A stretch of DNA of 41,610 nt from Omnitrophica WOR_2 bacterium RIFCSPHIGHO2_02_FULL_48_11 (lineage in GTDB: Bacteria > Omnitrophota > Gorgyraeia > Zapsychrales > GWA2-47-8). Below, in pieces: positions 1-41,610 of this stretch. How positions within the stretch are numbered: the stretch's first letter is position 1; each line of letters starts with the position of its first letter. The stretch spans positions 40,824 to 82,433 of the forward strand of contig MHGP01000057.1 in assembly GCA_001805615.1 (NCBI GenBank), read 5' to 3'. Under the pieces are notes generated by a model that did no database searches, was not told where the DNA came from, and saw only the letters and a program-made list of their open reading frames with translations. The position numbers and the translations under genes were made by a program.

Positions 1-1185
1 GATCTCGTCTTCCCCCAAAATGATCACATAATGGGCGGATAATTTATTGGCGAGACGCATCTGGCTTTTCAATGACCCGCCTTGATAACCCATATCTGCG
101 GAGAGATTGCACCGCCGGACTTCCTGCAAGAGCGCAAAGGCATCCTTGGTATACTTTTCTTCCATGGCAATAATAAAGACATCGATCGCCGGGTCCACGG
201 GCTTATTCTTTCCCTGCTGCGCCAGAAGGATCCGTTCCATTCCCAAGGCAAAACCCACTGCATCCACCTGCGGACCGCCCAATTCACTGACCAAATTATT
301 ATAACGGCCGCCGGCGCCCAACGCATCCTGACTGCCCAAAGACGCGTCTGAAATTTCAAAAACGGTGTGCGTGTAATAATCGAGCCCGCGGACCAAAAGC
401 GGATCCTCTTCAAAAACAATATTCAACGTATCCAACGTCTGCTTAACCGTATGAAAATAATTCTGACTTTCTTCGCTCAACCATTCACGGCCAAAATTGG
501 TTTGTTTAACAAGCTGTTTGCACTTTTCATTTTTACAATCCAGGACCCTTAAAACATTACGTTCAAAACGCTGCTGACAGTCTTCGCACAATTCCGCGAT
601 CTTGGGCTGCAATTTGCGCTTGAGAAGTTCGTAGAACGCTTTTTTATTTTCCGGAGTTCCCAGCGTGTTGATTTTTAGTCTGTGATTGGCCAAGCCAAAG
701 GCCTTCAAAAGATTCACGCTTAAGGCGATCACTTCGGCATCAAGATACGGAGAACTGGATGCCGGACCGATGGCCTCCACGCCGATCTGGTGAAATTGCC
801 GCAGTCTTCCCTTTTGCGGCCGCTCGCCGCGGAACATGGGGCCGATATAAAAAAATTTCGACAAACTTTCTTTTTTATCAAGGTCGTTCTGGATATAAGA
901 CCGGACGATCGCCGCCGTTCCTTCGGGACGCAGCGCATAGCCGGAAGATTCTTCCTCCCCTTGCTTCTGTGACTGCAAGGTAAGCATCTGCTTTTGCACC
1001 ACATCGCTGGTCTGTCCCATGGAACGGGCAAACAATTCGGTTTCCTCAAAAACAGGCGTACGAATCTCATGGTAGCCGTAGAGCTGGCAGAGAGTCCGTG
1101 CCGTATTTTCAAGCGCTTGCCAGAAAGGAATTTCGGCGGGTAAGATATCGCTGGTGCCCCGGGGGATCAAGAATTGTTTCGCCAT
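1..1185 (-). CDS. hisS: Histidyl-tRNA synthetase, 3' end cut by window edge
   Basis: Class II aminoacyl-tRNA synthetase that charges tRNA-His in the cytoplasm. The frame is open from ATG at 1185 to base 1, about 395 codons. The usual length is about 420, so only some 25-30 C-terminal residues are missing. Visible are the N-terminal RGTSDILP block, a motif 2 region with FRGERPQKGR near residue 118, the histidine-specific motif RGLDYYTHTVFE near 265, and motif 3 GFALGMERILL near 310. A cysteine-bearing stretch with LRVLDCK near 211 is common in bacterial HisRS. The ribosome site is weak (AGGG a few bases before ATG). It lies downstream of the HU gene, with a strong hairpin between them. Confidence 0.96.
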   Translation of the reverse strand, partial: MAKQFLIPRGTSDILPAEIPFWQALENTARTLCQLYGYHEIRTPVFEETELFARSMGQTSDVVQKQMLTLQSQKQGEEESSGYALRPEGTAAIVRSYIQNDLDKKESLSKFFYIGPMFRGERPQKGRLRQFHQIGVEAIGPASSSPYLDAEVIALSVNLLKAFGLANHRLKINTLGTPENKKAFYELLKRKLQPKIAELCEDCQQRFERNVLRVLDCKNEKCKQLVKQTNFGREWLSEESQNYFHTVKQTLDTLNIVFEEDPLLVRGLDYYTHTVFEISDASLGSQDALGAGGRYNNLVSELGGPQVDAVGFALGMERILLAQQGKNKPVDPAIDVFIIAMEEKYTKDAFALLQEVRRCNLSADMGYQGGSLKSQMRLANKLSAHYVIILGEDEI

Positions 1186-1200
1186 AACCCTATAAACCTT

Positions 1201-1230
1201 AAGGGCGGAGGTAAAATTATCTCCGCCCTT
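1201..1230 (-). terminator. Strong hairpin between HU gene and hisS
   Basis: A perfect 10-bp inverted repeat, AAGGGCGGAG / CTCCGCCCTT, encloses a 10-nt A/T-rich loop. It could end HU transcription or act in the hisS leader, because the stem ends 15 nt before the hisS ATG. The T-rich flank (TTTTAT) is on the plus-strand side, and no T-tract follows the stem in the direction of transcription. It is therefore not a classic intrinsic terminator for the minus-strand genes. Confidence 0.45.
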
Positions 1231-1271
1231 TTATATGCAATGAATAGTTATTTTCGTATGCAGCGAGGGGA

Positions 1272-1544
1272 TTACCTTATTTTCAGTTTCATCTCAAGAC
1301 CCGGCTTGAAGATAACGACTTTGCGCGGAGGGACAGGAACGCTTTGCCCCGTACGTGGATTGCGGCCAAAACGGGCCCGTCTTTCTTTGATCTTAAAAAC
1401 TCCAAAATTTCTTAACTCGACTTTTTCTGAACGAATCAAGCTGTCCACAATGACTTCAAAGGTTTTTTGGACGATTCTTTTGACGTCCACTTGCTTGATA
1501 CCTGTTGTGTCGGTAATTCTGAGGACAATATCTTTTTTGGTCAT
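1272..1544 (-). CDS. HU/IHF-family nucleoid DNA-binding protein
   Basis: Small dimeric DNA-bending protein of the bacterial HU/IHF family, 90 residues, the normal family length. It starts MTKKDIVLRI and carries the signature ELRNFGVFKIKERRARFGRNP followed by the TGQSVPVPP arm, where the proline intercalates into the DNA minor groove. A longer frame exists to 1571, but AGGAGGTGG lies six bases before the ATG at 1544 and fixes the start there. HU and IHF subunits cannot be separated reliably from this sequence alone, so no symbol is given. The gene has its own consensus-like promoter and lies between dnaE and hisS. Confidence 0.94.
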   Translation of the reverse strand: MTKKDIVLRITDTTGIKQVDVKRIVQKTFEVIVDSLIRSEKVELRNFGVFKIKERRARFGRNPRTGQSVPVPPRKVVIFKPGLEMKLKIR

Positions 1545-1569
1545 GTAGCCACCTCCTATAATCGTAAGC

Positions 1570-1598
1570 ATAGTATCAGCAAGGTGTTACAGTGTCAA
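1570..1598 (-). promoter_or_regulatory. Sigma70-type promoter of the HU gene
   Basis: On the minus strand TTGACA (1593-1598) is followed, after exactly 17 bases, by TACTAT (1570-1575). Transcription would begin near 1563, giving a leader of about 20 bases that holds the AGGAGG ribosome site. This lets the HU gene be transcribed independently of dnaE, whose stop lies about 40 bases upstream. Confidence 0.8.
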
Positions 1599-1637
1599 GC
1601 GATAAATTGGCAGGTTTTTTTCGCTCCTCCCGCCTCC

Positions 1638-4600
1638 CTACAGCGACATAGAAAAATTATCTTGTCCGACCAGAATTTTGATTTCTTCGATCAAGTCATG
1701 GCAAGGAGCCACAAACAGGTCTTCTCCCACCATAATTTGCACGCTCTTATAACCCTTCGTATCTAAGCGAAGATAGACCGGTATCTTTCCGGGAAATTTT
1801 GAAAGCCGCTGCTGCAGATCTTTTAACCCGGATTCATTCACGCGGGATAAATCTAAGCTAATGGTTTTGACCGACTTATAAACATCACCGATGGGTTTAA
1901 TGTCACCGGCAATAATTTTAGGCGATTCTTCCCGCAAGTTCACCTTGCCGACCAAAACGACCACTTCTCCTTCTCTAAGATATTGACTGACAACGGGATA
2001 AGTTGAAGGAAAAACCAAAACTTCAACTTCTCCCTCCACATCTTCCATTTTCAAAATTGCCATCCGCTCATTCGTCCGGCGGGTCGTGGTCAATTTTATA
2101 GAAGTGATCAGCGCGACCAACTTAACCTCTTGTCCATCAACGGCCATTTTTAAATTTTTCGTGGAATAATCGGTAAACTCTTTTATTTCAACCTGATAGT
2201 GGGCCAAAGGATGACCGCTCAAATAAAAACCCAGCAATTCTTTTTCAAACGCCAGGATCTGCGCCTGCGGCCATTCGGCAAGGTCAGGCAGATTCTCGGA
2301 TTCTTTTTTAAAATCGCTGAATCCCTCATCCGTATCAAAGAAAGAAAATTGTCCGCTGGCCTTTTCTTTTTGGGTCCGCGCCCCCATGCCTAAGGCGCCC
2401 TCGATCGCTTCCATCATCTGAGAGCGTTTTGAGCCAAAACAATCCATCGCGCCGCATTTGACCATGCTTTCCAAAACTTTACGGTTAACCAAACGCAAGT
2501 CCACTCGCCGGCAAAAATCAAAAATGGAAACATACGGGCCGTTCTTTCTGTTCTCTGCGATAGATTCGATGGCGATGGACCCCATGTTCTTGACCGCCAG
2601 CAAACCAAAACGGATCGTCTTTTCATTAATGACCTTAAATTGGCTGACGCTTTCATTCACATCCGGCGGCAAAACCTGGATCCCCATGGCCTCGGATTCT
2701 TTGACATATTCCACGACTTTATCGGTATTGTCTTTTTCGCTGGTGAGCAGCGCGCACATAAATTCCACCGGATAATTGGCCTTCAGGTACGCTGTCTGAT
2801 AAGAGATCAACGCATAGGCCGCCGAATGGCTGCGGTTAAAGCCGTAACCGGAGAAATAATCGATAAAATCAAATAATTTATTGGCTTGTTCTTCTTTGAT
2901 CTGGCTGGTCTTGCGGCATCCTTCGACGAAATCCCGGCGCATTTTTTCCATAATCTCCGGGACTTTTTTGCTCATGGCCCGGCGGAGATGATCGGCTTGC
3001 GTCATGGTGAAGCCGGCCAAAGTGCTGGCCATCTGCATGACCTGTTCCTGATACACGATAATGCCGTACGTTTCTTTGAGGACAGACTCGAGCTTGGGAT
3101 GATCATACCGGACCGGGACTTCCCCCTTTTTCCGCTTGATGTAATCATCCAACATCCCGCTGCCCATCGGGCCGGGACGATACAACGCTAAAATCGTGAT
3201 CAAATCTTCAAACTGCGTCGGCCGGCTCTTTTTCAAAAGATCGCGCATCCCCGAGCTTTCCAGCTGAAAAATTCCAAAACTTTGCGCCTTGGCTAAGATT
3301 TCATAAGTCTTCTTATCATCCAAAGGAATTTTGTCGATATCGATATCAATGCCGCGCGTAGTTTTGATGATCTTGATCGCCTCACTGATCACGGTCAGCG
3401 TGCGCAACCCTAAGAAATCCATTTTTAATAAACCGATCTTCGCTATGCCGTCCATCGAAAAACCCGTCGTGATCTGGTCATCACTGGTCTTAAATAACGG
3501 GATATATTCCGTCAACGGCTTATCGGAAATCACCACCCCCGCGGCATGCACCGAGGCATGGCGGTTCAATCCTTCCAAAACCTGCGCCGTATCAATGATC
3601 TGGCGGGCGATCTCCTCATCTTTGTACAGCTTTGCCAGCTCGGGTTCTTTCTCCAAGGCCTCTTTGAGGGTAATGCCGATTTCCGCAGGGATCAATTTTG
3701 CCAGCTTATCCACGTTGCCGTACTCGACGGCCATGACGCGGCCCACATCGCGGACCGCGGCCCGGGCCTGCATGGTCCCGAAAGTAATGATCTGGGCCAC
3801 GTTATCCTTGCCGTATTTTTTGGTAACATAGTCAATGACCTCGCCGCGGCGTTCGAAACAAAAATCAATATCAATATCCGGCATGCTCGCCCGGTCCGGA
3901 TTCAAGAAACGCTCAAACAGCAATCCGTATTTCAAAGGATCCAAATTGGTGATGCCGAGCAAATAACTGGCCAGACTCCCCGCCGCAGAACCGCGCCCCG
4001 GCCCCACCGGAATACCGCGCTGCTTGGCATAGTGAATGAAATCCCAGACAATCAGAAAATAACTGACAAAGCCCATTTTTTTGACCACCGACAATTCATA
4101 CTCTAGCCGTTTTTCAATTTCGGGCGTGGCCCGGCCGTAACGCTCCGCGATCCCCTTCTGACACAGCTCTTTTAAATATTCTTCCTTGGTCCTCCCGGAC
4201 GGCGGTTCATAATGCGGCAGATGGATTTGATCAAAGCGCAATTGCAGATTGCATTTATCCGCAATTTCCAAAGTGTTCTTGAGCGCTTCCGGAACCCAGG
4301 CGAATTCTTTTTTCATCAAGGCCGGGTCTTTAAAATAAAACTGATCTGTTTTAAGGCGCATCCGGTTAGGGTCATTGAGCATCGTCTGGGTCTGGATGCA
4401 TAAAAGCGCTTCGTGGGCGGTGTACTGGGTTTGGGTCAGGTAATGAACGTCGTTGGTGACGACTAAGGGCAAGTTCAAATCTTTGGCTAATTTCAGCAGG
4501 CCTTCGTTGACGATCTTCTGATCTTCAATGCCGTGTTCCATCAATTCTAAATAAAAATTCCCTTTGCCGAAGATCTGCGAGAATTCCCCGGCGGCTTTTT

Positions 4601-5081
4601 TTGCCCCCGCATAATCGCCCTGGCGTAAGTACCAGGCAACTTCGCCGCGCAGGCAGGCGGACGTGGCCAGCAGCCCTTCGGAATATTTCGCCAGGATCTC
4701 TTTGTCCATCCGGGGGCGATAATAAAATCCCTCGAGATATCCGGCCGAAACTAATTTCAGCAAATTTTTATATCCGGCTTCATCACGGGCAAAAAGGACC
4801 AAATGGGAAGCGCCCATGCCTTTGGGTCCGGAAGAAGTCCCGCGGTCAAGACGGCTCCCCGGCGCGACATAAGCTTCGCAGCCGATAATCGGCTTGACCC
4901 CGACCTTGACGGCATTTTCATAAAAATCAATGGCACCGAAAAGATTCCCATGATCGGTCATGCCCAAAGCAGGCATTTTGTACTCCGCGGCTTTTTGAAC
5001 GAGTTCTTTGATCCGGCAAGCGCCATCCAAAAGGCTGTATTGGGTATGAACGTGCAGATGGACAAAATCGGAGTGATACAT
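1638..5081 (-). CDS. dnaE: DNA polymerase III alpha subunit
   Basis: Replicative DNA polymerase of the C family, 1147 residues, the usual length for DnaE1. It starts with a PHP domain (HLHVHTQYSLLDG, TDHGNLFGA). The palm motifs follow: GPGRGSAAGS near residue 357 and PDIDIDF near 400, which carries two catalytic aspartates. Helix-hairpin-helix and OB-fold regions lie in the last third (about residues 780-1070). There is no 3'-5' exonuclease insertion, so this is DnaE, not PolC. It follows guaA across a 92-base gap filled with short repeats that include its own ribosome site (GGTGAT 8 bases before ATG). Confidence 0.98.
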   Translation of the reverse strand: MYHSDFVHLHVHTQYSLLDGACRIKELVQKAAEYKMPALGMTDHGNLFGAIDFYENAVKVGVKPIIGCEAYVAPGSRLDRGTSSGPKGMGASHLVLFARDEAGYKNLLKLVSAGYLEGFYYRPRMDKEILAKYSEGLLATSACLRGEVAWYLRQGDYAGAKKAAGEFSQIFGKGNFYLELMEHGIEDQKIVNEGLLKLAKDLNLPLVVTNDVHYLTQTQYTAHEALLCIQTQTMLNDPNRMRLKTDQFYFKDPALMKKEFAWVPEALKNTLEIADKCNLQLRFDQIHLPHYEPPSGRTKEEYLKELCQKGIAERYGRATPEIEKRLEYELSVVKKMGFVSYFLIVWDFIHYAKQRGIPVGPGRGSAAGSLASYLLGITNLDPLKYGLLFERFLNPDRASMPDIDIDFCFERRGEVIDYVTKKYGKDNVAQIITFGTMQARAAVRDVGRVMAVEYGNVDKLAKLIPAEIGITLKEALEKEPELAKLYKDEEIARQIIDTAQVLEGLNRHASVHAAGVVISDKPLTEYIPLFKTSDDQITTGFSMDGIAKIGLLKMDFLGLRTLTVISEAIKIIKTTRGIDIDIDKIPLDDKKTYEILAKAQSFGIFQLESSGMRDLLKKSRPTQFEDLITILALYRPGPMGSGMLDDYIKRKKGEVPVRYDHPKLESVLKETYGIIVYQEQVMQMASTLAGFTMTQADHLRRAMSKKVPEIMEKMRRDFVEGCRKTSQIKEEQANKLFDFIDYFSGYGFNRSHSAAYALISYQTAYLKANYPVEFMCALLTSEKDNTDKVVEYVKESEAMGIQVLPPDVNESVSQFKVINEKTIRFGLLAVKNMGSIAIESIAENRKNGPYVSIFDFCRRVDLRLVNRKVLESMVKCGAMDCFGSKRSQMMEAIEGALGMGARTQKEKASGQFSFFDTDEGFSDFKKESENLPDLAEWPQAQILAFEKELLGFYLSGHPLAHYQVEIKEFTDYSTKNLKMAVDGQEVKLVALITSIKLTTTRRTNERMAILKMEDVEGEVEVLVFPSTYPVVSQYLREGEVVVLVGKVNLREESPKIIAGDIKPIGDVYKSVKTISLDLSRVNESGLKDLQQRLSKFPGKIPVYLRLDTKGYKSVQIMVGEDLFVAPCHDLIEEIKILVGQDNFSMSL

Positions 5082-5173
5082 AAAACATCACCATGTCACC
5101 ATTGTCACCACGTCACCAGTAGCTTGTGATTTTGCGTGTGACCTGGTGACTTTGTGACTTGGTTGACCTTTAT
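5082..5173. repeat. GTCACC/GGTGAC repeat cluster between guaA and dnaE
   Basis: The whole gap consists of short near-copies. Read on the plus strand, three GTCACC units with an ATCACC unit just before them (5088-5117) are followed, after about 18 bases, by four units like GTGAC, GGTGAC, GTGAC and GGTTGACC (5136-5167). The halves are inverted to each other and can form a long imperfect hairpin in the guaA-dnaE transcript. The arm nearest dnaE contains its probable ribosome site. No gene is seen here. Confidence 0.7.
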
Positions 5174-6856
5174 TTATTCCCATTCGATAGTTGAAGGCGG
5201 TTTGGAGCTGACATCGTAGACAACACGATTCACTCCTTTGACTTCATTGATAATACGGTTGGCCATTTTACCAAGAAGCTCATAAGGAAGATGGACCCAA
5301 TCGGCGGTCATGCCATCGACGCTGCTGACACAGCGGATCGCAATCGCGTTCTCATAGGTCCGCTGGTCACCCATGACCCCGACGGATTTGACCGGAAGCA
5401 AAACAGCGAAGGATTGCCAAATTTCTTGATAGAGGCCGGCTTTTTTCACTTCTTCTAAAACAATTTCATCGGCATTACGCAAAACATCCAACCGGTCCTG
5501 CGCGACCTCTCCGACAATGCGGATCGCGAGCCCCGGACCGGGAAACGGCTGACGGTTTAACACAACATCCGGCAGGCCTAAATGTTTACCGATCACCCGG
5601 ACCTCATCTTTAAATAGATCACGCAGCGGTTCAATGAGTTTCAATTTCATGGTCTTCGGCAAACCGCCGACATTATGGTGGCTCTTGATCTTCGCAGAAG
5701 GACCGCCGAGCGGCGAGATGGATTCGATCACGTCGGGATACAGAGTTCCTTGCGCTAAAAATTCCACATCCTTGATCCGATGGGCCGCTTCTTGAAAAAC
5801 TTTGACAAATTCATCGCCGATAATCTTTCGCTTCTGCTCCGGGTCCGTAACATTCTTCAGACGCTGTAGAAAACGGTTGGCGGCATTGACCGTGATCATA
5901 TTGATCTTAAAATGTTCCTTGAAGGTGCGCTCGACCGCCGCCACTTCGTTCTTGCGCAGCAGGCCGTTATCGACAAAAATACAATACAACTTCTTTCCCA
6001 AGGCCTTATGAAGTAAAACCGCGGTAACGGCGGAATCAACTCCCCCGCTTAATCCCAGTACGACCTTTTTATTGCCCACTGTTTCTTTGACATCTTTGAT
6101 CGTGGCATCCATGAACTTGTCCATGGTCCAACGCGGCAGACAGCGGCAAATCTGTGACGCAAAATTCACCAAAAGCTGCATTCCGCGCTGCGTGTGCACC
6201 ACTTCCGGATGGAATTGCACGCCGAATATCCGGCGTGACCGGTTCGCAAAGGCAGCGATCTCGGCATTGAGCGTATGACCTAAGCGGATAAATCCCGACG
6301 GCAGCTTCTTGATCTCATCCCCATGACTCATCCAGCAGGTCAAATTTGTCGGAAGGTTGGCGAACAGATCCGTGTTGCTGTCCACGAACAACTCAGCCCG
6401 ACCGAATTCTCTTTCTTTCGACTTATCAACTTTACCACCCAGCAAATACGTGATCACCTGCATCCCGTAACAAATCCCTAAGATCGGCAGCCCCAGCTTG
6501 AAAATCCCTTCATGCGGTTCCGGAGCCCCCTCATCATAAACGCTCATCGGCCCGCCGGAGAGGATCAATCCCTTGGGATTAATCTCCTGGATCTCGGCAG
6601 GAGTGATATTAAAAGGAACAATCTGGCAAAACACTTTGTTCTCGCGGATCCGCCGGGCAATCAACTGCGTGTATTGCGACCCGAAATCCAAAATAAGAAT
6701 ACTGTCTTTATTGCGGACGGCCGTTTTCTTGGCAACGACATCTTGTTTTTTATTCTGCCGCAGATTGTTGAATTTATGTATTCTTCGTAATTTTAATTTT
6801 TTAGGTTTACGGTAAATAATTCTATTTTTTCTTATTTTTTTCTTTGTCTTAGCCAT
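5174..6856 (-). CDS. guaA: GMP synthase (glutamine-hydrolysing) with basic N-terminal extension
   Basis: Converts XMP to GMP using glutamine and ATP. It has a class I amidotransferase domain (DFGSQYTQL, catalytic Cys in GICYGMQ, His/Glu in GVQFHPEV), then an ATP pyrophosphatase domain (P-loop [10 protein letters not shown]) and the dimerisation domain ending TIEWE. The start at 6856 has AGGAGA five bases upstream and lies seven bases after the guaB stop. The 560-residue product is about 40-50 longer than usual. The extra part is a Lys/Arg-rich N-terminus ([10 protein letters not shown]..., about 51 residues), and there is no other Met before the core. The guaB-guaA order fits a two-gene GMP operon. 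Confidence 0.97.
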
Positions 6857-6863
6857 AGCTCTC

Positions 6864-8024
6864 CTATTTCCCCATTCCCACGCGTTGTCCAACTTGAAAA
6901 ACTTTCCCTTCCGTTTGGATCGACGGTGCGATAATGATTTCCACGTCATGCATTTCTCTGATATTCGAAGCACCCAGCGAACCCATCGAGGTTCTGAGAG
7001 CCCCGATGAGGTTTTGCGAACCATCATCGACCTTTGCCGGTCCCGCCAAAATCTCTTTCAACGTCCCCGAAGTCCCCACGCGAATACGCGTCCCGCGCGG
7101 CAGATTGGCATGGGAGGTGGCCATACCCCAGTGATACCCTCTTCCCGGAGCTTCTTCAGCCCGGGCAAAAGCCGATCCCACCATAACCGCATCTCCGCCG
7201 GCGGCGATGGCTTTACAAATTTCTCCGCCGATCCGCATGCCGCCATCGGTGATGATGGGAATATATTTTCCTTTTCTCTTAAAAAAATAATCGCGCGCCG
7301 CCGCCGAATCAACCGTCGAGGTGATCTGCGGAACACCAATCCCCAGAACACCACGAGTTGTGCACGCAGCTCCCGGCCCGATCCCCACCAGCAATCCCGA
7401 GGCACCGGCTTCCATAAGTTCCAACGCCACGTCGTAAGTCACACAATTTCCGAGGATGATCGGCATTTTTGTCTGTTTGCAAAAATTTTCTAAATCTAAA
7501 ATTTTATATTGAGTAGAGATGTGCTGGACCGTGGCCACCGTTGACTGAACGATAAAGATATCGCAGCCCGCTTCCTCGGCGATCGGGGCAAAATGAGCCG
7601 CATTTTGCGGGATACAGCTGACCGCGGCCGGGACCTTAGCCTTTTTGATTTTCGCGACCCGCTTGGCGATAAGCTTTTCTTTAATAGGAGTAAGATAAAC
7701 CGATTGGACTAATTTCGTGGCTACATTCGGATCAGCAGCGGCAATTTGTTGCAGAACTTCATCGGGGTTTTCATAGCGCGTTTGGATCCCATCCAGATTG
7801 AGAACGGCAATCCCTCCCAATTTCCCCATGGCAACGGCAAATTTGACATCCACCACCCCGTCCATCGCTGCCGCCAGAATAGGCACTTTGATTTTTTTCC
7901 CACCGATGACCCAGCTGATATCGACTTCGTTGGGGTTAATAGTCACCATGCCGGGGACCAGGGCAACTTCATCAAAACCATAGCACCTTCTGGCTCGACG
8001 GCCTATTCCAATCCACTCTGCCAT
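6864..8024 (-). CDS. guaB: IMP dehydrogenase of the CBS-less GuaB3 type
   Basis: Oxidises IMP to XMP with NAD, the step before GuaA. The protein is 386 residues, against about 490 for canonical GuaB, and lacks the two-CBS Bateman insertion. It keeps the TIM-barrel core: active-site loop [12 protein letters not shown] with the catalytic Cys, phosphate-binding [10 protein letters not shown], and [12 protein letters not shown]. The N-terminus ([15 protein letters not shown]) resembles the GuaB3 family known from actinobacteria and cyanobacteria. AGGAGG lies ten bases before the ATG. Next to guaA and with no other guaB visible, it probably supplies XMP. Function within GuaB3 is less certain than for canonical IMPDH. 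Confidence 0.9.
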
Positions 8025-8091
8025 AGCGCTAAAACCTCCTGAAAATAGTATAGATAGGGTTTATGCTGATTTTATGAATAAAAGATATAAT

Positions 8092-8120
8092 ACTATAAGT
8101 AATTTGCCTAAAAAAGTCAA
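8092..8120 (-). promoter_or_regulatory. Probable promoter of the guaB-guaA operon
   Basis: On the minus strand TTGACT (8115-8120), a 17-base spacer and TATAGT (8092-8097) precede guaB by about 67 bases. The leader is A/T-rich, and no riboswitch-like fold is recognised in it. Confidence 0.65.
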
Positions 8121-8135
8121 TTCCTATTTTCCGCT

Positions 8136-10118
8136 TTACCTTAATTGCTTATTGTAATAATCGGCCTTTTCCTGATCGCCCAGCCCCCGGTAAGCATCGG
8201 CCAATTTCGGATAAACTTCAGCGGACCGGCTGGGATCAACCTGCAGGGCTTGCTCATAAAACTCGATCGCTTTTCTATAATCCTTCATAAAATAATACGT
8301 AACCCCCGTTTGCAGGTGGCCGTCAAACAACGCCGGATTGATTTCGACAACCTTTTTATACATCTGCAGCGCCGCCGGATAATCATTTTCCAAAAGATAA
8401 ACCGTTCCCAGCCCAAAATAAGCCCGCTCATTATCCGGATTAAAGTCCAGGGCCTTATTTAGCACACTCTCGGCCTCCACAAGCCGATTGTGTTCAAGAT
8501 ATATGGCGCTCAGCATGACCGCTGCCTTGTCAACGCCCGGCATAAACGCCGACGGATGGTTCTCCTTTAACTCCAGGCTCTTCAAAAAATACCCTTCGGC
8601 TTCCTTGGTCTTTCGCTGCAAGGAGGCTGAATACCCCAAATTGATGTAAGCATGAACAAAACTCGGGTCAACGCTCATGGCCATTTTAAATTCTTCTTCC
8701 GCCTTTTTGTACTCCCTTTGTTTGATATAAATCAAGCCGAGATTATTGTGCGGATCCGGATAGAAAGGATTGAGTTCAATAGCCTTAAGATATAACGGGA
8801 TCGCGTCCTGGAACCGCTCTGCTTGATAGTATATTGACCCCAGAACAAAATAAGGCCGCGGATGATCAGGCGATTTGCGAATGGTATCCTGCATCAAGGC
8901 TTCGCGGGATGTCCAGACAAAATTGCGCGAGACCGTCAGAACGCTCAAAATAACGATAATCCCCGTCAAGACAACCGGGCATGACTTTGCCGGCCGGACC
9001 CATTTTAACAACGCCGCCGTCAAAAAAATCGCGAATCCCGCCACCGGCAAATAAAGTCGATGTTCCTGGACCGGTTCCAGCGGGACAAACCCCGATGATG
9101 TCGGAAATAAACAAATAAAGAACCAAAAAATCCCAAAGGCCAGCAGCTTCTCTTTCTTGAAAAAATACGCAGCAACACCCATGACCCCCGCGACTAAGAG
9201 AAACGCTGAAAATGTCGGCCACTCCCAAAGAGAATTGGAAAGCGGAAAATCATAATCCAAATTCTGCCCGAGAGGAACAAAGCAAAGCCGCAGGTAAAGC
9301 GCAATGGCCTTGAATTGTGTCAAAAAATATTGTCCATAAAAATGCGGCGCGGTATCCCTTAAGAGGAAAGATAACTGCAACATCTGAAATATCCGCGCCA
9401 GAATCCCGGAATACCATAAAAGGAAATATGCCGCACCCGCAGCGAGCAGGGTCCCGGCAAGTTGGCTTACCTTTTTCTGCGGAAGATTTAGAAAACTCAA
9501 TTCTGTCAGGACAATCAAGAGCGGTAAAGACAGGATCGTCCCCTTCGCAAAAAAACCGACATAAAAAATAACGACCGCACCGGCAAACCACCGCTTGTCC
9601 CCTTGGCTGCGCCCCCGCAGATAGAAATAATAACTCAGCAGATAAAACAGCGCGGACAAGACTTCGGATCTTTGCCATACATAAGTGACGGATTGAGTTT
9701 GCAGAGGATGCACCAAAAAGAGCAAGGCAGCGCCAAAGGCAAAGAGGTCCTGATCTTTTTTCCAGACGGAACTTTTTAGGGCCGGCAAAGAAAACAACTG
9801 CCGCAGGACATAGTATAAAAGTATGGCCGCGCTAATATGCAGGATGACGTTTCCCAGATGGTAGCCGAGCGGATCCTCTTTCCCCCATTGATAATTTAAA
9901 GCGAACGTCAAAAACGTCAGGATCTTTCTTTTATCAATGGCCTGCTCTTCCCAATGCGCCAACAGACGGGACGCATCCTTGATGAGCGGATTGCCCACGA
10001 TAAAATTGAAATCATCAAATTGGAAAGGGGCACGCAGGATATTGGCGTAAACGGCAAGACCGAGAATGACCAAAAACAGCGCGGGGATGAATTTTGGGGG
10101 AGGCTTCATTAATACCAT
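8136..10118 (-). CDS. Multi-pass membrane protein with C-terminal TPR repeats (TMTC/GT-C-like)
   Basis: About 660 residues. Roughly the first 400 form some ten hydrophobic segments with short loops. About seven tetratricopeptide repeats fill the rest (e.g. ERFQDAIPLYLKAIELNP, DYRKAIEFYEQALQVDP). An acidic pair in the first extracytoplasmic loop (FDDFNFIVGNP) and an EHRLYLP motif late in the membrane part are typical of TMTC-type and related GT-C proteins, which transfer sugars from lipid-linked donors. A protein O-glycosyltransferase role is therefore inferred. ATG at 10118 is chosen, with ATG at 10109 possible; an earlier start would fall inside the groEL terminator. Neither start has a strong ribosome site. 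Confidence 0.8.
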   Translation of the reverse strand: MVLMKPPPKFIPALFLVILGLAVYANILRAPFQFDDFNFIVGNPLIKDASRLLAHWEEQAIDKRKILTFLTFALNYQWGKEDPLGYHLGNVILHISAAILLYYVLRQLFSLPALKSSVWKKDQDLFAFGAALLFLVHPLQTQSVTYVWQRSEVLSALFYLLSYYFYLRGRSQGDKRWFAGAVVIFYVGFFAKGTILSLPLLIVLTELSFLNLPQKKVSQLAGTLLAAGAAYFLLWYSGILARIFQMLQLSFLLRDTAPHFYGQYFLTQFKAIALYLRLCFVPLGQNLDYDFPLSNSLWEWPTFSAFLLVAGVMGVAAYFFKKEKLLAFGIFWFFICLFPTSSGFVPLEPVQEHRLYLPVAGFAIFLTAALLKWVRPAKSCPVVLTGIIVILSVLTVSRNFVWTSREALMQDTIRKSPDHPRPYFVLGSIYYQAERFQDAIPLYLKAIELNPFYPDPHNNLGLIYIKQREYKKAEEEFKMAMSVDPSFVHAYINLGYSASLQRKTKEAEGYFLKSLELKENHPSAFMPGVDKAAVMLSAIYLEHNRLVEAESVLNKALDFNPDNERAYFGLGTVYLLENDYPAALQMYKKVVEINPALFDGHLQTGVTYYFMKDYRKAIEFYEQALQVDPSRSAEVYPKLADAYRGLGDQEKADYYNKQLR

Positions 10119-10142
10119 GATAAATCTTACTTTATAAAATTC

Positions 10143-10187
10143 AATAAAAAACAAAGCCCCCACTGCTTTCTACAAAACAGTGGGGGC
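10143..10187 (-). terminator. Rho-independent terminator of groES-groEL
   Basis: In the minus-strand transcript GCCCCCACTG and CAGTGGGGGC form a perfect 10-bp stem (10156-10165 / 10178-10187), followed by TTTGTTTTTTATT. It starts 29 bases after the groEL stop. Confidence 0.93.
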
Positions 10188-10216
10188 AATTTTATCAACG
10201 AGCAGGGCCGCAAAAA

Positions 10217-11884
<1,668 letters not shown>

Positions 11885-11894
11885 TTATTAAAAA

Positions 11895-12188
11895 TTACTT
11901 TTTGATAATCGCAAAAATATCATCTTCCCGCATGATCAAAAGTTCTTCCCCTTCTGAGGTCGTAACTTCTGTCCCGCTGTACTTCCCGTAAAGAATGCGA
12001 TCGCCCGCTTTAACTTCCATTTCCTGCACCTTGCCGCTTTCTAAAACTTTTCCCTTGCCGACAGCCACCACTTTACCTTCATGGGGTTTTTCTTTAGCGG
12101 TCTCTGGGAGAAGAATTCCCCCTTTGGTTTTTTCTAAGGCCTCTAAGGGTTTTACGAGGATTCTGTCTCCTAAAGGTTTGATCTCCAT
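11895..12188 (-). CDS. groES: Co-chaperonin GroES (Hsp10)
   Basis: 97-residue co-chaperonin capping the GroEL ring. It starts [14 protein letters not shown] and has the mobile-loop region [16 protein letters not shown], the VVAVGKGK block and the [13 protein letters not shown] block. A frame reaches 12215, but AAGGAGG six to seven bases before the ATG at 12188 and the family's usual length set the start there. It is first gene of the heat-shock operon, under a promoter that overlaps a CIRCE operator. Confidence 0.98.
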
Positions 12189-12242
12189 ATACTGCCTCCT
12201 TTTTGAATGGTTCAAAATTTATTAAAAACATTGAACTTATGC

Positions 12243-12269
12243 TTAGCACTTAACTTAATAGAGTGCTAA
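12243..12269. promoter_or_regulatory. CIRCE operator (HrcA binding site)
   Basis: TTAGCACTT, a 9-base spacer, then GAGTGCTAA, matching the CIRCE consensus (TTAGCACTC-N9-GAGTGCTAA) with one mismatch. It lies just downstream of the -10 box of the groES promoter, where HrcA bound at normal temperature would block transcription. No hrcA gene is in the window. Confidence 0.95.
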
Positions 12270-12296
12270 TCTACAAAAAACCTGAAATTTTGTCAA
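12268..12296 (-). promoter_or_regulatory. Sigma70-type promoter of groES-groEL
   Basis: On the minus strand TTGACA (12291-12296), exactly 17 bases, then TAGATT (12268-12273). The -10 box abuts and shares two bases with the CIRCE element, the standard arrangement for HrcA control. The leader to the groES ATG is about 75 bases. Confidence 0.88.
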
Positions 12297-12316
12297 GAAA
12301 AATTTTTACATGGCTT

Positions 12317-12356
12317 TGTAAAAACAAAATAGCACTCGCAAAAAAGAGTGCTATTT
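12317..12356 (-). terminator. Terminator of coaX whose stem is a CIRCE-like palindrome
   Basis: AAAATAGCACTC (12326-12337) and GAGTGCTATTTT (12346-12357) flank an 8-base loop. In the minus-strand transcript the stem runs into TTTTGTTTTT, giving an intrinsic terminator about 17 bases after the coaX stop. The stem contains TAGCACTC-N8-GAGTGCTA, which is the CIRCE core with the spacer shortened by one base. It lies about 30 bases upstream of the groES -35 box. Confidence 0.85.
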
Positions 12357-12372
12357 TAAAAACAAAAAAAAT

Positions 12373-13131
12373 TTAACGCTTGTGAAAAATCAATTCCATT
12401 CCCTTAAACACCAGATCCTCATCAACAATATGGCGGGTGCCTTTAAGGAATTTTTGCATTACCTTTATATATCCACCGGTCACGATGACCTTGGGGTTCC
12501 CCCGGACTTCGCGGGAGATCTGTTCCACCAATCCTGAGCTCATCGCCCCATAACCATAAAATAAACCGCTCAAAATACTACCTTGCGTGTCGCGACCAAT
12601 TAAATTTTTGGGGCCTTTAATGTGAATCTTGGGTAAAAGCGCGGTCTTGGCAAATAAAGATTCTGCAGACAGCCGGATCCCTGGGACAATGATCCCTCCC
12701 AAATATTCTTTTTTTGATGAAATCACATCAAAAGTGATCGCGGTGCCGAAATCGATGATAATGCTGGGCGCGCCGTAAAGCACCATCGCCGCATAAGCCC
12801 CGACCAGCCGGTCCTGCCCTACCTGCTTAGGATTGCGGTAACGGTTTTTGACCGGCACCAAAACATCTTTGCCGATCACCACCGGCTTTATGCCGAATAT
12901 TTTTTCAACAGTGCTTTGCACCAACGCCAGGCGCTGAGGGACAACGCTGCAAATCACGATGCCTTTCAGCTTGGGAGATTGCCGAGCCAAAGCAAGGCAA
13001 GTGGTCCGTATTTTTTTTCGCAAAACATTTTGCGGCAGGACCGTCTCGATGTGAAAAACCCGCAAAACTTTTTTCCTGACGATGAGTCCCAGCGCAATCG
13101 TGGTATTTCCGATATCAATGGCCAAAAGCAT
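12373..13131 (-). CDS. coaX: Type III pantothenate kinase
   Basis: First step of coenzyme A synthesis, phosphorylating pantothenate. It is a 252-residue ASKHA-fold enzyme with the type III motifs: DIGNT at residues 6-10, the pantothenate-site GQDR at 105-108, DFGTA at 127-131 and GGIIVPG at 145-151. The family is usually about 255 residues. It starts two bases after the uvrB stop, so the pair is very likely co-transcribed, and it ends at the hairpin terminator before groES. Confidence 0.96.
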   Translation of the reverse strand: MLLAIDIGNTTIALGLIVRKKVLRVFHIETVLPQNVLRKKIRTTCLALARQSPKLKGIVICSVVPQRLALVQSTVEKIFGIKPVVIGKDVLVPVKNRYRNPKQVGQDRLVGAYAAMVLYGAPSIIIDFGTAITFDVISSKKEYLGGIIVPGIRLSAESLFAKTALLPKIHIKGPKNLIGRDTQGSILSGLFYGYGAMSSGLVEQISREVRGNPKVIVTGGYIKVMQKFLKGTRHIVDEDLVFKGMELIFHKR

Positions 13132-13133
13132 GC

Positions 13134-15176
13134 TTACTTTCCTTTTACTTTATGTGAAATTTTGACCCGGGAGGAAGGTTTGATTTCTTTTTCTCCCGGC
13201 AACAGGCCGCTTTCTTTAAACTCCTTGATCTTATCACGGATCGCGGCCGCACGCTCAAATTGTAAATTTCTGGCCGCCAACTCCATTTGCCGCTCCAAAT
13301 CCGCGATCAAATTAGAAAAAGCATATCTCTCCGCATCCTGCCCCGCGGCCTCGAGCACGATCTCTTCCGCCTTTTCTTCCGCGAGCTGTTCAATGCCTTG
13401 ACTCATCGCCCTTAGAATGGTGGTCGGTGTGATATTATGTTCTTTATTGAATTCTATTTGAATTTTCCGACGGCGGTCGCACTCATCCATCATCGCCTTC
13501 ATGGCCAAGCTCACGCTGTCCGCATACAAGATCACCCGGCCGTTGATATTGCGGGCCGCCCGGCCCGCCGTTTGGATCAAAGCTGTCTGCGAACGCAGGA
13601 AACCTTCCTTGTCCGCATCAAAGATCGCGACCAGCGAGACCTCCGGTAAATCCAACCCTTCGCGCAAAAGATTGACCCCGACCAGGCAGTCAAATTTTTT
13701 CATCCGCAGATCCGTCAAGATCTTGACCCGGTCGATGGTTTCAATGTCCGAATGCAAATACTTCACCTTCAAGCCGCTCTCTTGCAGATACTCCGTCAGA
13801 TCCTCTGACATTTTTTTCGTGAGCGTCGTGATCAAAACGCGCTCATTGATCTTGGCGCGCTTTTGTGTTTCTTTGATGATATCCTGCACCTGGCCGGGCG
13901 TGGGACGGACCTCGATCGGCGGGTCCACGATCCCCGTCGGGCGGATGATCTGTTCGATCATTTTTCCCTGACAGTTTTGGCGTTCAAACGGACCCGGCGT
14001 CGCCGACACATAAATGCACTGCTTCATGATCTCCTTAAATTCCAAAAATTTGAGCGGCCGGTTGTCCAGGCACGACGGCAAACGAAAACCGTATTCCACG
14101 AGGGTCTCTTTGCGCGCCCGGTCGCCTTCATACATCCCGTTGAGCTGCGGCACCGTCACATGCGATTCATCGATCAGCACGATAAAATCTTCCGGAAAAT
14201 AATCCAGCAAGCAATACGGCCGGCTGCCGGACGGTCGGCCGGAAAGCGCCCGGGAATAATTTTCGATCCCGTGGCAATATCCCATTTCTTTAAGCATTTC
14301 CATGTCATAACGGGTGCGCGAATTCAAACGCTGCGCCTCCAGCAATTTTCCCCGCTTTTTCAATTCTTCCAAACGCACGTCGAGTTCGGCCAGGATCATT
14401 TTAATGGCATCGTCAACGCGCGGCTTGGAAATGATAAAATGTTTTGCCGGAAAGATCGCCACCTTGAGCAGTTCAACTTTTCTCTCCGCCGTGACCGGGT
14501 CGATCTGGAAGATCTTTTCGATCGCATCGCCGTAAAATTCAATACGCAACGCATCCTGCCGATAGGCCGGAAAAACTTCGACCACATCGCCCCGCACCCG
14601 CAGCTTGCCCCGGCTGAACTCATAATCATTGCGCTCGTATTGAATGTCCACCAATTCCAGCAGCAGCTTGTCGCGCTCGATCGGCTGGCCTTTTTCCAGG
14701 TACAATAAATTTTCTTTATAATCCTCCGGGGAGCCGAGATTGTAAATGCAGGATACGCTCGCCACGATCACCGCATCCCGCCGCGACATCAATGAGGTCG
14801 TCGATGACAAACGCAGCCGGTCCAGACGGTCATTGATCGAAGCATCCTTTTCAATATACACATCCGTCTGCGGGACGTAAGCCTCAGGCTGATAATAATC
14901 GTAATAGCTGACGAAATATTCTACGGCATTGTCCGGGAAAAATTCCTTAAACTCACTGTACAATTGGGCGGCGAGGGTTTTATTATGCGAAATCACCAGG
15001 GTGGGACGATTGATACGCTCGATCACATTGGCCAGAGTAAAGGTCTTGCCGCTGCCGGTGACCCCCATTAAAACCTGGGCCGGATCGCCGCGGTCGATGC
15101 CTTTGACCAATTGATCAATAGCGCCTGTTTGTTCAGTCACCGGACGGAACTTGCTCTTGAGGACGAATTTATCCAT
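13134..15176 (-). CDS. uvrB: Excinuclease ABC subunit B
   Basis: Damage-verification helicase of nucleotide excision repair. 680 residues, full length. Walker A GVTGSGKT is at residues 38-45 and the damage-probing beta-hairpin YYDYYQPEAYVP at 91-102. The DESH helicase box is in the middle, helicase motifs follow (GVNLLREGLDLPEVS, QTAGRAARN), and a C-terminal UVR motif at about 625-660 contacts UvrC. The ATG at 15176 has no clear ribosome site. It is followed directly by coaX. Confidence 0.98.
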   Translation of the reverse strand: MDKFVLKSKFRPVTEQTGAIDQLVKGIDRGDPAQVLMGVTGSGKTFTLANVIERINRPTLVISHNKTLAAQLYSEFKEFFPDNAVEYFVSYYDYYQPEAYVPQTDVYIEKDASINDRLDRLRLSSTTSLMSRRDAVIVASVSCIYNLGSPEDYKENLLYLEKGQPIERDKLLLELVDIQYERNDYEFSRGKLRVRGDVVEVFPAYRQDALRIEFYGDAIEKIFQIDPVTAERKVELLKVAIFPAKHFIISKPRVDDAIKMILAELDVRLEELKKRGKLLEAQRLNSRTRYDMEMLKEMGYCHGIENYSRALSGRPSGSRPYCLLDYFPEDFIVLIDESHVTVPQLNGMYEGDRARKETLVEYGFRLPSCLDNRPLKFLEFKEIMKQCIYVSATPGPFERQNCQGKMIEQIIRPTGIVDPPIEVRPTPGQVQDIIKETQKRAKINERVLITTLTKKMSEDLTEYLQESGLKVKYLHSDIETIDRVKILTDLRMKKFDCLVGVNLLREGLDLPEVSLVAIFDADKEGFLRSQTALIQTAGRAARNINGRVILYADSVSLAMKAMMDECDRRRKIQIEFNKEHNITPTTILRAMSQGIEQLAEEKAEEIVLEAAGQDAERYAFSNLIADLERQMELAARNLQFERAAAIRDKIKEFKESGLLPGEKEIKPSSRVKISHKVKGK

Positions 15177-15201
15177 ATTCAGTTGGAAATTTTTGGGAAA
15201 C

Positions 15202-15660
15202 TTAGGGAGAAGCCGCTTGTGACTTTAATAGCTCATCAATCCGCTCAAATACTCTATGGGCGGCGCTTTCATTCTTAAACGATTCGATATTCTTGAAAGG
15301 AACAGAGTTGATGGTCAGGTAACGAACTTCTATCTCGGTCCCGTTACTTTGGAAGCGTAAAATAATATTCATCCGCGCATAACGCGACCCTAAAAACATA
15401 GCGGTTTGCCTGACTTCCGTGAATAAAATAATCTGCTGACCTTCTCGCGGCGCACCAACCTCATAAACCGCCGGGTCCCCTTCGCCGGCCAGTTGCCACC
15501 CCAATTCCGATAAGGCTGACTTGGCGGCCTTCAGCGCTGCATCATAATTGGCATAAAATTGCTTTTTATAAGGATGTTTATCCGCTAAGTATTGCGGGAT
15601 CTGGGCTGTCGTGCACCCGCAGAGAAGCGCCATACATGCCACCCAAAGAAGTTTTCGCAT
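15202..15660 (-). CDS. Small predicted lipoprotein, function unknown
   Basis: 152 residues. A signal peptide (MRKLLWVACMALLCGC) ends in a lipobox-like LCGC, so the mature protein should be lipid-anchored at Cys16. The rest is a small alpha/beta domain rich in polar residues (e.g. SALSELGWQL, VFERIDELLKSQ). It resembles the many small uncharacterised lipoproteins of diderms, and no named family is recognised. ATG at 15660 is chosen over the open frame to 15864 because GGGAGG precedes it and the signal peptide starts there. It sits between a MazG-like gene and uvrB. Confidence 0.82.
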   Translation of the reverse strand: MRKLLWVACMALLCGCTTAQIPQYLADKHPYKKQFYANYDAALKAAKSALSELGWQLAGEGDPAVYEVGAPREGQQIILFTEVRQTAMFLGSRYARMNIILRFQSNGTEIEVRYLTINSVPFKNIESFKNESAAHRVFERIDELLKSQAASP

Positions 15661-15730
15661 ACCGTCCTCCCGCCTTTCATTATTTTGAATAGCGAGGCTC
15701 GCCAATTTTTTAAAAGTTGGCGGCCTTTGC

Positions 15731-16045
15731 TTAACAGATCTTTCCGTGTTTATACGGACGACCCTTATTTTTCTGGGATTTTTTATCGATCTCCGCTTCG
15801 ATGTCGATCCCCAAACCGCCGCACAGATCCAACAAACGGATAAAGCTGTCGGCGATCTCTTCATTAAAATTTTCCTTGTCCTGCTTGCGGTGCGCTTCCA
15901 TGGCCTCGGCCAATTCCGTCACGATTAGCATCAGGGCCTCACCGATATTGCGCTCTTTGTCCCAAAACCCTTTCTCCACGGCAATGGCATGGCACGTTTG
16001 GGCCAATTTATTCAACGACTGTCCTTTAATCTGTATAGTTTCCAA
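15731..16045 (-). CDS. MazG-like nucleotide pyrophosphohydrolase
   Basis: 104-residue all-alpha NTP pyrophosphatase-type protein. The metal-binding pattern is visible: TELAEAME (Glu44, Glu47) on one helix and EEIADSFIRLLDL (Glu62, Glu63, Asp66) on the next. Such enzymes hydrolyse non-canonical or excess nucleoside triphosphates; the substrate here is unknown. The initiation codon is TTG at 16045, with GGGGAGG five bases upstream. The C-terminus (KNKGRPYKHGKIC) is short and basic. It lies between the RluA synthase and the small lipoprotein, probably in one transcript. Confidence 0.85.
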   Translation of the reverse strand: METIQIKGQSLNKLAQTCHAIAVEKGFWDKERNIGEALMLIVTELAEAMEAHRKQDKENFNEEIADSFIRLLDLCGGLGIDIEAEIDKKSQKNKGRPYKHGKIC

Positions 16046-16067
16046 AGCGTCCTCCCCTATTTATCAA

Positions 16068-16751
16068 TCAGTTTTCTTTTAAGAATTTTTCCATATCCTC
16101 AGGAAATGAGGCTTCCACCACGATTTTTTTATGCGAGACCGGATGCTGCCATTCGATCTGGGCGGCGTGCAATGCCACCCGCCGAAAACGCAGCTCATAA
16201 TCACGGCCAAAAGCGTATTTGCGCTCCCCCAGCAAAGGATGCCCCAGTTCGCTGAACTGGATCCGGATCTGGTTGGTGCGTCCGGTGAGCGGCATAACCT
16301 CTAAAACACTGAACTTCTTTTTCACTTGCAGAACATTATAGCGGGTCAGGGCGAATTTTGCTGAAGAATTCTTTTGATATTTTTTCTGATCAAGATCACG
16401 AATATAACTTCTCAGTTCACCGCTGCCGCGGTTCAATTTACCGTGGATAAAGGCAATATACCTTTTCTTGACCTGCATTTTTTTGAACTGATGCATAACG
16501 AGCGTCTGATTCTTCTCCCCCTTGGCAAAAATAATGACGCCGGAGGTCTCGCGGTCAAGCCTGTGGCAAGGGAGCAATTTTTCAGAACTTCCAGAGTTTT
16601 TAAATTGAATATTGGCGAGCGTGGCGAGCGTATTTTTTTCTCGGGCAGGAGTGGGAACAACCAAAAGTCCGGCAGGCTTATCAAAGACAACCGTACAATC
16701 ATCCTCGTAAAGGACAGGAATGACTCGGTTGGGACTCTTATCGTGGGACAT
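16068..16751 (-). CDS. RluA-family RNA pseudouridine synthase
   Basis: 227 residues, with the RluA catalytic block HRLDRETSGVIIFAK (catalytic Asp in HRLD) and the later motifs GRTNQIRIQF and GHPLLGERKY. It isomerises uridine to pseudouridine in rRNA or tRNA. There is no N-terminal S4 domain, as in the short RluA and TruC-like members, so the exact target cannot be named. AAGG lies just upstream of the ATG. Confidence 0.93.
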   Translation of the reverse strand: MSHDKSPNRVIPVLYEDDCTVVFDKPAGLLVVPTPAREKNTLATLANIQFKNSGSSEKLLPCHRLDRETSGVIIFAKGEKNQTLVMHQFKKMQVKKRYIAFIHGKLNRGSGELRSYIRDLDQKKYQKNSSAKFALTRYNVLQVKKKFSVLEVMPLTGRTNQIRIQFSELGHPLLGERKYAFGRDYELRFRRVALHAAQIEWQHPVSHKKIVVEASFPEDMEKFLKEN

Positions 16752-16771
16752 ACACCTTAAGACGGCTCCTT

Positions 16772-16933
16772 TTAGGAAGCTTCGTCCTGGGCCTCAAACT
16801 GCTCTTGGAAAAGCTGAGTTAAATAATTGAGTTTACGGATAATAAGAATTGGAAAGACCACGATCCATATCTGAAAGGCCAAAGCCAACAAGGCCTGGAT
16901 CGGGGTAACGCTGAGATTAATAGAATTTTCCAT
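16772..16933 (-). CDS. Small single-span membrane protein, 53 residues
   Basis: Open frame from ATG at 16933 to TAA at 16772, with AAGGA nine bases upstream. The product starts MENSINLSVTPIQ, has one hydrophobic segment of about 20 residues (ALLALAFQIWIVVFPILII), then RKLNYLTQLFQEQFEAQDEAS, probably a short amphipathic cytoplasmic helix. No family is recognised. It is the last gene of the PilZ cluster, 20 bases after PilZ gene 16954-17340, and the gap it fills would otherwise be about 200 bases of empty sequence. Confidence 0.7.
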   Translation of the reverse strand: MENSINLSVTPIQALLALAFQIWIVVFPILIIRKLNYLTQLFQEQFEAQDEAS

Positions 16934-16953
16934 GGATGTTTGTCCTTACATGA

Positions 16954-17340
16954 TCAGGCGGGTTGTTGCTTTTTGTCTTTCCTGAGTTCTTCATGAACAT
17001 AATCGCTGATATAGTCTGCGTCTTTTTTTTGGATATCACTGAAATAAATTGCGGAATGATAATACTCTTGTCCCGGGATAGGCTCACTGCGGACCACGAT
17101 CCCCAGGCAGGATATTTTCTTGGTGACGATCTTGCCGTTTCTTTTTAAGGGAAGCAATAAATGAATCTTGAGCTTAGTCATCGGCTCAACAAATTTATTG
17201 ACCCGGCAATACGCCCCGGTCCGGCTGAGATTACGTGTCTCGGTGACAAAATCCGCTTCTTCCGAAGAGATCTTGACCGGGACAGTATTATCAATCCGAG
17301 GATGCTTACGTCGTTCGTCGTATGATTTTGAGAAATCCAT
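16954..17340 (-). CDS. PilZ-domain protein, probable c-di-GMP receptor
   Basis: 128-residue single PilZ domain. Both c-di-GMP-binding motifs are visible: RRKHPRI near residues 10-16 (the RxxxR arm) and NLSRTGA near 37-43 (the D/NxSxxG loop). The rest is the PilZ beta-barrel and a C-terminal helix. It should bind c-di-GMP in the cytoplasm and pass the signal to a partner. It follows a zinc-ribbon mini-protein by two bases and a second PilZ gene, with the divergent ExeA-like gene nearby. No clear ribosome site; translation may be coupled to the gene before. Confidence 0.9.
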   Translation of the reverse strand: MDFSKSYDERRKHPRIDNTVPVKISSEEADFVTETRNLSRTGAYCRVNKFVEPMTKLKIHLLLPLKRNGKIVTKKISCLGIVVRSEPIPGQEYYHSAIYFSDIQKKDADYISDYVHEELRKDKKQQPA

Positions 17341-17342
17341 GA

Positions 17343-17501
17343 TTATTCTTGAGCCGGCGCGTCTTTGGTTTTATTCTTCCAGCAATTTTTATTGCAATAA
17401 TAATGACCGTTACGATAATATCGTCTGGTCCGCTTCATCGGTTTTTTACAAGAAAAACAATTTTTTAATGTATCTGTTGGTGCTGCCGTTTGTTCAGCCA
17501 T
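17343..17501 (-). CDS. Zinc-ribbon mini-protein, 52 residues
   Basis: Open frame from ATG at 17501 to TAA at 17343, preceded by GGAGTAGGGAG. Four cysteines in the pattern C-x2-C-x17-C-x3-C (residues 15, 18, 36, 40; FSCKK and YYCNKNC) suggest one structural zinc site, and the segment between them is rich in Arg, Lys and Tyr. It resembles TRASH- or MYM-like treble-clef mini-domains, but no family can be named. It sits between the two PilZ genes, two bases before the second. Confidence 0.75.
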   Translation of the reverse strand: MAEQTAAPTDTLKNCFSCKKPMKRTRRYYRNGHYYCNKNCWKNKTKDAPAQE

Positions 17502-17568
17502 AGCAAACTCCCTACTCCTTTCTTAACTTCTTTCTTAACTTCACATCCAATTTTATATGTGTGGGGGA

Positions 17569-17919
17569 TTATTTCGATTGGCGCGTGCCGATGTATTCTT
17601 TGATCACTTCGCGGGATTTCATCATCGAGTCATCGTTATCAAACTTCAAACCGACATGATACCGGTCTGAGTGAGGGACCATTTGAACCCAAACCACACG
17701 CCCATGAAGGCTGAGAACCTTTTCCGGGGATAATTCCATCATGATCGCCAAGGATTCATTGAGCGGGATAAAGTCTTCAGTTTGAAACCGCAGACCCCCC
17801 TCACTTAAATCATAGGCCAGACTGCCGCTCAGCGGAATCAACGCCCCTTTCGAATATCGCAAGGGCTCACGGAATTCCACCCGCTTGAGTCTTCGCTTCT
17901 CTTGTTGAACAACTGCCAT
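17569..17919 (-). CDS. Second PilZ-domain protein
   Basis: 116-residue PilZ domain with RRLKRVEFR at residues 9-17 and DLSEGGLRF near 37, the two halves of the c-di-GMP site. It has a full DxSxxG loop, unlike the neighbouring PilZ protein, which has Asn at the first position. GGGAG precedes the ATG. It is the first gene of a four-gene minus-strand unit (PilZ, zinc ribbon, PilZ, small membrane protein), read divergently from the ExeA-like ATPase. Confidence 0.9.
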   Translation of the reverse strand: MAVVQQEKRRLKRVEFREPLRYSKGALIPLSGSLAYDLSEGGLRFQTEDFIPLNESLAIMMELSPEKVLSLHGRVVWVQMVPHSDRYHVGLKFDNDDSMMKSREVIKEYIGTRQSK

Positions 17920-17957
17920 TCTTTAACTCTCCCTTAAAGTCATTTTAAAGCGGATTA

Positions 17958-17985
17958 ATTATAGCATATTCTTTTGCAGGCACAA
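17958..17985 (-). promoter_or_regulatory. Probable promoter of the PilZ unit
   Basis: On the minus strand TATAAT (17958-17963) is preceded, after 16 bases, by TTGTGC (17980-17985). The leader to the PilZ ATG at 17919 is about 30 bases and contains GGGAG. Confidence 0.6.
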
Positions 17986-18050
17986 TGACTTTTTATTGAC
18001 CTTTGTACACCAAAAATAAAAAAGAAAAGGCCAATAAAACCGACAGTTTC

Positions 18051-18079
18051 TTTACCAAAGCTGGGCAAAGTGGTATAAT
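18051..18079 (+). promoter_or_regulatory. Extended -10 promoter of the ExeA-like gene
   Basis: TTTACC (18051-18056), 17 bases, TATAAT (18074-18079), with TGG directly before the -10 box (an extended -10, TGnTATAAT). Only nine bases separate the -10 box from the ATG, so transcription should start within about three bases of the initiation codon. Confidence 0.8.
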
Positions 18080-18088
18080 CCCAAGCGT

Positions 18089-18910
18089 ATGTATAAGAAA
18101 TTCTACAACTTAAAAGAAAATCCTTTCAACGTCACCTCCGACCCAGCGTTTTTCTTTTCCAGCTCCCGCCACTCCGAGGCCTTTTCGCATCTTGTTTACG
18201 GGATCCAACAGCGTAAAGGGATCATTGTCGTCACCGGGGAAATCGGCACCGGTAAGACGACCCTTTGCCGCACCCTGCTCAACAAGCTTGATCCGACGAT
18301 CAAAACAGCTTTTATTATGAACCCCAATTTTTCCGATGTTCAGCTGCTGCAATTGATGGTTAAAGACCTAGAAATCCATGGGAACTTCAAAAATAAACTT
18401 ACTTTGGTCAGTGCCCTAAACGAATTTCTCATTCACGAAACAAGCCAGGGTCACAATGTCGTTATTATTATCGATGAAGCACAAAATCTTGGAATTAAAC
18501 AACTTGAGCAAATACGCCTGCTGTCGAATTTAGAAACGGAAAAAGAAAAATTACTGCAGATCATTTTGGTAGGCCAACCAGAGCTATACGACAAACTCAA
18601 ACTTCCGGCCCTGCGCCAGCTGCAGCAGCGGATAAGCGTGCGTTACCATATCCTGCCTTTGGACAAATCGGAGCTGGGACAATATATTAACCACCGGCTC
18701 AAGGTCGCCTCAGCCAACGGACTTTCCCTGCCGGGCCTGCAATTCACCGCCAAGGCCGTGGAAACTATTTATCACCTTTCTCAAGGGACTCCTCGGCTGG
18801 TCAATATCCTCTGTGATCGGGCCTTATTAGCCGGTTTTGTGGCAGGGACATTTGCGATCGATGAAAATATCATCCACAAATGTTCACGCGAAATAGGAAT
18901 TATTGCCTGA
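18089..18910 (+). CDS. ExeA/GspA-like AAA ATPase, secretion or pilus associated
   Basis: 273-residue ATPase with the typical ExeA opening (MYKKFYNLKENPFNVTSDP). Walker A GEIGTGKT is at residues 50-57, Walker B VVIIIDEAQNL near 124-134, and a helical C-terminal part includes SQGTPRLVNILCDRALL. In ExeA/GspA, a membrane partner (ExeB/GspB) couples this ATPase to peptidoglycan for assembly of the type II secretin. Here the peptidoglycan-binding C-terminus is absent, as in many pilus- or Omnitrophota-type copies. The next gene is a GspB-like protein, which supports the pair. The mRNA appears leaderless. It heads the only plus-strand unit in the window. Confidence 0.9.
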   Translation: MYKKFYNLKENPFNVTSDPAFFFSSSRHSEAFSHLVYGIQQRKGIIVVTGEIGTGKTTLCRTLLNKLDPTIKTAFIMNPNFSDVQLLQLMVKDLEIHGNFKNKLTLVSALNEFLIHETSQGHNVVIIIDEAQNLGIKQLEQIRLLSNLETEKEKLLQIILVGQPELYDKLKLPALRQLQQRISVRYHILPLDKSELGQYINHRLKVASANGLSLPGLQFTAKAVETIYHLSQGTPRLVNILCDRALLAGFVAGTFAIDENIIHKCSREIGIIA

Positions 18911-18979
18911 AATGTATCGGCAGCCGGCAATTTTGAGTATAAAATAAAAACAACTTTCTCATTTAAAAGGAACCCAAAA

Positions 18980-19726
18980 ATGAGTATTATAAATGATGCG
19001 TTAAAAAAAGCTCAGCACCAGTTCAGCAAAAATAATTCTCAAGAGAAAGCGCAGCCTATGCCCGACCCAAACCCACCCGTGAATCCTCAACCAGCGAATC
19101 CTCAACCCATGAATCCTCAACCAACCAGTCAAAACCCGATAGCAAAACCTGCTCCCCCTCAGCCGGCACCGATGCCTGATATGTCGCAGTACATCCCGGT
19201 GCGCGAGAAGACCAAGCCGGCAGAACCGAAAATATTGTCGGAAGAAATTTCTCCTCCCCGGCCGCAAGATTTAAGAAAACAAGACGGTTCTGAATCACGC
19301 AAACCGAGCGTGACAAAAATATTCCTCACGTTTGTCACCTTCATCCTGCTCGGCTGCGGGATTTTCTTGGCCTTTTATCTTTATAAGATCGAATCGATTC
19401 CCGATGCCCGGAGCCGCGCCAATGCAAAAAAAAACATGGTCAAAGATATTCCTAAACAAATCAACAAGGTCGTTGAATCTATTCCCCTTCCCGAACAAGT
19501 CAAGCAAACGATCTCCCCTTCTACCAAACCGGCCAAAAAAGAAACCGTCCAACAAGGCATTGTGCTCAATGGCATTATGTTAATGGGAGAAAAACGGGTC
19601 GCTTTGATCAACAACAAAATTTACGAAGTCGGGGATTCTATCGACGGGAAAGAAATTTTAAGTATCAGTCCGGAAATGGTCAAGATCAAGGACGGCGAGA
19701 ATATCAAAACTTTGAAAGTCCAATAA
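18980..19726 (+). CDS. GspB/ExeB-like inner-membrane protein
   Basis: 248 residues. It starts with the GspB-type motif MSIINDALKKAQ, then a Pro/Asn/Gln-rich cytoplasmic linker (residues 20-110) with NPQP repeats. One membrane helix follows at about 113-135 (IFLTFVTFILLGCGIFLAF). The periplasmic C-terminus resembles the GspB domain (NGIMLMGEKRVALINNKIYEVGD). The probable role is to link the ExeA-like ATPase to the envelope during secretin or pilus assembly. AAGGA precedes the ATG. It ends six bases from the convergent aroB gene, with no visible terminator between them. Confidence 0.85.
   Translation: MSIINDALKKAQHQFSKNNSQEKAQPMPDPNPPVNPQPANPQPMNPQPTSQNPIAKPAPPQPAPMPDMSQYIPVREKTKPAEPKILSEEISPPRPQDLRKQDGSESRKPSVTKIFLTFVTFILLGCGIFLAFYLYKIESIPDARSRANAKKNMVKDIPKQINKVVESIPLPEQVKQTISPSTKPAKKETVQQGIVLNGIMLMGEKRVALINNKIYEVGDSIDGKEILSISPEMVKIKDGENIKTLKVQ
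19081..19125 (+). repeat. 15-base tandem repeat coding NPQP units
   Basis: Three near-identical 15-base copies beginning GAATCCTCAACC, inside the GspB-like gene. They encode the repeated NPQP linker, so copy number could change the linker length without shifting the frame. Confidence 0.8.
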
Positions 19727-19732
19727 AATTCG

Positions 19733-20827
19733 TTATAACCCCGCGCGGATCGCTTGCTCGATGATCTTCCCGGGGACTCCTTCCATCACCTGCACCGCAC
19801 CAATTTTCGTAGCTAAAACAAACCGATTCCTTCCTGCTATAAACTTTTTATCATGCTGCATGTGTTTTAAAATACCGGAAAGATTGATCATTTTTGTGTG
19901 TGAAGGATTCTTCTCCAAAAGGCCGAAGTCGGTCAACACCCGGCGCAAAGCTGTAAAATCTTTTTTATGCAATAAGCCCATGCGCTGAGAAACTTCAGCA
20001 GCGACCACCATTCCCCAGGCCACGGCTTCTCCATGAAAAAAACGGTATCCGCTGGCTGCCTCCAAAGCATGCCCGGCCGTATGCCCAAAATTAAGAATGG
20101 TCCGAATTCCTTTGGTCTCTTTTTCATCCGCCTTGACGACCTCCGCCTTGATCTGGCTGCAACGCACCACAACTTTTGTTAACGCGACAGATTTGCGGGA
20201 CAAAAGTTGGGCAGAATTCCTCCCGACATAATTAAATAATTTTCGATCGCGGATAACACCGTACTTGATGATCTCAGCGAAGCCATTACGGTACGCGCGG
20301 TCCGGCAGAGTCTTAAGGGTTCCCACATCGCTCCAAACGATCTTGGGTTGATAAATCACACCCACCAAATTCTTCCCCACCGGAAGATCGACCGCGGTTT
20401 TTCCGCCGATCGCCGAGTCCACTTGTGCCAAAAGTGTCGTGGGCACCTGCACATAGGGAATAGCCCGTTTGTAAATCGCCGCCACAAATCCCGCCAGATC
20501 CCCCACCACGCCTCCGCCCAGCGCGATGATAAAAATGTCTTTCTGTGTGTCATAGCGGGCGATCTTTTCCAATAACTGCATGGCGACCTTGGTGGATTTA
20601 CTTTTTTCGCCATCGGGAACTTCAAAAAATTTCACCGTAAATCCATTTCGCGTCAGGCCAGCCGCCAGGGCCGGACCGTGCCAACGGCGAATGACCGGTT
20701 GGGTGATGATCACCGCGTCCCGTCCCATCTTAAGGGACTTTAACGCGGCTCCCAATTGCGGCAGTATCCCATGCCCGATAATGATTTTATAAGGATTGTC
20801 TTTAAGATTGACCAAAACAGTTTTCAT
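19733..20827 (-). CDS. aroB: 3-dehydroquinate synthase
   Basis: Second step of the shikimate pathway, DAHP to 3-dehydroquinate, NAD- and metal-dependent. 364 residues. Seen are the NAD-binding GGGVVGDLAGFVAA, the active-site region PTTLLAQVDSAIGGKTAVD and the metal ligands in NFGHTAGHALE and FFHGEAVAWGM. The ATG at 20827 overlaps the stop of the protease gene upstream (TGATG), with GGAG five bases before, so translation is probably coupled. It is the last gene of a long minus-strand run. Confidence 0.97.
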   Translation of the reverse strand: MKTVLVNLKDNPYKIIIGHGILPQLGAALKSLKMGRDAVIITQPVIRRWHGPALAAGLTRNGFTVKFFEVPDGEKSKSTKVAMQLLEKIARYDTQKDIFIIALGGGVVGDLAGFVAAIYKRAIPYVQVPTTLLAQVDSAIGGKTAVDLPVGKNLVGVIYQPKIVWSDVGTLKTLPDRAYRNGFAEIIKYGVIRDRKLFNYVGRNSAQLLSRKSVALTKVVVRCSQIKAEVVKADEKETKGIRTILNFGHTAGHALEAASGYRFFHGEAVAWGMVVAAEVSQRMGLLHKKDFTALRRVLTDFGLLEKNPSHTKMINLSGILKHMQHDKKFIAGRNRFVLATKIGAVQVMEGVPGKIIEQAIRAGL

Positions 20828-21456
20828 CAAAACTCCACCCCCAATAATCGTCCTAAAATTTGGATCACCGGCATCACGATAAGTTCAAAAGCTCCCAAAT
20901 ATAATAAAACAAAAACGATCAGAATGCCATACCGTTCTAAACGGGCGTACATCCGATCGTACGGCGCCGGCAAAAGCCCGATGACAAGCCGCGAGCCATC
21001 CAGCGGCGGGATCGGAACCATATTGAATGCCGCTAAAAGCAAATTGATAAAAACAGCTAACGTTAAAATGTCTTCACTTCCTCTAAGCACCCCCGAATGC
21101 AAAATCGCGGCAAAAAAAATAGCCAGCAGGATATTGATCGCCGGCCCGGCTAACCCCACCCAAATCACGTCGCGTTTGGGATGGCGCAGCTGGGAAAAAT
21201 TGACCGGGACAGGTTTGGCCCAACCAAAAATAAAAGTTTCATGCCCCATTAACCGCAAGGCCAAAAGCGCTCCAGGCAGTAAGATCGTTCCGACAAGATC
21301 AATATGCTTGAGAGGATTTAAACTTAACCGCCCCGCCAGCATAGCGGTGGGGTCCCCCAGACGATAAGCCATCCACCCGTGCGCATATTCATGAAGAATA
21401 ATCGCCGAAAGAACAAGCAAAGCAACTTCAAGTATTTCAATTAAGGAAATAATCAT
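20827..21456 (-). CDS. Site-2-protease-family (M50) membrane metalloprotease
   Basis: 209 residues, mostly hydrophobic, with the zinc-binding HEYAH at about residues 22-26 in a membrane helix and the second ligand region NMVPIPPLDGSR near 145-156. This is the compact class of site-2 proteases lacking a PDZ domain, and the substrate is unknown. It overlaps the end of the SH3 gene by 20 bases and touches aroB. Its ribosome site is weak (GCGGGG). Confidence 0.92.
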   Translation of the reverse strand: MIISLIEILEVALLVLSAIILHEYAHGWMAYRLGDPTAMLAGRLSLNPLKHIDLVGTILLPGALLALRLMGHETFIFGWAKPVPVNFSQLRHPKRDVIWVGLAGPAINILLAIFFAAILHSGVLRGSEDILTLAVFINLLLAAFNMVPIPPLDGSRLVIGLLPAPYDRMYARLERYGILIVFVLLYLGAFELIVMPVIQILGRLLGVEF

Positions 21457-22009
21457 TCATCCCCGCAGTCAAAAAAAACGGCTTGTGCGCTAATATTGAG
21501 GCAAGGATATGTGGGAATCGGACGGCAGCTTGAGAAGGGATCTCTTTGGATTTGAAGGCTAAAAATTCAACGGCAACCCAGCCATAACAGCCTTCCATCG
21601 GTTCAATCTTATACCAACCCTGCGCTGTCTCAAAGACACGCACCTTGGTTCCTTTAGACAATTGCCCAAGACTGGTAAAATTGACTCCTGCGCCAGCGCG
21701 AACATTCACCCGCTGGGAGACGACCTCACCGATATTGTCGCCAAGCATTTGCAGATAATCGTTACGGATATAACTTAAGGCATTGGCAGGAAGTTTGATT
21801 TTATACCAGTCATAACTTCTCCCGACAACCACGACCGCCGCACCTTTAGCCAAGCGGCCCAGCGACTCAAAACTTTTATTTTGTCCGGCGCGGATATGCA
21901 CCTTGTCGGTCATGACTTCGGCAAGAAAAGGAAACTGCTCTTTGGCAGCCATGGCCGTGCCAGAGAAGAAAAAAAGAAAACACCATAGCCCAACAATTGA
22001 TCGTTTCAC
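21437..22009 (-). CDS. Exported protein with two bacterial SH3 domains
   Basis: 190 residues. A signal peptide (MKRSIVGLWCFLFFFSGTAMA) is followed by two SH3b repeats: about residues 28-85 (DKVHIRAGQNKSFESLG, WYKIKLP) and 95-153 (QRVNVRAGAGVNFTSLG, WYKIEPMEGCYGWV). Such domains bind peptidoglycan or cell-wall peptides. The initiation codon is GTG at 22009, with no clear ribosome site. It lies after the PVC small basic protein and overlaps the protease gene by 20 bases. Confidence 0.85.
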   Translation of the reverse strand: MKRSIVGLWCFLFFFSGTAMAAKEQFPFLAEVMTDKVHIRAGQNKSFESLGRLAKGAAVVVVGRSYDWYKIKLPANALSYIRNDYLQMLGDNIGEVVSQRVNVRAGAGVNFTSLGQLSKGTKVRVFETAQGWYKIEPMEGCYGWVAVEFLAFKSKEIPSQAAVRFPHILASILAHKPFFLTAGMNDYFLN

Positions 22010-22029
22010 TGGTTGAGTGATATGAGGAA

Positions 22030-22377
22030 TTATTTTGCGGCCTTGGCTCCGGCAGCTGGCTTCGCAGCAGCTTTCGCATCAGCAGCCTTAGCAGGGGCAG
22101 CCTTCGCTCCGGCTGGGGCAGCTTTCGCTCCAGCAGAGGCAGCTTTTGCATCAGCGGCTGGGGCACCGGCACCGGCGGCAGCATCTGCGGCTTCGTCTTT
22201 AACCTTGATTTTTTTAGATTTGATATGAACGATCTTTGTCTTGGGAAGACCTGTGACGTCATGATTATCCGCCCAGAGATCCTTTTTCATGAGATCTTTA
22301 ATCCGCTCAATGCGCGTTAAAACCGTTCTTTGCTGAGCTCCCGCAAGACCGACCTTAAGAGATGAATGAATTGACAT
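22030..22377 (-). CDS. PVC-signature small basic protein with Ala/Lys-rich tail
   Basis: The first 60 or so residues match the short basic protein considered characteristic of Planctomycetes, Verrucomicrobia, Chlamydiae and relatives: MSIHSSLK, then RTVLTRIERIKDL, then TGLPKTKIVHIKSKKIKVK. The family is thought to be nucleic-acid or ribosome associated, but the role is not settled. Here the core is followed by about 50 residues of Ala/Lys/Pro/Gly (units like AGAKAAPA), like a histone H1-type tail, so the protein is nearly twice the length expected. AGGAG precedes the ATG. The assignment is by recognition of the motifs. Confidence 0.82.
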   Translation of the reverse strand: MSIHSSLKVGLAGAQQRTVLTRIERIKDLMKKDLWADNHDVTGLPKTKIVHIKSKKIKVKDEAADAAAGAGAPAADAKAASAGAKAAPAGAKAAPAKAADAKAAAKPAAGAKAAK

Positions 22378-22440
22378 ACCTGACTCCTTACTTTCCTCGA
22401 GGCTGTAAAATTTCTTGGCAAGAACCGCCGGACAATAAAA

Positions 22441-23073
22441 TTATAAACTGCGAATGACGCAATCCTTATACTGCCGTTTCAGCTTGCTTGACAATACTTT
22501 GGCCTCATCTTTTTGATTAAACCGTCCCACCCCGACAATAAAATGATTGCCCTTCTGCAGGACAAAAATTTCATACCCTTTATTCTTAAGATTATTTGCT
22601 TCCTGGTGGGCATACCTGGCTTGTTTGAAAGAAGCAACTTGTACAGTATACACGCCCTTTGCGTTTTCGGCAACTGTTTCGACGACCGGAGGCCGCACGG
22701 CTAAAGCAGTGGTGCCAGCCAGGTCCACAGGTTGTACTTGGACAGCCGATGGCGGCAACGGGGCATTATTTTGGGCCGGCGTAAGCGGTACGGCCTTGGC
22801 AGACATATTTTTATTGACCGCCGGAGTGACCGCAGCTGCCGGGAGCCGTTGCCGCGCTGCCGCGACCTTAGCAACGGTGATCCGCGTGCCCCGATTGACC
22901 CCCAAAGAAAAAGACAGGACCATCAGCATCACGACAACGATGCTCAAAACGACGATCGTATCAAAATTCAGCGTTAAACTATTAAAATAAAATCGGGTTT
23001 TTGCTGTCCGCGGATAACTGTCGGCTGTTCCCGGGAAAAGTTCAAATTGAGATTCACGATATTCAATAGACAT
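22441..23073 (-). CDS. SPOR-domain inner-membrane protein
   Basis: 210 residues: a cytoplasmic N-terminus of about 37 residues, one membrane helix at about 38-58 (FDTIVVLSIVVVMLMVLSFS), a Pro/Ala-rich linker, then a C-terminal SPOR domain (about residues 141-210) beginning YTVQVASFK. SPOR domains bind glycan strands stripped of stem peptides, usually at division septa. The ATG at 23073 has no ribosome site and lies six bases after a TATAAT box, so the transcript appears leaderless. Confidence 0.9.
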   Translation of the reverse strand: MSIEYRESQFELFPGTADSYPRTAKTRFYFNSLTLNFDTIVVLSIVVVMLMVLSFSLGVNRGTRITVAKVAAARQRLPAAAVTPAVNKNMSAKAVPLTPAQNNAPLPPSAVQVQPVDLAGTTALAVRPPVVETVAENAKGVYTVQVASFKQARYAHQEANNLKNKGYEIFVLQKGNHFIVGVGRFNQKDEAKVLSSKLKRQYKDCVIRSL

Positions 23074-23079
23074 AACGGT

Positions 23080-23109
23080 ATTATAGGCTTACCTTTTCAT
23101 GGAACTCAA
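23080..23109 (-). promoter_or_regulatory. Promoter giving a leaderless SPOR-protein mRNA
   Basis: On the minus strand TTGAGT (23104-23109), 18 bases, TATAAT (23080-23085). The ATG at 23073 lies six bases past the -10 box, at the expected transcription start. The promoter overlaps the 3' end of the HD-GYP gene. Confidence 0.65.
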
Positions 23110-24168
23110 GTATTTTCTAAAGATTTTTTGCTTGGCAAGCTCACAGAATGTCTCGACGACCGTCGGGTCGAATTGCGTTCCGCTGTTGCGCCGCAATTCA
23201 TTGATGGCATCCTGGATCGACAAGCCATCCTTATACGGCCGGCCGATCGTCATGGCTTCAAAGGCATCCACGACCGCCATGATCCGCGCGCCCAGGGGGA
23301 TCTGTTCGCGCTTCAAGCCCGAAGGATAACCGGTGCCGTCGTACTTTTCATGATGATACAAAACAATCGGCAACACCGGCTTTAAAAAGGCCACCGGCTT
23401 GATGAGTTCAACGCTTTTGGCGGGATGATTACGGATCACCTTAAATTCCTCCGGCGTCAATTGACTGCGCTTGGAAAGAATTTCATAGGGGACATCGATC
23501 GCCCCGGCATCGTGGAGGATGCTGGCATAATGCAGGCAACTGATCCCATACTGATTCATATGCAATTTTTCCGCCAAGGATTTAACGATTTTAAAATACA
23601 CAGGCGCATGGAGCGAGGCCAGTTGATTCTGCCGGGCCATCAACTTGCCGATAAACTTGATGCTGCCGAGAACCATTTTCTGCTGATCCTCATAAAGCTG
23701 CAGATTTTTAATGGCCGTGACGGACTGCTCGGCGATCACCGCGAGGATGTTTTGATCAAATTCCGTGAAGGCCCGCTCTCCCTTTTTTCGACGGACAAAA
23801 ATAGCCCCCAAGAAATCATCCGCGACCAAAGGCAGCCCGATGAGATGTTTTTCAAAAATCGTTTTTCCGCGGGCCACCCCGTTTTCTTTCTCCGGGATGT
23901 TGCTGATATCTTTTTTCTTATCAAGAAAGATGTTGATCTTATTGTTATAGACCGCCACCGCCACGACCCGCTTCTTTTCCGGATCGAGAATATATATGCT
24001 TGAAGAACTCGCCTTGATAAATTGGCAGAGCAGCCGGGTCAGCCGCAGCGACAACTCTTTGACATTGTAGGTCGAATTCACCAGCCGGTAAACCATGTGC
24101 ACCGCGGAGAGGACCATCTGGTACTTATTATGCTGATGAAATGTTTGTCTGACGCTTAACCCGTTCAT
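23089..24168 (-). CDS. GAF plus HD-GYP domain protein, probable c-di-GMP phosphodiesterase
   Basis: 359 residues. A GAF-type sensor occupies about residues 30-160, followed by an HD-GYP domain. All signature residues are present: H187, H219-D220, H248, HHE at 272-274, DGTGYP at 277-282 and D301. HD-GYP enzymes break c-di-GMP down to pGpG and GMP. The start at 24168 (MNGLSVRQTF) is chosen because the longer frame to 24237 runs into dgt; AAGG lies about 11 bases before it. It would lower the signal read by the two PilZ proteins in the window. Confidence 0.93.
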   Translation of the reverse strand: MNGLSVRQTFHQHNKYQMVLSAVHMVYRLVNSTYNVKELSLRLTRLLCQFIKASSSSIYILDPEKKRVVAVAVYNNKINIFLDKKKDISNIPEKENGVARGKTIFEKHLIGLPLVADDFLGAIFVRRKKGERAFTEFDQNILAVIAEQSVTAIKNLQLYEDQQKMVLGSIKFIGKLMARQNQLASLHAPVYFKIVKSLAEKLHMNQYGISCLHYASILHDAGAIDVPYEILSKRSQLTPEEFKVIRNHPAKSVELIKPVAFLKPVLPIVLYHHEKYDGTGYPSGLKREQIPLGARIMAVVDAFEAMTIGRPYKDGLSIQDAINELRRNSGTQFDPTVVETFCELAKQKIFRKYLSSMKR

Positions 24169-24187
24169 ACGTTCAATACCCTTGGCT

Positions 24188-25354
24188 CTACACTTTTTCG
24201 TAAGGATCAAAGAATCGTTTATGTTCATCCAGCGCATGCCGGTCCGTCATGGAAGCGATATAGTTGCAGATAATTTCATACTCGGCTTTTTGATCATACT
24301 TTTGGTCGCGGTGATAGACCGAATACGGCAGCTGATGCGGATTCTTTTTGTACACCCTAAAAAGATCTTCAATGATCCGCTTGGCCTTGGATGTCATCCG
24401 TTCGACGCGATAATGGTGATAAAATTTCTTATTCAACAAATCCTGCAGATACTGCCGCTGCCGCCCCATCTCGGGACTGAAATCGACATAGACCTTGTTC
24501 TTTTTTCTTACCTCTTCGGCGGATTTAAAATCAGCCGCAGTGATGCGTTCATCCGAAGACGATAACAGATCCTTCACCTGCATGTCGATGAGTTCTTTGA
24601 CAATTTGATACTTTAACATTTCTTTTTCTTTGGAATGAATTACGCATTTGACCCGGGTGAGCGCCGTTTGCCACAACTCGCTGTCGATGAGATCGTCCTC
24701 GGTGATACAGCCGGAGGTGAGTCCGTCGTCCACATCATGATTGAGATAGGCCAAAGAATCAGCGACATCCACCACTTGGGCCTCAAGGGTGAGGTTCTCC
24801 TTGGCAAATTTGTCCGACACGCCGGGGATATCATAAGATGTTTTGTGTTTCAGAATACCGATCAGGACTTCCTGGGAGAGATTGAGACCGCTGAACTCGG
24901 GATAACGTTTTTCAAACTTCGTGACGATTTCAAAGCTGCGTTTATTGTGATTAAAACCCGGCAACCTTGCTTCCTGCATAATGATATTGAGCGCTTCTTC
25001 CCCGGCATGGCCGAAGGGCGGATGCCCCAGATCATGCGCCAAGGCGATCGCTTCGATCAAATCTTCATTGAGCTGCAGACTGCGGCCGATGGTCCTGGCG
25101 ATCTGGGCGACTTCGATGGTGTGCGTCAGGCGTGTTCGGTAATAATCCCCTTCAAAAATGATAAAAACCTGGGTTTTGTATTCGAGCTTGCGAAAGGCTT
25201 CGGAATGGACAATGCGGTCGCGGTCGCGCTGATAGCACGTACGCACCTCGTGGAGGGGTTCTTCGTATTCTCGCCCCGCAGAATTCCGGCTCTTCATGGC
25301 GTAGGGGGCTAAAAATTTTTCTTCTAATGCCTCGATGTCTGTCCGTTTACGCAT
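24188..25354 (-). CDS. dgt: dGTPase-family HD-domain triphosphohydrolase
   Basis: Hydrolyses deoxynucleoside triphosphates, typically dGTP, to the nucleoside and tripolyphosphate. 388 residues. Metal-binding residues are seen in TRLTHTIEVAQIAR, AHDLGHPPFGHAGE and a later VADSLAYLNHDVDDG. The 388-residue length fits the shorter dGTPase-like group; substrate preference among dNTPs cannot be read from sequence. It sits between the HIT gene and the HD-GYP gene. Confidence 0.93.
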   Translation of the reverse strand: MRKRTDIEALEEKFLAPYAMKSRNSAGREYEEPLHEVRTCYQRDRDRIVHSEAFRKLEYKTQVFIIFEGDYYRTRLTHTIEVAQIARTIGRSLQLNEDLIEAIALAHDLGHPPFGHAGEEALNIIMQEARLPGFNHNKRSFEIVTKFEKRYPEFSGLNLSQEVLIGILKHKTSYDIPGVSDKFAKENLTLEAQVVDVADSLAYLNHDVDDGLTSGCITEDDLIDSELWQTALTRVKCVIHSKEKEMLKYQIVKELIDMQVKDLLSSSDERITAADFKSAEEVRKKNKVYVDFSPEMGRQRQYLQDLLNKKFYHHYRVERMTSKAKRIIEDLFRVYKKNPHQLPYSVYHRDQKYDQKAEYEIICNYIASMTDRHALDEHKRFFDPYEKV

Positions 25355-25367
25355 GGATCATCAGCTT

Positions 25368-25859
25368 TCAGACCTTTTTCTTCTGGACGCGCAGGAGCCG
25401 TTCATATAATGTTCTTAAAGATTGCGAAATCACTTTTATATCCGCCGTGACCGGCATAAAATTCACATCCCCGGGCCAGCGCGGGACGATATGGATATGC
25501 ACATGTCCCGGGAAACCGGCTCCCGCCACCCGCCCCAGATTAATGCCGATGTTATAACCTTTCGGACCAAGGACTTTCTGCAGCAATTTTTTGCAGGCCG
25601 TCATCAGGTTCATCAGGTCCACCAATTCTTTTTCCTGCAGCTTATCCAGATCGTCCACGTGCCGAAACGGCATCACCAGGACATGGCCGTTGTTGTAGGG
25701 ATAAATATTCAAGACCGCAAAAGAATATTTTGTCCGCATAAAAATAAAATTCTTTTTATCTTTACGCTCCTTGATGATCCTGCAAAAGACACATTTCTTC
25801 GTCTTGCCGATCAATTGTGTCACGTAGGTCTGCCGCCAGGGGGCCCAAAGTTTATCCAT
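25368..25859 (-). CDS. HIT-family hydrolase/transferase
   Basis: 163 residues with the histidine triad HVHIHIVPRW at 119-128 and upstream FCRII and GHVLVMPFRHV blocks. Members cleave or transfer nucleotidyl groups (Ap4A, AMP-lysine-like substrates). Its length and the conserved WAPWRQTYV start resemble the bacterial Ap4A phosphorylase-like HIT branch. AAGGTG precedes the ATG, two bases after the YfcE-type gene stop. Confidence 0.93.
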   Translation of the reverse strand: MDKLWAPWRQTYVTQLIGKTKKCVFCRIIKERKDKKNFIFMRTKYSFAVLNIYPYNNGHVLVMPFRHVDDLDKLQEKELVDLMNLMTACKKLLQKVLGPKGYNIGINLGRVAGAGFPGHVHIHIVPRWPGDVNFMPVTADIKVISQSLRTLYERLLRVQKKKV

Positions 25860-25861
25860 TC

Positions 25862-26341
25862 TTATTTCACCTTGATAATTCTCGCATCGATCTGGCCGTT
25901 AGCGATCTCCAGGATGCCGTACGAACAATACGGAGCAATCACCACATCGTTGGGACTGCCGGGATTAAAATATAAAGTCTTTTTGATACATTCGTTAAAA
26001 GGCTGGTGGGAATGCCCGAAAATGACCGCGTCCACCTTATCGCGCTTAAATTCTTCTTCCACCACGCTCAAAATCTTTTGCGCCGGCCCCTCCCCGTGAA
26101 AGAGACCGATCCGCACTGTGCCGTATTCTAAAATTTGCCGCCGCGGGAAGAGCTTACAGATCTCCGGGTAATCCATGTTGCCCTGGACCGCCTGCACGTC
26201 TTTAATCTTTGCTAAAGTTTTATATTCTTTGAGCGAACAAAAATCACCCGCATGAATGATCAGGTCAACCTTCTCAAAATCTTTGAGCATCTGCCCCGGC
26301 AATTCCCGGGAATGGGTATCAGAGACCACGCCTATTTTCAT
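25862..26341 (-). CDS. YfcE/MJ0936-type metallophosphodiesterase
   Basis: 159 residues of the calcineurin-like fold with the full metal-binding set: SDTH (D8, H10), HAGD (D33), GNMD (N55), HGEG (H82) and GHSH (H110, H112). Members of this small family hydrolyse phosphodiesters; the natural substrate is unknown. It shares an ATGA overlap with the large ATPase gene upstream. Confidence 0.93.
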   Translation of the reverse strand: MKIGVVSDTHSRELPGQMLKDFEKVDLIIHAGDFCSLKEYKTLAKIKDVQAVQGNMDYPEICKLFPRRQILEYGTVRIGLFHGEGPAQKILSVVEEEFKRDKVDAVIFGHSHQPFNECIKKTLYFNPGSPNDVVIAPYCSYGILEIANGQIDARIIKVK

Positions 26342-28050
26342 TGCGCTATCTGTTCGATATTCTGCGGATCGGCAGGCGGCGGCTCAACCACGATTGGCTC
26401 AGGATCCCCGCCCAAAAGGATGTACGGCTGATCATAAAAGTTGAGCAGCGTATTTAACTCATGCTCATTCCAGACCCACATCCGCTCCTGCAACGCCTTG
26501 AGCTTGGCATTCTCTTCAATGTCCGCCAGCGAAATAATGATATGCCCTAAGGTTTTCGTTCCCTTCTTTTTGGATTCCGTCAGGACTGCCGAGACATCCC
26601 CTTCACAAAGACTGTCTTTCTTGAGGATAATGAACCATGACCCTTCTTCTGTGGACGCATCCAGGACATCAAAAAAACACGGCTGCGGCATCTTCAACTT
26701 AGCCGGCAAAATTTTCTTGAAGGTCGGCAACCTGTACCGGCGGCCGTTCATATTGAGCGCTTCGTTTTCAAAGCGGCGCAAAAGTTCCGTGATCCGCAGC
26801 GAGAGATCTTTTTGTGAGGCCAGCTTAAAATCATCCACTGCCCGATGCAACTCAAGCAAGAACGCTTCGCGCTGTTTCTCAAGAGAGACATCAACGGCTT
26901 TTAACTGCTTTTGGAGAACATATTTGAGCCAATACTTAAAAAGTTTATCTTTAATATAAAAGAACGTTCCGTTCTTAACCACGACGCCCTCTTCGACCAA
27001 ACGCGCCAATCGCTGCGAGACAAAACTCTGTTTCAATCCCAATGCCCGGCTGACATCCTGCAATTTTTGACGGCCGCTGGTCAACGCGATCAAGATGGGA
27101 GGGATGGCTCCCCCGCTTCCTTTGACGGAACACAACTGGTCCACTGTCAATTCAAAATGCCGGCTCAATACGCCCCAGGGATTAAAGATCGCGTTCTCAA
27201 CCGCCGAGGCCAAAAGCGGCACATAAATTTCATTCTGATTATGGATCGCGCAAAGATAACGCAACTCTTGAAGGATCAAATTTAAATACAGCGGGTGCCC
27301 GCCGGTAAAATCAATGAGAAAATTCTGCAGCGAGTTCCCCATTTTGATCTTTTCGAGACGCTGCTGAATAAAATCCTGGCTCGTTTTTAAATCGAAGGGC
27401 TCCACGACAATGGTCTCAAAATTCCCGAAAAGCAGCGACAATTTCTCGGACAGAATTTTCTTCGCCTGCTCCAAAGAAGAACTGGTGACAATGTAGAGGC
27501 ACCGCTTTTGGGTCATGATATTTTTTCCCAATTCCTGAAAAACGTGCGGCAGCGCCAACTGTTCCAAACTCTGGAATTCGTCCAGGATCACCACGCAAAA
27601 TTTATTTGTTTCGGCGGTGAAAACTTCCGACAGATTGATCAAGGCGCGGTAAGCCTCGAGGGATCTGCCGTGCGCCATGTCCGCCTGTATTTTGGCAATA
27701 GCCTTGGCGGTCTGCGGGATAAATTTCTTGGTGCTCTCAATCAGCAATTGCACATCTTCGTGAAGAGTAAAGTTCTGTGATTTGGAATAATGATGCAGCA
27801 GCCCACCGACATATTTCATAACAACATAGGAAAGGTCCTTAAAATTGAGGTCGAGGTAGATGGGGATGATATCTTTATCATCCAGATCAGCGAGAAATTT
27901 TTGCAGGATGCTGCTTTTGCCGACATACCGGTCCCCCAAAAGGGCGATATTCTGACGGTAACCTTCTTTGAGGCCCAGCAACCGTTTCTTTAAAACATCA
28001 AAGATAGGACGTCGGCCAAAGAAATTTTCTTCAAAACTTAAACGGCTCAT
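26338..28050 (-). CDS. P-loop ATPase with winged-helix and uncharacterised C-terminal domain
   Basis: 570 residues. The N-terminal part opens with an FFGRRPIFDVL box, then Walker A GDRYVGKS at 39-46 and Walker B CVVILDEFQSL at 152-162. This pattern is typical of the archaeal-type/STAND-related ATPases. A winged-helix segment (LGLKQSFVSQRLARLVEEGVV) lies near residues 350-370. The C-terminal about 130 residues are mixed alpha/beta and end in a Pro-rich tail; they look like a possible decayed nuclease-fold domain, which is a weak inference. Function unknown. It sits between the NlpD-like gene and the phosphodiesterase, overlapping the latter by four bases. Confidence 0.8.
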   Translation of the reverse strand: MSRLSFEENFFGRRPIFDVLKKRLLGLKEGYRQNIALLGDRYVGKSSILQKFLADLDDKDIIPIYLDLNFKDLSYVVMKYVGGLLHHYSKSQNFTLHEDVQLLIESTKKFIPQTAKAIAKIQADMAHGRSLEAYRALINLSEVFTAETNKFCVVILDEFQSLEQLALPHVFQELGKNIMTQKRCLYIVTSSSLEQAKKILSEKLSLLFGNFETIVVEPFDLKTSQDFIQQRLEKIKMGNSLQNFLIDFTGGHPLYLNLILQELRYLCAIHNQNEIYVPLLASAVENAIFNPWGVLSRHFELTVDQLCSVKGSGGAIPPILIALTSGRQKLQDVSRALGLKQSFVSQRLARLVEEGVVVKNGTFFYIKDKLFKYWLKYVLQKQLKAVDVSLEKQREAFLLELHRAVDDFKLASQKDLSLRITELLRRFENEALNMNGRRYRLPTFKKILPAKLKMPQPCFFDVLDASTEEGSWFIILKKDSLCEGDVSAVLTESKKKGTKTLGHIIISLADIEENAKLKALQERMWVWNEHELNTLLNFYDQPYILLGGDPEPIVVEPPPADPQNIEQIAQ

Positions 28051-28066
28051 GAATAAAATCCTAACA

Positions 28067-28735
28067 TCAAGGCAAATAATACAACGGATTATCCGCTAAC
28101 GAATGTTTACGTATCTCAAAATGCAGGGCGGTTAAATTTTCCCTTTTCCCCACCTGGGCAATCGGGGCGCCCTTCAAAACGAAATCTCCTACCTTGGCCA
28201 ACAGGGCGGCATTGTTCGCATACACCGAATAATAACCGTCTTGATGATCGATAATAACCGTATAGCCATAACCGCTTAAATGATCGGCAAAAACGACCCG
28301 CCCCTCGCGGGAGGCCCGGACATTTTCCCCCAAATTCGCCTGGATCCCGATCCCTTTGTTCGATTCCAAACCGCGTCGCTCGCCAAAATACGAGATCACT
28401 TTCCCTTTGAGCGGCCAGGCAAACTCACTTTTGTTCAAATCTTCCTGAGTGAGAAGAATTTCTTTTACCGAATCCGCTCCGGGGATAAAAAGCAGCTGAT
28501 TCTGCTCGACATTGGCGACATTAGGGATCTTGTTAATCTTGATAATATCGTCAATACTCACCCGGTAGGCCTGAGCAATGCGCCAGATCGTCTCGCCTTT
28601 CCTTACTTTATGATAAACACCTTTTCCCAACGCGGGCGCGATCGTTCTGATCGGCACAGACGGCGCCGTGGCGCATCCCGCGATGTAAACGTACAAAAAA
28701 CTCAATAGCAACCAGTAGTAAGTTCTAAATTTCAA
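28067..28735 (-). CDS. NlpD-like lipoprotein: LysM plus degenerate LytM domain
   Basis: 222 residues. The lipobox IAGC puts the lipidated Cys at 21. A LysM domain lies at about 41-85 (VRKGETIWRIAQAYRVS), then a LytM/M23-like domain at about 105-222. Metal ligands are missing: the HxxxD site reads NKGIGI (N126, G130), HLH reads ALH (A203), and the YAH histidine is Asn. It therefore looks like the inactive NlpD/EnvC type, which activates amidases, rather than a peptidase. The initiation codon is TTG with no ribosome site, 11 bases after the tRNA's encoded CCA. Confidence 0.85.
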   Translation of the reverse strand: MKFRTYYWLLLSFLYVYIAGCATAPSVPIRTIAPALGKGVYHKVRKGETIWRIAQAYRVSIDDIIKINKIPNVANVEQNQLLFIPGADSVKEILLTQEDLNKSEFAWPLKGKVISYFGERRGLESNKGIGIQANLGENVRASREGRVVFADHLSGYGYTVIIDHQDGYYSVYANNAALLAKVGDFVLKGAPIAQVGKRENLTALHFEIRKHSLADNPLYYLP

Positions 28736-28746
28736 TTTGCAATCTT

Positions 28747-28820
28747 TGGAGCGAGGGACGGGAATCGAACCCGCGCACTCAGCTTGGGAAGCTGAAATTC
28801 TACCACTGAATTACCCTCGC
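28747..28820 (-). tRNA. tRNA-Gly, anticodon CCC, CCA encoded
   Basis: On the minus strand the acceptor GCGAGGG (28814-28820) pairs with CCCTCGC (28751-28757). Discriminator T and an encoded CCA follow (28750-28747). The anticodon stem TCAGC/GCTGA holds the loop TTCCCAA, giving CCC, which reads GGG. The T-arm has GGTTCGAATCC. It lies 17 bases after thiE and 11 before the NlpD-like gene, all on the same strand. Confidence 0.96.
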
Positions 28821-28837
28821 AATTTTTTACTGCTAAA

Positions 28838-29482
28838 TTACGATTTTGATTTTATTAAAATGTTTTTAAACCGTTGTGTTCTTTGCGACACATTTTCCGC
28901 CAAACAAATATCCCGGCAAACCGCCACTCTCCCGATACCGGCTACCTGCAATTGCCGCACATTGCCCACCTTGATGCCGCCGATCGCAAAAACAGGAATG
29001 CTTGCTTCCTTGACCACGCGCTGCAACAATCGCAGATCCATAGGCGCCCGGTCAGGTTTGGTGAGTGTCTTGAACACCGAACCAAATCCGATATAATCCG
29101 CTCCGACACGCTGGGCCTGCCGAACCTGGGCAAGCGTCTGGCAAGACGTCCCCAGAATGGCCTTGGCCCCGAGCCTGCTGCGCGCTGTTGTAATAGGGAT
29201 ATCCTCCTGCCCGAGATGAACGCCGTCCGCCGCAACGATCAGCGCCAAGTCAACCCGGTCGTTGATAATATACGGTACGCGTCCGCGCAAAAATCGCAAG
29301 GCCTGCTTCGAGAACGCCAAAATGTCCCTGGCCGTTCCCTTTTTATCGCGCAGCTGCACGATATCCACACCTGCCTGAACGGATTGTTTCAGTATTTCAA
29401 AGAGCTTCTCGTACGTGCCAACATCCCGGTCCAGAATCAAATAAAGCTTAGCGTCGTTCAACGATTTCTTTTTCCAGGGCAT
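28838..29482 (-). CDS. thiE: Thiamine-phosphate synthase
   Basis: Couples HMP-pyrophosphate and thiazole phosphate to thiamine phosphate. 214 residues with QLRDKKG, NDRVDLAL, DGVHLGQEDI and a GADYIGFGSVF block, all typical of the ThiE TIM barrel. It overlaps the ThiD2-like gene by 35 bases in the +1 frame. No upstream ribosome site is convincing, so translation is probably coupled. TTG at 29461 is an alternative start. Confidence 0.94.
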   Translation of the reverse strand: MPWKKKSLNDAKLYLILDRDVGTYEKLFEILKQSVQAGVDIVQLRDKKGTARDILAFSKQALRFLRGRVPYIINDRVDLALIVAADGVHLGQEDIPITTARSRLGAKAILGTSCQTLAQVRQAQRVGADYIGFGSVFKTLTKPDRAPMDLRLLQRVVKEASIPVFAIGGIKVGNVRQLQVAGIGRVAVCRDICLAENVSQRTQRFKNILIKSKS

Positions 29483-29864
29483 ACAGCTGATACCGCAACC
29501 TTTTTAATTCCGGTGCTAATTTTGTATCCAATAATTTTGTAAATTCTTCCAAGACCCGCACGGATTCCTTAACCCGCTGAGAATTCGCATAAAAAACATC
29601 GCCGATGCCTTGCCGCCTCAATTCTGCCGGAATTGTTTTTTTGCCGACATCTCCCGCAATATCCCGCGACCGGATAATGTTCAGAATCTTTAAGCCGGCG
29701 ATGACCTCGGTCAAGCGATGCCGGATGACCTTATACCGCCGGGTCAATTTGGGATCATCATAAATAAACCGGCAAACATCTTCGCAGACCCGCAAGCCTT
29801 CTTTCGCCCGATTAAAATTGGCATCGATGGTGCGCTGCAGTTGGGTTACCGTTTTCTTTTGCAC
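29448..29864 (-). CDS. ThiD2-like HMP-phosphate kinase domain protein
   Basis: 138 residues, all-helical, matching the domain found fused in front of ThiE in cyanobacteria and others. It has two internally similar halves: DANFNRAKEGLRVCED near 14-29 and YANSQRVKESVRVLEE near 92-107. ThiD2 domains have been assigned HMP-phosphate kinase activity, the step before ThiE. Here it is a separate gene overlapping thiE, and no canonical thiD is visible. The initiation codon is GTG at 29864, and it overlaps the hldE-type gene by 19 bases. Confidence 0.85.
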   Translation of the reverse strand: MQKKTVTQLQRTIDANFNRAKEGLRVCEDVCRFIYDDPKLTRRYKVIRHRLTEVIAGLKILNIIRSRDIAGDVGKKTIPAELRRQGIGDVFYANSQRVKESVRVLEEFTKLLDTKLAPELKRLRYQLYALEKEIVERR

Positions 29865-30340
29865 TTTTCAAGGATCGATTCGATAATTTGGGTGGTGGAA
29901 AGGCCCGGAACATATTCGAGCAATTCCAGCTTGCCACCGTTTTTCTTGACCACGTCATAGCCCACGACTTCTTCAGTTTTCCAATCCGCCCCTTTGATCA
30001 AAATGTCAGGCTTCAGCGCCTTGATCAATTCGTAAGGAGTATCTTCATCAAAGATCGTCACATAATCCACGCACTGCAAAGCCGCCAAAAGCCGCGCCCG
30101 GTACCCTTCAGCCACAATCGGACGCTGAGGCCCTTTGATAGTGCGCACCGATTTGTCACTGTTGAGGCCGACGATCAGGATACGATCATTTTTTCTGGCC
30201 GCTTCCAAATAACTGATATGCCCTGCGTGTAAAATATCAAAACAGCCGTTGGTAAAAGTAATTTTTTTCCCGGCTTTACGCTGCTGAGCAATGATCTTCT
30301 TCAGTGCCTTGACCGTAAGTATTTTCGTTTTAGTATCCAC
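29846..30340 (-). CDS. hldE: D-glycero-beta-D-manno-heptose 1-phosphate adenylyltransferase
   Basis: 164-residue nucleotidyltransferase matching only the C-terminal (RfaE2) half of bifunctional HldE. Motif GCFDILHAGHISYLE is the HxGH site, and KGADWKTEEVVG, typical of this family, follows. It makes ADP-heptose for LPS core. The kinase half is not in the window. The initiation codon is GTG with no ribosome site. gmhA is next upstream, supporting the heptose role. Confidence 0.93.
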   Translation of the reverse strand: MDTKTKILTVKALKKIIAQQRKAGKKITFTNGCFDILHAGHISYLEAARKNDRILIVGLNSDKSVRTIKGPQRPIVAEGYRARLLAALQCVDYVTIFDEDTPYELIKALKPDILIKGADWKTEEVVGYDVVKKNGGKLELLEYVPGLSTTQIIESILEKCKRKR

Positions 30341-30360
30341 AGGACATGCTGACTCAAAGA

Positions 30361-30933
30361 CTATGAACGCACAAATTTTGCTTCCACCAATTCACAGATC
30401 ACATGCGCCAGGCAAATATGCGACTCCTGGATCCGCGCTGTCACCTGCGAAGGAACGATCAATTTGATGTCACTCGCTTGGGCGACTTCGTTCCCCCCGC
30501 ACCCGGTCAACGATAAAGTTTTTAATCCCATCTTTTTTGCTTGTTTAAGGCCGGCGATGACATTCTTGGACCGCCCGCTGGTGGAAATACCGATTGCCAT
30601 ATCTTTGGGACGGCCCAGGCCTTCAATCTGCCGCGAAAAGATACATTCAAAACCGTAATCATTTCCCAGCGCCGTCAAGATAGACGTATCGGTCGTCAGC
30701 GCAATCGCCGGTAAGGATTGCCGCTCTTTCTGAAATCGGCCGATAAACTCCGCGGCGATGTGCTGGCTGTCAGCGGCCGAACCGCCATTGCCGAACAACA
30801 GAACTTTTCCGTTATTTTTTAAGGTTTCAGTGATTTCCTCGACCGCCTTGATGATCGCCGGAAGATTTGCCTTGAGGGTCGCTTCTTTGACCTGAACGGA
30901 TTCCTTGAAAATTTTTTCGATGGCTTCTTTCAT
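30361..30933 (-). CDS. gmhA: Sedoheptulose-7-phosphate isomerase
   Basis: First step of ADP-heptose synthesis. 190-residue SIS-domain protein with GNGGSAADSQHIAAEF near residues 48-63, STSGRSKNV near 116 and C-terminal QESHICLAHVICELVE. It starts nine bases after pfkA and precedes the hldE-type adenylyltransferase. Confidence 0.96.
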   Translation of the reverse strand: MKEAIEKIFKESVQVKEATLKANLPAIIKAVEEITETLKNNGKVLLFGNGGSAADSQHIAAEFIGRFQKERQSLPAIALTTDTSILTALGNDYGFECIFSRQIEGLGRPKDMAIGISTSGRSKNVIAGLKQAKKMGLKTLSLTGCGGNEVAQASDIKLIVPSQVTARIQESHICLAHVICELVEAKFVRS

Positions 30934-30942
30934 AAAATAACT

Positions 30943-31959
30943 TTAGGCAGAAAATACCTTGGACATTTCGTAGAGGTCCATATCAATTGTTTTACGTTTT
31001 TTAACAGCCTCTTCAATATCGACGTAATGCAGTTTATTATCCCGCAGGCTCACCATTTTGCCGAACTTTCCTTCTTTGACAAGTTCGACCGCCTTGACGC
31101 CGAACTGGGTTCCGATCAAGCGGTCATACGCCGTGGGAGTACCGCCGCGCTGAATATGTCCCAAAACGCTCACGCGTGTCTCATAACCCGTATTCTCTTC
31201 GATCGCTTTGGCGACCATCTCGCTGACATTCCCGAACCGCCGGCGTTCGACTTCCGTACGTTTATCAAGGTAACCGATGATCTTAGCCCCTTCCGAAACA
31301 ATAATAATACTGAAAGACTTTCCCCGCTGATGCCGGCGCTTCAGCGAATCGCACACTTCCTGAATATTGATAGGAAATTCCGGAACCAAAATAATATCCG
31401 CACCCCCGGCAATGCCAGCTTCCAACGCGATCCAGCCGGTGTAACGGCCCATGACCTCAACGACCATGATACGGTGATGGCTCTCGGCAGTCGTGTGCAA
31501 ACGGTCAATGCATTCGGTGGCAATATTCACCGCCGTGTCAAACCCAAACGCATAATCGGTCCCCGACAAAGCATTGTCAATGGACTTCGGCACACCCACG
31601 ACCCGGATGCGGCCTTCTTCATGAAGGGTGAGGGCGATCTTCAGTGTTTCCTCTCCCCCCACGGCGATCAAGGCATCGATACCGCCGCGCTTATAATTTT
31701 CCGTGATCTGTTTGATCTGTTCTGCATTTTCGAGAGGGTTGATACGGCTGGTCCCCAGGATAGTACCGCCGCGGTCCAAGATCCCGGAGGTCAAACGTAA
31801 ATCCAAAATCCGCATATCATTCTCAACGAGGCCTAACCACCCGTTCTTGATCCCGGTCACCACATATCCTTCGATCATGCCTTTACGGACAACCGCACGG
31901 ATGACGGAGTTGAGCCCGGGGCAGTCAGCTCCACCGGTTAAGATAGCAATTTTCTTCAT
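30943..31959 (-). CDS. pfkA: 6-phosphofructokinase, probably PPi-type or mixed
   Basis: Phosphorylates fructose-6-phosphate. 338 residues, with LTGGADCPGLNSVIR at the start and the substrate-site MVVEVMGRYTGWIALE. The donor site reads GGEET (E103, E104) and the catalytic loop PKSIDNA (K125, D128, A130). In ATP enzymes such as E. coli PfkA these are GGDGS and GTIDND; an acidic residue at 104 with Lys at 125 points to PPi use. D103 to Glu, Gly11 to Ala and the usual second Asp (here A130) are unusual. AGAAGGTG precedes the ATG. Confidence 0.9.
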   Translation of the reverse strand: MKKIAILTGGADCPGLNSVIRAVVRKGMIEGYVVTGIKNGWLGLVENDMRILDLRLTSGILDRGGTILGTSRINPLENAEQIKQITENYKRGGIDALIAVGGEETLKIALTLHEEGRIRVVGVPKSIDNALSGTDYAFGFDTAVNIATECIDRLHTTAESHHRIMVVEVMGRYTGWIALEAGIAGGADIILVPEFPINIQEVCDSLKRRHQRGKSFSIIIVSEGAKIIGYLDKRTEVERRRFGNVSEMVAKAIEENTGYETRVSVLGHIQRGGTPTAYDRLIGTQFGVKAVELVKEGKFGKMVSLRDNKLHYVDIEEAVKKRKTIDMDLYEMSKVFSA

Positions 31960-31971
31960 GACACCTTCTCT

Positions 31972-32571
31972 TTAGGCCCGATAGCCTTGAAACGGCATAC
32001 TACGTTCGGGAGTCGTCTTTTCGAATGATTTTGTCTTGATGTCATCCGTAGTGATTTTCATAACATGCATACGGACATTGACCGGTTCTTCCAAACCGAT
32101 CGTATCCTGAATCTTCCGCCGGATCGCTTCCTGCAAATTGGCGGTAACGTCCGGAATATTGACGTCTGATTTTAAGGTCAATTGGGTGGAAACATCCAAC
32201 CCCCGCTTGGTGGCAATAATATTTGTTTTGATTTCTTTGACTTCCGGGGAACGCAAGACCACCCGCCGCACCAAATCTTCCATCGCCATCAAGGACACCG
32301 TAACCCGTCCGGAAGGATTGTCAAACGCGATGGTCTTTTCCCGCTGTTTACGGTCCGAAATGGCTTGGGCATAAATAAAATTCTTAAGCAACAGGACTAG
32401 GGCCACAATCCCCAAAATAATCCGCAGATTATGATCCGTATAAGCAATTCTCAAAACATTCACCAGATAAGAGAAATCCAGCAGATTGAGGACAAAAAGC
32501 AGCATAAAGCATCCCACGAATAGAATGATCGTCACATAAAATAAAACAGCCAAATGGGTCAGCAGCTTCAT
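31972..32571 (-). CDS. amaP: AmaP-like alkaline-shock membrane anchor protein
   Basis: 199 residues with two membrane helices (about 9-32 and 50-70), then a cytoplasmic alpha/beta domain in the Asp23-like fold. AmaP anchors Asp23 to the membrane in staphylococci, and the pair here is in that order. GGGAGG lies just before the ATG. It overlaps the Asp23 gene by four bases (ATGA) and is followed by pfkA. Confidence 0.85.
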   Translation of the reverse strand: MKLLTHLAVLFYVTIILFVGCFMLLFVLNLLDFSYLVNVLRIAYTDHNLRIILGIVALVLLLKNFIYAQAISDRKQREKTIAFDNPSGRVTVSLMAMEDLVRRVVLRSPEVKEIKTNIIATKRGLDVSTQLTLKSDVNIPDVTANLQEAIRRKIQDTIGLEEPVNVRMHVMKITTDDIKTKSFEKTTPERSMPFQGYRA

Positions 32572-32924
32572 AGTCCCTCCCTCTCTATCCCCTGAATATT
32601 AACAGTAATATCTTTTAAATTAAGATCAATCGTCTTTTCGACCGCGGAGCGGACAACATCCTGAACTTCGCGCGCGATCTCCGGGACATTCAGGCCGTAG
32701 CGGACAACGATCTTTAGCTCAACCGAAACCTGGTTGCTCTCATCGACCGTCACGACAATGCCGGAATAATTCTTCCCGCCCAGCAATTCCCAAAGGCTGT
32801 CCTTAAAATCATTCTCGATCAGGCGCACGCCGTCGATATCGCGGATCGCAGAGTTCGCGATATCCGCTAACGCCCGCTTATGAACTTGCACCGTTCCTAA
32901 ATCAATTTCTTGTTCGCGATTCAT
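32568..32924 (-). CDS. Asp23/Gls24-family envelope stress protein
   Basis: 118 residues of the Asp23 (DUF322) fold: GTVQVHKRALADIANSAI, then DGVR and VSVELKIVVRYGLNVPEIA. Members form membrane-associated assemblies with AmaP. GAGGAG lies seven bases before the ATG. An extended -10 promoter precedes it, so it is the first gene of the long minus-strand run. Confidence 0.92.
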   Translation of the reverse strand: MNREQEIDLGTVQVHKRALADIANSAIRDIDGVRLIENDFKDSLWELLGGKNYSGIVVTVDESNQVSVELKIVVRYGLNVPEIAREVQDVVRSAVEKTIDLNLKDITVNIQGIEREGL

Positions 32925-32949
32925 GTTTATCTCCTCACAAGGCCTTCCA

Positions 32950-32978
32950 ATTATACCAGACCTTACCGTTTGGTATAA
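32950..32978 (-). promoter_or_regulatory. Extended -10 promoter inside an inverted repeat, upstream of the Asp23 gene
   Basis: On the minus strand TGGTATAAT (32950-32958) is an extended -10 box about 26 bases from the Asp23 ATG; the -35 is poor. The box forms one arm of an 8-bp inverted repeat TTATACCA / TGGTATAA with a 12-base spacer (32951-32978). This could be an operator or a weak hairpin ending accC transcription; no T-tract follows. Confidence 0.5.
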
Positions 32979-32980
32979 AA

Positions 32981-34342
32981 TTATTTGCGGGTCTCACTCT
33001 CGTCCTTCATGATCTTTTCCAAGAAATGCGTGGACACTTCCCCGTCTAAAAACATGCGGTTATCCAAAATTTGCGAATGCAGACCGATCGTTGTTTTTAT
33101 GGGAGAGATATGAAACTCTTCCAAAGCCCTTTTCATGATTTTGATCGCGTCGTTGCGATCTTTGCCGTGCACGATCAATTTGGCCAGCATCGAATCATAG
33201 TAAGGGCTGATCGTATAGCCCGAATAAATATGCGTGTCCAGGCGCACGCCGCGTCCTCCCGGGAGATGCAAGAATTCGATCTTCCCCGGTGAAGGCATGA
33301 ATTTATTTTCCGGGTCTTCGGCATTGATGCGGCATTCAATGGCATGACCTTCCATCTTCACGTCCTCCTGGCGGATCTTAAGTTTTTCTCCCGCCGCCAT
33401 CCGGATCTGTTCTTTAATCAAATCGATGCCGGTGACCATCTCGGTGACCGGATGCTCCACCTGGATCCGCGTGTTCATCTCCATAAAATAAAATTCGCCG
33501 TTCTTATCCAACAGGAATTCAATGGTTCCCACCCCGTGATAGTTGACCGCCTTAGCGGCTTTGACCGCAATATCCCCCATTTTTTTGCGAAGCTTGCTGT
33601 CCAAAGCCGGGGAAGGAGCTTCCTCCAAAAGTTTTTGATGCCGCCGCTGAATGCTGCAATCCCGTTCGCCCAAATGAATAACGTGCCCGTGCTTGTCCGC
33701 CAGGATTTGAAATTCCACATGGCACGGATCAGAAATATATTTTTCGATATACACATCGGCCTTGCCGAAATTGGCCTCGGCCTCTTTTTGCGCCATTGCA
33801 AATGAACTGACCAGGGTGACATCGTTATGACAGACCCGCATTCCTTTTCCGCCACCGCCGGCCGCGGCCTTGATGATCACCGGATACTTTAATTTCTTGG
33901 CAACATCCAGCGCCTCTTCTTTGGACTGGATAACACCTTTTCCACCGGGCGTTAAAGGAACGCCGATTTTACGCACCGTTTCTTTGGCCATAATTTTATC
34001 CCCCATCGCCCGGATCGATTCCGGGGACGGACCGATGAAGGTGATATTGCAGGATTCACAAATTTCCGCAAAATGCGCGTTTTCAGAAAGAAACCCATAT
34101 CCGGGATGAATGGCATCGACGTTGGCGATCTCCGCAGCGGAAATAATGGCGGGAATATTTAAATAACTATCGGCACTGGGGGCAGGGCCGATACAAATGG
34201 CCTCGTCCGCCAGCTGCACATGCAGCGACTCGCGGTCCACCTTGGAGTAAACCGCCACGGTGCGGATATTCATTTCCTTACACGCTCGGATCACCCGGAC
34301 CGCAATTTCGCCGCGATTGGCTATTAAAATTTTTGTGAACAT
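32981..34342 (-). CDS. accC: Acetyl-CoA carboxylase, biotin carboxylase subunit
   Basis: Carboxylates the biotin on BCCP using ATP and bicarbonate, the start of fatty-acid synthesis. 453 residues, normal length. It starts [21 protein letters not shown], has the ATP-grasp loop [12 protein letters not shown] near residue 160 and the motif [14 protein letters not shown]. There is no ribosome site: the ATG directly follows a T-rich tract after a hairpin. Confidence 0.98.
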
Positions 34343-34407
34343 AAAATAAAAAAACGAAGGTTCTTGAAGTTAAAAATCCTTATCCCTCTTTTAGCTTCAC
34401 GCCTTCG
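34343..34407 (-). terminator. Terminator-like hairpin between accB and accC
   Basis: In the minus-strand transcript GCGAAGG...TGAAG...TAAAA (34407 downwards) can pair with TTTTAACTTCA...CCTTCG, with an unpaired centre, and is followed by TTTTTTTATTTT that runs straight into the accC ATG. It looks like a terminator or attenuator inside the accB-accC operon, with accC reached by read-through. The stem is long but imperfect. Confidence 0.6.
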
Positions 34408-34429
34408 CTAAGACCTTTCACACGTTAAA

Positions 34430-34888
34430 TTAAACAGGTTCGACAATAAATAATGTTTGACCGAATTCCACGGGTTCGGCATTCTCCACCGCTACCCTGA
34501 CAATTTTTCCTCTGACCTCCGATTTGATTTCATTCATTAATTTCATGGCCTCAACAATACAAACAACCTGCCCCACTTCGACCACTTGCCCGACCTCAAC
34601 AAACGGCGGGGCCTCCGGTGAAGGGGCGCGATAAAAGGTCCCTACCATGGGAGAGGCGATATCATTGGTCTTTTTATCAGCTGACGGAATCGTGGGCGAT
34701 TCGGCAGTTTTGGGGGAAAGCCCTTGGCTTTCAACGCGGTATTCTGGAAAAGGTCGAACAACAGAAGAAGAAATTTCTGAAGAGGATTTTTTGATCTTGA
34801 TCTTGGCTCCCTCACGCTCAACCTCAAGCTCCGTGAGATCGTTCTCATTCATGAGGTTGATCATTTCTTTGATTTCTTTTAGGTTCAT
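34430..34888 (-). CDS. accB: Biotin carboxyl carrier protein of acetyl-CoA carboxylase
   Basis: 152 residues, the usual length. The C-terminal biotinyl domain carries EAMKLMNEI with biotinylated K116. The N-terminus is helical, with an Ala/Pro/Ser linker between about residues 40 and 75. A short duplicated VEVGQVV lies just before the biotin hairpin. AAAGGG precedes the ATG. It overlaps the efp stop by four bases. Confidence 0.97.
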   Translation of the reverse strand: MNLKEIKEMINLMNENDLTELEVEREGAKIKIKKSSSEISSSVVRPFPEYRVESQGLSPKTAESPTIPSADKKTNDIASPMVGTFYRAPSPEAPPFVEVGQVVEVGQVVCIVEAMKLMNEIKSEVRGKIVRVAVENAEPVEFGQTLFIVEPV

Positions 34889-35457
34889 TTTTGTACCCTT
34901 TCGACGTATTCACCACCGGTTCGAGTATCTATCTTGATCCAATCTCCTTTATTAATAAATAACGGGACATTGATCAGCGCGCCGGTATCAATCGTAGCTG
35001 GTTTATTACCAGAACGGCTCGAATCCCCGCGGATCCCCGGCTCTGTTCCCACGACTTGGCAGACCATAAAATTCGGCAAAGACATTCGCAGCACCTGGTG
35101 TTCATAACAAAGACCTATCACGCGCATATTCTCTTGCAATAACTTAATAAAATTTTCCTCCAGGTCCTTTGCCTGCATGGTCACCTGCTCATAACTTTCC
35201 TCGTCCATAAAATGGAACTCATCACCGGAGCGGTACTGGTACTGCATGCGACGCTCATCCAAAGGCACATCGTCCAACTTTTCGGCCGTCCGGTAGGTGC
35301 GTTCCAAAACATTGCCGGTTTTGACGCTCTTCATTTTGATCCGCACAAAGGCGCTTCCCTTCGCCGGTTTAACATGAACATACTCCCCAACAATATAAAT
35401 CTGACCGTCGATCAAAAGCCCCATGCCGGACTCGACTTCATTAATTGATATTGTCAC
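34885..35457 (-). CDS. efp: Elongation factor P
   Basis: Relieves ribosome stalling at polyproline stretches. 190 residues, three-domain KOW/OB fold. The loop KPAKGSAFVR carries K33, the residue modified in most EF-Ps. The second OB domain reads VVGTEPGIRGDSSRSG, and the C-terminus GEYVERVQK. GTG start with GAGG six bases upstream. It overlaps the prolidase gene by 17 bases and accB by four. Confidence 0.97.
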   Translation of the reverse strand: MTISINEVESGMGLLIDGQIYIVGEYVHVKPAKGSAFVRIKMKSVKTGNVLERTYRTAEKLDDVPLDERRMQYQYRSGDEFHFMDEESYEQVTMQAKDLEENFIKLLQENMRVIGLCYEHQVLRMSLPNFMVCQVVGTEPGIRGDSSRSGNKPATIDTGALINVPLFINKGDWIKIDTRTGGEYVERVQK

Positions 35458-36496
35458 TTAAAACCTCACACCCTTGTTTTGTTACTAAAACCATGTCCTC
35501 AATACGAATACCAAATTGGCCGGGAATATAGACCGCAGGTTCCACGGTGAATATCATATTTTCTTGAACAACCGCGGTGCTGGTCTGGGATATCCGAGGG
35601 TCTTCGTGGATTTCTAACCCTACCCCATGCCCCAAAGAATGGCCGAAATATTTCCCTAACCGTTTTTTTTCGAGATAGTTACGCGCCTCTTCATCGATCT
35701 TACAGGCGCGCGCTTTAGGCTGAATTTTAGCAATCGCTTTTAACTGTGCCGTCTTAACAGAATCATTGGCTCGGGTTATAAGCGGCGGTATTTTACCTAA
35801 AAAGAACATACGTGTCAAGTCAGACTTATAGCCGTTGACATCAATTCCCATATCAACCAGAACTATATCATTTTTCAGTATCTTACGATCAGTCACCTTG
35901 GCATGCGGCAAGGCCGAATTGGGCCCGCTGGCAATGATTGGGGCAAAAGAAAAACCGACTTTCTTGGATTTTACAAAATCCTCCAGGTGGCGCAGCAAAT
36001 CCCGTTCGCTGGCACCGGGTTTTATGTAATTCTTCAAGTACTTAAGGGCCTGGGCATGGATTGCAAGCGCCTGCCGGACAGATTGAATTTCTTTGGGCTG
36101 CTTGATCTGCCGCAATCCTTCCACCAAATTGTTGACTGCGGCCAAAGCAACTCCCTGCGGACACTGAATTTTAAGCCTTTTAAAACCAGCCAAGGAAATG
36201 TGCCGCTCATCAAAGCCGATACGCCTCATCTTATGTTGCCGGGCCAGTTGAAAAAGAGCCGTCGCCATGGATTTGGAGTAACGCACCACCGTAACCTCCT
36301 TGGGCAGGCCTTTTTTCGCTTCGTGCAGGTACCTAAAATCCGTGACATAAAACGATTTTCTCCGTCCTACGAGAAGCCACGATTCGCTGGCAGGAAAATT
36401 GGTCAAATACGCGATGTTGACATCCTGAGTGACCAGAAAGGCATCGATATCTTTCCGGTCAAAAAGGGCGGTCAATTTGGAAATAGGCGTTTTCAC
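35441..36496 (-). CDS. M24-family Xaa-Pro aminopeptidase/prolidase
   Basis: 351 residues with an N-terminal creatinase-like domain and a C-terminal pita-bread metalloprotease. Metal ligands are seen in VDMGIDVNGYKSDLTR (two Asp), GHSLGHGVGLEIHE (His) and TVEPAVY / IRIEDMVLV (two Glu). It removes N-terminal residues before proline, or splits Xaa-Pro dipeptides. GTG start without ribosome site. Gene order aroQ-prolidase-efp-accB-accC is a widely conserved cluster. Confidence 0.93.
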   Translation of the reverse strand: MKTPISKLTALFDRKDIDAFLVTQDVNIAYLTNFPASESWLLVGRRKSFYVTDFRYLHEAKKGLPKEVTVVRYSKSMATALFQLARQHKMRRIGFDERHISLAGFKRLKIQCPQGVALAAVNNLVEGLRQIKQPKEIQSVRQALAIHAQALKYLKNYIKPGASERDLLRHLEDFVKSKKVGFSFAPIIASGPNSALPHAKVTDRKILKNDIVLVDMGIDVNGYKSDLTRMFFLGKIPPLITRANDSVKTAQLKAIAKIQPKARACKIDEEARNYLEKKRLGKYFGHSLGHGVGLEIHEDPRISQTSTAVVQENMIFTVEPAVYIPGQFGIRIEDMVLVTKQGCEVLSDNIN

Positions 36497-36530
36497 TTCA
36501 GATCAGATGAAATGTGGGTGATTAGGAATG

Positions 36531-36971
36531 TCAGTGTTTGAGTAAATTCACCAAAGCTTGCAGGCCGAGCAGATAACTGTCCACACCAAAACCGGAAATC
36601 TGCCCGGAGCTTACCGGCGCTATCAATGATTTATGGCGAAAATCTTCCCGGGAATGGATATTCGACAGATGCACCTCCACCGTGGGAAGTTTGACCGCAG
36701 AAATCGCATCGCGGATCGCAATACTGGTGTGAGTATACGCCGCAGGATTAATGAGAATCCCCCCTATCCCCTCTTTGGAAGATTTACCGATCGTATCAAC
36801 GATCTCGCCTTCATGATTGGATTGAAAGAACGTAAGCGTGACACCGCTCTTTTTGGCAACGTCTTCCAGTTTAGCATTGATTTCCGCCAGGGTGGCCGAA
36901 CCATAGATATCCTTCTCGCGCTGACCAAGCAGATTTAAATTGGGACCGTGGATGACTAGAATTTTATTCAC
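36531..36971 (-). CDS. aroQ: 3-dehydroquinate dehydratase, type II
   Basis: Third shikimate step, dehydroquinate to 3-dehydroshikimate. 146 residues, with [17 protein letters not shown] (catalytic Arg18 and Tyr23), [15 protein letters not shown] and [15 protein letters not shown]. The initiation codon is GTG at 36971 with GGAG five bases before; the open frame to 37070 has no ribosome site and makes an atypical length. Confidence 0.96.
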
Positions 36972-36990
36972 ATGAGCTCCTTTGGGAGAA

Positions 36991-37146
36991 TTATTTTTCG
37001 GCCTGGTCAGCCAGCATAACCGGAATGCCGTCTTTGATCGGATATTTACGGCCGCAGGCACAGCAGACAATTTTATTCTCAGCCAGCTTAACGTCGCCTT
37101 GGCAGGCCGGACAAGCCAAGATCTCCAGCAGTTGCTTATCGATCAT
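36991..37146 (-). CDS. Trm112/YcaR-like zinc-ribbon protein
   Basis: 51 residues: [10 protein letters not shown], then CPAC (C12, C15), CCAC (C28/C31), then [17 protein letters not shown]. This is the short bacterial Trm112-like (UPF0434) family; the archaeal and eukaryal relatives activate methyltransferases, and the bacterial role is unclear. It overlaps the DUF1844 gene stop by four bases (ATGA) and lies 19 bases before aroQ. Confidence 0.93.
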
Positions 37147-37508
37147 TTTGCTTCTTTCTGAAAATGTTCCACATATTTCATCTGCAGTTCATACAGCGAC
37201 CCGTTCAAAAAATCGCTCTCCGGCTGGCTCAAATTCCCTTTGGTCTTTTCGCGGATCATCCCCAGCGTATCGATAAGAAATTTCGCCTGCGGCAGGTTCT
37301 TTTCCACTTTTTCCGTAAAAGGATTGGGGATCTCACCTAAAAAAATCATCGTCTGAAAAGCCAGGCTGGTCAGATAATTGATAAAACTGACTTCTGGGAC
37401 ATCTTTTAAATCTTCTGTAACAGGCGATTCGACGGATGGCTGGGCAGGATCCTTCTCCTTCTCAACCGATTCCTTCCAGCTCTCATCAACATGCTTTTCT
37501 CGTTCCAT
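37143..37508 (-). CDS. DUF1844 protein
   Basis: 121 residues matching DUF1844: VSFINYLTSLAFQTMIFLGEIPNP, then LIDTLGMIREKTKGNL and LYELQMKYVEHF. The N-terminal 40 residues are acidic and disordered-looking. The ATG at 37508 is preferred over 37514 because AAAGGAC is correctly spaced only for the former. Function unknown, and it is the promoter-proximal gene of the aroQ-efp-accBC unit. Confidence 0.88.
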   Translation of the reverse strand: MEREKHVDESWKESVEKEKDPAQPSVESPVTEDLKDVPEVSFINYLTSLAFQTMIFLGEIPNPFTEKVEKNLPQAKFLIDTLGMIREKTKGNLSQPESDFLNGSLYELQMKYVEHFQKEAK

Positions 37509-37562
37509 AACCATGTCCTTTGCGTAAAAATAACCAATAAAAATTCAAAAAACAATGAATTT

Positions 37563-37591
37563 AGAATAACACCGAAATTTTTCCTTGTCAA
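37563..37591 (-). promoter_or_regulatory. Sigma70-type promoter before DUF1844-aroQ-efp-accBC
   Basis: On the minus strand TTGACA (37586-37591), 17 bases, TATTCT (37563-37568). The leader to the DUF1844 ATG is about 50 bases. No terminator was recognised between the TonB-like gene and this promoter. Confidence 0.8.
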
Positions 37592-37624
37592 CACAGCGGC
37601 CACGGCGTCCCAATGGCAATTTCA

Positions 37625-38350
37625 CTACTTTTTCTCAAAGGAAATTTCCATGTTAAAAGATATCTCCGGATAATTAAAATTGCCGGGAAAGGCGGCAAAG
37701 GGACTTGCCTCTTTAATGATGTTGAGGCCGATCTGCTGCACATAGGCATTGGCCGTCGTCTTATCACCGATGACCTGAATCTGTTTTAAAGATCCGTCCG
37801 ACGAAAGAACAAAAGTCAGATACACCTTCCCTTTTTGAAATTCAGGATTATTCATCAATTCAATATCATTTTCATAAAACCCTGCCCTCTCGAGAATTTT
37901 TGCGCGGATCCCGCTGTAATAACTCAAATACCGCTGGTTACTGATCTTTTCCGACTCAAATAGCGGGACCGAAATGCTCCGCTTCCCCGAAGCCGGGATC
38001 ACTTGAGAATATTGTTTGGTAGAATCTTTTAGAACGCCGTCAATTTGACTTTTCTTTTTATTGATGTCCTTAAGAAGCGAATTCGGCAAAACTTGCTTGG
38101 CCGCTAACTTTTGCTGGGTTTTGTTCACCTTCTGCATATCCATGTTCCTCTTGGCAGGCGCCGGCGGTTGAGCTGCCGCGGACCGCTGCACCATCCGGTA
38201 TTTGATCTCCGTACGCTTAAACCGCGGCTTGACGATATGATTGGAAAAAGAAAATCCTGCCACGATCAAAAGATGCGCGGCCATGGAGATCATCAGCGCC
38301 CAATAAATGATCTCCTCATCTTTCCAATCCCAATGTTTAAAATTGATCAT
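37625..38350 (-). CDS. TonB-like energy-transducing protein
   Basis: 241 residues: one N-terminal membrane helix (about residues 14-34), a basic linker region, then a C-terminal TonB-type domain (IRAKILERAGFYEN, GKVYLTFVLSSDGSLKQIQVIG). It is expected to span the periplasm and transmit force to outer-membrane receptors or envelope partners; no ExbB/ExbD is visible. AGGA lies five bases before the ATG at 38350. It is seven bases downstream of the GT2 gene. Confidence 0.8.
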   Translation of the reverse strand: MINFKHWDWKDEEIIYWALMISMAAHLLIVAGFSFSNHIVKPRFKRTEIKYRMVQRSAAAQPPAPAKRNMDMQKVNKTQQKLAAKQVLPNSLLKDINKKKSQIDGVLKDSTKQYSQVIPASGKRSISVPLFESEKISNQRYLSYYSGIRAKILERAGFYENDIELMNNPEFQKGKVYLTFVLSSDGSLKQIQVIGDKTTANAYVQQIGLNIIKEASPFAAFPGNFNYPEISFNMEISFEKK

Positions 38351-38357
38351 ACTCTTC

Positions 38358-39023
38358 CTAGCGGCGAAAAAACTCTTTGCTAATGTAAATGAAGAAACGG
38401 ATGGTGTCACGCAAAGGATTGATCTTACTTTTTTCATCACGGTAAATCGTCTTGACCGGAGCCGCATGCACCCTAAATCCCCGACGGCTGGCTTGGATCA
38501 AGACCTCGCTCTCGATCTCAAAATCTTTGCAGGTCAGCTGGATCTGCTGAAGAATGGCGCGGCTGATATAGCGGTACCCGCATTGGGTATCCGGGATATT
38601 CTGTTTACAGACCAGCGAGATCAGCCATGACATAAAACGATTGGTCGTCCGCCTTAACCAGGGCATATTCGCACATTGATCCATGCGGGTCCCGGCAACA
38701 ATGTCCTGCGGAAATTGTTCGGCTTTCTTTAAGAATCCCTCCAGGTCTTCCACCGCATGTTGACCGTCACCGTCCATCGTAATAACACCGTCATAACCGT
38801 GCCGGACGATATAACCAAAACCGTCCTGCAAAGAAACACCTTTACCTTTGCGCCCTTCATGGGTGATGACCGCCGCTCCTTTGGCCTGGGCGATCACGCC
38901 TCCTCCGTCGCTGGAACCGTCATCGATCACCACGACATCCAAGCGGCGCGCCCGGATCGCTTCCACAATGTCTCCGATGGCCTTGGCTTCATTATAAATG
39001 GGGATAGCAATGCAGACTTTCAT
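38358..39023 (-). CDS. GT2-family glycosyltransferase, dolichol-phosphate-mannose-synthase-like
   Basis: 221 residues with IPIYNEAKAIGDIV, VVIDDGSSDG, the metal/nucleotide motif TMDGDGQH and a C-terminal helix with basic residues. It transfers a sugar from a nucleotide-sugar donor to a lipid carrier; the acceptor is unknown. The ATG at 39023 overlaps the acyltransferase stop by four bases (ATGA); a longer frame to 39053 is less likely. Confidence 0.9.
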   Translation of the reverse strand: MKVCIAIPIYNEAKAIGDIVEAIRARRLDVVVIDDGSSDGGGVIAQAKGAAVITHEGRKGKGVSLQDGFGYIVRHGYDGVITMDGDGQHAVEDLEGFLKKAEQFPQDIVAGTRMDQCANMPWLRRTTNRFMSWLISLVCKQNIPDTQCGYRYISRAILQQIQLTCKDFEIESEVLIQASRRGFRVHAAPVKTIYRDEKSKINPLRDTIRFFIYISKEFFRR

Positions 39024-39883
39024 GCGGTCCAAAACTCCCGGAACATAAGCCACTGAGTAGGAAATTGACGAATTTTATTTTCGATAACGGTCGTATGCTT
39101 TTTCATGATGGCGAGGATGGCTTCCGTCTCAGCATGGTCCGGGATTTTTTCGGGAGGGATAATGGGCTCTTCCAACGTAAGATTAAAAGTATCGTCGGAA
39201 TTGCGCGTCATAAAACACGGAACGATAGGCGCACCGGTTTTAACGGAAAAAACCGCCGCCCCTTTGGGGATAAACGCCTTGCGTCCTAAAAAATTCAAGA
39301 CCTCTCCGTGCAGAGTAAAATCCCGGTCCGCCGCCAACGCCACAAGCTTATTTTGTTTTAAGGTTTCGATACAGCGCCGGACCGCCACGTTGGTGGGGAC
39401 AACCGTGATCCCTTTGACCTCCCGCTGATAATTAAAAAGGTCATTGACCGGCCGCTCTTTATGCGGTAGGGCAACCACCATCAGAGGATACCCCAGCATG
39501 CTTACGGCAACCGCACCCAATTCCCAATTTCCGATGTGCGCAGTGACGACGATAGCGCCTTTCCCTCTTTCCAGGGCCTTCTTGATATAGTCCAAATTCT
39601 TGACCTTGACTCTTTCTTTAATGAACTGCATGTCGATCTTTTTTTCCATGCGGAAAAAATCGACCAAATATTTTCCAAAATTGCGAAAAACTTCCCGCAC
39701 GAGCGGTTCCAAATCTTTGTCCGTATGTAAAATGGTCTTAAGATTATTCCGCACCGCCCGGTGATCGCGGAAAGAAAAAGTGCATTGCAGATCCGAAAGA
39801 AATACGCCGAAGCTATAGGAAAGCGGTAACGGCAGAAGGTTGACAATAAACTGGCTGATCTTATAAAGATAAAATTTAAACAT
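39020..39883 (-). CDS. LpxL/HtrB-type lipid acyltransferase
   Basis: 287 residues, one N-terminal membrane helix, the catalytic HIGNWE (HxxxxE) near residue 115 and later RPVNDLFNYQRE and FIPKGAAVFS blocks. In LPS-making bacteria these enzymes add secondary acyl chains to lipid A; here the acceptor could be lipid A or another glycolipid. It sits between the GT28 and GT2 genes with a four-base overlap to the latter. Confidence 0.9.
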   Translation of the reverse strand: MFKFYLYKISQFIVNLLPLPLSYSFGVFLSDLQCTFSFRDHRAVRNNLKTILHTDKDLEPLVREVFRNFGKYLVDFFRMEKKIDMQFIKERVKVKNLDYIKKALERGKGAIVVTAHIGNWELGAVAVSMLGYPLMVVALPHKERPVNDLFNYQREVKGITVVPTNVAVRRCIETLKQNKLVALAADRDFTLHGEVLNFLGRKAFIPKGAAVFSVKTGAPIVPCFMTRNSDDTFNLTLEEPIIPPEKIPDHAETEAILAIMKKHTTVIENKIRQFPTQWLMFREFWTA

Positions 39884-39893
39884 AGCTTACCGG

Positions 39894-41045
39894 TTAGGTC
39901 TCATCGTCATTCGGATGTTGGAAAATTAATTTTGCGATATTAAGGGCCGCGTAAGGCTTGCCGTGTTCATAAGCCGCTTTACGCATTGCGGCCAAACGTT
40001 CCGGTGATTTTAAAAGGAGCTCGACCTCTTCCGCCAAATTATTTGTTTTATCGATACGGATACCGATCCCGTGTTTGAGAAGAAAATCGGTATTACGCAT
40101 CTCTTGGCCGGGAATCGGATTAATGATCACCATCGGTAAACCTTTGGCCAAGGATTCCGACGTGGTCATCCCTCCGGGCTTGGTGATGATCAATGTAGCG
40201 ACTTCCATCAATTCATCGACGTTCTTGGCATATTCATAAAAAATCACTTTTTTATTCATCACCGGCTTCAGGGTATTGAGCCACTGGATAAGTTTTTTGT
40301 TCGTTCCGGCGATGACGATCAACTGCAAACTCAAATTTAAATTCAGCAGCGATTCCACCACTTCTTTGATCGGGCCTAACCCTTGCCCGCCCCCCATGAT
40401 CAGCACCGCCGGGATATTAATATCCAGCCCTATCTTTTGCGCGATCGGCCGATGGTCCAATTGATTGGCGAATTTTATTCTGATGGGAATACCGTAAACC
40501 TTGATCTTATCCGGCGGAACACCCTTCATGATAAAGCGGTCCTTGATATCCTGTGAAGGGACCACATAATAATCCACCCCTTCATTCAACCAATAAGAAT
40601 GCGGTGCAAAATCCGTTAAGACGCCGATCAGCGTAATATTGAGATGATGCGCCAATTTATAATCCGCCACCATGCCGCAGGGAAACGCCTGAGTGCAGAC
40701 AACCGTCTGCGGTTTATAGCGCTCGAATAATTTGGATAATTTTTTGTGGCTTGTTTTGTGGAGAAATTTCTTAAGGGATTCCGATTGTTTGACGATATTC
40801 GGATTATCATACAAATAATCCCAGACCTTGGGGGTGCGGCGGATGATCCCCATGTAGGCCCGGTTGACGACTTTTTCCAGAAGCGGATACGTATACCCAA
40901 AACCATTGATGCAAGGAACCTCGACGTTGGGATCCATAGAACGCAAGGATCTCTGGATCGCCAAGGTGGCCTGCCGGTGACCGGAGACCTTAGTGATATA
41001 CATGAGAAGTACACGTCGTTTGTGTTCTTTAGTTTCAGGGGACAT
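39894..41045 (-). CDS. GT28-type glycosyltransferase (MGDG synthase/UgtP-like)
   Basis: 383 residues, GT-B fold. The N-terminal domain contains VSGHRQATLAIQRSL, as in monogalactosyldiacylglycerol-synthase-type enzymes, and the C-terminal donor site reads TKPGGMTTSESLAKGLPMVI. It probably glycosylates a lipid using a UDP-sugar. The start at 41045 is chosen over 41144, which lies inside the upstream lipoyl gene. It lies in one unit with the acyltransferase and GT2 genes, suggesting envelope-lipid synthesis. Confidence 0.87.
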   Translation of the reverse strand: MSPETKEHKRRVLLMYITKVSGHRQATLAIQRSLRSMDPNVEVPCINGFGYTYPLLEKVVNRAYMGIIRRTPKVWDYLYDNPNIVKQSESLKKFLHKTSHKKLSKLFERYKPQTVVCTQAFPCGMVADYKLAHHLNITLIGVLTDFAPHSYWLNEGVDYYVVPSQDIKDRFIMKGVPPDKIKVYGIPIRIKFANQLDHRPIAQKIGLDINIPAVLIMGGGQGLGPIKEVVESLLNLNLSLQLIVIAGTNKKLIQWLNTLKPVMNKKVIFYEYAKNVDELMEVATLIITKPGGMTTSESLAKGLPMVIINPIPGQEMRNTDFLLKHGIGIRIDKTNNLAEEVELLLKSPERLAAMRKAAYEHGKPYAALNIAKLIFQHPNDDET

Positions 41046-41056
41046 AAGAGCTGCAG

Positions 41057-41293
41057 TTATTTGGCATCGATAATCGCTAAAATTTCTCCGATACGGGCTT
41101 CTTGGCCTTCCTTCACCAGAATATCTTTGATGACACCGGGACAATTGGCAGGGACATTAAATGTCGCTTTATCGGTCACCAGTTCAACGATGTCATCGTC
41201 TTCCCGGACCTGATCCCCTGCCTTCACATGCCAGAACGCAACGGTCGCTTTGACAATCCCTTCGCCTAATTCCGGGACTAAAATCTTGGTCAT
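41057..41293 (-). CDS. Free-standing lipoyl-domain protein
   Basis: 78 residues forming just one biotinyl/lipoyl domain: KILVPELGEGIVKATV, then VTDKATFNVPA with K42 as the predicted lipoyl-lysine. It resembles the N-terminal lipoyl domain of 2-oxo-acid dehydrogenase E2, but ends after this domain. It starts by ATGA overlap with lipB. Other components are not in the window, so its enzyme partner is unknown. Confidence 0.88.
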   Translation of the reverse strand: MTKILVPELGEGIVKATVAFWHVKAGDQVREDDDIVELVTDKATFNVPANCPGVIKDILVKEGQEARIGEILAIIDAK

Positions 41294-41610
41294 ATTTTTT
41301 CCTCAGAAGTAAAATTCAAATGGAACTCCCGGCTAAAATGTTCGATGATCTTGGTTTTGATAAGATCAAGCTCTGCGGGACGATTTAAAAGCCTTGCCAT
41401 CGAGGTCATTTGCACATCCAGTCCACAAGGCCGGATCAGTGAAAAAAGCTGCAAATCCGTATTGATGTTGATCGCTAACCCGTGATACGAAACCCATTTA
41501 CGTACGCCGACCCCGATAGAAGCGATCTTATCTTGACCCACCCAAACCCCGGTCCGGCCGTCAATTCTCTTAGCCACTATACCAAAATCATGCAATAAAT
41601 CAATGGCAAC
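41290..41610 (-). CDS. lipB: Octanoyltransferase LipB, 5' end cut by window edge
   Basis: Transfers octanoyl from ACP to lipoyl domains. The last 106 residues are present. Catalytic Lys is in KIASIGV and catalytic Cys in PCGLDV; RTGVWVG and YHGLAININTDL are also conserved. The frame is open at base 41610, so the true start is outside. Its overlap with the lipoyl-domain gene suggests that domain is its substrate. Confidence 0.95.
   Translation of the reverse strand, partial: VAIDLLHDFGIVAKRIDGRTGVWVGQDKIASIGVGVRKWVSYHGLAININTDLQLFSLIRPCGLDVQMTSMARLLNRPAELDLIKTKIIEHFSREFHLNFTSEEKI

Follow-up and report, generated by a model that had tools for sequence, protein, structure and literature searches.

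The window, i.e., the whole stretch of 41,610 nucleotides analyzed here, contains six open reading frames at positions 16772-19726 that a first-pass annotation had combined into a c-di-GMP-controlled switch for an ExeA-like secretion or pilus machine; all six are real. The minus-strand run starts with PilZ116 (17569-17919; 116 amino acids, a stand-alone PilZ protein), and continues with ZR52 (17343-17501; 52 amino acids, basic, four cysteines), PilZ128 (16954-17340; 128 amino acids, the second stand-alone PilZ protein) and TM53 (16772-16933; 53 amino acids, one hydrophobic span). The plus strand encodes an ExeA/GspA-like AAA+ ATPase consisting of the ATPase domain only (18089-18910; 273 amino acids) and a GspB-like protein (18980-19726; 248 amino acids). 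These two are the sole plus-strand genes, in agreement with the list of open reading frames, as judged by overlap of the remaining plus-strand frames with minus-strand frames, many of which have family matches; the single tRNA of the window is on the minus strand, as well. The divergent intergenic region of 169 bp between the PilZ116 and ExeA starts (17920-18088) contains a consensus match to a promoter, TTTACC-17-TATAAT, with 9 bases between its end and the ExeA start, so that the ExeA transcript is possibly leaderless; 13 promoter-like sites were found in 16700-19760, compared to 4.8 +/- 1.8 in shuffled sequences. The next gene of the minus-strand run, an RluA-family pseudouridine synthase (16068-16751; PF00849, 104.7 bits), belongs to the syntenic block and lies outside the proposed six-gene unit. 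On the other side, the neighbor of ExeA-GspB is the 3-dehydroquinate synthase AroB (19733-20830, minus strand; PF24621/PF01761), and a protein with GAF and HD-GYP domains (23089-24237, minus strand; HD_5, 146.1 bits) lies 3.4 kb past the GspB end; its distance from the divergent promoter is about 5 kb, as had been noted.

HD-GYP phosphodiesterases carry the motifs HDxGK and HHExxDGxGYP. In the window protein the second motif is intact (HHEKYDGTGYP), while the HDxGK position reads HDAGA, and the score against NF053512 is 128 bits, not reaching the cut-off of 400; the protein is a candidate c-di-GMP phosphodiesterase. ExeA (PF13401, 99.3 bits) carries both Walker motifs, A (GEIGTGKT) and B (VIIIDE), and shows no clear membrane span along its 273 residues (maximum KD19 1.51), and the peptidoglycan-binding domain PF01471 is not among the best 25 of the 42 matching families; GspAs of Alteromonas are likewise reported without a periplasmic region in the available text of PMC9239104. 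The XrtA/PEP-CTERM ATPase model TIGR03015 is matched by ExeA over its whole length, yet at 281.2 bits, below the cut-off of 324.5. Another ExeA copy in the genome (G000:C58) adjoins a Wzz/GNVR gene, near a ParA-like gene, and would be a likelier member of TIGR03015. GspB begins with an MSIINDALKKxQ helix, followed by one span from about residue 114, a disordered linker and a C-terminal HR domain. Its score against T2SSB (PF16537) is 12.9 bits (cut-off 28.4), and its HR fold matches those of Dickeya GspB (4wfw; Foldseek probability 1.00, E 0.014), GspC (3oss; Z 9.5) and PilP (2y4y; Z 8.7). An AAA+ ATPase beside a single-span HR protein is also found in GspA-GspB (ExeA-ExeB) of type II secretion and in MshM-MshN of MSHA pili; gspA is stated to adjoin gspB in most bacteria (PMC9239104), and mshM is classed as ExeA-like (PMC4624765). 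Compared to GspA-GspB systems, the pair described here has the ATPase domain only, is located beside aroB, and is apart from the located secretin operons of the genome. The supposition that the host encodes type II/IV secretion genes was borne out: its genome has five secretin matches, 11 type II/IV ATPases over the cut-off, and six GGDEF proteins. A correlation of the PilZ116-ZR52-PilZ128 trio with c-di-GMP synthesis or secretins was uninformative, since GGDEF proteins were found in 71/71 and secretins in 48/48 genomes tested.

The c-di-GMP binding motif of PilZ receptors is RxxxR followed by [DN]xSxxG. Both PilZ proteins exceed the Pfam cut-off of 22.5 (PF07238; 38.7 bits for PilZ128 and 46.6 bits for PilZ116) and are, on sequence grounds, probable c-di-GMP receptors. 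The better conserved of the two is PilZ128: the motif is found in 29/29 own-order and 84/85 other-order homologues (order here being that of the window genome), and R11, R15, N37, S39 and G42 are invariant across 28 aligned rows. For PilZ116, the motif is found in 24/28 own-order and 71/79 other-order homologues, and in all of them once S may be replaced by G or A, although PilZ116 calls outside the window's order can mix up PilZ paralogues. The domain score and motif are shared with known stand-alone PilZ receptors, the solved relative being YpfA (5vx6, E 3.4e-4); unlike in those receptors, two different PilZ genes here flank a conserved small zinc finger. A single PilZ128 peptide pattern retrieved 26 loci from named genomes, 25 titled Omnitrophota/Omnitrophica and one titled Planctomycetales; it is from these relatives that the sampled phylum was taken to be Omnitrophota.

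The protein encoded between them, ZR52, has the cysteine spacing C-x2-C-x17-C-x3-C and matches no Pfam or NCBIfam family over the cut-off. Its profile was found in 47/54 relatives (the window's own genome counted), and TM53 was found in 22/30 own-order loci (the window's included, with some loci cut by contig ends); because both recur, these short frames are not chance. TM53, with one span (maximum KD19 2.69) and no Pfam or NCBIfam match, has M1, Q13, W23, F27, P28, K34 and N36 invariant across 22 rows and is nearly order-specific, with 1/75 loci outside the window's order. The metal site of ZR52 (C-x2-C...C-x3-C) is present in 29/30 own-order loci (L009-L038), the one miss being a locus cut by a contig end, and in 88/90 others; most of its cysteines are lost in eight further loci. 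The predicted structure (pLDDT 73) is a hairpin and a helix. Matches to it are weak: L24e/Rlp24 led the structural comparison (Z 4.9, under 5; 41 aligned, rmsd 3.3), the best Foldseek E was 0.23, with all those listed above 0.2, and the best sequence-profile match to a solved structure was the TRASH domain of ZMYM5 (2das, E 0.0016; structural Z 4.3). From these weak matches, ZR52 looks like a basic treble clef of the TRASH/L24e type. The TRASH/MYM/L24e fingers share with it the C-x2-C, the hairpin, and the helix with C-x3-C; in contrast to them, ZR52 is a stand-alone basic bacterial protein of 50-60 amino acids under Pfam and NCBIfam cut-offs, and some of its lineages are without most metal ligands. 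Long open frames considered as ZR52 fusions had, by eye, only low-complexity K/E/A/P-rich tails and no second recognised domain.

ZR52 could be a housekeeping nucleic-acid binder, perhaps of the ribosome, whose place between the PilZ genes is mostly positional. Consistent with this, it is found in 271/384 genomes of the Omnitrophota phylum sample, once in 267 of them; its core of 34 residues in the window contains 12 K/R and no D/E; L24e/Rlp24 leads the structural matches; in two families most of the cysteines are gone while the KRxxRYYRNGKYY hairpin is kept; and eight loci of one family have a Cys-poor ZR52 with no recognised PilZ gene nearby. Some of these solo loci adjoin genes named, by eye, as biotin, lipid-A, fatty-acid and RNA-modification enzymes. 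Against it are the weakness of those structural matches, the absence of L24e from the Pfam matches of 27 aligned ZR52 members, and linkage: among 90 ZR52-positive loci of other orders, 75/79 have PilZ128 no more than 3 kb downstream. We regard the housekeeping explanation as rather improbable. In the same set of 90 loci, PilZ116 lies within 2.5 kb upstream of ZR52 in 68/80. It should be noted that these 90 loci were picked from ZR52 matches for family spread, so that the presence of ZR52 in each of them is given by the selection; with the exception of two (G055, G056) they belong to the window's class, L169 repeats L164, and denominators count loci whose contig extends far enough. Using gene-centre distances shifts the counts slightly (67 instead of 68/80 for PilZ116, and 18 instead of 16 loci without AroB, AroB of L109 and L181 being close to the limit).

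The six-gene arrangement recurs in the same order, so the concern that the genes might show no conserved co-occurrence does not hold. However, the entire block from AAA570 to DnaE, housekeeping genes included, is colinear across the window's order, and synteny at the level of the order was therefore rejected as an argument for a module. Ordinary block synteny, with no functional coupling beyond slow rearrangement, would explain much of this. Trio adjacency (66/85 and 63/79) is equaled or exceeded by that of other pairs (AroB-M50 39/39, SPOR-p115 52/52); it is not exceptional, because local synteny is high phylum-wide. DUF4416, which in other orders is usually the gene after PilZ128, is linked to PilZ128 in 60/71 loci, as tightly as the trio. 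Conversely, other-order loci are without the window's genes downstream of TM53 (Rlu 0/75, MazG 0/74, UvrB 0/71), yet the trio remains and is the best-kept part of the locus, and of the 16 loci without AroB within 6 kb (L169 among them duplicating L164), 14 keep ZR52 with PilZ128 and 10 keep PilZ116. Block synteny as the whole explanation appears unlikely to us.

The three genes of the trio are not always found together. ZR52 was not found in 113 genomes; 18 of the 20 among those listed were searched with the PilZ128 profile, and 11 had matches (E <= 1e-8), although the one in G149 is weak, with a higher score as PilZ116. The PilZ genes of G043 have no ZR52 between them. An apparent trio duplication in G182 was rejected: its C10 copy shares 99.6% identity with G121 across 9.9 kb and looks like assembly contamination or redundancy.

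The remaining proposal unites all six genes in a single module: the PilZ proteins, once bound to c-di-GMP, would switch ExeA-GspB on or off together with ZR52 and TM53. DUF3391 is a domain that accompanies HD-GYP. In favor of the six-gene module, c-di-GMP acts on a pilus ATPase in the case of MshE of Vibrio cholerae (PMC4624765), and DUF3391 is found in GspBs of Alteromonas (PMC9239104), according to the available text of these papers. The divergent arrangement, with ExeA, GspB and AroB all present, is found in 16/24 distinct own-order trio loci with at least 5 kb upstream (32 loci were reduced to 31 since L054 is L250, and seven of these 31, with a solo Cys-poor ZR52, were excluded). ExeA is divergent within 4 kb in 38/75 other-order loci, and in four of nine larger ZR52-less other-order loci (L234-L237 of L234-L242) PilZ128 lies beside ExeA-GspB, though AroB is present in all four. 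At the breakpoints, however, ExeA-GspB track aroB, not the trio: in other orders ExeA is found in 35/57 loci with aroB versus 2/16 without it, both of the latter from one family (f30) and within 4 kb. In L176 ExeA is about 5.7 kb away, and in L054/L250 about 6 kb away, past the 4-kb limit. The trio persists in eight of the 24 own-order loci without ExeA, GspB or AroB within 4-6.5 kb; 14 AroB-positive loci of other orders have the trio, or at least ZR52-PilZ128, without ExeA and GspB; and no match to ExeA at E <= 1e-20 was found in three genomes that encode ZR52-PilZ128 (G159, G156, G089). Conversely, ExeA-GspB are next to AroB, apart from the trio, in G121 and G182 (same genus), G129 and G080. 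In G271, G210, G202, G242 and G336 the trio loci are without ExeA-GspB, and an ExeA-GspB pair elsewhere in these genomes follows a secretin gene (in G271 the operon reads N_methyl, PilX_N, PilM/N, secretin, ExeA, GspB); these secretin-linked ExeA proteins form one clade (100/100) within the trio/aroB-linked set, a nesting to be read with care, as this set also takes in C58, an EPS-type copy on a long branch. With ExeA-GspB going with aroB, TM53 nearly order-specific, and housekeeping neighbors equally syntenic, a six-gene module is improbable.

Hence the proposed switch stands in part: the genes, the PilZ signatures, the GspB HR domain, the host with secretion genes and the recurrence hold, whereas a single module is not supported. 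We favor, with moderate confidence, a locus of two separable parts, an ExeA-GspB pair that places a secretin and a PilZ116-ZR52-PilZ128 c-di-GMP effector unit. This reading draws on gene content, motifs, folds (for ZR52 weakly), the breakpoints, and same-lineage ExeA-GspB in a pilin/PilM/secretin operon. The locus would be an ancestral neighborhood, the six-gene divergent picture being mostly inherited block synteny; the trio sits beside a secretin-assembly pair that its PilZ proteins do not demonstrably control. In the two-part reading, the inner-membrane ATPase would help to place a secretin, together with GspB through its periplasmic HR domain, and the secretin served would likely be that of the type IV pilus (PilMNO-secretin) machine, whose genes lie elsewhere in the genome. 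The two PilZ proteins would bind c-di-GMP and associate physically with ZR52; this small and basic zinc finger of the treble-clef type, encoded between the two, may be their adaptor or output. A direct regulatory link from the trio to ExeA-GspB is possible; the linkage data do not favor it.

It is thus the PilZ-zinc finger-PilZ trio, and not a c-di-GMP switch acting on ExeA, that forms the conserved, undescribed element; our search of the literature, in the text available, found none on such a trio. A more speculative suggestion, to which we give little credence, is that ZR52 is a phylum-specific L24e/TRASH-like nucleic-acid binder gated by the two flanking PilZ receptors, with the zinc-less finger leaving the PilZ locus in some lineages and keeping its basic hairpin. 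If this is true, a small basic zinc finger would be the route by which the second messenger affects translation or gene expression. ZR52 is an unannotated gene that most of the sampled genomes contain, in a phylum that is uncultured and poorly known, and its tie to probable c-di-GMP receptors makes the trio a small, expressible three-protein target. Some relatives have the ExeA-GspB pair of this lineage linked to a pilin/secretin operon, and because type IVa pili in Omnitrophota have been proposed to serve host-cell attachment (PMC10066038, available text), the assembly and tuning of these pili are of interest.

The six genes that the first-pass annotation proposed as a plausible c-di-GMP-controlled switch of an ExeA-like secretion or pilus machine were all confirmed at their places in the open-frame list of the window, whose source assembly is 2.01 Mb and 86% complete. 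By open-frame coordinates, 67 bases separate the first minus-strand PilZ gene (PilZ116) from the gene of the 52-residue four-Cys protein (ZR52), 2 bases separate ZR52 from the second PilZ gene (PilZ128), and spacings of 20 bases each precede and follow the gene of the 53-residue single-span protein (TM53), which is followed by the gene of an RluA-family pseudouridine synthase (Rlu). The divergent ExeA gene, paired with GspB and followed by aroB, lies 169 bases from PilZ116. Because a TTTACC-17-TATAAT site upstream of ExeA ends 9 bases before the start codon, the ExeA message may be leaderless. Both PilZ proteins have a PilZ domain above the Pfam cut-off, and neither ZR52 nor TM53 matched a Pfam or NCBIfam family above cut-off. 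Elsewhere in the window, positions 22030-22377 of the minus strand encode a small basic protein of TIGR04137 (65.3 bits vs a cut-off of 50), whose family name refers to Chlamydia and Verrucomicrobia.

The arrangement does recur in the window's taxonomic order, a check that the annotation had proposed, but so does the entire AAA570-DnaE block with its housekeeping genes, and therefore this recurrence has little power as a test of a module. In 30 short loci of the order (L009-L038, window's included, 1.5-kb flanks), PilZ128 was present in 29, PilZ116 in 28 and ExeA in 19. Three further comparisons are more powerful. The first covered 90 ZR52-positive loci from other orders, one of which repeats another and for which denominators vary by gene. 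There, PilZ128 followed ZR52 within 3 kb in 75/79 loci and PilZ116 preceded it within 2.5 kb in 68/80; TM53 was found in 1/75, and the window's downstream block genes Rlu (0/75), MazG (0/74) and UvrB (0/71) were not found. ExeA was present in 38/75, GspB in 45/75 and AroB in 57/73. Among the 57 AroB-positive loci, 35 had ExeA, 14 had neither ExeA nor GspB, and 8 had GspB alone; in the 16 loci without AroB, ExeA occurred within 4 kb in 2, PilZ128 in 14 and PilZ116 in 10. The second, within the window's order, used 31 distinct loci whose upstream sequence reaches 5 kb or more: 16 have ExeA, GspB and AroB together and 15 lack all three within reach, the latter comprising 8 with the PilZ116-ZR52-PilZ128 trio kept and 7 with solo ZR52 homologues. 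In the third, on four genomes in which trio and ExeA-GspB lie apart (G121, G182, G129 and G080), ExeA-GspB remain beside AroB. The locus is therefore often broken between PilZ116 and ExeA, and ExeA-GspB behave as partners of aroB; in five other genomes their neighbour is a secretin gene instead. The interpretation of the annotation is partly supported: it had picked the right genes, but a single switch is not favoured, because ExeA-GspB go with aroB.

Eight loci (L095, L096, L110, L112, L143, L144, L158 and L165) carry a GspB gene beside aroB with no ExeA within 4 kb, and in genome G089 no ExeA was detected anywhere at E <= 1e-20. A 9.9-kb stretch of G182 (L169, contig C10) is 99.6% identical to G121 and is probably contamination or redundancy of the assembly.

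GspB begins with a helix that carries a conserved MSxIxxALKKxQ motif; a single span and a disordered linker then lead to a C-terminal domain, modelled as six strands with pLDDT of ~96. This domain resembles Dickeya GspB (Foldseek probability 1.00, E 0.014; VIA Z 7.3), the HR domain of GspC (Z 9.5, 57 aligned, rmsd 2.6) and PilP (Z 8.7, 57 aligned, rmsd 1.7), with no Foldseek match reaching E 0.001. HR domains of this kind bind the secretin N0 domain, and gspA usually adjoins gspB (PMC9239104). In five genomes (G271, G210, G202, G242 and G336), ExeA-GspB lie directly 3' of a secretin gene, in G271 within an operon that additionally holds N_methyl, PilX_N and PilM/PilN genes. The ExeA proteins of these genomes group as a single clade (100/100) within the trio-linked and aroB-linked ExeA, a set in which the clade's exact position is weakly supported and into which a long-branched copy from contig C58 of the window's genome also falls. 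Therefore, at least in these five genomes, the ExeA-GspB pair of this lineage belongs to a secretin and pilin operon.

Type IVa pili occur in most classes in a genome survey of Omnitrophota (PMC10066038). Profile searches of the window's own genome found 11 type II/IV ATPase matches above cut-off, 5 secretin, 6 GGDEF and 15 PilZ matches. One secretin operon, on contig C41, comprises PilM, PilN (weak), PilO, a 132-aa gene and a secretin with an N0 domain, followed by an RNase E/G gene; another, on C75, carries an ExeA-like gene of its own, a paralogue separate in the tree from the five-ExeA clade, together with a GspC/GspB-like gene and the secretin. A third ExeA-like gene, on C58, has a Wzz/GNVR gene on one side and a ParA-like gene on the other. 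By elimination, the C41 secretin could be served by the ExeA-GspB pair of the window. Contig C76 encodes, in a single frame (L226:6815-9079, minus strand), a 755-aa pilus/secretion ATPase with N-terminal MshEN and C-terminal PilZ, i.e., one motor carrying two c-di-GMP-type modules, and C64 (L232:5242-7239, plus strand) a histidine kinase with a PAS domain and a C-terminal PilZ domain.

The trio itself is not uniformly tight. Of 18 genomes in which ZR52 was not matched, 11 have a match to the PilZ128 profile, weak in one case; G043, a genome of the window's order, has its two PilZ genes side by side with no ZR52 between them; and in four f11/f31 genomes PilZ128 adjoins ExeA-GspB and AroB without ZR52. 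PilZ128 and the DUF4416 gene are adjacent in 60/71 loci having both, as tight as PilZ128-ZR52 (66/85), and several other neighbour pairs equal or exceed the trio in adjacency. DUF4416 was found in 0/35 genomes of the window's order. In other orders it comes next after PilZ128 at the majority of the loci sampled (L170:7444-8001, plus strand, and 70 other loci), and TM53 occupies this place in the window's order.

The ZR52 core is NCxxCxKxxKRxxRYYR[ND]GK[YF][YF]CxKxC[WFY]; in the window copy its 34 residues include 12 K/R but no D/E. The model (pLDDT 73) shows a hairpin and a helix, which appear to be arranged like those of a treble clef. Among solved structures, the ZMYM5 TRASH domain matches the sequence best (E 0.0016), and L24e/Rlp24 chains lead the VIA list (Z up to 4.9; ZMYM5 TRASH domain, Z 4.3); since these matches are weak, placing ZR52 with the TRASH/L24e treble clefs is an interpretation rather than a proven membership. 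One family has eight loci (L257, L258, L260-L265) in which three of the four cysteines are lost and the homologue lies apart from recognised PilZ genes; three are also lost in G084 (L195), of a different family, with trio position retained, and one in G056 (L185). K20, R30 and G32 are invariant in a 16-row comparison. These losses and invariant residues point to a zinc that would be structural and suggest that the basic hairpin is the working surface.

In the article library searched, Omnitrophota with cyclic di-GMP gave no match, and Omnitrophota with PilZ gave two papers, with a single mention of each word; PilZ together with ExeA and secretin was matched by two papers, and PilZ together with zinc finger, type II secretion and c-di-GMP by one review. 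The main text of the Omnitrophota survey mentions neither PilZ nor c-di-GMP (PMC10066038). GGDEF domains were present in all 71 genomes examined; two profile matches in related genomes lie within giant genes, in open frames of 70,450 aa (G156:C2 near 82064) and 42,913 aa (G129:C2 near 444880). The window's HD-GYP gene keeps the GYP motif and has HDAGA in place of HDxGK, and in three f22 genomes (L238, L239 and L240) a PilZ116 homologue is immediately preceded by an HD-GYP gene on the same strand. The motif RxxxR...[DN]xSxxG is found in PilZ128 of 29/29 own-order and 84/85 other loci, and in PilZ116 of 24/28 and 71/79, respectively; with G or A permitted for S, all homologues counted have it. 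The element that is conserved and so far without a name is the PilZ-zinc finger-PilZ trio; its two PilZ proteins are, judging by the binding motif, probable c-di-GMP receptors.
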